A DNA stretch of 64,000 bases from Alkalibacillus aidingensis. GTDB lineage: Bacteria > Bacillota > Bacilli > Bacillales > Alkalibacillaceae. How positions within the stretch are numbered: position 1 is the stretch's first letter; each line of letters opens with the position of its first letter. The translations under genes were made by a program, and so were the position numbers. The stretch is taken from positions 1-64,000 of the forward strand of contig NZ_JABXWU010000011.1 of the NCBI RefSeq assembly GCF_014595945.1, given 5' to 3'. Below the pieces are notes generated by a model. That model was not told the origin of the DNA and did no database searches. It saw nothing but the letters and a program-made list of their open reading frames with translations. Of this stretch, positions 1 to 64,000 are shown piece by piece.

Positions 1-27
1 TGAGCCAGGATCAAACTCTCCAAATAG
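1..27 (-). rRNA. 16S rRNA gene, 5' end only
   Basis: Reverse-complemented, the first bases read GGAGAGTTTGATCCTGGCTC, the universal 5' end of bacterial 16S rRNA (27F primer site). The gene runs off the left edge of the window. The mature 5' end is placed at about position 26-27 by analogy with other 16S genes. An rrn operon following the pdaB region is the same order as in Bacillus subtilis. Confidence 0.95.
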
Positions 28-298
28 TGTTTGATTGGCTTCTTACTTATCATTCGTTGTTTTCTCTCTGAGTTAGAAAGAAAACCGAATTGACGTCAGG
101 CTATTTTGTTTAGTTTTCAAGGTTCAAAGTGTTTGTCGTTTTTCGCGACAAGAATTAATTTAACATAATAGCTAACAAGTGTCAACACATTTTTAAATGT
201 TTTTTCGTTAGCATTTGTCGTTAATTGTCTGTCTCGCAACGACGAAAATAAATATACCATACCCCTATTAAAGAAATCAATAGTTTTTAGCACTTTTT
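28..298 (-). promoter_or_regulatory. rRNA operon promoter and leader region
   Basis: This gene-free stretch precedes the 16S gene. On the minus strand there is a perfect TTGACA (185-180) followed after 16-17 bases by an AT-rich, poorly matching -10 (TTAAAT/TAAATT, 163-157). Within the presumed pre-16S leader, TTGTCG and CGACAA (about 133-151) can pair as a short hairpin, as expected for leader processing or antitermination structures. The -35 is convincing, the -10 is not, and no second promoter is obvious. Confidence 0.45.
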
Positions 299-541
299 TT
301 ATTTTACATAAAACAAATTACGATTAGGTGTATATTTAAGGCAGTCTTTCTGGCTAGCAAACCGCTTATAAATATTAAATAATAAAATATAACGTTCCCT
401 GATTGCCTCTTTTACTTGTTCTTCTAAGTCCATATGAGTGAAATCATATAATAACTCATCCATTTCCTTCCTTAGTAAGTACTCAATTTCCTTTTGCTCA
501 TATTCATTTACCATTAATCCAATCATTTCATCCACTTCCAT
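299..541 (-). CDS. Small hypothetical protein (80 aa)
   Basis: I do not recognise this protein. It is 80 aa and rich in Glu, Lys and Leu. The N-terminal two thirds (IEYLLRKEMDELLYDF and EEQVKEAIRERY) look helical and amphipathic. There is no signal peptide, membrane segment or metal motif. It starts with ATG; the preceding AAAGAGAAGA is a modest ribosome binding site. It lies between divergent pdaB and the rRNA operon and reads toward the rRNA. The open frame, start and charged composition suggest a real gene, but function is unknown. Confidence 0.6.
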   Translation of the reverse strand: MEVDEMIGLMVNEYEQKEIEYLLRKEMDELLYDFTHMDLEEQVKEAIRERYILLFNIYKRFASQKDCLKYTPNRNLFYVK

Positions 542-669
542 TCTTCTCTTTTTATACTTACATTTTTTCCATACATCATCTCATTATGTACAGTAACCAT
601 TCTAAAAGTATGCATTTATTCATATATATATTTCTGTAAAGTAATCTTCTATAAAAAGGTTGGGTAGCA

Positions 670-1425
670 ATGTTCTTTGCATTAAATTGGACAAGGTTAA
701 AAAAGGTTGGAATAGTTATTTGTTTAATGGTCTTGTTTTATTTATCTGTTCATTTTTCATCTTTAGTGGTTTTAAACGTTGGGGCAGATTCAACTCCGTC
801 GGGTGCAATCACAAAAAGCTTAAAAGGTGAAAGGGAAATTTCCCTAACTTTTAATGTGATGTGGGGGGATGATGTTATAGTAGATATCCTTGATGTTTTA
901 CAACAGCAGAATACTAAAGCGACTTTTTTCATAAATGGTGAATGGGCATTAAGAAACGAAGATATTGCCGAACTTATAATTGAAGAAAATCATGAAGTGG
1001 GATTACTTGGCTTTAAGGGAGATCCATATGAAGATCAATCTACTTCATATATAGAAGAAGATATCCAAAATGGGGTGACCGTATTATCTAATTTGGATTA
1101 TGACCCTCTATCTCTTGTTAGACCTCCAGAGAATGAATACAACCAAATGGTTATTGATACGATTCAACAACTAGGGTATCAAACAGTTTTTTGGAGTGTT
1201 TATGCGAACGTTAAACACGATAGTGATCCTGAGGAAGTTAGTAACCATCTAATTCAGGAAGTGGATGAAGGAGATATCGTCTTGTTTTTTGCTCAAGATA
1301 ATCTAACTGCGACGCCCGAGATTGTCGAACGCCTGATTAAACAAAAGAAAGAAGATGAGTATCAGTTTTACACGATCTCAGAGCTTCTTTCCCCAGCAGA
1401 TGTGGAATTAAACCCACTTGAATAA
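670..1425 (+). CDS. pdaB: PdaB-like polysaccharide deacetylase family protein, probably inactive
   Basis: A 251-aa NodB/polysaccharide-deacetylase-fold protein. The N terminus has one membrane anchor (about residues 13-35). Landmarks are LTFNVMWGDD (59-68), KATFFINGEWA, NHEVGLLGFKGD (108-118), RPPENEYN (151-158) and DIVLFFAQD (202-210). Place beside kbaA and gerD and length (about 254 aa in B. subtilis) identify PdaB, a sporulation protein needed to keep spores dormant. The Asp of the TFD motif is Asn, no His follows in motif 2, and the C-terminal LLH-like motif reads LFF, so metal-dependent deacetylation looks lost. PdaB proteins as a group already lack some of these residues. AAGGTTGGG precedes the ATG. 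It converges on kbaA with one base between the stop codons. Confidence 0.85.
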   Translation: MFFALNWTRLKKVGIVICLMVLFYLSVHFSSLVVLNVGADSTPSGAITKSLKGEREISLTFNVMWGDDVIVDILDVLQQQNTKATFFINGEWALRNEDIAELIIEENHEVGLLGFKGDPYEDQSTSYIEEDIQNGVTVLSNLDYDPLSLVRPPENEYNQMVIDTIQQLGYQTVFWSVYANVKHDSDPEEVSNHLIQEVDEGDIVLFFAQDNLTATPEIVERLIKQKKEDEYQFYTISELLSPADVELNPLE

Positions 1426-1426
1426 C

Positions 1427-2095
1427 TTATTTTTGGCTATTTTTTTGATTTGACTTTTGATGATTAGATTTAGATTCATTTGATTCAGATTGAGTATCTT
1501 CCGGGTTATTAAAACCAACAATCCGGTGTAGTTTTAATAACTGATAAGTATTACATGCGAGCAATGGAACAACCATTAATATTATCCACTCTGCATCATC
1601 AGTTCGTAAAGCCGGAACCCATTCGATGGTTGTGACCACAACCATAAAGAAAATAGCAGGTAAGAAGGCACGTCGATGAGTTTCCATTGCTTTTACATAG
1701 GCTACAGCTAGTCCATATAAGAATAAGACAAGTGCCACTACTATGTAAGGGAATAAACTATCAGGATCATCGGCTCGTGTATACCTTAAATAGATCAACT
1801 CAAACAAAACAAATCCAATCATAATTATTTGCGCATGCTTCCAGAAGTATCCGAAGAAACCTTTACCAAACTGGTGTAAAGTTAAATATGCAAAAAAGCC
1901 CATTTGTGCGATGACACTATATACAAGTCCATAGCCTGCATACCATAATAATGCGCCAAAGATTTCCCAAGTATTAAAAGGATCTAAATATGGTTCATAA
2001 GCATGCGATTGGACAAAGAAGCTTGTTATAACGGTTGAAAGAGCACCAATGACAAGTAATGTTATAAAGAATCTAAACCAGATACGGACTGTCAC
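1427..2095 (-). CDS. kbaA: KbaA, KinB-pathway activation membrane protein
   Basis: A 222-aa integral membrane protein with about six hydrophobic segments and a Ser/Asn/Lys-rich cytoplasmic tail after residue 200. In B. subtilis KbaA is required for KinB sensor kinase activity in the phosphorelay that starts sporulation. Identification rests on length, topology and the order salA-gerD-kbaA-pdaB, including the alternating strands. The start is GTG with AGGGGG eight bases upstream. Its 3' end abuts that of convergent pdaB with no terminator visible between them, so the two transcripts probably overlap. Confidence 0.85.
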   Translation of the reverse strand: MTVRIWFRFFITLLVIGALSTVITSFFVQSHAYEPYLDPFNTWEIFGALLWYAGYGLVYSVIAQMGFFAYLTLHQFGKGFFGYFWKHAQIIMIGFVLFELIYLRYTRADDPDSLFPYIVVALVLFLYGLAVAYVKAMETHRRAFLPAIFFMVVVTTIEWVPALRTDDAEWIILMVVPLLACNTYQLLKLHRIVGFNNPEDTQSESNESKSNHQKSNQKNSQK

Positions 2096-2238
2096 AATTC
2101 GTTCCCCCTAAAGAAAATAGTCGTTACCACACGTATTTTATCATGATTTGGATGATTTTGCTTTCTTCATATATGTATATTTTTTCACAACCATCTAATA
2201 TTAAAAGTACTGATTCCTAACTTGAGGAGCATGTCGAT

Positions 2239-2889
2239 ATGATTAGACAATGCATCATAATATTTATGATACCCGTATTTTTATTAGTTGGGTGTAACGG
2301 TGGTGGTGAAAGCCAACAGTCTCAAAGTCCTGACTACGAACAAACGAAGAAAATGGTTGTTGATATACTAAAAACGGATGATGGTAAAAGTGCATTGCAA
2401 GAAGTTCTTAAAGAAGATGAAATGAAACAACACTTAGTCCTTCAATCCGACACCATTGGCCAAGCTATTGAAGAGGCAATTAATAGCGAAGAGGGAAAGA
2501 CTTTTTGGAAAGATCTATTCGAAGATCCAGAATTCGTACAAAGTTATATTGACGCAACGGAAGATCAAAGTATCGAGATCATGCAAGGATTGATGCATGA
2601 CTCGAGCTACCAAGAACAAATTATAACCATTTTTAACAACGAAGATATGCAAAAGATGATTCTTAAAATTCTTCAAAGTCAAGATTATAAGCAACACCTA
2701 GAACAAACAATCGAAGAGACATTAAACAACCCAAGATTTAAAGCGCAAATCACGGAAGCCTTAATCAAAGCCGCCCAAGAAATGGACCCGCCACAAGAAG
2801 AACAGGGTGGTGCTGAGGAACAGCAACAAGACCAACAAGGTGGTGGAAATGGTGGTGGTGACTCAGGTGGTGGAGGTGGTGGAGCATAA
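2239..2889 (+). CDS. gerD: GerD, spore germination lipoprotein
   Basis: A 216-aa lipoprotein with signal peptide and lipobox LLVGC (Cys19). The mature part has the GerD hallmark DYEQTKKMVVDILKTDDGK (residues 31-49), followed by helical repeats with QSDTIGQAIEEAI and EGKTFWKDLFEDPEF. GerD scaffolds nutrient germinant receptors into a cluster (germinosome) in the inner spore membrane. The C terminus is odd: after about residue 185 it becomes a Gln/Glu stretch and then an almost pure glycine tail to the end, which the roughly 185-aa B. subtilis protein lacks as far as I recall. GAGGAG lies nine bases before the ATG. A bidirectional terminator follows. Confidence 0.92.
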   Translation: MIRQCIIIFMIPVFLLVGCNGGGESQQSQSPDYEQTKKMVVDILKTDDGKSALQEVLKEDEMKQHLVLQSDTIGQAIEEAINSEEGKTFWKDLFEDPEFVQSYIDATEDQSIEIMQGLMHDSSYQEQIITIFNNEDMQKMILKILQSQDYKQHLEQTIEETLNNPRFKAQITEALIKAAQEMDPPQEEQGGAEEQQQDQQGGGNGGGDSGGGGGGA

Positions 2890-2968
2890 ATGACAAGATG
2901 TTTTCTGATGTCATTAAATAATTTCTCTTCTCTACCTAGTCACTCGCTTAAACTTGATCTTATCTAAT

Positions 2969-3021
2969 AAAAGCTGCCCTAAAAAGTCGATTTAAAGACT
3001 TTTAGAGGCAGCTTTTCTTTT
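2969..3021. terminator. Bidirectional terminator between gerD and salA
   Basis: AAAAGCTGCC...AAAAAGTC (2969-2988) pairs with GACTTTTAGAGGCAGCTTTT (2997-3016), giving a stem near 19 bp with one offset. A T-run follows on the plus strand (CTTTTT), and on the minus strand the stem ends in TTTTATT. It should stop both convergent transcripts. Confidence 0.9.
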
Positions 3022-3024
3022 TAC

Positions 3025-4080
3025 TTAATCATTTGCACGTTTAATCACTTGATTGGCAATGGATAAGAAGATTTTACCTGTCGGATGATCCTCTTGATAA
3101 ACACCCGGGGCAAACATGTCTTCCTCCTCATAAGGCTGTTGTAACGGTAAGCGACCTAAAACATCGGTATCAAGAACCTCAGCTAGCTTATCGCCACCAC
3201 CTTCACCAAAGACGTATTCTTTTTGTCCTGTGAGGTTACTTTCAAAGTAAGACATGTTTTCCACCACACCTAGTATCTCATGATCGGCCTTAAGAGCCAT
3301 TTGTCCAGCACGTGCTGCAACAAATGCAGCAGTAGGATGTGGTGTTGAGACGATTAATTGTTTAGAAGACGGTAACAGCTCTTGAACATCTAAAGCAATA
3401 TCCCCTGTACCTGGTGGTAGGTCCAATAATAAATAATCTAGATCGCCCCATTCAACTTCCTGGAAGAAGCTCGTTAACATTTTCCCTAACATTGGGCCAC
3501 GCCAAATGATTGGCGAATTATCTTCTACAAAGAATCCCATTGAAATCACTTGTACGCCAAAACGCTCTACAGGGATAATTTTCTTCCCTCGAACTTGTGG
3601 GCGATTTTCAATCCCCATCATATCTGGGACACTGAAACCATATATATCTGCATCAACAATACCAACCTTTTTACCTAACCTGGCAAGAGCTATCGCTAAG
3701 TTAACTGTCACTGTTGACTTACCAACGCCTCCCTTACCACTAGCGATCGAAATAAAGGTTGTACCTTTTTGACCAATTAAATTAGCCTCTTGTTCATCAT
3801 TTGCCTCTGATAAGTATGCGTTACGCTTTTCTTCTGGAAGTTCAGTGAATCGAAGACCTACTGTAGCTGCACCTTCTTTTTTAAGCATACCAACAATCTC
3901 TTGTTGTAACTGTAATTGCTCACCAGAATTAGGTTCGGCTAAAGCAATTTTGACACTAACATGACCTTTATCCTCTTTAATTTTGACGCTCTCCACCGCA
4001 TCGGTTTCTTCAAACGTTTTATGTATATGTGGATCTTGTACTGGCTTTAATAACTCTCTAACGCGCTCTTCTGTAATCAA
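3025..4080 (-). CDS. salA: SalA/Mrp family P-loop ATPase
   Basis: A 351-aa Mrp/NBP35-family ATPase. The N-terminal domain (about 1-85) is of the DUF59/MIP18 type, followed by a ParA-like domain with the deviant Walker A motif ASGKGGVGKST (about 113-123) and LLLDLPPGTGD. Family members carry Fe-S clusters or, as for B. subtilis SalA, act as an ATP-dependent regulator that represses scoC. The stretch after VVENMSYF lacks the CxxC of Fe-S-carrying Mrp proteins, which favours the SalA type. The start is TTG with AAGGTG six bases upstream. Position beside cwlD and gerD matches ybaL in B. subtilis. Confidence 0.9.
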   Translation of the reverse strand: MITEERVRELLKPVQDPHIHKTFEETDAVESVKIKEDKGHVSVKIALAEPNSGEQLQLQQEIVGMLKKEGAATVGLRFTELPEEKRNAYLSEANDEQEANLIGQKGTTFISIASGKGGVGKSTVTVNLAIALARLGKKVGIVDADIYGFSVPDMMGIENRPQVRGKKIIPVERFGVQVISMGFFVEDNSPIIWRGPMLGKMLTSFFQEVEWGDLDYLLLDLPPGTGDIALDVQELLPSSKQLIVSTPHPTAAFVAARAGQMALKADHEILGVVENMSYFESNLTGQKEYVFGEGGGDKLAEVLDTDVLGRLPLQQPYEEEDMFAPGVYQEDHPTGKIFLSIANQVIKRAND

Positions 4081-4167
4081 CTAGGACACCTTCCTTTAGT
4101 ATGAGTTCAATTTAACGCCACGGCTAGTATAACATAAATTTTAAAATCCCTCAGTTCTTAACTCTTA

Positions 4168-4878
4168 TTAGTTTTGATCGATTCGCTGTTCGGTCGAGGC
4201 GTATTCAATAATTCCCTCATATATAGATGATGCCAACACTCGTTGGTAATCCTCAGTTATTAACAATTCCCTTTCCCCGGGATGAGAGAGAAAGCCAGCT
4301 TCCACTAAAGCTCCAGTTGTATCAGCGTTTTTTAAAATATATATCTGATTAATACCTAACGCTTGTCTATTGGTATCTGTTGAATCACGCAGTCGAGCTT
4401 GAATTGAACGAGCCAAAGCCTCATTATCTTCTCCTGGATAAAAAAATGTTTGAGCACCACTCCAACTTTGATTCAATACCGAATTGAGATGTATACTGAC
4501 AAATAGGTCAGCATCTTTATCTTTAATAAACTTGACTCGCTCTCTGATATCATGCGCCTTCCTTTTTGAATAACCACTCATATCACTAGGTGCTAAGTCA
4601 ATATCGTCTTCTCGCGTTAAATACACCTGCGCCCCCGCTTCCTGCAAGTAATCTCGAAGGAAAAAAGAAGTATTAAGCGTAATGGTTTTCTCTTTAATCT
4701 CGCCATGATCGGCACCTCCATCGACACCTCCATGTCCTGGGTCGATTACAATTACTTTATTAGCAAGGGGCATGGTCACATTCGTGAAATGGGTTGAACT
4801 AGGCACAGGTATTTTAAGCAAGTAAATTAGTAACAATAAGCCTCCAATCCACAAACAAACTAAAAACAATCGTCTCAT
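4168..4878 (-). CDS. cwlD: CwlD, spore cortex N-acetylmuramoyl-L-alanine amidase
   Basis: A 236-aa Amidase_3 zinc amidase. Visible are an N-terminal membrane anchor (RRLFLVCLWIGGLLLLIYLL), the zinc site VIDPGHGGVDGGAD, the second zinc-ligand region FVSIHLNSV and the catalytic-Glu region ALVEAGFLSHPGE. CwlD, with PdaA, makes the muramic-delta-lactam of spore cortex peptidoglycan that germination lytic enzymes recognise. The start at 4878 is preferred over upstream in-frame ATGs because GAGGAGGT lies directly before it, and it gives the usual family length (about 237 aa). Confidence 0.93.
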   Translation of the reverse strand: MRRLFLVCLWIGGLLLLIYLLKIPVPSSTHFTNVTMPLANKVIVIDPGHGGVDGGADHGEIKEKTITLNTSFFLRDYLQEAGAQVYLTREDDIDLAPSDMSGYSKRKAHDIRERVKFIKDKDADLFVSIHLNSVLNQSWSGAQTFFYPGEDNEALARSIQARLRDSTDTNRQALGINQIYILKNADTTGALVEAGFLSHPGERELLITEDYQRVLASSIYEGIIEYASTEQRIDQN

Positions 4879-4938
4879 CGAACAAACCTCCTCACCTAAA
4901 TATATGGACGAGAAGGTTTGTTCATGATTAATATACAT

Positions 4939-6375
4939 TTATTTATGTTCAAAAGTTCCTCTTAAAGAAAACCAATCCGAAATGCGGTTAGCCTCTTCTA
5001 CGTCCACCTCTTTTAAGATAGCATGTCGGCCAGCAAAGTTATTTAACATCGATGAACGAACGGTTGCTAATTGCTGTTTACGATGCAAGAGGTTTTGCTT
5101 TCTTTGCATCGATTGAACTTTACTATGTTTCATGACCAACGTATCCTTGCCGAAGTCTCTCATAACTATGGTTAATTGTTCATCGTCTAGGTGGTATCCG
5201 GCTGTATGGTAACGAAGCCAACCTAATAATGCTCCTAGGATCATTAAAACAATTGGTACAACTATAAAATTCGACAAGTATATTAACACCATCACGAATA
5301 AGATAACAGGCAGAAATAGTGTCCTAACTAAATAATAAGGAAATGCACGTTTGGGTACGGATGTATATGTTGTTGGAACCTGTTGATATTCTGGCAATAG
5401 TCTTTGTAAAAACGATTCAATCTCCTGAGTTTTAATAATAGGAAATATTAACGTTCTGGCATTAGCATTATTGACCTCTCCACCTGCAATCTCTACATAG
5501 AGTGTTGCAAACCCAAGTGGTTGCCTAATTAAACTTTCTTTAATCCCAAAAGCCTGGATTCGCTTGAGAGGGAGAGTCATCTGACGCTTTTCTAATAAAC
5601 CACGAGTAATAAAGAGCTCATTATGTTGGCGTGTCACTTGAAAATTTCCATACTTAATGACTGTCCCCAGAATTCCTAAAATCCAGAGGAATACTAACAG
5701 AAGTATTGCTAAGAACATAACAATTTCAAGCGTCTGTGTCATCATCCATCGCGCCACTTCATCATAAGCTTGTTCAGGTATAAAACGTTCAATCTCACTA
5801 AACGCCACGAAAAATAACGCTAAAATCACTCCCACACTTCCAGAGGTTGATCCTGCAATAATTAATCGCTTGGGCGACACCTTTATCGTTGGATGATTGG
5901 CAGCCTCATCTTCTGAATCCTTAGCATCCAAGACTTCTTTTCTAAGCTTTAACTCTTGCCGAATCGCCTCACCTTCTGTAAATGTTACCGCACTTAATGA
6001 TGCATCAGCACTCTGATCACTACCGGCCGTTTCGATCTGTACTTTAGTCAGCTTGAATATTCGGTGGATGACCCCTTGTGTTAAGTCAATTGATTGGATT
6101 CGGTTTTTAGAAATATAACGTTCTTTCCTAATTATCAAACCTTGTTCAATCTTTAACTCATCACCCACTATCGAGTACTTAAATCGAAACCATGCAAGAA
6201 TGCTATAAATAATCAAAGCAGCCATTATACTTCCTATGCCAAAAGCTACATATATAAACATCCCATCTCCAAATGAGGCAATTACAATTGCACCAATAAC
6301 ATAGATTAAATTCTTTAATATATATATAACATTAAAAATAATAGCGGTCGGGTGAAGTCGTCTAGGCTCAAACAT
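4939..6375 (-). CDS. ydbT: YdbT-like bacterial PH-domain membrane protein
   Basis: About 478 aa with several hydrophobic segments and repeated bPH2-type domains: IVGDELKIEQGLIIRKERYI (first), a second after FQVTRQHNELFITRGLLEKR, and a third after YHLDDEQLTIV. In B. subtilis ydbS-ydbT are SigW-controlled and protect against the antimicrobial peptide amylocyclicin. The chosen ATG overlaps the ydbS stop (ATGTTTGA) and gives MFEPRRLHP; GGGTGG lies nine bases upstream. Two further in-frame ATGs at 6378 and 6384 are possible. Confidence 0.85.
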   Translation of the reverse strand: MFEPRRLHPTAIIFNVIYILKNLIYVIGAIVIASFGDGMFIYVAFGIGSIMAALIIYSILAWFRFKYSIVGDELKIEQGLIIRKERYISKNRIQSIDLTQGVIHRIFKLTKVQIETAGSDQSADASLSAVTFTEGEAIRQELKLRKEVLDAKDSEDEAANHPTIKVSPKRLIIAGSTSGSVGVILALFFVAFSEIERFIPEQAYDEVARWMMTQTLEIVMFLAILLLVFLWILGILGTVIKYGNFQVTRQHNELFITRGLLEKRQMTLPLKRIQAFGIKESLIRQPLGFATLYVEIAGGEVNNANARTLIFPIIKTQEIESFLQRLLPEYQQVPTTYTSVPKRAFPYYLVRTLFLPVILFVMVLIYLSNFIVVPIVLMILGALLGWLRYHTAGYHLDDEQLTIVMRDFGKDTLVMKHSKVQSMQRKQNLLHRKQQLATVRSSMLNNFAGRHAILKEVDVEEANRISDWFSLRGTFEHK

Positions 6376-6847
6376 CATCTTCATCCACCCGTGCCAACTC
6401 CGAAATTTGATCTCGTAATTTGGCTGCTTCTTCTTCAGGTAGAGCTGGTATTTCATGAGTTGTTGCCGCTGTTGAAACCGTTAAACCAGCTAATTGATAT
6501 CGTTTTAAAATGGGACCTTGTTTAGTATCAACATGCTGGACACGAATCATCGGCACCAAGGTCCGTGAAACGACAAGAATCCCATACTGAATATAGATTT
6601 CCTGATCAAACACTTCATAACGCCAGCAACGCCAACGTACTTTAGGTATTAAAAAAATAGATAAGTAAGTTAAAACAATCGTCAGAACAATGGTAATCAC
6701 ACCAAACCAAATGGTTAAGTTTAGGTATTTTCCGGCTATAAAAGTAGCCACAACCATCAACCAAGGAATAATCATCAATAATGCTGCTGATAATTTCCAA
6801 GCTTTAATAGCATCTTGTGCAATCTTTAAACGTGGTGGTTCTCTCAT
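6368..6847 (-). CDS. ydbS: YdbS-like bacterial PH-domain membrane protein
   Basis: A 159-aa protein with two hydrophobic segments (about residues 18-60) followed by one bPH2 domain (RYEVFDQEIYIQYGILVV...VQHVDTKQGPILKRYQLAGL). It has the same length and arrangement as B. subtilis YdbS, the partner of YdbT. The start at 6847 is set by AGGGGAGG five bases upstream; the longer frame upstream lacks such a site. It is translationally coupled to ydbT by an eight-base overlap. Confidence 0.87.
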   Translation of the reverse strand: MREPPRLKIAQDAIKAWKLSAALLMIIPWLMVVATFIAGKYLNLTIWFGVITIVLTIVLTYLSIFLIPKVRWRCWRYEVFDQEIYIQYGILVVSRTLVPMIRVQHVDTKQGPILKRYQLAGLTVSTAATTHEIPALPEEEAAKLRDQISELARVDEDDV

Positions 6848-6870
6848 CTCATCCTCCCCTTTATGATTGA

Positions 6871-7356
6871 CTACTCCGGGAGCGACCATTCATGAATGAC
6901 TCTCGTGTCGCCAACCATGTCGTGAATACCTTGTTTTTGTGAATCGAATGCGACCACTAAATATAATAAACCTGTAAAAAACAATACCCGGTGAAAAAAG
7001 CGACCAACTATTTCACGGAAGATTAAATCACTCCATTCAAGTGGTCTGAAATCTTTACGGATAACTCTGAGCCCTAAAATTCTTTTTCCTAAAGTTTGAT
7101 TAAAATATTTGGTCATAACCAGGAAATACATATAAAGGACAATCGTATTGACGATGGTTGTCACGGTCCAAAAACCAATCTCATAGACCGCACTACCCGT
7201 TAGTAATTGATAAGGAACAATAACGATTCCATTAATACTAAAGACAATCACCAAGTCAATAAGGTATGCCCAAAAGCGCATCCAAAATCCAGCGAAACGA
7301 ACATTCTCTAAAGAGTCAACTTGTTTTACTGATTGATCCAACTGATCCTCACACAA
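6871..7356 (-). CDS. RDD family membrane protein, YteJ-like
   Basis: A 161-aa RDD-domain protein. FAGFWMRFWAYLIDLVIVF carries the Arg and Asp that name the family; further membrane segments follow, and LGKRILGLRVI is the second family motif. In B. subtilis YteJ (about 164 aa) is cotranscribed with sppA and inhibits the SppA protease. The position directly after sppA, 13 bases from its stop, supports the same role here. The start is TTG with AGGGGGTG about six bases upstream. Confidence 0.85.
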   Translation of the reverse strand: MCEDQLDQSVKQVDSLENVRFAGFWMRFWAYLIDLVIVFSINGIVIVPYQLLTGSAVYEIGFWTVTTIVNTIVLYMYFLVMTKYFNQTLGKRILGLRVIRKDFRPLEWSDLIFREIVGRFFHRVLFFTGLLYLVVAFDSQKQGIHDMVGDTRVIHEWSLPE

Positions 7357-7369
7357 TTAAGGCACCCCC

Positions 7370-8359
7370 TTACTCCGTATACAAATACATAGCTCTAGGC
7401 GAATTAGAGACTCGTAACATCTCAGTTAGGCCTGATAACTGAAGCTCATCACCGAACATTTTCTCTGCAGTCATTCCAAACAACGAACCAATACCTAATG
7501 AATACTCGTACTCCACAACTTGCGCATTCTCTAGGTTATAATCTTGTTGAAGCTGTTCAATTGTATCATCTAAAGAGCCTAGCTCATCAACAAGCCCGAC
7601 ATCCTTAGCTTGGGAACCCGTATAAACACGACCATCTCCCAATTCACGCACAGTAGCTTCATCCATATCTCGACCATTAACAATGACATTGACAAAGTCA
7701 TCATACATTTCATCAATCATAGTTTGTAAAATATCTTCCTCATCCTCTGACATTGGACGTGAAATCGACATGATATCCTTATACTCACCACTCGTAATGG
7801 TGTTAAAGTCAATTCCTAAATCATCAGCCAATTCGGCAATATTGATCGACTCCATAATGACACCTATCGACCCTGTTAATGTCGCAGGGTGGGCAAAAAT
7901 TTGCTCCGCTGGTGCAGACACATAATAACCACCTGAAGCTGCCGTATTACCCATTGATACATAAACAGGCTTGTCCTCCTCTTGCAAACTGACAATCTGA
8001 TCATGAATCTCTTCACTCTCAACAACGCCTCCCCCTGGCGTATTAACTCTTAATACTACTCCTTCGATGCCCTCATCTTCTTTAGCATGATCCAACATTT
8101 CTAATAAAACTCGATGATTATAGGTACTAGCATTAATAACCCCACCTACATCATCACTTTGAATAACCCCGTTTAAATGAATCACCGCTACTTTTTCTGA
8201 GCCTGTGCCATCTTCACGAACCTCTTCGGCAAAATCGTTTTCATCAGATATCAACTCGCCCCATTGAGTAGTTGCAACAGTTGATGAAAACTGGGCAATC
8301 AATGATACAAAAAACAACCCAACAGCAATCGCTAAAGCTGTCCAACGTTTTTTCTCCAT
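7370..8359 (-). CDS. sppA: Signal peptide peptidase SppA (family S49)
   Basis: A 329-aa membrane-anchored serine protease. It has an N-terminal transmembrane helix (about residues 7-26). The conserved VLRVNTPGGGVVESEEI and NTAASGGYYVSAPA hold the nucleophile Ser, and ITSGEYKDIMS holds the catalytic Lys of the Ser-Lys dyad. SppA degrades signal-peptide remnants in the membrane and in B. subtilis contributes to lantibiotic resistance under SigW. Length matches the short Gram-positive SppA type. It lies between two RDD genes. Confidence 0.93.
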   Translation of the reverse strand: MEKKRWTALAIAVGLFFVSLIAQFSSTVATTQWGELISDENDFAEEVREDGTGSEKVAVIHLNGVIQSDDVGGVINASTYNHRVLLEMLDHAKEDEGIEGVVLRVNTPGGGVVESEEIHDQIVSLQEEDKPVYVSMGNTAASGGYYVSAPAEQIFAHPATLTGSIGVIMESINIAELADDLGIDFNTITSGEYKDIMSISRPMSEDEEDILQTMIDEMYDDFVNVIVNGRDMDEATVRELGDGRVYTGSQAKDVGLVDELGSLDDTIEQLQQDYNLENAQVVEYEYSLGIGSLFGMTAEKMFGDELQLSGLTEMLRVSNSPRAMYLYTE

Positions 8360-8462
8360 TATTAATCCTCTCTTTCATCCACATAATATATGAGAGTTTG
8401 TAGCTATATATTTTTCATATTTTATCCAAGAACACTCAATTAATTTACAAAACTTAGATCTA

Positions 8463-8903
8463 TTATTGACGATAAACCACTCTTGTTCGACAAATGATGT
8501 CATGTAATGCTTTCTTCTCTTGATTCCATCCTGCTAACATAAAGCCAATAAGTAAGGGCAATGCAGATATGATATAAGCAAACAGTCGACCAATTGACTT
8601 TAACATACTGATTTTCGTCATATCAGGATTAACCACTTGAATCTTGCAAATAAGTTTACCAGGAGTTCCTTTTAGCGTGCTAGCTGTAAAGATAACGACA
8701 AAAACCACATTGTAAATTAAACTTGCTATCCCGTCTGAAAGTGTCGATTGTTCTCCACTTGTTGCTTGCCAAGATTCAAAATAAGCTTGGTCATTGATTA
8801 AAACAGCAATCATCCACGCAAGAACTAAGACAAAAATTCCATCTATAAACCATGCTAAAAAGCGTATCCAGAACCCGGCAGGCCTGTGTTCTTCTAAAGG
8901 CAC
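8463..8903 (-). CDS. RDD family membrane protein
   Basis: A 146-aa RDD-domain protein with HRPAGFWIRFLAWFIDGIFVL at the N terminus, three to four hydrophobic segments and a TPGKLICKIQVV motif. Function is unknown. It is the first gene of the group RDD-sppA-RDD-ydbS-ydbT. The start is GTG with GGGGGAG seven bases upstream. A sigma-A-like promoter lies just ahead. It is distantly similar to the RDD protein at 6871-7356, both carrying GFWxRFxAxxID, so the pair may be an old duplication. Confidence 0.8.
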   Translation of the reverse strand: MPLEEHRPAGFWIRFLAWFIDGIFVLVLAWMIAVLINDQAYFESWQATSGEQSTLSDGIASLIYNVVFVVIFTASTLKGTPGKLICKIQVVNPDMTKISMLKSIGRLFAYIISALPLLIGFMLAGWNQEKKALHDIICRTRVVYRQ

Positions 8904-8949
8904 ACTTACACTCCCCCTTCACGCATTATTCTTTTCTATATAGTTTACT

Positions 8950-8977
8950 ATTATATCATTTTTCATGATATTACCAA
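8950..8977 (-). promoter_or_regulatory. Promoter for the RDD-sppA-ydbST group
   Basis: On the minus strand TTGGTA (8977-8972) and TATAAT (8955-8950) are separated by 16 bases, about 50 bases ahead of the first RDD start. No clear SigW-type site (TGAAAC-16-CGTA) is visible; TGAAAA overlapping this element is only a weak candidate. Confidence 0.6.
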
Positions 8978-9096
8978 CTAATTATGAATTATATTGGCGT
9001 TTTGAGGGTAAGAGCTAATTCAAAAAAATGGATGACTAAGCAATTAATATTGGCGATTCAGCAGCAATGGATTATATTCACACCTACTCAATATAC

Positions 9097-9139
9097 ACAA
9101 AAAAAACAGAGAACGAGGGTTAGCCCTCTGTTCTCTGTT
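9097..9139 (-). terminator. Terminator of the TRAP permease gene
   Basis: AACAGAGAAC plus CCCTC arms (9105-9139) form a hairpin of about 15 bp with a small loop. On the minus strand it is followed by a run of eight T. It lies directly after the permease stop. The rest of 8978-9155 holds no convincing gene. Confidence 0.92.
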
Positions 9140-9155
9140 AACTCCAAATTAATGT

Positions 9156-11171
9156 TTATGCAGCCACTGCACTCTCATGATCCTCTGGTCGGCGCTTTTG
9201 GATATACCAAATAAGCGCAATGATTACAATACCAATAATATCAATATAAACGTTAGGGACAATTAACATTAAGCCAGCTGCAATTAACGCAAATCGCTCC
9301 CAGACGTATGTGCGACGCTGGAAATATCCCATAACCGCACTACTGATACCCATCATACCAATTAACGCAGTCGCCACAGCCAAGATCAACATCATAAACG
9401 GATGTTCAAGCGGCGTGACAAGAATCGGATTGTAGACAAATATATATGGGATAATAAAGGCAGCGATGGCCAATTTAACGGCAGTAAGCCCACTCTTAAA
9501 CGGATTCGACTTAGCTATTCCTGAGCCGGCATAAGCTGCCAGACATACTGGTGGAGTAATATCCGCAACAATACCAAAATAGAAAACAAATAAGTGAGCA
9601 GCAAGTACTTCAACACCAAAACCGTTAATCAACGCTGGGGCAGCAATCGTAGCTGTCACAACGTAGTTTGCCGTTGTTGGAAGCCCCATCCCTAGGATAA
9701 TACACGCAATCATCGTAAAGATTAATGCAAGCAACTGTACATCATTAGATAGAGCAATAATACCGGATGCTACTTTACCACCCAGACCAGTCATTCCAAC
9801 AACACCAGCAATTATTCCCGCTGTACCAACTGCACCAATTACCGGTAAGGCAACACGTGCACCTTGTTCAATGACATAAATAATTTTCCTAAACGACATA
9901 CGAGTTTCTTTACTAACAAGGCTCACGAGAAATGCTGTTAAAATACCCATTAGTGCTGCACGTTGAGGCGTAAAGCCCATGAATAACGTGGTAATAATCG
10001 CAACTAAAGGTAAGAGCATATAACCCTTCGTCTTTAAGAGATGCCATGTGTTAGGTAACGTTTCCTTCGCAACACCGAAAATACCCTGTTTTTTAGCTTC
10101 ATAATGTGATCCCATAAAGATACCTGTAAAATACAACATCGCTGGGATCAATGCAGCTAACATAATGGTTTGGTAATCGGTACTCGTATACTCAATCATG
10201 ATAAAAGCTGCAGCACCCATAATTGGTGGCATTAATTGTCCACCGGTTGAAGCAGAAGCTTCTGCTGCCGCTGCGAATTCTGGTCTAAATCGAGCTCTTT
10301 TCATCATCGGAATTGTAAAGGACCCAGATGAAACCGTGTTCGCAATGGAGCTACCAGATACCATCCCTTGTAATGCACTTGCGGATACAGCTGCTTTTGC
10401 TGTACCTCCCGTAAAACGCCCTGTTAAGGCAAACGCTAAATCATTAAAGAACTTCCCAATTCCGGAGTGTACTAAAATAACCCCAAATAAAAGGAAAAGG
10501 AAAATAAACTTAGCGGAAACCTGAACTGGAATACCGAAAATCGCATTTTCTCTATACCAAAGGTCTGTCATCACACGCTCAAATGAGAAGCCTTTATGTG
10601 AGAGAATTTGAGTAGGTATGAGATTACCGTAGAGTGCATATAAGATCACTACACTCGCCACGATGACAATTGGTAAACCGACTGCCCTTCTAGTTGCTTC
10701 TAACAATAACAGAACACCAGCAACCGCTACAATGACATCAAATGTCTCATAACCGTGGACACGAGCATTAAGTATTTCATCAAAAAAGATGATTTTATGA
10801 TACCCAACATATATTGCTGTAAAAGCCAAAATCACATCGTACCAAGGTACGCCTCGGTCATGTAATCCTTTCTTCGCTGGATATAGTAAGTAAATTAAAC
10901 CTAGAGCAGTTCCTACATGTATAGCTCCTTGGATTTGTGATTGCAACGTACCATTTAAACCGGTCCACAAATGGAACACTGTTAAATACACAGCCAGAAA
11001 CGTAACAATCCAAGCCCACTTTCCAATATTCGTCCTTGTGTTACTTTCCCTGTCATATTTCCTAAGTAACTCTTCTTGATCAACTGCTTCACCATTTTCG
11101 TTTACTTCTGGTGATGGGTTTATTGGTTGCTCATTCCGATTATCAGTCTCGTTGTTCTTTTTTCTAGACAC
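9156..11171 (-). CDS. TRAP transporter permease, fused small and large subunits (TAXI type)
   Basis: About 671 aa with roughly 18 hydrophobic segments. A DctQ-like N-terminal part is fused to a DctM-like part with the family stretches SGSSIANTVSSGSFTIPMM and GMGLPTTANYVVTATIAAPA. Such fused 4TM/12TM permeases pair with TAXI-family solute-binding proteins and use a Na+ or H+ gradient to import organic anions; the substrate cannot be read from sequence. The binding protein gene lies directly upstream, beyond a terminator. GTG at 11171 is preferred because AAGGTGG is eight bases upstream; two GTG codons at 11183 and 11180 have no such spacing. Confidence 0.92.
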   Translation of the reverse strand: MSRKKNNETDNRNEQPINPSPEVNENGEAVDQEELLRKYDRESNTRTNIGKWAWIVTFLAVYLTVFHLWTGLNGTLQSQIQGAIHVGTALGLIYLLYPAKKGLHDRGVPWYDVILAFTAIYVGYHKIIFFDEILNARVHGYETFDVIVAVAGVLLLLEATRRAVGLPIVIVASVVILYALYGNLIPTQILSHKGFSFERVMTDLWYRENAIFGIPVQVSAKFIFLFLLFGVILVHSGIGKFFNDLAFALTGRFTGGTAKAAVSASALQGMVSGSSIANTVSSGSFTIPMMKRARFRPEFAAAAEASASTGGQLMPPIMGAAAFIMIEYTSTDYQTIMLAALIPAMLYFTGIFMGSHYEAKKQGIFGVAKETLPNTWHLLKTKGYMLLPLVAIITTLFMGFTPQRAALMGILTAFLVSLVSKETRMSFRKIIYVIEQGARVALPVIGAVGTAGIIAGVVGMTGLGGKVASGIIALSNDVQLLALIFTMIACIILGMGLPTTANYVVTATIAAPALINGFGVEVLAAHLFVFYFGIVADITPPVCLAAYAGSGIAKSNPFKSGLTAVKLAIAAFIIPYIFVYNPILVTPLEHPFMMLILAVATALIGMMGISSAVMGYFQRRTYVWERFALIAAGLMLIVPNVYIDIIGIVIIALIWYIQKRRPEDHESAVAA

Positions 11172-11227
11172 ACCTTTCACCACCTTATAAATGGGTTCAA
11201 CCTGCCAATACCCCTACATATTTGGCA

Positions 11228-11262
11228 TAAAAGGGACCGGCACACTGTGTCGGTCCCTTTAC
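11228..11262 (-). terminator. Hairpin terminator between solute-binding protein and permease genes
   Basis: AAAGGGACCG pairs with CGGTCCCTTT around an inner ACAC/GTGT stem, followed on the minus strand by TTTTAT. The short T-run suggests partial termination, which would keep the binding protein in excess over the permease. Confidence 0.8.
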
Positions 11263-11291
11263 ATGTACTAAATTAGTTCACTTTATCTCTC

Positions 11292-12290
11292 TTATTTTAA
11301 ATCATCTAAACTCTCAATACCTGTTGATTCACGTGTAATGATCTGCATAACCTCAGGGTAAATATGACCAATAAACGCGAAGTTACCAACTGCTGCACCT
11401 TCGAAGTCACCTTCACCATTGTAAGCCTCTTGTGCTGGTACGTGAACTGTCATACCTAGGTCCTGATCATCTCTTCCAATGTCTGCTAGGTTCTCAACAG
11501 ATGCACCTGTTTCAGTTGATGTAACGTTAACACCATCAATATGGTTATTCCAAACAGTTGCCATCTCTCCACCTAGTGGATAATAAGTACCACCAGAGCT
11601 ACCAGTACCTAAGATTAATTCTTCCGGACGAGAATCTGCTGTTGCACTAACATCAGCAATCTCACCTGATACATCTAAACCTTGCTCCTCATAATATTCA
11701 GCAGCACCAGGGTGAATTGGTAAACCATCAGAACCATTTAGAGCATTCTCAAGAGTCATATGGTCTGATTGAGCGTGTGTATTTTCATCTGCATGCTCTA
11801 CAGATACACGAGCGAGTTCATAAGCTAAGTCGTGATCAATCGTATTTGTATTACCAACTAATACAGCATAAGCCGTTACCGTTTCCACATCTTCATCCAT
11901 GAAATCGTAAGAATCAGCTGGAATTGTATAACGTAAGTAACCTAAGTTCTCTTCAACATACTCAATAACATCATCAGACAACCCTACTAACTTAGCGTCA
12001 CCTGTATTCGCCTGTAAGTCATCAACACTACCTGCCGGAAGTCCTAATAGACCAAATGACAAGTCAATGTTTCCATCTTGAAGACCATCACTAGCATCAC
12101 CGAAACCTTCTTCGTAAGTATCGATGTCATCGTCTCCTAAACCTGCACCTTCAAGAATTGAATTCGCTGCAGCTTGTGTACCACTACCTGCAGGTCCAAT
12201 TGCAACACTAGAGCTACCTCCACCACATGCTGATAGTACCAATGTTGCTAAAAACCCTACTGAGATTAAAAGTAAAATAGACTTTCTCAT
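11292..12290 (-). CDS. TAXI-family TRAP solute-binding lipoprotein, circularly permuted
   Basis: A 332-aa, strongly acidic lipoprotein with signal peptide and lipobox LSAC (Cys22). After CGGGSSS it begins with VAIGPAGSGTQAAANSILEG (29-48), which in TAXI proteins is the middle of the chain, and continues through the usual C-terminal part to LPIHPGAAEYYEEQGL (190-205). After a linker, LGTGSSGGTYYPLGGEMATV (227-246) starts what is normally the mature N terminus. The protein ends in TESTGIESLDDLK-like sequence (about 321-332), which normally runs straight into the VAIGPAGSG segment. The two halves are thus swapped within one intact frame. It presumably captures an organic anion outside the membrane for the adjacent permease. 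AGGGGGAAAG precedes the ATG. Confidence 0.9.
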   Translation of the reverse strand: MRKSILLLISVGFLATLVLSACGGGSSSVAIGPAGSGTQAAANSILEGAGLGDDDIDTYEEGFGDASDGLQDGNIDLSFGLLGLPAGSVDDLQANTGDAKLVGLSDDVIEYVEENLGYLRYTIPADSYDFMDEDVETVTAYAVLVGNTNTIDHDLAYELARVSVEHADENTHAQSDHMTLENALNGSDGLPIHPGAAEYYEEQGLDVSGEIADVSATADSRPEELILGTGSSGGTYYPLGGEMATVWNNHIDGVNVTSTETGASVENLADIGRDDQDLGMTVHVPAQEAYNGEGDFEGAAVGNFAFIGHIYPEVMQIITRESTGIESLDDLK

Positions 12291-12320
12291 GTGAGCTTTC
12301 CCCCTATATTATTATATTTT

Positions 12321-12346
12321 ACTAGATTACTATTACGTAATCTAGT
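12321..12346. promoter_or_regulatory. Perfect 10-bp inverted repeat ahead of the TAXI gene
   Basis: ACTAGATTAC and GTAATCTAGT flank six bases (TATTAC); an inner ATTACGTAAT is also palindromic. It lies about 30 bases before the lipoprotein start and downstream of its likely promoter, so it could be an operator or an mRNA hairpin. No T-run follows on the minus strand, so a terminator is unlikely. Confidence 0.5.
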
Positions 12347-12414
12347 ATTTACACAAAATAGAAAATAATCATTCTTTTAGGTATTCTAACTTATTTTATC
12401 ATAAAAATCTAATA

Positions 12415-12443
12415 ATTAGAACTATACTAAATAAACTTGTCAC
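12415..12443 (-). promoter_or_regulatory. Likely promoter of the TAXI TRAP genes
   Basis: On the minus strand GTGACA (12443-12438) and TCTAAT (12420-12415) are separated by 17 bases; each differs from consensus at one base. Transcription would begin near 12408, leaving a leader of about 118 bases that includes the inverted repeat at 12321-12346. Confidence 0.55.
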
Positions 12444-12453
12444 TTTTCGACAT

Positions 12454-12482
12454 TTGACTCTTACTCTCTATTAGGCTATATT
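12454..12482 (+). promoter_or_regulatory. Promoter of the riboswitch-controlled exchanger gene
   Basis: TTGACT (12454-12459) and TATATT (12477-12482) are spaced by 17 bases. Transcription would start near 12490, exactly where the riboswitch begins. It is divergent from the TAXI promoter. Confidence 0.75.
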
Positions 12483-12489
12483 ATGTAAT

Positions 12490-12582
12490 AGCAAGGGGAG
12501 TAGCGACCGTATAATACGGTTGATGAATCGTCATACCCGGTGACTGTTCACCCGGTTCATCAAGTCATACGCAAGACCTTGG
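12490..12582 (+). ncRNA. yybP-ykoY manganese riboswitch
   Basis: The sequence contains the hallmark elements of this class: AAGGGGAGTAGCG (12493-12505), CGTCATACC (12529-12537), an internal CCCGGTG/CACCCGG hairpin, and GTCATACGCAAGACCTTG (12564-12581). CAAGG near the 5' end pairs with CCTTG at the 3' end to close P1. Riboswitches of this class bind Mn2+ and turn on manganese and related cation exporters. The 3' strand overlaps a terminator stem, giving an anti-terminator switch for the downstream exchanger gene. Confidence 0.9.
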
Positions 12583-12619
12583 CTCTATTTTACTATGGAG
12601 CCGAGGTCTTTTTGTTTTT
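12573..12619 (+). terminator. Terminator in the riboswitch expression platform
   Basis: AAGACCTTGGCTC (12573-12585) pairs with GAGCCGAGGTCTT (12598-12610), 13 bp with one G-T pair, followed by TTTTGTTTTTT. The left arm shares AAGACCTTG with the aptamer, so ligand binding would prevent terminator formation. Confidence 0.9.
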
Positions 12620-12684
12620 TAGACCATTTATTATTTAACCCTATTAAATCTTTATTGTCAAATCAAAGGAGGAACCATACTATT

Positions 12685-13656
12685 ATGGTGTATATTGTCT
12701 TCATAATTGCTGCCGTTTTTGTCGTATACGGCGCGATCCAATTAAATAAATATGGTGATGTTATTAGTCAAAAATCGGCAATGAGTGGTGCGATGGTAGG
12801 AACTGTCTTAATTGCCGGGGCAACTTCACTTCCAGAGTTAACGACAAGTGTTACGGCTGTTTACATTGATAATGTCGATATTGCTGTTGGTAATATGTTA
12901 GGAAGTAATGTCTTTAATTTATTAATTATTGCACTTATTGATTTTATTTACCGAAGAAAAAGAGCTTTCGACCATGTCAACTCAAGTCATCAACTTCCCG
13001 CTGCTTTATTTGGGGTTGTTATGACCTTAATTGTTATTGTAGCACTAATTTGGGATTATAACGTTAGCATTTTTAATATCGGAATTGAAATGTTCGTCTT
13101 GGTCGCTTTATATATTGTTTGTGTAAAACTCTTTGATCAAGAGGAGCCTGCCTTAGAAGCAGACGAGTTGATTGAAAATGAGGATATTTCGTTAAAGAAG
13201 GCCATTCGTTATTTTGTTTTTTCCGCAATCGCTGTTTTAGTTGCTGGTAGTATATTATCCATTTCAGGGGATCTTCTCGCCGTACAAACTGGCATGAATT
13301 CAAGCTTTGTCGGTAGTGTACTAATCGCCGCTGCTACATCACTACCTGAGCTAGTTGCAGTGATCGCAGCTTTTAAAATTGCTAATTATGCCATGGCGAT
13401 TGGGTCAATTTTGGGAAGCAACCTTTTTAATTTATTACTAATTGCTTTTACAGACGCCTTTTATCAGAAGGGGCCTATCCTACAAGGAGCGAGTCCTTCA
13501 ATGATTGCTACTGCATCTTTAAGCCTTGGAATGATGGTGATCACGCTATTTATGTTGATTCGAAAGCAAACCAAAAACCTGATCACATATGCGTTACCAC
13601 CTATGATTATCATCATTACTTATATAGTCGTTTCATATCAAATTTTTAATTATTGA
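12685..13656 (+). CDS. CaCA-family cation exchanger (YrbG-like), likely Mn2+/Ca2+ export
   Basis: A 323-aa membrane protein with about ten helices and the two alpha-repeats of the Ca2+/cation antiporter family: GATSLPELTTS...VGNMLGSNVFNLLII and AAATSLPELVAVIA...IGSILGSNLFNLLLI. These proteins exchange Na+ or H+ for Ca2+ or other divalent cations. Control by a manganese riboswitch makes Mn2+ efflux a reasonable guess. The start at 12685 follows AAAGGAGG; the spacing of 12 bases is slightly long. Reading further upstream would run into the terminator and is rejected. It is encoded on the plus strand, opposite to most neighbours. Confidence 0.88.
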   Translation: MVYIVFIIAAVFVVYGAIQLNKYGDVISQKSAMSGAMVGTVLIAGATSLPELTTSVTAVYIDNVDIAVGNMLGSNVFNLLIIALIDFIYRRKRAFDHVNSSHQLPAALFGVVMTLIVIVALIWDYNVSIFNIGIEMFVLVALYIVCVKLFDQEEPALEADELIENEDISLKKAIRYFVFSAIAVLVAGSILSISGDLLAVQTGMNSSFVGSVLIAAATSLPELVAVIAAFKIANYAMAIGSILGSNLFNLLLIAFTDAFYQKGPILQGASPSMIATASLSLGMMVITLFMLIRKQTKNLITYALPPMIIIITYIVVSYQIFNY

Positions 13657-13659
13657 TCA

Positions 13660-13686
13660 AGCACGGGAGTTCCCCGTGCTTTTTTA
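13660..13686 (+). terminator. Terminator of the exchanger gene
   Basis: AGCACGGG pairs with CCCGTGCT around a five-base loop and is followed by TTTTTT. Confidence 0.93.
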
Positions 13687-13790
13687 CTTTATGATTTAAA
13701 GTAAAGGTAGCATCATCTAGGTTCTCTGTTTGCTAGCTTCTTTAAATTCCTGATCACTGCCTTAAAACACTAAACTGCCTTCACAAAAAC

Positions 13791-13826
13791 ATAAAAAACG
13801 CCTCTTCCATAACAGAAGAGACGTTT
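13791..13826 (-). terminator. Terminator of rplM-rpsI
   Basis: AAACGTCTCTTC pairs with GAAGAGGCGTTT (one G-T pair, seven-base loop), followed on the minus strand by a T-run (13798-13793). It lies just after the rpsI stop. Confidence 0.92.
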
Positions 13827-13843
13827 GTATACATATAAATATA

Positions 13844-14236
13844 TTAACGCTTCGAGAACTGTGGTGCACGACGAGCGCCTTTAAGACCGTATTTCTTACG
13901 TTCTTTTTCACGAGCGTCACGAGTTAATAGACCCGCACGCTTAAGTGGTGTGCGGTACTCAGGATCTGCTTCTAATAAAGCGCGAGCCACACCAAGACGG
14001 ATTGCACCAGCTTGACCAGTGAATCCACCACCATTAACGTTTACTAAGATATCATAGTTACCAGTATTCTCAGTTACATCTAATGGTTGGTTAATTACAC
14101 GACGTAGAGTTTCGTGTGGGAAGTAGTCTTCCGCATCTACTTTATTAACAACGACTTTACCATTACCTGGTACTAGTCGTACACGTGCTACAGAACTTTT
14201 GCGACGGCCTGTGCCGTAGTATTGTACTTGTGCCAC
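13844..14236 (-). CDS. rpsI: 30S ribosomal protein S9
   Basis: 130 aa, the full family length, from [20 protein letters not shown] to the basic tail [14 protein letters not shown], which reaches the P-site tRNA in the 30S subunit. It follows rplM by 21 bases, the usual L13-S9 pair. In B. subtilis this pair is next to truA; here the purine operon separates them. Confidence 0.98.
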
Positions 14237-14257
14237 TTAGATTACCCTCCTTCTTAA

Positions 14258-14695
14258 TTACCCGCGAAGTTCGTAAACTTCTGGTTTTTGTGCTTGATGG
14301 TTGTGTTCAGCGCCACGGTAAACGTGTAGCTTCTTGCCCATTTTACGACCTAATTTATTTTTAGGTAGCATACCTTTAACTGCTTGTTCAAGCATTTTCT
14401 CTGGATACTTCGTACGCATTTCTTCAGCTGTACGCTCTTTTAAACCACCTGGGTAGTTAGAATGGCGGTAGTAAATCTTATCTGTTAATTTCTTACCTGT
14501 TAGTTCAACTTTATCAGCATTAATGATGATCACATTATCGCCAGTATCAACGTGTGGTGTGTAGCTTGGTTTATGCTTACCACGAAGTAGAGTTGCCACT
14601 TCTGTAGCTAGACGACCAAGAGTTTGGCCTTCAGCATCAACTACATACCATTTACGCTCAACGTTATTTTCGTTTGCCATAAATGTTGTACGCAT
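14258..14695 (-). CDS. rplM: 50S ribosomal protein L13
   Basis: 145 aa with typical [20 protein letters not shown] start, [20 protein letters not shown] and the [16 protein letters not shown] terminus. It is an early-assembly 50S protein. It has its own promoter and a structured leader, consistent with its separation from truA by the purine operon. Confidence 0.98.
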
Positions 14696-14790
14696 TGCGT
14701 TTCCCTCCTATATTTTCCGAAATCATTGTCTTTTTTATCTCATCACGAATAGTTTTCCGGGGCTATACGTGGTAATGATAAAATGCCATA
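14696..14790 (-). promoter_or_regulatory. rplM (L13) mRNA leader
   Basis: The transcript leader contains TTTTATC...CACG (about 14783-14769), which pairs with CGTG...GATAAAA (about 14747-14732), enclosing a C/G-rich loop region (AGCCCCGG). The position and layout fit the L13 leader of Bacilli, through which the ribosomal protein is thought to repress its own operon. The match was made by eye only. Confidence 0.7.
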
Positions 14791-14796
14791 GAATAT

Positions 14797-14824
14797 ATTA
14801 TAATATCTATGGTATGGATGTCAA
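14797..14824 (-). promoter_or_regulatory. Promoter of rplM-rpsI
   Basis: A perfect TTGACA (14824-14819) and perfect TATAAT (14802-14797), spaced 16 bases, precede the L13 leader. It is one of the strongest sigma-A matches in the window. Confidence 0.93.
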
Positions 14825-14921
14825 GCATAAGCGCGATATTTCGCGACTTTTTGCTAAAGATTATTTTCATGTTGTGTTCTGTCACTAATTCTCTCTAAAG
14901 GGTCGACACAGATTATAGATT

Positions 14922-15785
14922 CTATACAATTTTCATGGCGTTCATAGAAACTTTTTGTTCTGCTGCCAACACTGTATTGCGCAAGAGCATCGCGATTGTC
15001 ACTGGGCCGACACCACCTGGAACCGGTGTGATCGCACTGGCTTTGTCATAACAAGAGTCATAGTCACAATCCCCAATATTCCCTTGATTATAACCGGCAT
15101 CTAACACAATGGCACCTTCTTTTAGCCACTCACCTTTAACAAAACGAGGTTTTCCGACAGCAGCTACTACTAGGTCCACTTGTTTAACAATTTCTTCTAA
15201 ATTCTCCGTTCTAGAGTGACTAATCGTTACTGTTGCGTTACGATTTAACAGCATCATGGAAACAGGCTTACCTAAAATTGGACTTCTACCAATGACCACT
15301 GCATGCTTACCTTCAATTGGAATTTGATAATAATCAATCATTTCCATAATAGCTGCTGGGGTACAACAAGGGTAGGCGTTTAGCTGAAAGGCAGTTGAGC
15401 CGAACCCATGACTAGTTACTCCATCAACATCTTTTTCTAGAGTAATTGCATCGAAGGCTTGACGTTCGTCAATATGCTCAGGGACAGGGTGTTGCAATAA
15501 AATTCCATGAACTTGGTCATCTTCATTTAATTTTTTAATGGTTGCTAACAATTCTTCTGTCGTCGTTTCTGACTTCAAGTAGATTCGTTCTGATTCCATA
15601 CCAATCCGCTTACAAGCATTCGCTTTCATTTGGACATAAGTGTGTGATGAAGGGTTATCTCCAACTAATATCGTTACTAACTTGGGAGTAATTCCTTGTT
15701 TTTTCAACACATCAATTTGACCTTTTAACTCATCTTTAATAGATGATGATACTTGTTTTCCGTCTAATAGTAATGGCTCTTTCAA
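14922..15785 (-). CDS. folD: FolD, methylenetetrahydrofolate dehydrogenase/cyclohydrolase
   Basis: A 287-aa bifunctional enzyme converting 5,10-methylene-THF to 10-formyl-THF, the formyl donor for PurN and PurH. Motifs are YVQMKANACKRIG with the catalytic Lys, the NADP-binding GRSPILGKPVSMML and the C-terminal TPVPGGVGPVTIAMLLRNT. The start is TTG with AGGAGG eight bases upstream. It is the last gene of the purine operon but is preceded by its own ZTP riboswitch, tying formyl-folate supply to purine synthesis. Confidence 0.95.
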   Translation of the reverse strand: MKEPLLLDGKQVSSSIKDELKGQIDVLKKQGITPKLVTILVGDNPSSHTYVQMKANACKRIGMESERIYLKSETTTEELLATIKKLNEDDQVHGILLQHPVPEHIDERQAFDAITLEKDVDGVTSHGFGSTAFQLNAYPCCTPAAIMEMIDYYQIPIEGKHAVVIGRSPILGKPVSMMLLNRNATVTISHSRTENLEEIVKQVDLVVAAVGKPRFVKGEWLKEGAIVLDAGYNQGNIGDCDYDSCYDKASAITPVPGGVGPVTIAMLLRNTVLAAEQKVSMNAMKIV

Positions 15786-15809
15786 TTAATATACCTCCTG
15801 AAAGTTTAA

Positions 15810-15824
15810 GAGAAGTAACTTCTC
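15810..15824 (-). promoter_or_regulatory. Hairpin in the ZTP riboswitch expression platform
   Basis: GAGAAG and CTTCTC flank a TTA loop between the aptamer and the folD ribosome binding site. On the minus strand it is followed by TTAAACTTT, too weak a T-run to be sure of termination; it may act in translation control instead. Confidence 0.45.
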
Positions 15825-15826
15825 CT

Positions 15827-15895
15827 GCCCAGACGACCGACAAAATTCACATGTAGCTCCCTTATGGTTAGTTCCATTTAAGAGTCGTCAGTTAC
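15827..15895 (-). ncRNA. ZTP (pfl) riboswitch ahead of folD
   Basis: On the minus strand the aptamer shows the class signatures: AACTGACGACTC at the 5' end, the ATGGAACTAACCAT hairpin, then a variable linker and the 3' domain GTCGGTCGTCTGGGC. These match the conserved ACUGACG and CCGUCUGGGC elements of ZTP riboswitches, which sense ZMP/ZTP, the AICAR derivatives that build up when 10-formyl-THF is short. Genes for one-carbon metabolism such as folD are known targets. Confidence 0.9.
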
Positions 15896-15907
15896 TACAT
15901 GCTTAAT

Positions 15908-17206
<1,299 letters not shown>

Positions 17207-17208
17207 TT

Positions 17209-17243
17209 AACCCGGCGTTCGCCGAATTTTTCGGCAAACGTCG
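17209..17243 (-). promoter_or_regulatory. Hairpin in the purH-purD spacer
   Basis: GCCGAA and TTCGGC flank a short A-rich loop, extended by imperfect GACGTT/AACGCC pairing, in the only sizeable spacer between purE and purD other than that after purB. There is no T-run, so it is more likely an mRNA-processing or stability element than a terminator. Confidence 0.45.
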
Positions 17244-17252
17244 CATTACCCT

Positions 17253-18785
17253 CTAATGTTTAAAATGGCGAACTCCGGTAAAGACCATCGCGATCCCATG
17301 TTCATTACACTTATTAATTGAATCCTCATCACGAATCGAACCACCCGGCTGAATAATTGCACTAATTCCTGCTTGATGTGCCGCTTCAACGGTGTCATCC
17401 ATTGGGAAAAACGCATCTGATGCCATCACCGCTCCTTGTGCTTGCTCTCCAGCTTGCTCAATGGCGATCTTCGCTGCTCCTACTCGATTCATCTGTCCTG
17501 CACCAACTCCGATTGTCTGTTGACCATGAGCAAGCAAAATCGCATTCGATTTAACATGCTTCATCACTTTCCATGCGAATGTTAGATCGATCCATTCTTC
17601 CTCACTTGGGACACGGTCTGTTACAACCTTAAGTTCTAATATATCTTCTGAGTACTGGTCCTCATCTTGGATCAATAAACCACCAGATACAGTTTGCAGC
17701 TTCTCTTCTGGTTCATTTTGTTTAATCGGCACCTCTAACAAACGAATGTTTTTCTTTTTAGTCAGAGTAGTCAAGGCTTCGTCTGTATAGCTTGGTGCAA
17801 TGATAATCTCCAAGAAAATTTCACTTAATTTCTTAGCAAGGTCTTGATTGACTTCCTGATTAAGTGCAATAATTCCACCAAATATAGAAATGGGATCAGC
17901 TGCATAGGCTCTGTGATAGGCGTCTATAATTGAATCCCCAATCCCCACACCACACGGGTTTGTATGTTTGACTGCAACTGCTGCCGGTTCTGTAAATTCT
18001 TTCACAATAGCTAAAGCCGCATCCGCATCTTGAATGTTGTTATACGACAATGCCTTACCATGAAGTTGTTTCGCATGTACTAAAGAGGATTCATTGGCAA
18101 ACGCCTTTTTATAAAAAGCTGCTTGCTGGTGTGGATTTTCGCCGTATCGTAGCGTCTCTTCATGCTCAAAAGTAACGGTTTTGGTTTCGGGAAAGCGCTC
18201 GCCAGCTTGCTCAGTAAGGTACTCTGCTACTAATGCATCGTAATGAGCAGTATGCCTAAAAACTTTTGCGGCTAGCTGCTGTTTAAAATCGTTCGTCACC
18301 TCAGACTCCGTAATGGCCAACAAAACCTTATGATAATCGCTTGGGTCAATCACAACCGTTACATCTTGGTAATTCTTAGCCGCTGCCCGTAGCATTGCCG
18401 GACCACCAATATCGATATTTTCAATCGCCTCACCAAAAGAAACATTCTCCTTAGCTATTGTTTCTTTAAATGGGTACAAGTTAACAACTACTAGATCAAT
18501 TGGCGTGATTTTCTGTTCTTGTAAAGCTTGCACATGCCCTTCAACCTCACGTTTTGCTAACAATCCGGCATGTATATTTGGATGGAGTGTTTTAACTCGA
18601 CCGTCTAAAATCTCGGGGAACCCTGTCACCTCAGAAATCCCAATCACGTCTAAACCATTTTCTTCTAACACCTTTTTCGTACCACCTGTTGAAATAATCT
18701 CAATACCTCGTTTATTTAACTCCTTGGCAAATTCGACAATTCCTGTTTTATCAGACACACTAATTAACGCGCGTTTTACTGACAT
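17253..18785 (-). CDS. purH: PurH, AICAR transformylase/IMP cyclohydrolase
   Basis: A 510-aa bifunctional enzyme of the last two steps to IMP. The N-terminal MGS-like cyclohydrolase domain (about 1-200) has [29 protein letters not shown] and GRVKTLHPNIHAGLLA. The transformylase domain has LRYGENPHQQAAFYK, VKHTNPCGVGIG and SDAFFPMDDTVE. It overlaps the end of purN by 26 bases; GAGAGG lies nine bases before the ATG. Confidence 0.97.
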   Translation of the reverse strand: MSVKRALISVSDKTGIVEFAKELNKRGIEIISTGGTKKVLEENGLDVIGISEVTGFPEILDGRVKTLHPNIHAGLLAKREVEGHVQALQEQKITPIDLVVVNLYPFKETIAKENVSFGEAIENIDIGGPAMLRAAAKNYQDVTVVIDPSDYHKVLLAITESEVTNDFKQQLAAKVFRHTAHYDALVAEYLTEQAGERFPETKTVTFEHEETLRYGENPHQQAAFYKKAFANESSLVHAKQLHGKALSYNNIQDADAALAIVKEFTEPAAVAVKHTNPCGVGIGDSIIDAYHRAYAADPISIFGGIIALNQEVNQDLAKKLSEIFLEIIIAPSYTDEALTTLTKKKNIRLLEVPIKQNEPEEKLQTVSGGLLIQDEDQYSEDILELKVVTDRVPSEEEWIDLTFAWKVMKHVKSNAILLAHGQQTIGVGAGQMNRVGAAKIAIEQAGEQAQGAVMASDAFFPMDDTVEAAHQAGISAIIQPGGSIRDEDSINKCNEHGIAMVFTGVRHFKH

Positions 18786-19359
18786 TTAGTTCATCCTCTC
18801 TCATGATCTTCGCTAGCGTTTTGGGATAGATGTGATGTTCAACTTGTTTTATTCGCTTTTGTAATGTTTCGTATGTATCTTCTGGTCGAACTGCGACTAT
18901 TTCCTGGGAAATGACTGGTCCTGTGTCGATTCCTTCATCAATGTAATGAACCGTTACACCAGTTTGTGCAACTTCTGCCTTAAGTGCCTGACCGATCGCA
19001 TCTTTTCCTGGGAAATGTGGTAGTAATGAGGGGTGAATATTAACTATACGTTGCTGGTAAGGCTCTAGTAACGTAGAGCCTACCAAACGCATATACCCTG
19101 CTAAAGCAATCCAGTCTATCTTGAATTGTTTAAGTATCGTTAAAATAGCAATTTCATATTCACCTTTAGTTGCATAAGCTTTGGGAGCAAATGACTTAGT
19201 GGGAATGTTTAAACGACTAGCACGTTCTAGAGCATAAGCATCTAAACGGTCGGTGACCAATAATACAACCTCATAACCTAAGTTTGATTGCCTTGATGCT
19301 TCCACTAACGATTCAAAATTTGACCCACTTCCTGATGCAAATACGGCAACTCGCTTCAT
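18760..19359 (-). CDS. purN: PurN, GAR formyltransferase
   Basis: A 199-aa formyl-THF-dependent GAR transformylase. Motifs are [17 protein letters not shown], the catalytic Asn-His region [31 protein letters not shown] and Asp of the folate site. It uses the 10-formyl-THF supplied by FolD. It overlaps purM by four bases (ATGA). Confidence 0.96.
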
Positions 19360-20396
19360 AGCATCATTCCTCCAGCAAACTTTAATACTCCAGTATCATT
19401 AACCGTTCCAATCTCATAGGCTGTTTCGCCTAATCCATCAAGTATTTCCAGGCATTGTCGGACATCTCGTTGATCAACGACAAGTACCATTCCAATCCCC
19501 ATATTAAAGACGCTATACATATCACGAATAGATAAGTTTCCATAATCTTTAACAAAAGAAAAAATTTCCGGCTTAGGAAATGTATCCACATCAATCGACG
19601 CTCCTAATCCCTTTGGAAGTACTCTCGGGATATTTTCATCAAAACCTCCACCCGTAATATGAGCAACACCTTTTAAATCAATCTGTTGTTTCAAAGCTAG
19701 TATTTGCTGGACATAGATTCGAGTCGGGGTTAACAAGACATCTTTTAACGGTACCATAAACGGTGGATAAGTTTCATTTAAATCTAGCTGAGCATCTTCT
19801 AAAAGCACTTTTCTAACTAGTGAGAATCCATTACTATGAATACCGTTAGAGGGCAAGCCAATCAGACGATCACCTATTTTAATCCGATCACCTTTAATGA
19901 TAGAGGATTTTTCTGTCACACCAACAGCAAACCCAGCTACATCATACTCACCCTCATCATATAGTCCAGGCATTTCAGCTGTCTCTCCCCCAATTAAGGC
20001 ACAACCCGCTTCCTCACAACCATCTGCTATCCCCTTCACAATTGCTTCGACTTTTTCAGGCTTAGCCTTACCTAATGCTAAATAATCAAGGAAGTATAAT
20101 GGCTCTGCACCCTGTGCGACAATATCATTCACACACATCGCTACAGCATCAATCCCAATTGTATCGTGTGATTCTGTCATAAAGGCTAGCTTTAGCTTGG
20201 TGCCAACTCCATCTGTACCGGAAACCAAAACTGGTTCATGGTAATCTAGGGACGATAAATCAAACATCCCACCAAAACTACCTAAACTACCTAAGATCCC
20301 TGGACGATTTGTACGGCTAATGTGAGATTTCATGCGCTCAACTGCTTCATAACCCGCTTCTATATTCACTCCTGCTTGGCGATAAGCATCTGTCAT
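19356..20396 (-). CDS. purM: PurM, AIR synthetase
   Basis: A 346-aa ATP-dependent cyclo-ligase converting FGAM to AIR. Motifs include [46 protein letters not shown] and [16 protein letters not shown]. It overlaps purF by four bases and purN by four bases, so translation is coupled. Confidence 0.97.
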
Positions 20397-21847
20397 GATT
20401 TACTCGCTCCTTGACTGGCAACTTCACCGACAAGTTGACCTTTTTTATGTGGTAGCTCTGAATCTTCATATATTTCCGTTGGATACTTCCCAGTGAAGCA
20501 CGCTAGACAATGTCCACAGTTTTTACTTGAGTCATGACGGCCAATTGCATCGACCATCTCATCTGTTGGTAAATAGCTTAGTGAATCAGCATCGATTTGT
20601 TTCCTAATTTCTTCAAGAGAATAATTAGATGCAATCAACTCTGAAGAAGTAGAAGTATCTATGCCATAGAAGCATGGGTACTTGATTGGTGGTGAGCTGA
20701 TTCTGACATGGACTTCTTTCGCCCCTGCTTGTTTGAGCATGGTTACAATCCTTCTAGAAGTTGTACCACGAACGATTGAGTCATCCACCATCACCACTCG
20801 CTTACCTTCAACAATTTTCCTGACTGGAGATAGCTTCATGCGAACCCCACGCTCACGCATTTCCTGTGTTGGTTGTATGAATGTACGACCGACATAACGA
20901 TTCTTGATAAGTCCAAGTTCATAAGGAATCCCGGACTGCTCAGCAAACCCTATAGCAGCAGAAATACTAGAATCAGGTACTCCAGTCACCACATCTGCTT
21001 CAACTGGTGCCACCTCTGCTAATTTCTTACCTAACCGTTTTCTCGTGCTATGAATATTGTCCCCATCAACATTACTATCTGGACGTGCAAAATAAATATA
21101 TTCCATCGTGCATATAGATCGGTCAACAGGGTCTGTAAAGGTACTAGAATGAAGACCGTCATCATCAATCACCAAAAACTCACCTGGTTGAACTTCACGT
21201 ACATACTCTGCACCCACAACGTCGAAGGCACATGTCTCAGATGCAACGACATAAGTAGAGCCTATCTTACCTAAAGATAACGGCCTCATTCCACGTGGGT
21301 CTAATGCTGCGATTAATTTGTCTTCCAATAACATGACCACCGCAAAGGCTCCTTCAAGTTGCCGAAGAGCCGCTTTCATACGATCAAGTTGAGGGACTTT
21401 CCCACCTCTCCTAATTAAATGGGCAATCACCTCTGTATCTGAAGTCGTTTGAAAGATACTTCCAAAGCTTTCTAACTCTGCACGCAATTTGGTCGCGTTG
21501 ACTAAATTACCGTTATGTGCAACTGAAAGTGATCCAGTATGAGAATGAAAAAGTAAAGGCTGAATATTCTCATAAGATTTCTCACCCGCTGTTGAATACC
21601 GAACATGGCCAATTGCACTCTCCCCTGTTAATTTAGCTAACGAGTGTTCATCTAAAACTTCTGTGACCAACCCATGACCTTTTGTTTGTTGTAACCTCTG
21701 ACTATCCGACACCACAACACCAGCACCTTCTTGACCACGGTGTTGCAAACTATGCAAACCATAATAAGTCATTTGCGCCGCTTGAGAGTGACCGTATACT
21801 CCGAAGATCCCGCACTCTTCATTTAAACCTTTGATGTCAGTAAGCAT
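20393..21847 (-). CDS. purF: PurF, amidophosphoribosyltransferase
   Basis: A 484-aa first committed enzyme of purine synthesis (PRPP to phosphoribosylamine). [11 protein letters not shown] is a propeptide, cleaved to expose the Ntn nucleophile Cys12 of CGIFGVYGH. The PRPP loop is [14 protein letters not shown]. The NCGHCLACF cysteines near the C terminus fit the 4Fe-4S cluster of the Bacillus enzyme. ATG at 21847 follows AAGGGAG by eight bases and overlaps purL by 25 bases. Confidence 0.97.
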
Positions 21848-24048
21848 GGGATCGCTCCCTTCCAATAATCTGTTAATGTTTGAACTGAAGCCTTAATCAC
21901 ACCTTCTCCATTCCATTTCACATCCAAGTAGCCATCTGTAGTGACTTTTCCAATCCAATTGGCATCGTTAACTAGTTCTTCAAAAGCACGAAGATTTTCT
22001 GCTTTTACCGTGACGACAAACCGTGATTGAGTTTCACTGAACAACTCTAGCAATTGACTACCTGATAGATTAATATCTAAGCCATGTTCTGTGGTCATGA
22101 CCTTTTCAGCTAGAGCAACAGCTAAGCCCCCTTCAGATATGTCATGCGCTGATTCAATCACACCTGTTTGGATAGCTGTTAATAGCTGCTTCTGTCGATC
22201 CTTTTCCTTCTCTAAATTAATCACTGGTGCTTTGCCTTCATATTTCCCAGTCAATAACTTTTGAATCTCGCTTCCACCAATCTCTAAATCTGTTTCACCA
22301 ATGACATAGATGTGGTCCCCTGCTTGTTTGACGTGTTGAGTTGTAATATGATTTAAATCATGTACTAGACCAACCATACCAACGACTGGCGTCGGATAAA
22401 CACTCACTCCATTCGTTTCATTATAAAGTGATACATTACCACTAATAACTGGCGTACTAAGTTGTTTACTTGCTATAGCCATACCATCTGTGGCTTGTTC
22501 CATGGACCAGAAATTTTCTGCTTTCTCAGGATTACCGAAGTTTAAACAGTCGGTTAGGGCAAGTGGCTCGCCTCCAGAACAAATGATATTACGCGCTGCT
22601 TCTGCAACAGCAATTTTCCCACCCGTTTTAGGATCTAAGTGTAAATAACGTGAATTACAATCTGTTGTCATGGCTAAAGCTTTTCCCGTATCCCGAATAC
22701 GAAGGATCGCTGCATCGGATCCCGGTGAAACGACGGTATTCGTTTGCACCATATAATCATATTGGTCGTAAACCCATTCCTTATTTGCAATCGTTGGAGC
22801 CTGAAGCAACTTAATTAACAGTTCCTCTGGGTTATCTATTTTAGGTAAATTAAAAGACATCGTTTGATTGATTTGATAGTCCTTTGGTTCTTTGGACGGT
22901 AAATGATAAATGGGTGCATCTTCAGCTAAAGCATCTACCGGCATATCTGCAACCACTTCACCATTATATGTTAAACGTAACTGCTTCTCTTCGATCACAG
23001 TTCCAACTTCTACAGCTTCCAGGTCATACTTTGCAACGATATCTTTCATTTCTTGTTCGTGACCTTTTTTAACAACGATTAGCATACGCTCCTGCGACTC
23101 TGAGAGCATCATTTCGTATGGTGTCATATGTTGCTCCCGCTGTGGGACTAAATCAAGGTTCATTTCTATTCCCGTACCAGCTTTACTTGCCATTTCGCTT
23201 GCAGATGATGTTAAACCAGCTGCTCCCATATCTTGAATACCAACTAAAGCATCTGATTTCGTAATTTCTAGACAAGCTTCAATAAGTAGCTTTTCCATAA
23301 ACGGATCGCCAACTTGCACAGCAGGCCGGTCTTCCTGTGATTCATCGGTTAGCTCTTCTGATGCGAAGGTTGCTCCGTGAATGCCATCACGACCCGTTGC
23401 CGAACCAATATACATCACCGTGTTACCAATTCCTTTGGCCTGACCGACTTGAATATCTGTATGGTCGATGATCCCAACACACATCGCATTGACAAGTGGA
23501 TTCCCTTTGTAACAATCATCTATTTGAATTTCTCCACCGACTGTCGGAATCCCAACACAATTTCCATAACCAGCAATACCTGCCACTACTTCTTCAAACA
23601 AATACTTCGTGCGTGAATCGTTAAGCTCACCAAAGCGCAATGAATTTAGTAACGCAATCGGGCGCGCGCCCATCGAAAAAACATCTCGAATAATCCCGCC
23701 CACACCTGTGGCCGCTCCTTGATAAGGCTCGATGGCAGAAGGGTGGTTGTGGCTTTCAATTTTAAAGACTGCTGCCTGCCCATCACCGATATCGACAATT
23801 CCAGCCCCTTCTCCAGGACCTTGTAGAATACGCTCTCCTTCTGTTGGGAATTTTTTAAGAAGTGGACGAGACTTCTTATAACTACAATGCTCACTCCACA
23901 TCACTGAAAAAATTCCTGTTTCTGTATAATTCGGTGTTCTTCCAAGAATCTGTTCAATTAGCTGAAATTCCTCATCCGTTAACCCCATGTCTTGATAAAG
24001 CTTCTTTTCTTTCACTTCTGTTGTATTTGGTTCAAGAAGTAATGGCAT
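21823..24048 (-). CDS. purL: PurL, FGAM synthase large (small-type) subunit
   Basis: A 741-aa synthetase subunit of the three-part PurS-PurQ-PurL FGAM synthase. Motifs include [36 protein letters not shown] with [12 protein letters not shown], and [11 protein letters not shown]. Gram-positive PurL of this length needs separate PurQ and PurS, both present just upstream. GGAGGG lies before the ATG. It overlaps purQ by 17 bases. Confidence 0.97.
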
Positions 24049-24715
24049 TCTGTTCCCTCCAATTCTTTAAGATCGACTGAAATAAACGTAATCCATCAGC
24101 ACTACCTAATAATTGATCAACCGCCCGTTCTGGGTGGGGCATCATGCCAAGAACATTACCTTTTTCATTGGTAATCCCTGCTATATCAGCTGTTGAGCCG
24201 TTTGGGTTTTGTTTGTATTTAAAAACAATCTGATTGTTAACTTGCAAGCTTTCTAGTGTTGCTTCATTGCACTCATAATTTCCTTCAGCGTGAGCGACCG
24301 GAACTTGGATGGCCTCCTTTAGTTGGTATTCACTTGTGAAGATAGTTTGGTTATTTTCAACGATTAGTTCCACCGGGCGACAGATGAATTTTAATTCCTC
24401 GTTTCGTTTCATCGCACCTGGTAGTAACCCTGCTTCAAGTAAAACCTGAAATCCATTGCAAATACCTAGTACCGGCTTTCCAGAGTCTGCAAACCCTTTA
24501 ACAGCTGGCATAATGTTTGAGAAGCTTGCAATCGCTCCAGAACGTAAATAATCACCATATGAAAACCCACCAGGTAGTAACACGGCATCATAATGAGCTA
24601 AATTAGTTTCCGTATGATCGACATAGTCAACTTGCTCACCTAATTCATCACGGATCGCATGAAAAAGGTCTGTATCACAATTTGAACCAGGAAAAACGAT
24701 CACTGCAAATCTCAT
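24032..24715 (-). CDS. purQ: PurQ, FGAM synthase glutaminase subunit
   Basis: A 227-aa class I glutamine amidotransferase that delivers ammonia to PurL. The nucleophile Cys lies in [19 protein letters not shown]; the catalytic His-Glu pair is in [23 protein letters not shown] is the conserved N terminus. It overlaps purS by four bases. Confidence 0.97.
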
Positions 24716-24969
24716 GCTGTCACAACCTCCTCTGTTTCGTATCGATAATCCTCAATAACCGGGTTGGATAGCAGCTGTTCGCACATCATTTCAATCTGTT
24801 CGTTGTCATTTTCAGTCGCACTTTCTTCTAAAATAAACTCCATATACTTGCCCACATGCATGTCATTTACATTGTCTATGTTCATCGTACTTAACGCTTG
24901 CTCAATTGCTTTACCTTGTGGGTCTAACACACCCTCTTTTAATGTTACGTACACCTTTACTTTTACCAT
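24712..24969 (-). CDS. purS: PurS, FGAM synthase small subunit
   Basis: An 85-aa ferredoxin-like-fold protein bridging PurQ and Pur[21 protein letters not shown] and the GKYMEFILE strand are typical. Position between purC and purQ is the standard Bacillus order. Confidence 0.95.
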
Positions 24970-24995
24970 TGTCTCCCCACTCCCTTATAGAAGAA

Positions 24996-25715
24996 TTATT
25001 TAACTGTGTTTGCAGTTAATCGGTTCAAAATCGTCTCATATGCTTTTTCAACATGACCAATTCCTTGGCGAAATACATCTTTATCTAATCTTTCGTGAGT
25101 CTTAGCATCCCACAAACGACATGTATCAGGGGAAATCTCGTCTGATAAAATGATTTCGCCTTCCTGATCAAAACCAAATTCCAATTTAAAATCTACTAAA
25201 ATGACGTCACATGCTTGAAAGTGATCGATTAACTTCTGGTTGATACCTAAGGCCATCCCCTTCATACTAGCTAATTCACCTTTGGTAACTAACTCTAGTA
25301 GATTGATATGATCTTCATTTATCAACGGATCACCGAGTTCATCATCCTTATAGTAGTACTCCACAATGGTTTGATTAAGTTTGGCCCCCTCATCTAAGCC
25401 TAATCGCTTAGCTAAGCTACCAGCCGCTATATTACGAACAACGACTTCAATAGGAATAATCGTTGTTTTTTTAACTAGTTGCTCTGTTTCTGAAATTCTT
25501 TTAATAAAGTGATTAGGTAGTCCAATAGCTGATAATTGGTGGAATAAAAGCGACGAAATTTCATTATTTAGTCGCCCCTTTCCTTGTTGCCTCTCCTTCT
25601 TTTGACCGTTAAACGCCGTCAAATCGTCTTTATATTGCACCCACAAGGTATCTGGTTGTTCCGTTTCAAACAAACGCTTAGCCTTTCCCTCGTATAGCAG
25701 TGGACCTTTTCTCAA
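24996..25715 (-). CDS. purC: PurC, SAICAR synthetase
   Basis: A 239-aa enzyme joining CAIR and aspartate. Motifs include LLYEGKAKRLFET, KKTTIIPIEVVVRNIAAGS and ILSDEISPDTCRLWD. The start is TTG, preceded by AAGGGGGCG. It is separated from purB by 124 bases largely made of a 21-bp repeat, unlike the overlapping genes around it. Confidence 0.96.
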   Translation of the reverse strand: MRKGPLLYEGKAKRLFETEQPDTLWVQYKDDLTAFNGQKKERQQGKGRLNNEISSLLFHQLSAIGLPNHFIKRISETEQLVKKTTIIPIEVVVRNIAAGSLAKRLGLDEGAKLNQTIVEYYYKDDELGDPLINEDHINLLELVTKGELASMKGMALGINQKLIDHFQACDVILVDFKLEFGFDQEGEIILSDEISPDTCRLWDAKTHERLDKDVFRQGIGHVEKAYETILNRLTANTVK

Positions 25716-25756
25716 AATAACGCCCCCTTATTGGCAATTGGCTTAAATAATTGAAG

Positions 25757-25840
25757 GTTCAATCCGTGGGCCTAGTCGTTCTATCCGTAGATTTCGTTCT
25801 CCAATCCGTGAAAGTCAGCGTTCTATCCGTGAGGAGCAAC
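25757..25840. repeat. 21-bp tandem repeat, four copies, between purB and purC
   Basis: ATCCGT recurs at 25762, 25783, 25804 and 25825, exactly 21 bases apart. The unit consensus is GTTC(T/A)ATCCGT followed by about ten variable bases; copy three begins CTCC instead of GTTC. The array fills most of the purB-purC spacer and ends at the purB stop. It is not a hairpin, and no translation start is seen. Function unknown. Confidence 0.9.
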
Positions 25841-27132
25841 TATAATCCTACACGTTCAAAAATCATATCGACATTCTTTAAGTGGTAAGTTGGATCGAAA
25901 CAATCCTCTAACTCGGATTCGCTCAGTTCTGAAGTGATTTCTTCTGTTGCTCGAATTAAATCTGGGAATGAACGTCCTTCCTCCCATGCCTGCATAGCTA
26001 AAGGTTGCACTAAGTCGTAGGCACGCTCACGAGCGAAGCCTTTATCAATTAGTGTTAACAACACACGCTGTGAGTAAATTAATCCGTAAGTCCGATCCAT
26101 GTTAGCTTTCATATTGTCCTCAAACACAGTAAGCTTCTCCACAATGCCACTAAATCGATTAAGCATATAGTCAAGAGCGATTGTAGCATCTGGAATAATG
26201 ATACGTTCTGCTGATGAGTGTGAAATGTCACGCTCATGCCATAGCGGAACGTTCTCATAGGCTGTCATCATATAACCGCGAATTACACGTGCCATTCCGG
26301 TCATATTTTCAGAACCAATTGGGTTACGTTTATGCGGCATCGCTGATGAACCTTTTTGACCCTTAGCAAAAAACTCCTCAACTTCACGAGTTTCGCTTTT
26401 TTGCAAACCACGAATTTCTATTGCCATTTTTTCTATCGATGTTGCGATTAATGCTAAGGTTGACATATAATCGGCATGACGGTCACGTTGTAAAGTTTGG
26501 GTTGAAATAGGCGCCGGTTTTAAGCCAAGCTGTTCACAAACATATTTTTCAACAAATGGGTCAATGTTAGCGTATGTACCTACTGCCCCTGATAATTTTC
26601 CATAAGCAATGCCTGCTGCCACTGCATCAAAGCGCTCTATATTGCGTTTCATCTCTTCATACCAAAGGGCTAACTTTAAGCCAAAGGTAGTTGGTTCAGC
26701 ATGGACACCGTGAGTACGCCCCATCATGATAGTGTATTTATGCTCTTTTGCTTTTTCCTTGATTACATTCAAGAATTGCTCTAAGTCATCTCTTAAAAGA
26801 TCATTAGCTTGCTTTATTAAATAGGATAATGCGGTATCGACAACATCTGTTGAAGTTAGGCCGTAATGAACCCATTTCTTCTCATCACCTAGCGTTTCTG
26901 AAACGGCTCTACTAAAGGCAACAACGTCATGGCGTGTTTCCGCTTCGATCTCTTTAATTCGATCAACGTCAAATCTAGCTTTTTCTCGAATCCGCCTAAC
27001 ATCTTCTTTAGGGATTTCGCCTAATTCTGCCCAAGCTTCAGAGGCTAAAATTTCAACCTCTAACCAAGCCTTAAAACGATTTTCCTCTGTCCAAATGCTT
27101 CCCATCTCTTCTCGTGTATAGCGTTCAATCAT
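25840..27132 (-). CDS. purB: PurB, adenylosuccinate lyase
   Basis: A 430-aa lyase acting twice: SAICAR to AICAR, and adenylosuccinate to AMP. The fumarase/aspartase-family signature is [37 protein letters not shown] and [13 protein letters not shown] are typical. It overlaps purK by eight bases. Confidence 0.97.
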
Positions 27133-28258
27133 GTTGTACCCTCCAAATTGATAATTGTTTAATATGTTCTAATAGGTCTTCTATGTTATCACCGATAAAA
27201 TTAATATGTCCCATTTTACGGTTTGGTTTTGCCTGATCCTTACCATATAAGTGTAGCTTTGCTTTTAAATCACCAGGAATATCTGAATAGACCTTATCAA
27301 CATGCTGTCCTAAGATATTCGTCATGACAACAGGTGTATATAAATTAGCTTCTCCTAATTTCCAATCGCAAACAGCACGAATATGCTGTTCAAATTGTGA
27401 TGTTTCGCAAGCGTCCAACGTGTAATGTCCTGAATTGTGTGGTCTTGGTGCTACTTCGTTTATGTATATCTCACCACTAGCAGTTAAAAACATTTCCACC
27501 CCAAGTACCCCAACTAACTTCAAAGATTCCGCAATTTGTAAAGCTAGCTTTTTCGCTTTAGACTCGGTTTTTTCATTAATTCGAGCCGGTACAATCGATT
27601 GGTGTAATATATGGTTTTTATGAATGTTTTCAGAGACTGGATAGGTCATCGCTTCACCACTGACACTCCTAGCAACCATCACTGAAATTTCCTTATCAAA
27701 GGCAATAAACTGTTCTAAGATACATGGTCCCTTTGCTAAGATAGGTTCTGCATCCTTCAAATCAGCTTCACTTTCTAATTTCATTTGGCCTTTGCCATCA
27801 TAGCCGAAGCGCCGTGTTTTTATAACGGCCGGATAACCTATCTTTAAAAGACCACTCTTCAATTCTTCCATACTGCTGATTAGTTCGTAGCCAACGACAT
27901 TCGCACCACTTCGTTCAATCGCTTGTTTTTCATAAGCTCGGTCTTGTGTGGTCTGAATAAGTTTACTTCCTTGTGGCACATATGCATGCTCTTCTAACCA
28001 TTTCAAAGTCTCTGAATCCACATTTTCAAACTCGTAAGTTATGACATCTGCTTCCTCTTTTAAGTGTTTAGCAGCTTCAAAGTCATCATAAGCTGAGACA
28101 ATTTCAAGATCTGCCACTTGACCTGTTGGCGAATGATCTTTTGGATCTAAAACAACCACACGAAAACCCATCTGCTTAGCAGCTATAGCCATCATTCGTC
28201 CAAGCTGTCCTCCACCTATGACTCCTATTGTCTTACCCGGCTGTATAGAGTTCACCAT
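27125..28258 (-). CDS. purK: PurK, N5-carboxyaminoimidazole ribonucleotide synthase
   Basis: A 377-aa ATP-grasp enzyme making N5-CAIR from AIR, ATP and bicarbonate. [31 protein letters not shown] and [14 protein letters not shown] are visible. It works with PurE. It overlaps purE by seven bases. Confidence 0.97.
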
Positions 28259-28746
28259 GATTTTAACTCCTCATTACTTTGTTCAACTTTCTCTTGTAAT
28301 TGCTCACGATAGGTCAAAAGTTTTTGATATAATTTTGAATCAAATATAGCAAGCTGTTGAGCAGCTAATAACCCAGCATTCGTTGCACCAGCCTTACCAA
28401 TCGCTACTGTTGCTACTGGAACACCACCTGGCATCTGAACAATCGATAACAAAGAATCCAAGCCATTTAAAGCTTTGGATTGAACTGGAACACCAATGAC
28501 TGGTACAACTGTCTTAGCTGCAACCATTCCTGGTAAATGTGCAGCTCCGCCCGCCCCTGCAATAATCACTTTTAAACCACGATCATAAGCTTGCTCTGCA
28601 TATGTATACATCTTCTCAGGCGTACGATGTGCTGAGACCACTTCCGTCTCATATGGTACCTCTAACTCTTCTAGAATCTCACATGCGTGCTTCATCGTAT
28701 CCCAATCGGATGTGCTCCCCATAATGACTCCAACAACTGGTTTCAT
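28252..28746 (-). CDS. purE: PurE, N5-CAIR mutase
   Basis: A 164-aa class I PurE, moving the carboxyl group of N5-CAIR to give [32 protein letters not shown] and [16 protein letters not shown] are the active-site segments. ATG at 28746 has GGGAGG nine bases upstream; the ATG nine bases earlier abuts the ribosome binding site and is rejected. First gene of the operon. Confidence 0.97.
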
Positions 28747-28767
28747 CGATTCCATCCTCCCTGTTAA

Positions 28768-28814
28768 AATAAAAATGCAGATTACTCTCCTACACTACAA
28801 GGAAAGTAATCTGC
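28768..28814 (-). terminator. Terminator controlled by the purine riboswitch
   Basis: GCAGATTACT (28814-28805) pairs with AGTAATCTGC (28786-28777), followed on the minus strand by ATTTTTATTTT. It lies between the aptamer and purE, so ligand binding should stop transcription of the operon. Confidence 0.92.
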
Positions 28815-28862
28815 ACATATGTATCCCAAAGAGACACTACGTCCTTTATGATTAGATAACTT

Positions 28863-28933
28863 CCCTCATAGTCTAGTCGTTTACGGCGACTAGGTAGAAA
28901 CTTTTGGGCCTTATTCCCAACTTTATATGAGGG
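28863..28933 (-). ncRNA. Purine riboswitch, guanine/hypoxanthine type
   Basis: The minus strand gives the class signature: CCCTCATATAAAG, TTGGGAATAAGGCCC, AAAAGTTTCTACC, a CTAGTCG/CGACTAG hairpin, and GACTATGAGGG closing P1. The specificity position in the P1-proximal GACTATGAG reads C (adenine-type aptamers have T/U), which indicates guanine or hypoxanthine. It would reduce operon expression when purine bases are plentiful. Confidence 0.95.
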
Positions 28934-28967
28934 TATTTAACTGTTAACCTTCGTAATTACAGTGCCA

Positions 28968-29051
28968 TTATAACATCATCTCAACCATAATGAAACATAT
29001 AAAACCAAAAACCGTAAAAAAATATAAAAAATCAAATTAATGTTCGGATTT
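28968..29051 (-). promoter_or_regulatory. Purine operon promoter with PurBox
   Basis: TGTTATAAT (-10 at 28973-28968) is a perfect extended -10; no good -35 is seen (weak GTTTCA). Upstream, AAATCCGAACATT (29051-29039) fully matches the PurBox consensus bound by the repressor PurR, touching the last base of the truA stop codon. The expected second, inverted box 16-17 bases away is degenerate (TTTTTACGGTTTT). The remainder of the 300-base spacer is the riboswitch and terminator. Confidence 0.75.
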
Positions 29052-29788
29052 TAGTAATTTACTTCCCATAAGCACAAACCATGTCCAGGTGCGGTCATTC
29101 CCACCACCTGACGATTAAAGGTTTCCAAGCCGTCTTTTATACATGATGAATTTCGTTTACCTAACCCTATTTCAACTAAGGTTCCAACAATAATCCGTAC
29201 CATATGGGTTAAAAAACCATCTCCACGCACTTGAAAAATGACACGCTTCCCCTCTTGCCATACATCAAGCGAATAGATTGTTCGGGTTTTATCTCCCTTG
29301 ACATTCGATTTTGAAGCAGAGAAAGCCGTGAAATCATGTCTTCCAACTAAAAGTTGTGCCGCCTCTTGGATTTTTTCAACGTTTAAGGGCTTCTTGACAT
29401 GCCATTCGTATAATCGCTGAAATAGATCGTACTCATGATCATTAAGTACGATATAACGATACGTTTTACCCTTAGCACTTTTTCGTGCGTGAAAATTATC
29501 GTCTACTTTTTCAACCCTTTGGATTTGAATATCATTTGGTAACAACGTTTCTAAAGCACGGTGCCAAGCATTTCTATCAAGGGATAAAGGTGAATTAAAA
29601 TGAATCACTTGGCCATAAGCGTGGACACCAGCATCCGTACGACCTGAAGAATAAATGCGTACTTCTTCACCGTGCATTTTAGCTAATGCCTTTTCAATAA
29701 CAAGTTGGACCGTTCTTTTTTCTAACTGAACCTGGTAACCTGAAAAATAAGTCCCGTCATATGCAAATGTGATTTTAATCCGTTCCAT
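29051..29788 (-). CDS. truA: TruA, tRNA pseudouridine(38-40) synthase
   Basis: A 245-aa pseudouridine synthase of the tRNA anticodon arm. The catalytic Asp is in YSSGRTDAGVHAYGQVIHF; FAYDGTYFSGYQVQ and FLTHMVRIIVGTLVEIG are typical. ATG at 29788 has AAGGAG eight bases upstream. It ends the ecf-truA group; a PurBox touches its stop codon. Confidence 0.96.
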   Translation of the reverse strand: MERIKITFAYDGTYFSGYQVQLEKRTVQLVIEKALAKMHGEEVRIYSSGRTDAGVHAYGQVIHFNSPLSLDRNAWHRALETLLPNDIQIQRVEKVDDNFHARKSAKGKTYRYIVLNDHEYDLFQRLYEWHVKKPLNVEKIQEAAQLLVGRHDFTAFSASKSNVKGDKTRTIYSLDVWQEGKRVIFQVRGDGFLTHMVRIIVGTLVEIGLGKRNSSCIKDGLETFNRQVVGMTAPGHGLCLWEVNY

Positions 29789-29799
29789 AGCTATTCTCC

Positions 29800-30597
29800 T
29801 TACGTTCTGGTCAACCAAAAAACAATCATGATACCAATAAATACAATCGCGGCAAGAAGATCAACCTTCTGAAACGTTAATTCTCTTAGCTTGGTCCGAC
29901 CTTCTCCCCCACGATAACCACGTGCTTCCATCGCTAAGGCTAAATCCTCTGCACGTTTAAAAGCGCTAATAAATAGTGGAATTAACAGAGGGATAATGGC
30001 TTTAACACGTTCTTTTATCGGGCCTGTAGTTAGATCTAATCCTCGTGAAGCCTGAGCTTTTGAGATCTTGTCCATTTCCTGCATTAATGTCGGAATAAAA
30101 CGAAGTGATATAGACATCATTAAAGCTAATTCATGTACAGGAAACCGTAACTTATTTAAAGGTTTTAATAAGGCCTCAACTGCATCTGTGATCGAGATTG
30201 GTGTTGTCGTTAACGTTAACAAAGTTGTCATTAATATCAACAAAAATAACCGTGCAGAAATATTAGCCCCTTGAATCAAGGCTTGATCATATAGATTAAC
30301 CCCCCAAAACGAATATAAAATATTCCCTTCACGAGTTAGGAAAATATGTAGTATGAATGTTAAGGCAATAATAAACCAGACAGGCTTTAACCCTTTTAGG
30401 ATATATGAAACCGAAATACGTGAAATGATTGCACTTCCAATCGCTAGGGTAAAGAGAGTCATAAAGCTCATCCAAGTTTCCGCTGAAAAAATAACTAAAA
30501 CAAATATAAAGACGATCAGAATCTTCAAACGTGGATCTAATCGGTGAATAAACGATTCGCCTGGCACATACTGACCAATAATTAGTGACTGATTCAA
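29800..30597 (-). CDS. ecfT: EcfT, ECF transporter transmembrane coupling protein
   Basis: A 265-aa membrane protein linking the EcfA ATPases to vitamin-specific S components. It has an N-terminal [19 protein letters not shown] segment and about five helices. The two coupling-helix motifs appear as [10 protein letters not shown] and [13 protein letters not shown], each with the Arg-Gly that docks into the ATPases. The start is TTG overlapping the ecfA2 stop by four bases. Confidence 0.94.
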
Positions 30598-31460
30598 GAA
30601 CGCGCACCTGCCTTCACGAAGTCCACCAAGACCTGGCTAATTCCCTCCATGTTGGACTGACATTCATTAACTGATACTCCTAACTTGTTCTCAATATAAT
30701 TAGCGCATTCAAAAACCTCTGGAATATCTAAGCCAATATCCCTTAACCGTTCTTTCTTCTTAAACAATTCCTTAGGCTCACCGATCATCTCGACTTTGCC
30801 TTGGTTCATGACAATAACCTGATCGGCATAAGCTAATGCATCTTCCATATGGTGTGTAACTAACACCGTTGTCTGCTGACGGCTTTGATGTAAATGACTA
30901 AAAAGTTTGAGCATTTGACTTCTTCCTAATGGATCTAATCCAGCTGTCGGTTCATCTAAAACTAGTACACTTGGTTCTAGTACAATCACACCTGCAATCG
31001 CCACACGACGCATTTGTCCACCACTTAGTTCAAAAGGAGACCGGTCAAGTACGTCCACTGGTAATCCCACGTTGTTTAATACATCTGCCAGTTCGTCCTC
31101 TTTCCTATCTAAATCAAACCCGAAGTTCTTAGGACCAAATAAAATATCCTTCTTAACCGTTTCCTCAAACAGCTGATGTTCAGGATATTGGAAGACAACT
31201 CCAACATGTTTGCGCAAATCTTTCACTTGATGATTCTTTTCACTACTAAGCGTAAATTCCCCTATAGTGACCTCTCCTTGTATGGGTTTAATCAAACCAT
31301 TCAAATGTTGAATTAACGTTGACTTACCGGATCCTGTATGGCCAATTATAGCCGTAAACGAACCACTCGGAATATGAAACGATAAGTTATGTAACGCTTG
31401 GTGTTCAAAAGGGGTATTATATTGGTAAATATAATCTACTTCTTTAAATGTAATGTCCAT
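30594..31460 (-). CDS. ecfA2: EcfA2, ECF transporter ATPase
   Basis: A 288-aa ABC ATPase. Walker [17 protein letters not shown], signature [13 protein letters not shown], Walker [14 protein letters not shown] and switch His in VTHHMED. It pairs with EcfA1 to drive uptake of vitamins (riboflavin, biotin, folate and others) through exchangeable S components, none encoded here. It overlaps ecfA1 by 25 bases. Confidence 0.95.
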
Positions 31461-32263
31461 AGTTCATCCACCAGTTCCTTAAAATCTAACGGCTCTCGCT
31501 CTAAAGTGATATTTTCAGACTTCAATTGATGGTATAATTTAGTGACAAAAGGGGGTTCTAGACCAATATTCTCAAGCTCTTCACCTTTTGCGAACAATTG
31601 TCTAGGTTCACCCTCAAACCAAACCTCTCCTTGATTTAAAACCAAAACACGATCGGCAAAAGCGGCTTCTGTTAGATCATGCGTAATCGAAACGATCGAA
31701 AGGCCTCTTTCTTCCTTTAACGTTTTCATCGTTTGTAGTAAGTCCTTCCTCCCCATTGGATCTAACATCGTTGTTGCTTCATCGAAAACAATAACTTCAG
31801 GCAACATGGCCAATACACCTGCGATCGCAATTCGTTGCTTTTGTCCTCCCGATAAACGATGGGGTTCATGTTGCTCATATCCATCCATGCTAACTTGTTT
31901 TAAACTCTGTTGGATACGCTCATACATATACTCAGGATCAACACCTAAGTTTTCTAACCCAAACGCTACATCATCAAGAACAGTCGTACCTACAAACTGA
32001 TTCTCGGGATTTTGAAAAACCATTCCTACCTTTTGCCTAACCTCAATTAAGTTCTGCTCTGTGAGTTCTATGTCATCTATAAACACTTGTCCCTCAGATG
32101 GAAGCAGTAATCCATTCATCATCTTGGCAACCGTTGATTTCCCTGATCCGTTATGACCAATTAAGGCAACCCATTCTCCACGGTCTATAGATAAATTTAT
32201 ATCATTTATTACTTTCGACGAATCATCCCGGTAACGAAATGATACACGATCAAATTTGATCAA
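31436..32263 (-). CDS. ecfA1: EcfA1, ECF transporter ATPase
   Basis: An ABC ATPase of about 275 aa: Walker [19 protein letters not shown], signature [13 protein letters not shown], Walker [14 protein letters not shown]. It is the first gene of the ecfA1-ecfA2-ecfT-truA group, downstream of the rplQ terminator as in B. subtilis. The start is uncertain: GAGGAG lies 11 bases before TTG at 32263, but it overlaps a GTG at 32275 that would add four residues. Confidence 0.93.
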
Positions 32264-32471
32264 CCTCTTGTACACTCCTCAATCACACTTTTTTTCATTG
32301 TACCACATAGTTTGTTTTAATTTTTATCTTAATTGCGTTATATATAATTACTGAAAAGACTAACAGAATACGGATATTGCCGTGGAAATAACAGGTACGT
32401 AATGACCCCAAATGATGCGTTATCTCTTCTAGTCACCCAAGGCCGATTACCCTCTGAACAGGAGAAGAAAC

Positions 32472-32522
32472 AAAAAAAGGGCACAGCTCCCACAAGTTAA
32501 TGGAATCTGAGCACCCCTTTCT
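32472..32522 (-). terminator. Terminator after rplQ
   Basis: On the minus strand AAGGGGTGCTC pairs with GAGC...GCCCTT across a long loop with a small bulge, followed by seven T. It ends the S10-spc-alpha superoperon. The rest of 32280-32471 shows no gene. Confidence 0.8.
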
Positions 32523-32536
32523 TATCAATCATTCAA

Positions 32537-32899
32537 TTAGTCAACTAATTCAATAATCACTGTCTTTGCTCCGTCACCTTTACGCTCACCTAGCTTAAGG
32601 ATACGAGTGTAACCGCCTTGACGTTCTTCAAAACGTGGAGCAATATCAGAAAATAGTTTTTGTAATGCGTTATTACCTTCTTCATCTGCTTCTACTTTAC
32701 GTAGATAAGATGCTGCTTGTCTGCGAGCATGAAGGTCTCCACGCTTACCTAATGTAATCATTTTCTCAACAACTGGACGTAGCTCTTTAGCTTTAGCTTC
32801 TGTTGTCTCAATCCGTTCATGAACAATAAGATCAGTAGCTAAGTTACGTAACAGAGCTTTACGTTGGTCAGTTGTACGACCTAATTTCGCTTTTGCCAT
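32537..32899 (-). CDS. rplQ: 50S ribosomal protein L17
   Basis: 120 aa, beginning [20 protein letters not shown] and ending with [15 protein letters not shown]-like sequence. It sits near the exit of the peptide tunnel. ATG at 32899 follows GGAGG by eight bases. It is the last gene of the superoperon. Confidence 0.98.
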
Positions 32900-32945
32900 C
32901 CTCAAAACCTCCTTCGTTTAGGAATTCATACGATGTCTTTTATAC

Positions 32946-33890
32946 TTAATCTTCTTTACGTAAGCCTAAGTTAAGGTCTTCTAGCTTGTGTTTCACTTCA
33001 TCAAGTGATTTACGTCCTAAGTTACGAACCTTCATCATGTCTTCTTCGGATTTTTGTGTTAGTTCTTGAACCGTGTTAATACCAGCACGCTTCAGACAAT
33101 TATAAGAACGAACGGATAGGTCTAACTCTTCAATTGTCATTTCTAACACTTTTTCCTTCTGGTCTTCTTCTTTTTCAACCATAATCTCCGCATTTTGCGC
33201 TTCATCAGTTAAGCCAACGAACACATTTAAATGTTCTGTGAACACCTTCGCACCAAGAGAAATAGCTTCTTCTGGGCGAATGCTACCATCAGTCCATACA
33301 TCTAATGTCAGCTTATCATAGTTACTGATTTGACCGACACGTGTATTTTCTACTTGGTACGTCACACGCTCCACTGGTGTGAAGATCGAATCAACTGGAA
33401 TGACACCAATTGGTTGCTCATCACTCTTATTTGCATCTGCAGGGCGATAACCTCGACCCTTCTCAGCGAAAATCTTCATGTTAAGCTTACCATTACCAGT
33501 AATCGTTGCAATCTTCAAGTCAGGGTTTAGAATCTCAACATCGCTATCATGCTGTATATCTGCTGCCGTAACAACACCTTCACCTTGAGTCTCAATCTCT
33601 AAAGTTTTGGCATCATCTGAGTAAATCTTTAAAGCTAACTTCTTAAGATTTAAGATGATCGTTGTTACATCCTCAACAACATAATCTAAAGTTGTGAACT
33701 CATGTAAAGCACCTTCAATTTGAACTGATGTCACTGCTGCTCCTGGAAGTGAGGATAATAGGATACGACGTATAGAGTTACCCATCGTTGTACCATATCC
33801 ACGCTCTAATGGTTCAATTACAAACTTACCGAACTTAGCATCATCGCTAACTTCAATTGTTTCAACTTTCGGTTTTTCAATTTCAATCAT
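32946..33890 (-). CDS. rpoA: RNA polymerase alpha subunit
   Basis: 314 aa. The N-terminal assembly domain includes [20 protein letters not shown]; a linker near residue 230 leads to the C-terminal domain ([31 protein letters not shown]) that contacts UP elements and activators. It lies between rpsK and rplQ as usual. Confidence 0.99.
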
Positions 33891-33920
33891 TCACAAAACC
33901 CTCCTTCAAAACGTCGAAAC

Positions 33921-33976
33921 AACGATGATTACTTATCTAAAATCATCGTTATTCGCCAAAAGCGGGTGGGTCCCAC
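33921..33976 (-). promoter_or_regulatory. Hairpins in the rpsK-rpoA spacer
   Basis: AACGATGATT/AATCATCGTT (33921-33930 and 33941-33950) is a perfect 10-bp stem, and GTGGGTCCCAC (33966-33976) is a palindrome. The 183-base spacer is long for this operon, and no T-run follows, so an mRNA-processing or translation-control structure is more likely than a terminator. Confidence 0.5.
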
Positions 33977-34073
33977 GTTTTAAAAACGCGGAACAAAAAC
34001 CCAAATAACCGTGCAAAGCTTTTTTAGCTATCATATCCCATTATAGACGGGATGACAAATTATATACTTCTAA

Positions 34074-34475
<402 letters not shown>

Positions 34476-34499
34476 GACTAGCATACCTCCTTTTTTCTA

Positions 34500-34865
34500 T
34501 TATTTTCGCTTATTCGCTACTGTACGGCGTGGACCTTTACGTGTACGAGAGTTGTTCTTTGTCTTCTGACCACGTGTTGGTAAGCCACGACGATGACGGA
34601 TTCCACGATAAGACCCGATCTCAATTAAACGTTTAATGTTTAGAGATGTTTCACGACGAAGGTCACCTTCTACCGTGTAATTGTCCATCTCTTTACGGAT
34701 ATTTGATAGTTCTTCTTCAGTTAGATCACGTACGCGTGTATCTTCACTTACACCAGCTGCTTCTAAGATTTCTTTAGCAGTTGAATGACTAACACCGTAA
34801 ATGTATGTTAATGAGATAACAACACGCTTTTCACGTGGAATATCTACACCTGCAATACGAGCCAT
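34500..34865 (-). CDS. rpsM: 30S ribosomal protein S13
   Basis: 121 aa, starting [19 protein letters not shown], with [20 protein letters not shown] and a basic tail. It contacts P-site tRNA and forms intersubunit bridges. Confidence 0.98.
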
Positions 34866-34889
34866 GAGTGCATTGCACCTCCTTTAAAA

Positions 34890-35234
<345 letters not shown>

Positions 35235-35257
<23 letters not shown>

Positions 35258-35573
35258 CGAGAGAATCTCCCTTCTTCCAATCTGTCAGCGCTTCGTTGAC
35301 AAATTTTGATATTGCGAAGCGAAGTTTTCCGTTCGTTACACGACCCGTCTCTTCTAGGCTAGTTTTAACTTCAGGAGAGACAAAATCAGTTAATTCAACA
35401 TGATGAAGGTTTTTGCGCTTCGGTCGATCAAATTTTCGTTTATCTCCATCTGCTAGCATAACAAACTTTTGATCCACGAATCCAATAATCACTGCATACT
35501 GGTTTGCTTCTCGACCTCTTAGTATTTTAACTATTTGTCCGAGCTTAGGACTCCCCGATTCACCATCGTTCAA
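35235..35573 (-). CDS. KOW-domain RNA-binding protein (YbzG/L14e-like)
   Basis: A 112-aa protein with an N-terminal KOW motif ([20 protein letters not shown], about 10-29) and the L14e/L27e-like continuation [20 protein letters not shown]. It corresponds in place to B. subtilis ybzG between map and infA. Its role is not established; an RNA- or ribosome-associated function is likely. The C-terminal stretch after residue 75 is less conserved. The start is TTG with AAGGTG seven bases upstream; it is nearly coupled to map. Confidence 0.85.
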
Positions 35574-35589
35574 TCGTCATCACCTTCAC

Positions 35590-37019
<1,430 letters not shown>

Positions 37020-37027
37020 TTAAAGCC

Positions 37028-38320
37028 CTACTTGATAAAGCCACGATAGTGACGTTTGACTAATTGACTTTCTAGCTGTTTCATCGTGTTTAATGCAACA
37101 CCGACAACAATTAGTAAACTAGTTCCGCCAATTTGTACAGCTGCTGGCAAGTTTGCGATACCTCCTAAAATAATTGGGAAGATCGCTACAACAGCTAAGA
37201 ATAAGGCTCCAACGAACGTTAAGCGGTACATTACGCGAGTTAAATACGTTTCTGTATTCTTACCAGGTCTAATTCCCGGTACATAACCGCCTTGTTTTTG
37301 TAAGTTTTCAGCCATCTGCTCTGGGTTAACTTGAACAAATGTATAGAAATACGTAAATGCAATGATTAGAGCAAAGTAGAGAACCATACCTACTGGCTCA
37401 TTGTAATCAAAAATCCACTGCATTGTTGCTGCAAATTCATTACCTTCAAAAAATCCAGCTATCGTCTGAGGTGCGACAATAAAAGATATTGCAAAGATAA
37501 TTGGGATAACCCCAGCTGCATTAACCTTTAAAGGTAAATGCGTGGATTGACCTCCAACTGGAGAGCGATTAACTGTTCGTTTAGCATACTGGATTGGGAT
37601 TTTACGTAGCGCTTGTTGAATGAAGATTACACCAACAATTACGGCAATAACCACTAATAAAATGATTCCCAAAATAGCTAGGTTGATAAACAGCTGATCT
37701 CCAGAACCTGCAATATACTGTTCCCATAATTGGTTGACACTGTTCGGTATTCCGGCAACAATACCTGCAAAAATAAGAATGGAAATACCATTACCAACGC
37801 CGAATTCAGTGATTTGTTCGCCCAACCACATTAAGAATGTTGTACCACCCGTTAAGACAACCGCAATAATGAAGTAAGTCATCGGACTAGGATTACTAAT
37901 CAAAGCACCTTCTGTCATGTAGTTGAACCCAATTGACATACCAATTGCCTGAATGAATGCTAAAATCACTGTGAAATAACGCGTAAACTGAGCTAGCTTA
38001 CGACGTCCCATTTCACCTTGCTTACGCCATTCAGTAAATTTCGGAACGACATCCATTTGCAGTAGCTGCATAATAATCGCAGCTGTGATGTATGGGAAAA
38101 CACCCATAGCAAAAACGGAGAATTGACTTAACGCTCCGCCTCCGAATGTGTCAATGAAACCAAATGCATTGACATCATTCATCATCGTTAATGCTTCTTT
38201 ATCCGAAAAAGGAACAGGAATAAATGTTCCGAGTCTGAAAACAACTAAGATAGCAAGTGTGAAAAGGATCTTTCGTCGGATGTCAGCTACACGCATTAAA
38301 TTGGAAAGTGTGCGGAACAT
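37028..38320 (-). CDS. secY: Preprotein translocase subunit SecY
   Basis: 430 aa with ten transmembrane helices; GVFPYITAAIIMQLLQMDVV (plug and second helix) and QTIAGFFEG are visible. It forms the Sec export channel with SecE and SecG. Its start overlaps the rplO stop by one base (TAATG). Confidence 0.98.
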   Translation of the reverse strand: MFRTLSNLMRVADIRRKILFTLAILVVFRLGTFIPVPFSDKEALTMMNDVNAFGFIDTFGGGALSQFSVFAMGVFPYITAAIIMQLLQMDVVPKFTEWRKQGEMGRRKLAQFTRYFTVILAFIQAIGMSIGFNYMTEGALISNPSPMTYFIIAVVLTGGTTFLMWLGEQITEFGVGNGISILIFAGIVAGIPNSVNQLWEQYIAGSGDQLFINLAILGIILLVVIAVIVGVIFIQQALRKIPIQYAKRTVNRSPVGGQSTHLPLKVNAAGVIPIIFAISFIVAPQTIAGFFEGNEFAATMQWIFDYNEPVGMVLYFALIIAFTYFYTFVQVNPEQMAENLQKQGGYVPGIRPGKNTETYLTRVMYRLTFVGALFLAVVAIFPIILGGIANLPAAVQIGGTSLLIVVGVALNTMKQLESQLVKRHYRGFIK

Positions 38321-38760
38321 TAAATCACCTCAGTTTGACCGCCTGCCGCTTCAATAGCTTCTTTAGCAGAAGCTGAGAACTTATGAGCTTTTACAGTCAA
38401 TTTTTTCTCTAGGTTACCACTACCTAGTACTTTAACTCCTGCTTTCACTTTGCTGATGACACCAGTCTCTAAAAGAAGTTCTGGTGTTATTTCTGTACCT
38501 TCGTCGAAACGATTTAATGAATCTAAATTCACAATCGCATACTCTTTACGGTTAATGTTTGTGAAACCACGCTTTGGAAGGCGTTGATATAAAGGCATTT
38601 GTCCACCTTCAAAGCCAGGACGTACACTACCGCCTGAACGAGCTTTTTGTCCTTTATGACCACGACCTGAAGTTTTCCCATTTCCTGTAGCCATACCGCG
38701 TCCTACACGATTACGCTTTTTACGAGATCCTTCAGCCTTTTTTAACTCATGAAGTTTCAT
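38320..38760 (-). CDS. rplO: 50S ribosomal protein L15
   Basis: 146 aa. The glycine-rich, basic N-terminal region ([20 protein letters not shown], then [12 protein letters not shown]) precedes the globular domain. Normal place between rpmD and secY. Confidence 0.98.
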
Positions 38761-38791
38761 TCGAGCACCTCCTCTTTACGTTAATCGTCAC

Positions 38792-38974
38792 TTACGCTTC
38801 TTTTACTTCTACTAAGTGGGATACTTTGTTAATCATTCCACGGATTGCAGCTGTATCTTCATGAACAACTGTCTGACTAATTTTGCTTAAGCCTAGAGCT
38901 TTAACCGTGTCACGTTGATCTTGTTTTCTACCAATAACACTACGTGTGAGGGTAATTTCTAATTTGTTAGCCAT
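38792..38974 (-). CDS. rpmD: 50S ribosomal protein L30
   Basis: 60 aa, short bacterial L30: [20 protein letters not shown] and [14 protein letters not shown]. Confidence 0.97.
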
Positions 38975-38987
38975 GTCTTATCCCTCC

Positions 38988-39491
38988 TTATCCTAACAGT
39001 TCCTCAACTGATTTACCGCGTAACTTAGCAACGTCCTGTGCTGATTTAAGTTCACTTAAACCTTGAATAGTTGCACGAACCATATTGATTGGTGTATTTG
39101 AACCTAAAGACTTAGATAAAATATCGTGAATTCCTGCTAATTCTAACACCGCACGTACCGGACCACCTGCGATTACTCCAGTACCCTCAGCTGCAGGTTT
39201 TAGTAGGATGTTCCCAGCACCAAATTGACCATGAATTTCGTGTGGAATTGTCGTACCTTTAATTGGTACACGGATTAAGTTTTTCTTACCGTCTTCAATC
39301 GCCTTGCGAATAGCTTCTGGTACTTCGTGTGCTTTACCAGTACCGAAACCAACGTGACCATTTTTATCACCAACAACGACTAGTGCTGTGAAGCGAAAAC
39401 GACGACCACCCTTCACAACCTTAGATACACGGTTAACTGTAACAACGCGCTCTTCGATATCAAGCTTACTTGCATCAATTTTTGTGTTCAT
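38988..39491 (-). CDS. rpsE: 30S ribosomal protein S5
   Basis: 167 aa with the double-stranded RNA-binding-like domain: [20 protein letters not shown] (the loop where spectinomycin resistance arises; it looks wild-type) and GTIVAGG-type C-terminal region. It helps decoding fidelity. Confidence 0.98.
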
Positions 39492-39515
39492 GCCTTTCCC
39501 TCCTTTATAACTTTA

Positions 39516-39878
39516 TTAAAATTCTAAACCTGCTTCACGAGCAGCTTCTGCTAATGCTTTAACACGACCATGGTATAAGTAACCACCACGATCAAAAACG
39601 ACTGATTTATAACCTTTTTCTGTAGCACGGTTAGCGATCAATTCGCCTACTTGCTTAGCGGCTTCAACATTACCCGTACCTTCAGCTTTGAATTCAGGGT
39701 CAACCGTTGAGGCACTAACGATTGTTACACCAGTAAGGTCATCAATCAACTGTGCATAAATGTGTTTATTCGAACGGTAAACATTCAAGCGTGGACGCTC
39801 TGAAGTACCGGTTAAATGACGACGAACACGGCTATGACGCTTTTTACGAACAGCGTTTTTATCTTGTTTCGTAATCAT
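39516..39878 (-). CDS. rplR: 50S ribosomal protein L18
   Basis: 120 aa, 5S rRNA-binding: [20 protein letters not shown] and [19 protein letters not shown] at the end. Confidence 0.98.
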
Positions 39879-39910
39879 CTAGGTCACTCCTTTCTGTCTT
39901 TTAACGGATA

Positions 39911-40447
39911 TTATTTAGCAGTCTTACCTTCTTTACGACGTACATGTTCGTTCTCATAACGAATTCCTTTACCTTTGTAAGGTTCAGGTGTACGAATAGC
40001 ACGAATGTTAGCTGCTACAGCACCGACTTTTTCTTTATCAATACCCTTAACAACGATCTTTGTGTTAGATGGACACTCAATATCAACACCTTCAGTTGGT
40101 TCAACCTCAACTGGGTGTGAATATCCAGCGTTAACCACTAACTTCTTACCTTGCATTTGAGCACGGTAACCAACACCGACAACCTCTAAAGATTTCTCGT
40201 AACCTTTAGACACACCTTCAACCATATTAGCAATGTTGCTGCGTGTTGTACCGTGTAATGAGCGGTGTTCCTTAGATTCGCTTGGGCGTTCAACTGTTAA
40301 TTGATTATCTTCAATGTTAACTTTCATTTCATCGTGAATTGTACGAGACAATTCGCCTTTAGGGCCTTTAACTGTAACTGTTGTACCATCCACTTTAATT
40401 TCTACATCGTTTGGGATTTCAATTGGTTTTAAACCTACACGAGACAT
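39911..40447 (-). CDS. rplF: 50S ribosomal protein L6
   Basis: 178 aa, two homologous domains: [20 protein letters not shown] and the C-terminal [20 protein letters not shown]. It lies near the factor-binding site. Confidence 0.98.
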
Positions 40448-40478
40448 TCCCTTACACCTCCTGACTGTTCAGTTTTGA

Positions 40479-40877
40479 TTACCAAACGTAAGCTAGCACT
40501 TCGCCGCCTACTGCTTGCTCACGAGCTTCCTTATCCGTTAAAACACCTTTGGAAGTTGAAACTACAGCGATACCTAGACCGTTTAATACGCGTGGTAGCT
40601 CTTCAGCTTTTGCATACACACGTAAGCCAGGCTTACTGATCTTTTTAATTCCTGTAATAACGCGCTCGTTATTAGAACCGTATTTAAGGAATAGACGTAA
40701 AACGCCTTGTTTATTATCTTCAACAAATTCGTAATCGCGAATGAAACCTTCACGCTTCAAGATATCAACAATCTCTTGTTTCAGTTTAGAAGCAGGTACT
40801 TCTAACTGATCATGACGTACCATGTTTGCATTACGAATTCTTGTTAGCATATCTGCAATTGGATCTGTCATTGACAT
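40479..40877 (-). CDS. rpsH: 30S ribosomal protein S8
   Basis: 132 aa: [20 protein letters not shown] and [20 protein letters not shown]. It binds helix 21 of 16S rRNA and in other bacteria represses the spc operon. The first of two close ATGs is preferred by ribosome binding site spacing (GGAGG, ten bases). Confidence 0.98.
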
Positions 40878-40907
40878 TTTTACATTACCTCCTTCCCCAC
40901 ACTGGGC

Positions 40908-41093
40908 TTACCAACTAGCTTTTTTAACGCCTGGAATTTGACCTTCGTATGCTAATTCACGGAAACAAATTCGGCATAATTTAAATTTACGAATGACCGA
41001 ATGTGGACGTCCACAACGCTCACAACGAGTATATTCACGTACTTTGTACTTAGCTTTACGTTGTTGTTTCGCAACCATAGATTTTTTAGCCAC
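40908..41093 (-). CDS. rpsN: 30S ribosomal protein S14, zinc-binding type
   Basis: 61 aa. [20 protein letters not shown] supplies two CxxC pairs, marking the short zinc form (RpsZ-type) rather than the longer zinc-free paralogue. Confidence 0.97.
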
Positions 41094-41117
41094 AATTTTC
41101 CCTCCTTTAGGTCAAGG

Positions 41118-41657
41118 TTACTGTCTGAACGGCATTCCGAATTGTCCAAGTAATTCGCGAGCTTCCTCGTCCGTATCAGCAGATGTAACAATTACGATAT
41201 CCATACCACGTACTTTACTTACTTTATCGTAATCAATTTCCGGGAAAATCAATTGTTCTTTTACACCTAAAGTGTAGTTTCCACGTCCATCAAACGCTTT
41301 GCTTGAGATTCCGCGGAAGTCACGAACACGTGGTAGTGAAACTGCAATCAGTTTTTGTAAGAACTCATACATACGCTCACCACGTAGTGTTACTTTAGCT
41401 CCAATCGGCATTCCTTCACGTAAGCGGAAACCTGCGATTGATTTTTTCGCTTTAGTAACTGTCGGTTTTTGACCGGAAATTAACTCTAATTCTTCAACTG
41501 CATTATCAAGTGCTTTTGAATTTTGTACTGCATCACCAACACCCATATTGATTACGATCTTCTCAACTTTTGGTGCTTGCATCACAGAACTATAATTAAA
41601 TTTTTCTACTAAACTTGGTACGATCTCTTCTTGATACTTCTTTTTAAGTTCGTTCAT
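41118..41657 (-). CDS. rplE: 50S ribosomal protein L5
   Basis: 179 aa, 5S rRNA-binding: [36 protein letters not shown] and [23 protein letters not shown] at 41657 has GGAGG eight bases upstream; the TTG just before it is not needed. Confidence 0.98.
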
Positions 41658-41683
41658 CAAGTAGCCCTCCTTTCATCGCTAGA

Positions 41684-41995
41684 CTATTTATCTAATGCTT
41701 CACCAGATTTCTTAGCTATGCGAACTTTTTTACCGTCACGAACTTCATATCCAACACGAGTTGGTTCATCCGTTTTAGGATCAATAGGCATAACGTTAGA
41801 AACATGAATTGGCGCCTCTTGGTTTAAGATTCCGCCTTGTGGGTTTTCTTGAGAAGGTTGTGTGTGCTTCTTCACGTGGTTCACACCTTCTACTAAAACA
41901 CGTTCTTTTTTAGGAAAAGCTTCTAACACCGTGCCTTCTTTCCCTTTATCTTTACCGGTAATCACTCTTACCTTATCGCCTTTCTTTACATGCAT
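41684..41995 (-). CDS. rplX: 50S ribosomal protein L24
   Basis: 103 aa with the KOW motif [20 protein letters not shown]. An assembly-initiator protein of the 50S subunit. Confidence 0.98.
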
Positions 41996-42033
41996 GAATC
42001 GTGCACCTCCTTAACAAGGCTCATTTTTCTCTT

Positions 42034-42402
42034 CTATAAAACTTCTGGAGCTAAGGAAACGATCTTCATAAACTTGTTATCACGTAATTCACGTGCTACA
42101 GGTCCGAAGATACGAGTTCCGCGTGGGCTTTTATCATCACGTACGATAACAGCTGCATTTTCGTCGAAACGAATGTAAGATCCGTCTTTACGGCGAACAC
42201 CACTCTTAGAACGAACGATTACTGCTCTAACAACTTCGCCTTTTTTAACAACGCCTCCTGGTGTTGCTTGTTTGACCGAACAAACGATAACATCACCAAT
42301 ATTAGCTGTTTTGCGTCCAGAACCACCTAGTACTTTAATCGCTTGAACTTCACGAGCACCAGAGTTATCAGCAACTTTTAAACGACTTTCCTCTTGAATC
42401 AT
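42034..42402 (-). CDS. rplN: 50S ribosomal protein L14
   Basis: 122 aa: [20 protein letters not shown] start and [20 protein letters not shown]. The start at 42402 gives the exact family length; upstream codons in frame are not used. Confidence 0.98.
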
Positions 42403-42448
42403 ACGATAGTAACCTCCCTTCGGAAACATTCTTCCGAGCGATCTTTAA

Positions 42449-42712
42449 TTAAATAATAACAGCTTCTTCAACGACTTCTACTAGACGGAAACGTTTGCTA
42501 GCTGATAATGGACGAGTTTCCATAATGCGTACAACGTCGCCTGTTTTAGCTTGATTATTTTCGTCATGAGCTTTAAATTTCTTTGAATACTTAACACGCT
42601 TACCATATAATGGGTGGAATTTATATGTTTCAACTAAAACAGTAATTGTCTTATCCATTTTATCTGAAACTACACGACCACTATATACTTTACGAGATTT
42701 ACGATCAGCCAT
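42449..42712 (-). CDS. rpsQ: 30S ribosomal protein S17
   Basis: 87 aa OB-fold protein: [20 protein letters not shown] and [20 protein letters not shown]. Confidence 0.98.
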
Positions 42713-42732
42713 TGAGGTTAACCTCCTCTCAA

Positions 42733-43360
<628 letters not shown>

Positions 43361-43378
43361 ATTGCTGATCCCCCTTCC

Positions 43379-44020
43379 TTATTCATCAGTTTTAGTTGGA
43401 AGGACTTCACCACGATAGATCCACACTTTAACACCTAACTTACCGTAAGTGGTGTCAGCCTCTGCAGTACCGTAATCAATGTCTGCACGAAGCGTGTGAA
43501 GTGGTACAGTTCCTTCGTTGTATTGTTCAGCACGAGCGATATCTGCTCCACCTAGACGACCAGAAACTTGTGTTTTAACACCTTTTGCACCTGCGCGCAT
43601 AGCACGTTGGATTGCTTGTTTCTGTACTCGGCGGAAAGATACACGATTTTCTAATTGACGAGCAATATTTTCAGCAACTAATGTTGCATCTAATTCTGGT
43701 TTTTTAACTTCTACGATATTGATATGAACACGTTTACCAGTTAACTGGCTCAAGTTTGTACGTAGTGCTTCAACTTCTGAACCACCTTTACCGATAACCA
43801 TGCCTGGCTTAGCAGTATGAACGGAGATGTTTACACGGTTTGCTGCGCGTTCAATATCGATTTTTGATACCGCTGAATCTTGTAGGCGGCCTTGGATATA
43901 TTCACGAATTGTAATATCTTCATGCAAAAGATCTGCGTAGTCTTTTTCAGCGTACCATTTAGACTCCCAGTCGCGAATGACGCCAACACGAAGACCTTTA
44001 GGGTTAATTTTTTGACCCAC
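43379..44020 (-). CDS. rpsC: 30S ribosomal protein S3
   Basis: 213 aa: [22 protein letters not shown] domain with [16 protein letters not shown], and [20 protein letters not shown]. Part of the mRNA entry site. The start is GTG after AAGGAGGG. Confidence 0.98.
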
Positions 44021-44023
44021 TAC

Positions 44024-44371
44024 TTATCCCTCCTTCTTTTCTGATACCACTACTGTAATGTGGCTAGTGCGCTTATTAATAGCGCTCGCACGCCCTTGTG
44101 CACGTGGGCGGAATCTTTTTAGCGTTACACCTTCATTTACGTATGCCTCAGATACAACTAAGTTATCAACATCTAACTCGTAGTTGTGCTCTGCATTAGC
44201 AACAGCTGAGTTAAGAACTTTTTCAATCTGTGGTGAAGCAGCACGGTTTGTGTGCTTTAAGATTGCGAAAGCTTCGCCTACTTCTTTTCCTCGAATTAAA
44301 TCGATAACTAAACGAGCCTTACGAGGAGCGATACGTACCGTTTTAGCTACAGCTTTAGCTTGTTGCATCAT
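44024..44371 (-). CDS. rplV: 50S ribosomal protein L22
   Basis: 115 aa: [20 protein letters not shown] and [20 protein letters not shown]. Its loop lines the exit tunnel (macrolide site); it looks wild-type. Confidence 0.98.
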
Positions 44372-44387
44372 GCATACCTCCTCTCAT

Positions 44388-44666
44388 CTAGCGATTTGTT
44401 TTCTTATCGTCACCAGAGTGACCTTTAAACGTACGTGTTGGTGCAAACTCACCTAGTTTGTGACCAACCATATCTTCCGTTACATATACTGGTACATGTT
44501 TGCGTCCGTCATAAACGGCGATTGTGTGCCCTACGAACTGTGGGAAGATTGTAGATCGACGAGACCATGTTTTAATGACCTGCTTACTACCTTCTTCACT
44601 TAACTTCTCGACTTTTTTCATCAGATGATCATCCGCGAAAGGTCCTTTTTTCAAACTACGACCCAT
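44388..44666 (-). CDS. rpsS: 30S ribosomal protein S19
   Basis: 92 aa: [20 protein letters not shown] and [20 protein letters not shown]. Located in the 30S head. Confidence 0.98.
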
Positions 44667-44720
44667 GAATAAACCTCCCTTCGTGTTTAAGCAACTAATT
44701 TTTTAGGTTGCTTACCATCA

Positions 44721-45551
44721 TTACTTCTTGCGACGACGTACGATATATTTGTCTGAAGCTTTGTTACGCTTACGAGTTTTATATCCAAGCGTTGGTTTAC
44801 CCCATGGTGTTACTGGAGAAGGCATTCCGATAGGCGCACGACCTTCACCACCACCGTGTGGGTGATCGCTAGGGTTCATTACAGAACCACGTACTGTTGG
44901 ACGAATACCTTTCCAACGGCTACGTCCAGCTTTACCAACTTTAACAAGCTCATGCTCAGTATTACCAACTTGACCTACTGTTGCACGGCAAGTTGCAAGG
45001 ATTCTACGAGTTTCACCTGAAGATAGACGTACTAATACGTACTTTTCTTCACGTCCTAGTACTTGAGCTTGAGAACCAGCTGAACGTACTAACTGTCCTC
45101 CACGACCTGGTTTTAACTCAACGTTGTGTACAGTTGTACCTACTGGAATATTTTTAAGTGGTAATGAGTTTCCTAGTGTAATATCAGCTTTTTCACCTGA
45201 CATAATCTCTTGGTCTACTTTTAGACCTTTAGGTGCAAGGATATAGCGCTTCTCACCATCAGCGTAATGAACTAGCGCGATGTTAGCAGAACGGTTAGGA
45301 TCGTATTCGATAGTAGCAACGCGTCCTGGTATACCATCTTTATCACGCTTGAAATCAATTACACGGTATTTACGCTTATGACCTCCACCTTGATGACGAA
45401 CGGTTAATCTCCCTTGGTTGTTTCGACCTGCACGCTTTTTAATTGGCGCAAGTAGGGATTTTTCCGGCGTGGATGTCGTAATTTCATCATTTGTTAATGT
45501 TGTCATGTGACGACGTCCATTTGAAGTTGGTTTATACTTTTTGATCGCCAT
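44721..45551 (-). CDS. rplB: 50S ribosomal protein L2
   Basis: 276 aa: [40 protein letters not shown] and the conserved [20 protein letters not shown] near the peptidyl transferase centre. Confidence 0.98.
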
Positions 45552-45584
45552 CTGTTTTCCCTCCTTTTAAATTAAAATATCTTT

Positions 45585-45875
45585 TTATACACCTTCAAAG
45601 AAATCTAGATCTTGACTATCTTCTGTAAGTTTAACGATTGCTTTTTTACGATCTGGACGGTAACCACCGTAACGACCCATTCTTCTAAACTTACCTTTTA
45701 AGTTCAATGTGTTAACCTTATCTACTTTTACATCAAAGATTAACTCTACTGCATTTTTAATTTCTGTTTTGTTAGCTTTAGGTGATACTTCAAACGTATA
45801 CTTCTTATCAGCCATTAAATCAGCAGAGTGCTCAGTGATAATTGGGCGCTTAATGATATCTCTTGGTTCCTTCAT
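45585..45875 (-). CDS. rplW: 50S ribosomal protein L23
   Basis: 96 aa: [20 protein letters not shown] and [20 protein letters not shown]. Docking site for trigger factor and SRP at the tunnel exit. It overlaps the rplD stop by one base. Confidence 0.98.
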
Positions 45876-46498
45876 TATGCAAGCACCTCCCCTGCTTTTT
45901 CAGCTGCTTCTTTAGTAATAAACAGCGTGTCATGCTTCACTAAATCTAAAACATTGATTTGATCTAATGATAGAACTTCAACACCTGGTAGGTTATTAGC
46001 TGAACGTGCCACATTTTCATCAGCATCAGCTGTAACGATTAATGCTTTACCTTCAACATTGAAGCTATTTAACATAGATACAACTTCTTTTGTTTTTGGT
46101 GCTTCGATGTTTAAACCATCTAACACAAAAATATCTTCAGTCTTCACTTTAGAAGCTAGTGCAGATAATAGTGCTAAACGACGGACCTTCTTAGGTAGCT
46201 TGTAGCTATAGCTGCGAGGTGTTGGACCAAAGACAGTTCCTCCACCTACCCATTGAGGTGAGCGAATAGATCCTTGACGTGCACGGCCAGTACCTTTTTG
46301 GCGCCATGGCTTACGTCCACCACCACTAACTTCAGAGCGACCTTTCACTTTGTGAGTTCCTTGACGTTTAGATGCTTGTTGCATCACGATAGCTTCTTTT
46401 AAGACTTTTTCGTTAGGCTCAATACCAAATACGTTTTCTGCAAGTTCAGCATCGCCTACTTGAGATCCCGCTTGGTTATATAGTGCTACTTTAGGCAT
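45875..46498 (-). CDS. rplD: 50S ribosomal protein L4
   Basis: 207 aa: [20 protein letters not shown], the tunnel loop [20 protein letters not shown] and [20 protein letters not shown]. In E. coli L4 represses the S10 operon. Confidence 0.98.
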
Positions 46499-46526
46499 GA
46501 CATATCCTCCCTTCGTTAGTTAATTG

Positions 46527-47153
46527 TTACGCCTTAACCGCACTTGAGATTTTTACGTAAGACTTTTTCGCACCTGGAACATTACCTTTAATAAGGATTA
46601 GGTTATTCTCAGTATCAACCTTAACCACTTCAAGGTTTTGGATTGTTACAGTTTCTCCACCCATTTGTCCAGGTCCCTTCATTCCTTTAAACACGCGCAT
46701 TGGGTCAATTACACCCATCGCACCTGGTGCTCTATGGAAGTGAGAACCGTGAGTTTCAGGCCCACGACCTTGGTTGTGACGCTTGATCGCACCTTGGAAA
46801 CCTTTACCTTTAGATGTACCAGTTACATCTACCATTTGTCCAGGTTCAAAAATATCCACACTCAATTCTTGACCTACTTCATACTCGTCAAGATTTGCGT
46901 TACGGACTTCACGAACGAAGCGCTTAGGGTCTGCTTCAGCTTTTTCAGCATGACCTTTTTCCGCTTTATTTGCGCGGTTTGGTTTCTCATTAGCGAATCC
47001 GATTTGGACTGCTTCATAACCATCATTTTCGTTTGTTTTCTTCTGAAGTACAACATTACCCTCAGCTTGAACAACTGTTACAGGGACTAATTCTCCATCA
47101 TCAGAGAAAAGCTGTGTCATACCGATTTTACGTCCTAAGATTCCTTTCGCCAT
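46527..47153 (-). CDS. rplC: 50S ribosomal protein L3
   Basis: 208 aa: [20 protein letters not shown] and [20 protein letters not shown]. Early-assembly protein close to the peptidyl transferase centre. Confidence 0.98.
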
Positions 47154-47179
47154 CCGTTACACCTCCTAAAAAAATAAAT

Positions 47180-47488
47180 TTATAGTTTAATTTCGATATC
47201 TACGCCAGATGGTAAATCTAAACGCATTAAAGAATCCACAGTTTGTGGAGTTGGGCTCAGAATGTCAATCAAACGCTTATGAGTACGCATCTCGAATTGT
47301 TCACGAGCATCTTTGTACTTGTGTGTCGCACGTAAGATTGTATAAACAGAGCGCTCAGTTGGCAATGGGATTGGACCAGAAACCTCTGCTCCAGCACGCT
47401 TTGCCGTGTCTACGATTTTTTCAGCTGATTGATCTAACACCTTGTGATCATAAGCTTTTAATCTAATACGAATCTTTTCACTTGCCAT
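47180..47488 (-). CDS. rpsJ: 30S ribosomal protein S10 (NusE)
   Basis: 102 aa: [20 protein letters not shown] and [19 protein letters not shown]. It also pairs with NusB in antitermination. First gene of the S10 superoperon, after its own promoter and leader. Confidence 0.98.
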
Positions 47489-47617
47489 TACTTTCCCTCC
47501 TTTACGCCTATCTTTTCAACAGACATTCTCCGCGGAAATTTCCCCACACCTTGCCATGGCAAAGGGGCCGGGTGTGTCAGCAACCTTCCACTTCATCGCC
47601 TTGTTTCGACTGCAACA
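47489..47617 (-). promoter_or_regulatory. S10 operon leader RNA
   Basis: The roughly 130-base leader contains GACACACCCGGCCCC and a strong hairpin centred on CCTTTGCCATGGCAAGG (47552-47568), followed by TGTGGGG that can pair with upstream C-rich sequence. It lies between a strong promoter and rpsJ. By analogy with other S10 leaders it probably mediates feedback control; no regulator can be read directly. Confidence 0.6.
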
Positions 47618-47623
47618 TTTCTC

Positions 47624-47652
47624 ATTATATATAAATCTCTCTTGTTTTTCAA
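47624..47652 (-). promoter_or_regulatory. Promoter of the S10 superoperon
   Basis: TTGAAA (47652-47647) and a perfect TATAAT (47629-47624) are spaced by exactly 17 bases. Transcription would begin near 47617. From 47653 to 47888 I see no gene, RNA or other promoter. Confidence 0.9.
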
Positions 47653-47888
47653 GGGAAATCACTATATTTCCTTTTGCAGCCACTCAAGTATTATACAAAT
47701 CTAGACTATAAATTTCAAGCCTCAAGGTAATATTCAGAAAAATGTTATTGCGAGCATGTAAATCGGTAAGGTCTAGTGCTTTGTTAATCATGTAAATTAT
47801 GTTTTGTTGGGCATATGTTATATGATGTTCAGTAACTTTTGGCTAGGCCGTTTTTTTAATTGACGGTTCGGGCTTCATACGGTTGCAG

Positions 47889-48109
47889 AACGTCATTGAG
47901 GGTGCTTCTCTCTTACATTTTGCGCTTCACATGAGACCAAAACGTCATTGAGACCACTTCTCTCTTACACTTTGCGCTTTACAGGAGGCCGAAACGTCAC
48001 TGAGACTGCTTCTCTCTTACATTTTGCGCCTCACTTGGTGTCGAAACGTCATTGAGACCGCTTCTCTCTTACATTTTGCGCTTCACACTAGACCAAAACG
48101 TCATTGAGA
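47889..48109. repeat. 52-bp tandem repeat between tuf and rpsJ
   Basis: AACGTCA recurs at 47889, 47941, 47993, 48045 and 48097, exactly 52 bases apart: four full units and the first 13 bases or so of a fifth. About 42 bases are almost invariant (AACGTCAYTGAG..., CTTCTCTCTTACAYTTTGCG, YTYAC) and about ten at the end vary. 52 is not a multiple of three, so it is not a coding repeat. It lies outside transcription units, between the tuf terminator and the S10 promoter. Function unknown. Confidence 0.95.
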
Positions 48110-48180
48110 GCCCAAGAACGTCTGAGTGATTATGAAGATCATCCGTCTATTATGCTGCTACAGTAGGGCTATTAAACAAA

Positions 48181-48218
48181 ATAAAAAACTACCGAGTAAA
48201 ATTCCCCGGTAGTTTTTA
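48181..48218 (-). terminator. Terminator of tuf
   Basis: AAAACTACCG pairs with CGGTAGTTTT around a 12-base loop, followed by a T-run on the minus strand. It ends the str operon. The bases from 48110 to 48180 show nothing further. Confidence 0.92.
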
Positions 48219-48236
48219 TATTAAAAGATTATTTAA

Positions 48237-49427
<1,191 letters not shown>

Positions 49428-49477
49428 TTATATTTCCTCCTTAAAAATAATTATTTTTAATGTATTTATATTGTTAG

Positions 49478-49509
49478 GTTATCTTTCGAGGTTTCCCTCG
49501 AAAGATAAC
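49478..49509 (-). promoter_or_regulatory. 13-bp perfect hairpin in the tuf leader
   Basis: GTTATCTTTCGAG and CTCGAAAGATAAC flank a six-base loop. No T-run follows on either strand. It would form in mRNA from both the fusA and tuf promoters, about 50 bases ahead of the tuf start, and may protect or process the tuf message. Confidence 0.7.
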
Positions 49510-49523
49510 TACTTACAATACTC

Positions 49524-49552
49524 TTTATACTTAATTTAAACTAAAAAATCAA
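49524..49552 (-). promoter_or_regulatory. Promoter of tuf
   Basis: TTGATT (49552-49547), immediately after the fusA stop, and TATAAA (49529-49524), spaced 17 bases. It gives tuf transcription independent of the str operon. Confidence 0.6.
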
Positions 49553-51631
49553 TTATTGGCCACTATTTTTCTTAATAATTTCTTCAGAGATTGATTTTGG
49601 AACCTCTTCATAGTGACTAAAGTGCATAGTGTATGTTCCACGTCCTTGTGTGTTTGAACGTAATGCAGTTGCATAACCAAACATCTCGGATAGCGGCACG
49701 AATGCATCTACTACTGATGCATTACCACGTGAACCCATACCTTCTACACGACCACGGCGTGATGTTACATCACCCATGATGTCTCCCATGTATTCCTCAG
49801 GAACAACAATTTCAACTTTCATCATTGGCTCAAGAAGTACTGGGTTACATTTATTTTTAGCTGCTTTTAATGCCATAGAAGCAGCTACCTTAAACGCTGT
49901 CTCGTTAGAGTCAACATCGTGGTAAGAACCATCATAAAGTGTAGCCTTAATATCAATTAACGGATAACCAGCTAAAACACCATTTTCCATTGTTTCTTTA
50001 ATTCCTTGCTCAACAGCTGGGATGTATTCACGAGGAACAACACCACCAACAATTTTATCAACAAATTCGAAGCCAGCACCTTCTTCGTTTGGTTCGAATT
50101 CGACCCAAACGTGACCGTATTGTCCACGACCACCTGACTGACGTACGAACTTACCTTCAACCTCTGCTGAACTACGGAATGTTTCACGGTAAGCTACTTG
50201 TGGAGCACCAACGTTAGCTTCAACTTTAAACTCACGCTTTAGACGGTCGACGATGATATCTAGGTGAAGTTCACCCATACCATGGATAATCGTTTGACCA
50301 GTTTCTTCGTTTGTTTCAGTTTTGAATGTTGGGTCTTCCTCTGCAAGTTTACCTAAAGCAATCGCCATTTTATCTTGGTCAGCTTTTGACTTAGGCTCAA
50401 TCGCAACCGCAATAACTGGATCTGGGAATTCCATTGATTCTAGGATAACATTGTCTTTTTCAGCACAAAGTGTGTCCCCAGTACCTGTATCTTTAAGACC
50501 TACACCCGCTGCAATATCACCAGCATAAACGGCATTTACCTCTTCACGGTGATTGGCGTGCATTTGTAAGATACGTCCGACGCGCTCACGCTTGTCTTTA
50601 GTAGAGTTCTTTACGTATGAGCCACTCTCTAGGATACCAGAGTATACTCGGAAGAATGTGATCTTACCAACATATGGGTCTGTTGCAACCTTGAACGCTA
50701 AAGCAGAGAAAGGCTCTTTATCGTCTGATTTACGAACAACCTTTTCTTCTGTTCCAGCCATATGACCTTCAATTGCAGGTACATCTAACGGAGACGGTAA
50801 GTAGTCAATAACTGCATTAAGTAGTAATTGAACACCTTTGTTCTTAAATGCAGAACCAACTAGTACAGGGTAGAATTCAACATCACAAGTTGCGCGACGG
50901 ATTGCTTTTTTCAATTCATCGGTTGTGAACTCTTCACCCTCTAAGTATTTCTCCATTAAATCTTCATCTAATTCAGCTACAGCCTCTACTAGACGAGTGC
51001 GATACTCTTCTGCTTGATCTTGGTACTCATCTGGGATTTCCTCAATTGTGATTTGGTTACCCAAATCATCTCCATAGAAGTAAGCTTTCATTTCTACTAA
51101 GTCAATGATTCCTTCGAAGTCATCTTCAGCACCAATTGGTAACTGAATTGGGTGTGCATTAGCACCTAGACGGTCTTCAAGTGTACTTACAGAGTATAAG
51201 TAATCAGCTCCCATTTTATCCATTTTGTTAATGAATACAATACGAGGTACCCCGTAAGTAGTAGCTTGTCGCCAAACAGTCTCAGTCTGTGGTTCAACAC
51301 CTGACTGTGCATCTAGTAGGGCTACAGAGCCGTCTAGCACACGAAGAGAACGCTCAACTTCTACTGTGAAGTCTACGTGTCCTGGCGTATCGATAATGTT
51401 AATACGATGGTCATTCCACTGGGCTGTTGTCGCAGCAGATGTGATTGTAATACCACGCTCTTGCTCCTGGTCCATCCAGTCCATTTGGGAAGCACCCTCG
51501 TGAGTTTCTCCCAGCTTATGAATGCGTCCTGTATAGAATAGGATACGTTCAGTAGCTGTTGTTTTACCAGCATCAATGTGTGCCATGATGCCAATATTAC
51601 GATACTTGTCTAAGGAGAACTCTCTTGGCAT
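49553..51631 (-). CDS. fusA: Elongation factor G
   Basis: 692 aa translocase. GTPase motifs [17 protein letters not shown] and NKMDK; domain IV contains [15 protein letters not shown]. Its fusidic-acid-site residues are not obviously altered. Normal place between rpsG and tuf. Confidence 0.99.
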
Positions 51632-51672
51632 AATAATTTCTCCTTCCTGTTATTAGGTTTTTGTTTGATTGA

Positions 51673-52143
51673 TTACCAACGATAGTGAGCAAACGCTTTG
51701 TTCGCTTCAGCCATCTTGTGCATTTCTTCACGGCGTCTAACCGCTGCACCTGTATTATTTGCAGCATCTAAAATTTCATTAGCAAGACGTTCTTCCATTG
51801 TCTTTTCACCGCGTAATCTTGCATAGTTTACGATAAAACGTAGACCTAATGCTTGACGACGTTCAGGACGCACTTCAACTGGTACTTGGTAGTTGGAACC
51901 ACCAACACGTCTAGCACGTACCTCAAGTACAGGCATAACATTTTTCATAGCTTCCTCAAAAACATCCATAGGCGTTTGACCACTACGTTCTTCTACTAGA
52001 TCAAATGCTTTATATAGAATTTTTTGAGCAGTACCCTTCTTACCATCAACCATAATCTGGTTAATTAAACGGGTAACTAGTTTTGAGTTGTGAATTGGAT
52101 CTGGTAATACATCTCTTTTTGGTACTGATCCTTTACGTGGCAT
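51673..52143 (-). CDS. rpsG: 30S ribosomal protein S7
   Basis: 156 aa: [20 protein letters not shown] and [20 protein letters not shown]. It nucleates 30S head assembly. Confidence 0.98.
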
Positions 52144-52186
52144 ATTTGTTTCCTCCCTTCGATGAAGACTTTATAATAATCGTTAT

Positions 52187-52600
52187 TTATTTCTTAGGTC
52201 TCTTAGTTCCGTACTTAGAACGACCTTGCATACGACCTTCAACTCCTGCAGTGTCTAATGCACCACGTACGATGTGGTAACGTACACCAGGTAAGTCCTT
52301 AACACGTCCACCGCGAATTAGTACAACACTGTGTTCTTGCAGGTTGTGACCAATACCAGGGATATAAGCTGTTACCTCAATTTGGTTTGATAGGCGTACA
52401 CGAGCGTATTTACGTAGCGCTGAGTTAGGCTTCTTTGGTGTCATTGTCGCTACACGTGTACAAACACCACGCTTTTGAGGCGCAGGGTTATTTGTTTGGA
52501 CTTTCTTTTGAGAGTCATAACCTTTGTTTAACGCAGGTGAGTCTGAACCTTTTTGTTTTGACTTACGTCCTTTACGTACAAGTTGGTTAATAGTTGGCAT
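52187..52600 (-). CDS. rpsL: 30S ribosomal protein S12
   Basis: 137 aa: [40 protein letters not shown] and [14 protein letters not shown]. The Lys residues where streptomycin resistance arises are wild-type. Confidence 0.98.
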
Positions 52601-52698
52601 GTTTATTTCCTCCCTTCTTCATTTTTCAATGCCACACATCCAGGTGGTTCATAATTGGGCAAAAAAACAAACTTTATGTATTATCAAAATACACAAGT

Positions 52699-52950
52699 TT
52701 ACTTTTTAATTGCCACTGTAGCTGCACCAACATCAATCCCGCAAGCTTCTCCTAATTCTTTCATCGAATCAACGTAGTTTACGGTGACCTTGAATTGATC
52801 AGCAATTTTTATGATTTTATCTGTAATACGTCGTTCTGCGTTTTCGGCAACAACGACTTCTAGTACCTCACCATTTTTCATGGCCTTTTGTACTTGTTTT
52901 GCTCCAATAATCAAACGATTTTGTGCCTGCGCTACTTTTTCATAAGACAT
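52699..52950 (-). CDS. L7Ae-family K-turn-binding protein (YbxF-like)
   Basis: An 83-aa protein: MSYEKVAQAQNRLIIGAKQV and KQVQKAMKNGEVLEVVVAEN. YbxF of B. subtilis binds RNA kink-turns; its cellular role is unclear. ATG at 52950 has GGAGG eight bases upstream; a TTG 15 bases further upstream overlaps that site. The position between rpoC and rpsL is the standard one. Confidence 0.93.
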   Translation of the reverse strand: MSYEKVAQAQNRLIIGAKQVQKAMKNGEVLEVVVAENAERRITDKIIKIADQFKVTVNYVDSMKELGEACGIDVGAATVAIKK

Positions 52951-53171
52951 TCTTCCATCCTCCAAAGTAACCAGGTTAAATGAAGCACCTTGAATATATT
53001 ATCACTGTGTTATGTCTATTGTCAATATATATTGTAAGAAAAACTCGAGTAAAGTTCCACCCTTGTCATTACAGTGTATATTCAAGGTGCGATAACCTGT
53101 TATTGGTCTTAAATCATGGTAACTCTTATCGAGTCAGCTTTTCACGATTATATTAGATCGTCAATCACTGA

Positions 53172-56100
53172 CTAGGATTCGGTTGTTACTTCTTCTGCTT
53201 CGACTACTTCTTCTTCTGTTTCGACAAACTCTTGATCTTTTACTGGTTCTAGATTGCGATATCGATGTAAGCCAGTTCCTGCTGGTACTAGTTTACCAAT
53301 AATGACGTTCTCTTTAAGACCCAATAACTCATCATACTTACCTTTAATTGCAGCGTCTGTTAACACGCGTGTTGTTTCTTGGAATGAAGCCGCTGATAAG
53401 AATGAATCTGTCTCAAGTGAAGCTTTAGTGATACCGAGGATGATCGGTTTAGCAACTGCTGGTTGACCACCTTCAACGAGTACCTTTTGGTTAGCTTCTT
53501 TAAACTGTTGGAAGTCAAGAAGTGAACCTGGCAGTAAATCAGTGTCCCCACCTTCGATTACACGTGCTTTTCGTAGCATTTGTCTAACCATTACTTCAAC
53601 GTGTTTATCGCTAATCTCAACACCTTGCATACGGTAAACTTTTTGAACTTCTTTCAAGAGATACTCTTGAACACCTTGAAGCCCTTGAACCTTGATTAAC
53701 TCTTTAGGGTCAATTGAACCTTCAGTCAGTGCTTGACCTGGTACAACCTCGTCACCAACTTCAACTTTCATTCTTGCATTGTACAATGCTGAGTAAGTTC
53801 TTGGTTCGATATCTCCTTGTACGACAATTTCTTTCTTATCTTTAAGTTCATTGATCTCTTTAACCGTACCAAAGATCTCACTGATCACCGCTTGACCTTT
53901 AGGGTTACGAGCTTCAAACACTTCTTGAATACGTGGTAAACCTTGAGTGATATCGTCTCCTGCTACACCACCTGTGTGGAATGTACGCATTGTTAGCTGT
54001 GTACCTGGTTCACCAATAGATTGCGCCGCGATAATACCTACCGCTTCACCTACATCAACCTGATCACCCGTAGCCATGTTACGTCCGTAACACTTCTTAC
54101 AAGCACCATGGTGTGTATTACAAGTGAATACAGAACGGATTACTACTTGCTCAACACCAGCCTCAGTGATTTCTTTAGCAATGTCTTCTGTAATCAATTC
54201 ATTTCTGCCGATGATTACTTCATTAGTTTCTGGGTTTCTCACAGATTTGAATGCCGTACGTCCAACCAAACGGTCATATAAAGGAACAATAATTTCGTTA
54301 CCTTCACGTAACGTCTCAACCGACATACCACGGTCAGTACCACAGTCTTCTTCACGGATGATAACATCTTGTGCCACATCAACAAGACGACGCGTTAAGT
54401 AACCTGAGTCGGCTGTTTTTAGTGCTGTATCTGCCAGACCTTTACGAGCACCGTGAGTGGATATGAAGTACTCTAAAACTGTTAAACCTTCACGGAAGCT
54501 TGATTTAATTGGTAGCTCAATGATTCGACCTGATGGGTTTGCCATTAGTCCACGCATACCTGCTAACTGTGTGAAGTTAGATGCGTTACCACGAGCTCCT
54601 GAATCACTCATCATGAAGATTGGGTTAAGTGTACCTAATGAATCCATTAATTTATCTTGGATAACATCCTTCGCTTCAGTCCAAATGGCAACAACACGGT
54701 CATAACGTTCTTCTTCAGTGATTAGACCTCTACGGAACTGTTTTAGAACTTTATCAACCTTCTCTTGAGCTTTCTCTAGCACCTCTTGTTTATCACCTAG
54801 GACAACGATGTCAGATACACCAATGGTAATACCTGCTTTTGTTGAATATTTAAAGCCTAAATCTTTCATTCGGTCTAACATCTTAGACGTCTCAGAAAGT
54901 TTGTAGTATTTGAAGACCTCAGAAATGATATCTCCTAAGATCCCTTTCTTAAACGGTTTAACCAAATCTCGATTCTTTAAGACTTCCTTAAGATCTTCGG
55001 AAGTGTCTACAAAGTAAACATCCGGTGTAGCAACCTCTAAGTTTGATGATGTTGGTTCATTAATATAAGGGAATGATTCAGGTAAAATCTCATTAAATAT
55101 TAACTTACCGACAGTCGTCACAATAACTTTCTTGTTTTGTTCCTCTGTGAATTGAGGATTTTCTAGCGAGCTTGCTTGAACACCAATACGGCTGTGTAAA
55201 TGTACATAACCATTATCATAAGCCGTAATTGCTTCTTTTGGTGTCGAGAAGACTTTCCCTTCACCAAGAGCCCCTTCACGTTCAAGTGTTAGGTAGTAGT
55301 TTCCTAATACCATGTCCTGTGAGGGTGTTACAACTGGTTTACCATCTTTTGGATTTAAGATGTTTTGCGCAGCCAGCATTAAGATTCTAGCTTCCGCTTG
55401 TGCTTCTGGTGAAAGTGGAACGTGTACCGCCATTTGGTCACCATCAAAGTCAGCGTTATATGCTGTACACACTAATGGGTGTAAGCGAATAGCGCGACCT
55501 TCAACCAACACTGGTTCAAATGATTGAATCCCTAAACGGTGCAATGTTGGAGCACGGTTTAACAATACTGGATGCTCTTTAATAACATCTTCTAATACAT
55601 CCCATATTTCAGGACGTAAACGTTCAATGTTACGTTTAGCTGACTTAATGTTATGTGCTAATCCACGATCAACTAACTCACGCATTACAAATGGTTTGAA
55701 TAATTCAATTGCCATTTCCTTTGGCAATCCACACTGATACATTTTCAAGTTTGGACCGACGACAATAACTGAACGGCCAGAATAGTCAACACGTTTACCA
55801 AGTAAGTTTTGGCGGAAACGACCTTGCTTACCTTTCAGCATATGAGATAGAGATTTTAACGGACGATTTCCTGGACCAGTAACTGGGCGACCACGACGGC
55901 CGTTATCAATTAATGCGTCAACAGACTCTTGAAGCATTCTCTTCTCATTCTGCACGATAATAGTCGGTGCTCCTAGGTCCAACAAGCGTTTTAAACGGTT
56001 ATTTCGGTTAATCACACGGCGATATAAGTCATTTAAATCAGATGTTGCGAACCTACCACCATCTAATTGAACCATTGGTCGTAATTCCGGTGGGATAATT

Positions 56101-56795
56101 GGTAATACATCTAAAATCATCCACGCTGGGTCATTTCCTGAATGACGGAATGATTCTAGTACTTCTAGGCGTTTAATTGCACGGGTACGACGCTGTCCCT
56201 GTGCGGTTCGGAGTTCTTCTTTTAACTCTTCAACTTCTTTTTCTAAGTCGACATCTTGAAGTAACTTACGAATGGCTTCGGCACCCATTTGTGCTTTAAA
56301 AGAAGTACCGTATTTGTCATAGTAAGCACGATACTCTTTTTCAGAAAGAAGTTGTTTCTTCTCTAATGGAGTGTCACCTGGCTCAGTAACAATATAGGCC
56401 GCAAAGTAAATAACCTCTTCTAGAGCACGTGGTGATAAGTCAAGGACTAACCCCATACGACTTGGGATCCCTTTGAAATACCAAATGTGAGAGACAGGGG
56501 CAGCTAATTCAATGTGCCCCATGCGCTCACGACGTACTTTTGCCTTTGTCACTTCTACACCACAGCGATCACAAACGATTCCTTTATAACGAACACGTTT
56601 ATACTTTCCACAGTGACATTCCCAATCTTTGGTCGGTCCAAAGATACGTTCACAGAACAAACCGTCTTTTTCTGGTTTGAGTGTACGGTAATTAATTGTT
56701 TCTGGTTTTTTAACCTCACCGTAGGACCATGAACGGATTTTTTCTGACGCAGCTAATCCAATCTTCATATACTCAAATCTATTTACATCAATCAA
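53172..56795 (-). CDS. rpoC: RNA polymerase beta' subunit
   Basis: 1207 aa. Zinc-site cysteines lie in [20 protein letters not shown]; the catalytic Mg2+ site is [18 protein letters not shown]; the trigger-loop region is [11 protein letters not shown]. The start is TTG, eight bases after GGGAGG. Overall length and order are typical of Bacilli. Confidence 0.99.
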
Positions 56796-56846
56796 GGAGC
56801 CTACCTCCCTTATATTCTTGAGAAATTAATTCCAAAGTGCCTAATC

Positions 56847-59800
56847 TTATTCAGAAGATCCTTCAGGTTCATGTTTTTCAATATTGACATTCAACTGTTC
56901 AGATGACTGTTCTTCATCCTCTAAGTCACGCATATCAATTTCTGTTTCATCATCAGTCAACATTTTGACGTCCATTCCTAAGCTTTGTAGCTCTTTGATT
57001 AATACGCGGAATGATTCTGGGACACCTGGTTCTGGTAAGTTTTCACCTTTAACAATTGCCTCGTAAGTCTTAACACGACCGACAACGTCATCCGATTTAA
57101 CAGTTAGAAGCTCTTGCAGTGTATAAGCCGCACCATAAGCTTCGAGTGCCCAAACTTCCATCTCACCGAAACGCTGACCACCGAATTGTGCTTTACCACC
57201 AAGTGGCTGCTGTGTAACAAGTGAGTATGGCCCTGTAGAACGAGCGTGAAGTTTGTCATCAACCATGTGCTCAAGTTTAATCATGTACATAACTCCGACT
57301 GATACACGGTTGTCAAACGCTTCACCTGTACGTCCATCATACAGAATTGTTTTGGCATCTCTTGGTAGACCAGCTTCTTCAACCGTTTCCCAAACATCTT
57401 CTTCACTTGCACCGTCAAATACCGGTGAAGCAACACGTATACCCATTTCTCTAGCTGCCATACCGAGGTGTAATTCAAGCACCTGACCGATGTTCATACG
57501 AGATGGTACACCTAATGGGTTAAGCATGACATCCACAGGCGTTCCATCAGGTAAGAACGGCATATCTTCAGCCGGTAAAATACGGGAAATAACACCCTTG
57601 TTACCGTGACGACCTGCCATTTTATCCCCTTCAGAAATCTTACGCTTTTGGACAATGTAAACACGTACAAGTTTATTCACACCTGGAGATAGTTCGTCAC
57701 CATCTTCACGGTTGAATATCTTCACATCGTGAACGATTCCACCACCACCGTGTGGAACACGTAATGATGTATCTCTGACTTCTCTAGCCTTTTCACCGAA
57801 GATGGCGTGCAGCAAACGTTCTTCAGCTGAAAGTTCGGTCATACCTTTTGGTGTAACTTTACCAACTAAAATATCTCCGTCAGTAACTTCAGCACCAACT
57901 CGGATAATTCCATTTTCATCAAGGTTCTTAAGTGCATCATCACCGACATTTGGAATATCACGAGTAATTTCTTCTGGGCCTAATTTTGTATCACGAGCTT
58001 CAGACTCAAATTCTTCAATATGAATGGAAGTAAATACATCGTCTTTAACTAAGCGATCGCTCATGATCACGGCATCCTCGTAGTTATAACCATCCCATGT
58101 CATAAAGGCTACTAACGCATTACGCCCTAACGCTAATTCACCCATATCCATTGATGGACCGTCGGCAATAACCTCGCCTTTTTTCAATCTGTCGCCTTTC
58201 GAAACGATCGGTTTCTGGTTATAACAAGTTCCTTGGTTTGAACGAATGAATTTCTGGAAGCGATAGCGGTCTAAATCACCTTCTACTTCTTTTCCATCAA
58301 CTTCAACAATCCTTCTCACATGGACTTCCTTCGCTTCTACCTTTTCAACAATACCTTCATGCTTACATACAATAGCTGCACCAGAGTCTTTCCCTGATAC
58401 GTACTCCATACCGGTTCCGACAATTGGCGCTTCTGGCTCAATTAAAGGTACTGCTTGACGTTGCATGTTCGCACCCATTAATGCACGGTTCGAGTCGTCG
58501 TTCTCTAAGAATGGGATACATGCTGTCGCAGCAGAAACAACCTGCTTAGGCGATACGTCCATATAATCGATTTGGTCTTTTGAGACAACAATGTTCTCAC
58601 CACGGAAACGAGCAATAACTTCATCGTCTGCAAACGTACCATCATCATTAAGTCTTGCATTGGCCTGTGCAACAATGTAATTATCCTCTTCATCCGCTGT
58701 TAAATATTCAGCCTCTTTAGTCACACGACCTGTTTCTGGGTCGACCTTACGATAAGGTGACTCAATAAAGCCAAATGGATTAACTTTTGCATAAGAAGAA
58801 AGTGAGTTAATCAAACCAATATTCGGACCTTCTGGTGTTTCAATTGGACACATTCTTCCGTAGTGGGAGTAGTGTACGTCACGAACTTCCATACCTGCAC
58901 GTTCACGTGTTAAACCACCAGGCCCTAATGCTGATAGACGACGTTTATGCGTCAATTCAGCTAATGGGTTCGTTTGGTACATAAACTGTGACAACTGTGA
59001 ACTACCAAAGAATTCTTTAATAGATGCAATCACAGGACGTATATTAATCAGTTGTTGTGGTGTGATGGACTCAGTGTCTTGAATGGACATTCTTTCTCTG
59101 ATCACACGCTCCATACGAGATAAACCAATACGGAATTGGTTCTGCAACAGTTCACCAACTGAACGTAAACGACGATTACCTAAATGGTCAATGTCGTCAG
59201 TATTTCCTACCGTGTGCAAAATGTTAAAGAAATAACTTATAGACGCAAGGATGTCTGCATACGTGATATGTTTCACACCGTCATCTACATTACCATTACT
59301 AATAACATTTAGTGTCTTCTCACCGTCAGGGTCTGTTGGATCAACTATTTTGACGGATTGAATTTTAACAGGGTCATCTAACACGCCGTCTTGAGGCTCA
59401 AGAATCTTCTCTCCGACAGCCTCTTCAGACTTCTCTAAGTATGGTAGTAACTTATCTAGTAAACGACGATTTAGCTTATCGCCTTTACGAGCAATGACTT
59501 CTCCTGTTTCTTCATCCGCAATCGTCTCAGCTAGAGTTTGATTGAATAGACGATCTTTTATATGAAGCTTTTTGTTCATCTTATAACGTCCAACCCGTGC
59601 TAGGTCATAACGTTTTGGATCAAAAAATCGTGAATATAAAAGGCTCTTTGCGTTTTCAGCCGTTGGTGGTTCACCAGGGCGTAAACGCTCATAAATTTCA
59701 ATCAGAGCTTTTTCACTATCTTCCGTGTTATCTTTCTCTAAGGTGTTGCGAATATATTCGTTATCACCTAATAAATCAATAATCTCTTCATCTGAACTAA

Positions 59801-60401
59801 ATCCTAAAGCACGTAATAGAACCGTAATCGGTAGTTTACGAGTACGGTCGATTCGTACATGAACGACATCTTTAGCATCTGTTTCAAACTCTAACCACGC
59901 ACCACGGCTTGGAATCACCGTCGCAGTGTGGCCACGTTTACCGTTCTTATCAATCTTTTCATTAAAGTAAACGCTTGGAGAACGAACAAGTTGTGAGACA
60001 ATAACACGCTCAGCACCGTTAATAATAAAGGTACCTGTGTCTGTCATTAACGGGAAGTCTCCCATAAACACTTCTTGTTCTTTTACTTCACCTGTTTCCT
60101 TATTAAGTAGACGAACCTTCACGCGTAAAGGCGCATTATAGGTAACGTCCCGTTCTTTAGCTTCATCCACAGGGTACTTTGGCTCTCCTAAAGTATAATC
60201 TACAAATTCTAAGGAGAGATTACCTGTAAAGTCTTCTACAGGGGAAATGTCCGCAAACATTTCTCGCAAACCTTCATCTAAGAACCATTGATAAGATGCA
60301 GTTTGGATTTCGATTAGATTAGGTAGTTCTTGCACTTCGCTAATTCGAGCGTAACTTCTACGCTGGCGGTGTCGACCATATTGAACTAGTTGACCTGTCA
60401 A
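56847..60401 (-). CDS. rpoB: RNA polymerase beta subunit with Tyr in the rifampicin site
   Basis: 1184 aa. The TTG at 60401 gives the family start [20 protein letters not shown], with GAGGGG seven to eight bases upstream; a GTG at 60410 abuts the ribosome binding site. Family landmarks include [33 protein letters not shown] and [14 protein letters not shown]. In the rifampicin region the sequence reads [20 protein letters not shown]: Tyr475 (codon TAC, 58979-58977) replaces the nearly universal Asp at E. coli position 516. The His and Ser at E. coli positions 526 and 531 are unchanged. The acidic C-terminal tail is short. Confidence 0.99.
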
Positions 60402-60707
60402 CTGCTTCACCCCTCAAACAACCAAATATTTAAAACAAAAAACCGTCCGACAAAAAAGCATGCCGAACTTGCTTGATCCACTTAGTTTCACAAGCATATA
60501 TTAAAACATTTGTCATCAAAACAAATGTTATATCAAACCTATAGATTCATAAGCTATACGATTGACCTTTTGTATGTTAAACTAAACACAACCAATGTTT
60601 ACATTATTGGTTTTTATTGACTTAGATATACATTTTTGAAAGTTTTTAAAAAATAACTTGACAAAGAAACGTATCTATTGGCATTTTTTAATACTATCAC
60701 ACAGACA
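60402..60707 (-). promoter_or_regulatory. rpoB upstream region
   Basis: This AT-rich spacer holds no gene. Two hairpins are visible on the minus strand: AACCAAT/ATTGGTT (60612-60590) with a nine-base loop, and ACATTTGT/ACAAATGT (about 60531-60509) followed by TTTTAATA. Either could cause partial termination between rsmC and rpoB. No convincing -35/-10 pair was found for a separate rpoB promoter. Confidence 0.4.
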
Positions 60708-61316
60708 TTAGCTAGTCAATTTATTAGACTTTAGTACAAAGTAACCTTTATCACGTTTAACGACTTCAACGTGATTAAACAAACTCTCCATTTTCGTTCT
60801 AAGCGAAGGCGCACCTTGTTTCTTCTGAACAACCACCCACAACTCACCAGATTCACCTAACGCTCGGTAGCTATCATCGATGATTTGATGGACAACCTGC
60901 TTACCTGCACGAAATGGTGGATTAGTAATAATTGCTGCCAATTCACTACTTTTAACTTGCGCTAAACCATCACTCAAGTAAGCCGAAGCATTTTCTACCC
61001 GATTTTGGTTTATATTTTTTTGAGCTAATAAGATTGCTCGTTCATTCACATCTACTAGGTGAATTGTTCGGTTAGGGCACTCTTTTGCCAAAGTTATTCC
61101 AATTGGACCATACCCACATCCAACATCCAATAGCTCACCATCTCGCTTAGGTTCTTCAAAACTCTCTAATAAGACTTGAGTTCCATAATCTATTTGTTTT
61201 TTTGAAAAGACGCCATCATCTGTTTGGAAAGTTAACGAGTGTGATTTAAGTGTGGTTTGAAATTGAAAAGGATTACTTTCACTCTTGGGGTTCTTAGAAA
61301 AATAGTGTTCGCTCAT
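60708..61316 (-). CDS. RsmC-like class I methyltransferase (YbxB)
   Basis: A 202-aa SAM-dependent methyltransferase. VLLESF, the SAM-binding GELLDVGCGYGPIGITLAKE and the catalytic NPPF (AAIITNPPFRAGKQVVH) are typical of rRNA guanine-N2 methyltransferases. The B. subtilis counterpart YbxB sits at the same place between rplL and rpoB. ATG at 61316 follows AAGGTGG by eight bases. Exact rRNA target not determined. Confidence 0.92.
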   Translation of the reverse strand: MSEHYFSKNPKSESNPFQFQTTLKSHSLTFQTDDGVFSKKQIDYGTQVLLESFEEPKRDGELLDVGCGYGPIGITLAKECPNRTIHLVDVNERAILLAQKNINQNRVENASAYLSDGLAQVKSSELAAIITNPPFRAGKQVVHQIIDDSYRALGESGELWVVVQKKQGAPSLRTKMESLFNHVEVVKRDKGYFVLKSNKLTS

Positions 61317-61413
61317 TCGCTCGACCACCTTTTTAACTAATAAAATGTATTAACGATCGGCCTGTCTCAAGTTAAATTAAAATACATTCTATTATCATTT
61401 ATCAACTAACATA

Positions 61414-61451
61414 AAAAGTATAAACAAGCTCGCTGAGTGTTCAGCGAGCTT
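61414..61451 (-). terminator. Terminator after rplL
   Basis: AAGCTCGCTGA and TCAGCGAGCTT flank a four-base loop; GTTTATACTTTTT follows on the minus strand. Downstream genes rsmC and rpoB are presumably reached by read-through or from weak promoters. Confidence 0.88.
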
Positions 61452-61471
61452 ATTCATATGATTACGTGTTA

Positions 61472-61837
61472 TTATTTTAATTCGATTTTCGCGCCAGTTT
61501 CTTCTAGCTTTTCTTTCATTTCTTCTGCTTCTTCTTTAGCTACACCTTCTTTAATTGTTCCAGGTGCGCCATCAACTAGTTCTTTTGCATCTTTTAAGCC
61601 AAGTCCAGTGATTTCACGAACTGCTTTAACAACTTTGATCTTAGAAGCACCAGCGTCTTCTAATACAACGTCGAATTCAGTTTTTTCCTCAGCTGCTTCC
61701 GCGCCTGCTGCTGCACCTGCTGCTGCAACTGGTGCTGCTGCTGTTACACCAAACTCCTCTTCAATTGCTTTTACTAAATCATTTAATTCTAAAACTGACA
61801 TTTCCTTAATCGCATCAATGATTTGCTCTTTAGTCAT
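61472..61837 (-). CDS. rplL: 50S ribosomal protein L7/L12
   Basis: 121 aa: N-terminal dimer domain ([20 protein letters not shown]), Ala/Gly-rich hinge (about 36-52) and C-terminal domain [20 protein letters not shown]. Stalk protein that recruits GTPase factors. Confidence 0.98.
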
Positions 61838-61892
61838 GATTAAGTTCCTCCTTGTAATTTGTTTTAATATTTTTTATCCGGCTAAGAGGCTA

Positions 61893-62393
61893 TTAAGCGC
61901 TCTCTTCTTCTTTCTGTTCTGCAACTGCTTTCGTTGCATATGCGAAGTTTCGCACTGGTGCTTGCAATACGCTGAGTAGCATAGATACAAGACCATCGTG
62001 TGATGGTAGTTCTGAAAGTTCTTTCAACTGCTCTACAGTTGCTACTTCACCTTCAACAACTCCACCTTTAATTTCTAGTGCTTCGTTATCTTTAGCAAAC
62101 TGACCTAGCACTTTAGCTGGCGCTACTGCGTCTTCTTCACAGAATGCAATGGCTGTTGGTCCTACTAACACTTCGTTTAAACCTTCAAAACCAGCTTTTT
62201 CAACCGCACGGCGTGTCATTGTGTTTTTGTAAACACGGAAATCAACACCAGCTTCACGTAGTTGTTTACGAAGTTCATTAACTTGATCAACGCTTAAACC
62301 ACGGTAATCAACAAGAACAGACGTTTTACTATTCTTAAAACCCTCTGCAATAATGTCAACCTGTTGTTTTTTATGCTCTAGTACTTGGCTCAT
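61893..62393 (-). CDS. rplJ: 50S ribosomal protein L10
   Basis: 166 aa: [20 protein letters not shown] and [20 protein letters not shown]. It anchors L12 dimers and binds its own leader RNA for feedback control. Confidence 0.98.
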
Positions 62394-62445
62394 CTTCCCA
62401 CCTCCTAGTTTAATTGTCTATACCGTCCTTAAGGTGATTGTGTAT

Positions 62446-62477
62446 TAAAAAATGCCTCCATGTAGACATGGAGGCAT
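62446..62477 (-). terminator. Attenuator in the rplJ leader
   Basis: ATGCCTCCATG and CATGGAGGCAT flank a four-base loop, followed by TTTTTTA on the minus strand. It lies inside the L10 leader, about 55 bases before rplJ, and would be favoured when L10-L12 binds upstream. Confidence 0.93.
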
Positions 62478-62590
62478 GATTGGACAAGATTGTACACACT
62501 CGTACAATTTATACGTTCATACACACCTCGGCAGGAATGTTTAAGCTTATTATAAGCTCCTGCTGTCTACGGTATATTTATTATTCATTT
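62478..62590 (-). ncRNA. L10 leader (rplJL autoregulatory RNA)
   Basis: The minus strand shows the conserved L10 binding domain: GCAGGAGCTTAT, AATAAGCTT and ATTCCTGCCGAGG (62563-62526), in which GCAGGA pairs with TCCTGC around an inner hairpin. A hairpin with GTACGAGTGTGTAC follows, then the attenuator. The L10-L12 complex binds this RNA and promotes termination. Confidence 0.9.
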
Positions 62591-62642
62591 GTACAACAAA
62601 GGTTATTATAATTCAAAGCTCAATCCAAAGTCAACTATTTTT

Positions 62643-63341
62643 TTACTTGCGTAGGTAACTAGATACATCTACACGAATTCCAGGACCCATTGTAGATGAA
62701 ATAGAAGCATTACGCATGTAAGTTCCTTTTGATGACTGAGGCTTAGCCTTAACAAGCGTTTCAGTAATTGCTTCAAAGTTTTCAACAAGCTTTTGATCGT
62801 CAAAAGATACTTTTCCGATCGGAACATGTACGTTCCCAGCTTTATCAACACGGTATTCTACTTTACCCGCCTTAATTTCTTGAACTGCTTTTTCGATTTC
62901 GAAAGTAACAGTTCCAGTTTTAGGGTTAGGCATTAAACCTTTAGGTCCTAGTACTCGACCAAGTTTACCAACTTCAGCCATCATATCAGGAGTTGCGACA
63001 ACTACGTCGAACTCGAACCAACCTTTGTTGATCTGATCGATGTACTCAGCGTCACCAACATAGTCTGCACCTGCTGCTTCTGCTTCCTTAGCTTTATCGC
63101 CTTTAGCGAATACTAATACACGTTGAGTTTTACCAGTACCGTGTGGTAAAACCATTGCTCCGCGGATTTGTTGGTCAGCTTTCTTAGGGTCAACCCCTAA
63201 ACGGAATGCTGCTTCTACAGTTTCATCAAAGCTAGCAACCGATGTTTTCTTTACTAATTCAACCGCTTCACTAGCTTGATAAGCTTTAGTGCGGTCAACA
63301 AGCTTTAAAGCTTCTTGATACTTTTTACCTTTCTTAGCCAT
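62643..63341 (-). CDS. rplA: 50S ribosomal protein L1
   Basis: 232 aa: [40 protein letters not shown] and the C-terminal [20 protein letters not shown]. It forms the L1 stalk that moves E-site tRNA. Confidence 0.98.
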
Positions 63342-63504
63342 TTCACTTCCTCCTCAATGTGGTTTTAACGGTTAAACCTCCCACTAAAGAAAACTCGCTT
63401 TCAGTCGAGCCTTTAGGCGAAGTCAGAGGCTTAAAGCTATTTAGCTTTATTCAAATTCTAACCATTATGCCTCTGTTCGAATTTCTAATCTTACTCGTAA
63501 TAAA

Positions 63505-63531
63505 GGTTGCGAAAGACTATCTTTCGCAACC
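63505..63531 (-). promoter_or_regulatory. 12-bp perfect hairpin between rplK and rplA
   Basis: GGTTGCGAAAGA and TCTTTCGCAACC flank a three-base loop about 30 bases after the rplK stop, followed on the minus strand by TTTATTACG, a weak T-run. It may attenuate or process the rplK-rplA message. The remaining spacer (63360-63500) contains AAAGCTAAATAGCTTT and a GCCTCT-AGAGGC pairing that could be an L1 target site, but this is not certain. Confidence 0.6.
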
Positions 63532-63560
63532 CAAAAGCACACCTTATCAATAGGATGGGA

Positions 63561-63986
63561 TTAGTCTTCGATCGTAATACCCATACTACGAGCAGTACCT
63601 TCAACCATACGCATAGCTGAATCAACATCAGCAGCGTTTAAATCAGGCATTTTCGTTTCAGCGATTTCACGTACTTGATCACGCTTAACTGTAGCCACCT
63701 TATTACGGTTAGGCTCACCAGAACCTGATTCAATTCCAGCCGCTTTTTTAAGAAGTACTGCAGCCGGTGGTGTTTTGGTTACGAATGTAAATGAACGGTC
63801 TTCATAAACCGAAATTTCAACCGGGATAATCATACCAGCTTGTTCTTGTGTTTGAGCATTGAACTCCTTACAGAATCCCATGATATTAATACCAGCTTGA
63901 CCTAATGCAGGACCTACTGGTGGAGCTGGGTTAGCTTTACCCGCAGGAATCTGAAGTTTGACGACGTTTACTACTTTTTTAGCCAC
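63561..63986 (-). CDS. rplK: 50S ribosomal protein L11
   Basis: 141 aa: [39 protein letters not shown] and a C-terminal rRNA-binding domain ending [12 protein letters not shown]. It forms the GTPase-associated centre with 23S rRNA. The start is GTG at 63986, eight bases after AGGAGG; the longer frame upstream is not used. Confidence 0.98.
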
Positions 63987-64000
63987 GAGACACACCTCCT

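Follow-up and report, generated by a model that had tools for sequence, protein, structure and literature searches.

The stretch of DNA analysed here, which we call the window, comprises 64,000 nucleotides of Alkalibacillus aidingensis, a salt-loving bacterium (positions 1 to 64,000 of contig NZ_JABXWU010000011.1). On its minus strand, from position 12290 down to 11292, lies a single uninterrupted open reading frame of 332 amino acids; the plus strand carries stops throughout 11292-12290. A first-pass annotation had described this frame as a TAXI-family solute-binding protein whose two parts have changed places, and our analysis agrees with its reading of the frame, of the lipobox at Cys22 and of the positions of both sequence blocks. 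The features of the locus are as follows:

11292..12290, minus strand: coding sequence of the permuted TAXI solute-binding lipoprotein, stop included (332 aa; above the TIGR02122 and PF16868 cut-offs, in two stretches)
12225..12290, minus strand: signal peptide and lipobox LSAC, last residue Cys22 (residues 1-22; from the sequence, with the Cys in 81/82 permuted rows)
11889..12224, minus strand: first part of lobe II, residues 23-134, with VAIGPAGSGT from residue 29, the new N-terminal side of the cut (VcGluP domain 2 mapping and AlphaFold2 elements)
11850..11888, minus strand: second hinge strand, residues 135-147 (mapped to VcGluP 255-267; AlphaFold2 strand 135-147)
11382..11849, minus strand: lobe I by mapping, a single continuous piece, residues 148-303, containing the old C-terminal motif, the linker and the old N-terminal motif
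11619..11675, minus strand: linker between the old C and N termini, residues 206-224 (ordered by prediction; A212 invariant)
11334..11381, minus strand: first hinge strand, residues 304-319 (mapped to VcGluP 116-131; AlphaFold2 strand 304-320)
11295..11333, minus strand: remainder of lobe II by sequence mapping, residues 320-332, ending in DLK, the other side of the cut; a three-residue turn (AGK in VcGluP) is missing
9156..11183, minus strand: fused TRAP permease (small and large subunit), 675 aa, the next gene downstream (TIGR02123 TRAP_fused, 726 bits against a cut-off of 320.65)

Downstream of the TRAP operon, at 6871-8903 of the window, a signal-peptide-peptidase-like gene lies between two small RDD-like membrane proteins (names given by eye).

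Both family models recognize the protein in two stretches. TIGR02122 (TRAP_TAXI) gives 227 bits, well above its curated cut-off of 84.35, with the C-terminal part of the family coming first: in the better stretch, residues 28-204 align with profile positions 143-320 of 320. Pfam NMT1_3 (PF16868) gives 211 bits against 27, and its better stretch aligns residues 27-204 with positions 112-289 of 289. In a phmmer comparison with the PDB, the undoubled protein matched seven distinct TAXI sequences, six of them in two stretches and one (9ibp_A) in a single stretch, and the swapped order is directly visible in all three alignments listed. We also doubled the mature protein head to tail, the alignment that the first-pass annotation had proposed as a check. 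All seven PDB TAXI sequences then matched continuously over about 285 residues, spanning the junction, and the top score rose from 93 to 104 bits; at the junction just three residues (AGK in VcGluP) are absent, in both alignments listed. TAXI proteins carry the GTGS block first and the HPGA motif last, an order that is reversed here and in all 82 distinct permuted proteins of our alignment, which has 105 rows (82 permuted and 23 native-order proteins; 11 loci were not caught by it). The proposed circular permutation is thus upheld by the two-stretch profile matches and by the continuity of the doubled query. Homology to TAXI is not in doubt, and the segment order makes the protein, as far as sequence tells, a permuted variant. 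The rearrangement is real and natural, and the protein it affects is of a known kind.

AlphaFold2 returned a pLDDT of 91.3 and a pTM of 0.85 for the permuted protein (from the 82 permuted sequences), and 89.3 and 0.81 for a native-order relative, L116 (from 31 sequences). After the signal peptide, the predicted elements run 13 then 8 in the permuted model and 8 then 13 in the native one. Against TAXI structures, Foldseek gave the native model a TMt of 0.90 over 297 columns and the permuted model a best TMt of 0.50 over 201 columns; because Foldseek follows chain order, a low permuted against a high native score is what a permutation predicts. The third-ranked structure for the permuted model was OpuAC (2b4m), which, together with ProX, we take to be a permuted pair.

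The VcGluP report (PMC11574862) places the hinge strands of that protein at residues 116-131 and 255-267, its domain 1 at 29-115 plus 268-328 and its domain 2 at 132-254. The two hinge strands map to residues 304-319 and 135-147 of the window's protein and coincide with the AlphaFold2 strands 304-320 and 135-147, and the predicted model is a TAXI fold with two antiparallel hinge strands. The cut maps to domain 2 (lobe II), between the positions that correspond to VcGluP 143 and 148. This revises the first-pass annotation, which had placed the cut at the first hinge crossing; its other statement, that the mature chain begins in lobe II, agrees with the domain mapping. By model and mapping, the cut is about 12 residues past the hinge, both hinge strands are intact and both new ends are on lobe II. 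Lobe I is now continuous and lobe II split, judging from sequence mapping and predicted secondary structure. The export signal was kept through the permutation, as had been supposed (LSAC lipobox, Cys22), and the lipid anchor would consequently sit on lobe II instead of lobe I.

We hypothesize that the permutation opened the chain in lobe II, at the turn between helix and strand just after the first hinge strand, with the loss of three residues, and that a short conserved linker, about 19 residues long in this protein, came to connect the former ends, which both lie on lobe I. With the hinge strands and pocket positions kept, Venus-flytrap closure on the ligand would still be expected, and the ligand would be passed to the fused permease encoded next door. 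The predicted fold and the binding pocket appear to have been kept despite the swap.

The joining segment had been put at about 19 residues (206-224), and this proved correct. Between the HPGA...GL and GTG motifs lie 19-22 residues in 82/82 proteins (22 in 43, 20 in 37, 21 in one and 19 in one), a count that takes in three residues of the next strand, the linker proper being 16-19. Within the linker, A212 is invariant (82/82 permuted rows), N209 and V211 are each found in 70/82 (Gly and Ile, respectively, in the window), E213 in 64/82 (Asp in the window) and E224 in 72/82. With block means of pLDDT of 94-97 the linker is predicted to be ordered, and it looks like a structural part rather than a loose tether.

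For the pocket, which we read from the alignment, the six VcGluP residues studied by mutation served as the comparison set. VcGluP Y45, S75 and E125 correspond to Y236, S264 and E313, present in all 82 permuted proteins. Gln93 is replaced by Val282 in 82/82 permuted and 23/23 native rows of the subfamily, Y200 by Gly80 in the same 82 and 23 rows, and M201 by Ile, Leu or Val in the permuted rows. Since the pocket positions equal those of the native subfamily, the permutation seems to have come without visible pocket change. In the VcGluP study, loss of Gln93 is reported to cost the most affinity. Of the Tyr45 and Gln93 that go with glutamate binding in VcGluP, only the tyrosine is retained. Glutamate is therefore disfavoured as the ligand, with Val282 in place of Gln93 throughout the subfamily, and the ligand is likely to be something else.

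The fused TRAP permease lies one or two open reading frames downstream in 76 of the 79 permuted loci analysed, so the search suggested in the first-pass annotation, for the same order beside a fused permease in related Bacillaceae, had a positive outcome. The permeases of permuted systems fall on one side of a branch with an SH-aLRT of 99, in a quick tree with a weak midpoint root; it contains 48 of the 77 permeases paired with permuted proteins and 19 native permeases, from all but one (L119) of 20 loci. This tree supports co-inheritance of the permease with the permuted binding protein, whose role in transport is putative.

Neighbouring genes gave a lead on the ligand in the Halomonadaceae. 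In 17/20 loci of this family, one or more genes for the breakdown of 2-aminoadipate/2-oxoadipate adjoin, counting genes truncated where the locus ends as well as complete ones; L107, outside the neighbour analysis, counts as a miss. These genes encode a 2-aminoadipate transaminase in 10 loci, the D-2-hydroxyglutarate dehydrogenase YdiJ in 9, HglS in 8 and piperidine-6-carboxylate dehydrogenase in 4; examples within L077-L109 are L086:93-4588 and L099:9057-10418. One representative per family was scored to verify these names. Three of the four exceed the curated cut-off; the piperidine-6-carboxylate dehydrogenase, whose gene runs off the locus, falls below it. A LysR gene is present in 18/20 of the loci; its best model is GcvA, just below that model's cut-off. 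Our best guess for the Halomonadaceae ligand, taken from these neighbours, is a C6 amino or oxo acid: 2-aminoadipate, 2-oxoadipate or pipecolate. None of the four pathway genes stands beside the Bacillota permuted loci analysed, which makes the extension of a C6 acid to the window's protein a weaker inference. Nor did the Bacillota loci show a conserved neighbour that names a ligand: apart from the permease, no gene cluster exceeds 18/79 loci, and that one is the Halomonadaceae LysR.

A glutamate-1-semialdehyde-aminomutase-like class III aminotransferase is found at 2/79 permuted loci and also beside the native-order L116 and L120; examples among these systems are L120:3766-5040, L116:1-1228 and L042:3011-4423. 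It scores below the aminomutase cut-offs in L120 and L042 and is a possible catabolic partner.

Does the chain order matter to the transporter? We lean towards the permutation being neutral, an accident fixed once while the transporter went on working unchanged: the pocket is that of the native subfamily, both hinge strands remain and the partner is still a fused permease. Moreover, one permuted protein, from a Castellaniella metagenome-assembled genome (L108:1953-2957), has the swapped order without the lipobox cysteine, and anchoring thus seems unneeded for keeping the order; by its sequence this protein may be a soluble periplasmic form. Against neutrality, the linker shows more conservation than a passive tether would require (A212 in every row), and the binding protein and permease stay together across phyla, although neither observation proves an advantage.

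A possible though doubtful alternative, argued by analogy, is that moving the anchor to lobe II altered docking on the permease or the freedom of the lobes, and that this would benefit a tethered binding protein. The near-universal cysteine of the permuted rows and the grouping of their permeases would fit, and tethering was raised as a possible reason by the authors of the Tp0684 study (PMC4990184). However, native relatives carry the lipobox cysteine as well (31/31 rows), the Castellaniella form lacks it, and the permease grouping is expected from operon inheritance alone. We consider unlikely the combined reading of a TRAP clade in Bacillota, Halomonadaceae and perhaps Castellaniella with anchor and chain ends on lobe II, a co-evolved permease, altered docking or lobe release and a C6 ligand of a lysine route.

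To place the event, we built a main tree with the segments in native order from 52 permuted proteins (thinned from the 82) and 33 native ones, the latter count reflecting the addition of 8 of the 11 uncaught loci and two distant Siminovitchia rows. Repeats account for 19 omitted loci: 18 were recognised by origin or identical sequence, and L113 was assumed to be a near-copy of L086. All permuted rows fall on one side of a branch (support 95/89; 96% of bootstrap trees). Rooted on the distant TAXI rows, the permuted clade is nested in the native-order subfamily, beside L116, L119, L120, L121 and L134; two long branches of this tree meet near the outgroup, away from the permuted node. The permuted group also contains, among its Bacillota, eight Halomonadaceae rows (support 100/100) and the Castellaniella row, which we read as later transfers. 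Several independent permutations are disfavoured, since the permuted rows form one group in the tree. The permutation appears to have arisen once and then spread to many bacteria. We hypothesize a single circular permutation of the coding sequence in an ancestral Bacillota gene; it may have originated by tandem duplication and trimming, as the first-pass annotation proposed, though no intermediate of a duplication came to light.

It is quite improbable that the gene is instead a chimera, in which halves of two different TAXI genes were fused. Paralogues could have supplied such halves, as many of the searched genomes show several TAXI matches, and close paralogues would be possible donors. However, a single match of about 285 residues takes in both halves and the junction between them, and each half taken alone again puts the permuted rows in one group (SH-aLRT 94 and 90). 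These half trees, which speak against a chimera, are quick ones with few resolved forks: the N-half tree is poorly resolved, and in the C-half tree the outgroup is not on one side of a branch.

Upstream of the permuted gene, Siminovitchia and one of its near relatives carry a second, distantly related TAXI gene in native order (L046:6-3482, L053, L055); in L046 this gene has a permease of its own.

The permuted form is widespread. Twelve of 60 genomes, the window's own included, hold a contiguous full-length match, with 64-82% identity in the 11 others; the gene also occurs in five further genomes of its genus group, and in its own genome it is the sole match at E 0.001. A scan of named genomes gave 251 relatives, and the best 80 of the 251 all have the swapped order; 9 of these 80 loci are contigs already among the 60 genomes and 71 are outside them. 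The best 80 span Bacillaceae, Caryophanaceae, 20 Halomonadaceae loci and one Castellaniella record, a metagenome-assembled genome in which a mis-binned contig is possible, so that the form reaches beyond Bacillaceae. In even draws of genomes at E 1e-70, full-length permuted matches were found in 10/299 genomes of the order (29 more matched over about residues 28-206 only), 1/299 of the phylum (that of the window, with a further genome matching over 28-206), 7/81 of the Halomonas family, centre included, and 2/398 of the Pseudomonadota draw, one of them the centre. Among plasmids, 310 records match, 110 of them with one place covering at least 80% of the query; the 10 matches listed are all two-piece, below 38% identity, and none of these 10 is a permuted copy. 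Same-genus comparisons gave a dN of 0.11-0.16 against a dS of 1.05-1.10 (5/5), and the closest relative of native order is 58% identical over one part and 70% over the other.

The order is conserved in other genomes and is therefore neither chance nor a mis-join; that a normal TAXI gene was wrongly joined in assembly, for which nothing speaks beyond the odd order itself, is ruled out for practical purposes by the full-length matches in the 11 other genomes, the best 80 of 251 relatives (71 of them from elsewhere) and a conserved linker of near constant length.

Taken together, it is highly probable that the locus encodes a lipid-anchored TAXI-type binding protein that serves a TRAP transporter and descends from an ancestral Bacillota gene that was permuted once. 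Close native-order relatives in the same type of operon allow the event to be placed on a tree, and with a permuted and native pair one could test how chain order affects folding, anchoring and docking. For annotation, it matters that family models give such proteins as two partial matches. The Halomonadaceae neighbourhood, in turn, offers a testable ligand lead for a TAXI subfamily without the Gln that VcGluP needs for glutamate.

Among known systems, the protein resembles TAXI proteins (TIGR02122/PF16868; VcGluP, 8s4j; TtGluBP, 1us4) in sequence, predicted fold, hinge strands, the Tyr/Ser/Glu pocket positions and an adjacent fused TRAP permease, and shares with many of them a lipoprotein export signal. 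In contrast to VcGluP and TtGluBP, its chain order is rotated, a three-residue turn is lost and a conserved linker joins the old ends; unlike VcGluP, it has Val for the pocket Gln93, as does the native-order subfamily. Among the titles and abstract starts listed from the open-access literature, with subscription papers and preprints mostly outside it, none concerns a permuted TAXI/TRAP binding protein. TAXI-GltS (PMC12344293) is another TAXI lipoprotein of unusual architecture; it has extra N-terminal domains and a GltS symporter and no permutation.

Permuted binding proteins of other families are in print, which lowers the surprise. Tp0684 (MglB-2) of Treponema pallidum is described as a circularly permuted Type I ligand-binding protein whose form occurs in treponemes and many Gram-positive species (PMC4990184). 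Like the TAXI permutant, it is a bilobed, tethered binding protein that became circularly permuted in nature; it differs in belonging to another fold class and, likely, to a glucose ABC transporter. According to the same source, its permutation added a fourth hinge crossing, the mark of Type Ic, whereas the TAXI permutant keeps its two hinge strands and adds none. Glycine-betaine-binding proteins are also related through circular permutation (CPSARST, PMC2395249); this source treats these proteins among themselves, citing OpuAC and ProX structures. They share with our case a permuted relationship among binding proteins, but they serve ABC transporters and have low mutual sequence identity, which makes their history less clear. 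Natural permutation of binding proteins was thus already known, and the sequence clearly shows it for a TAXI protein.
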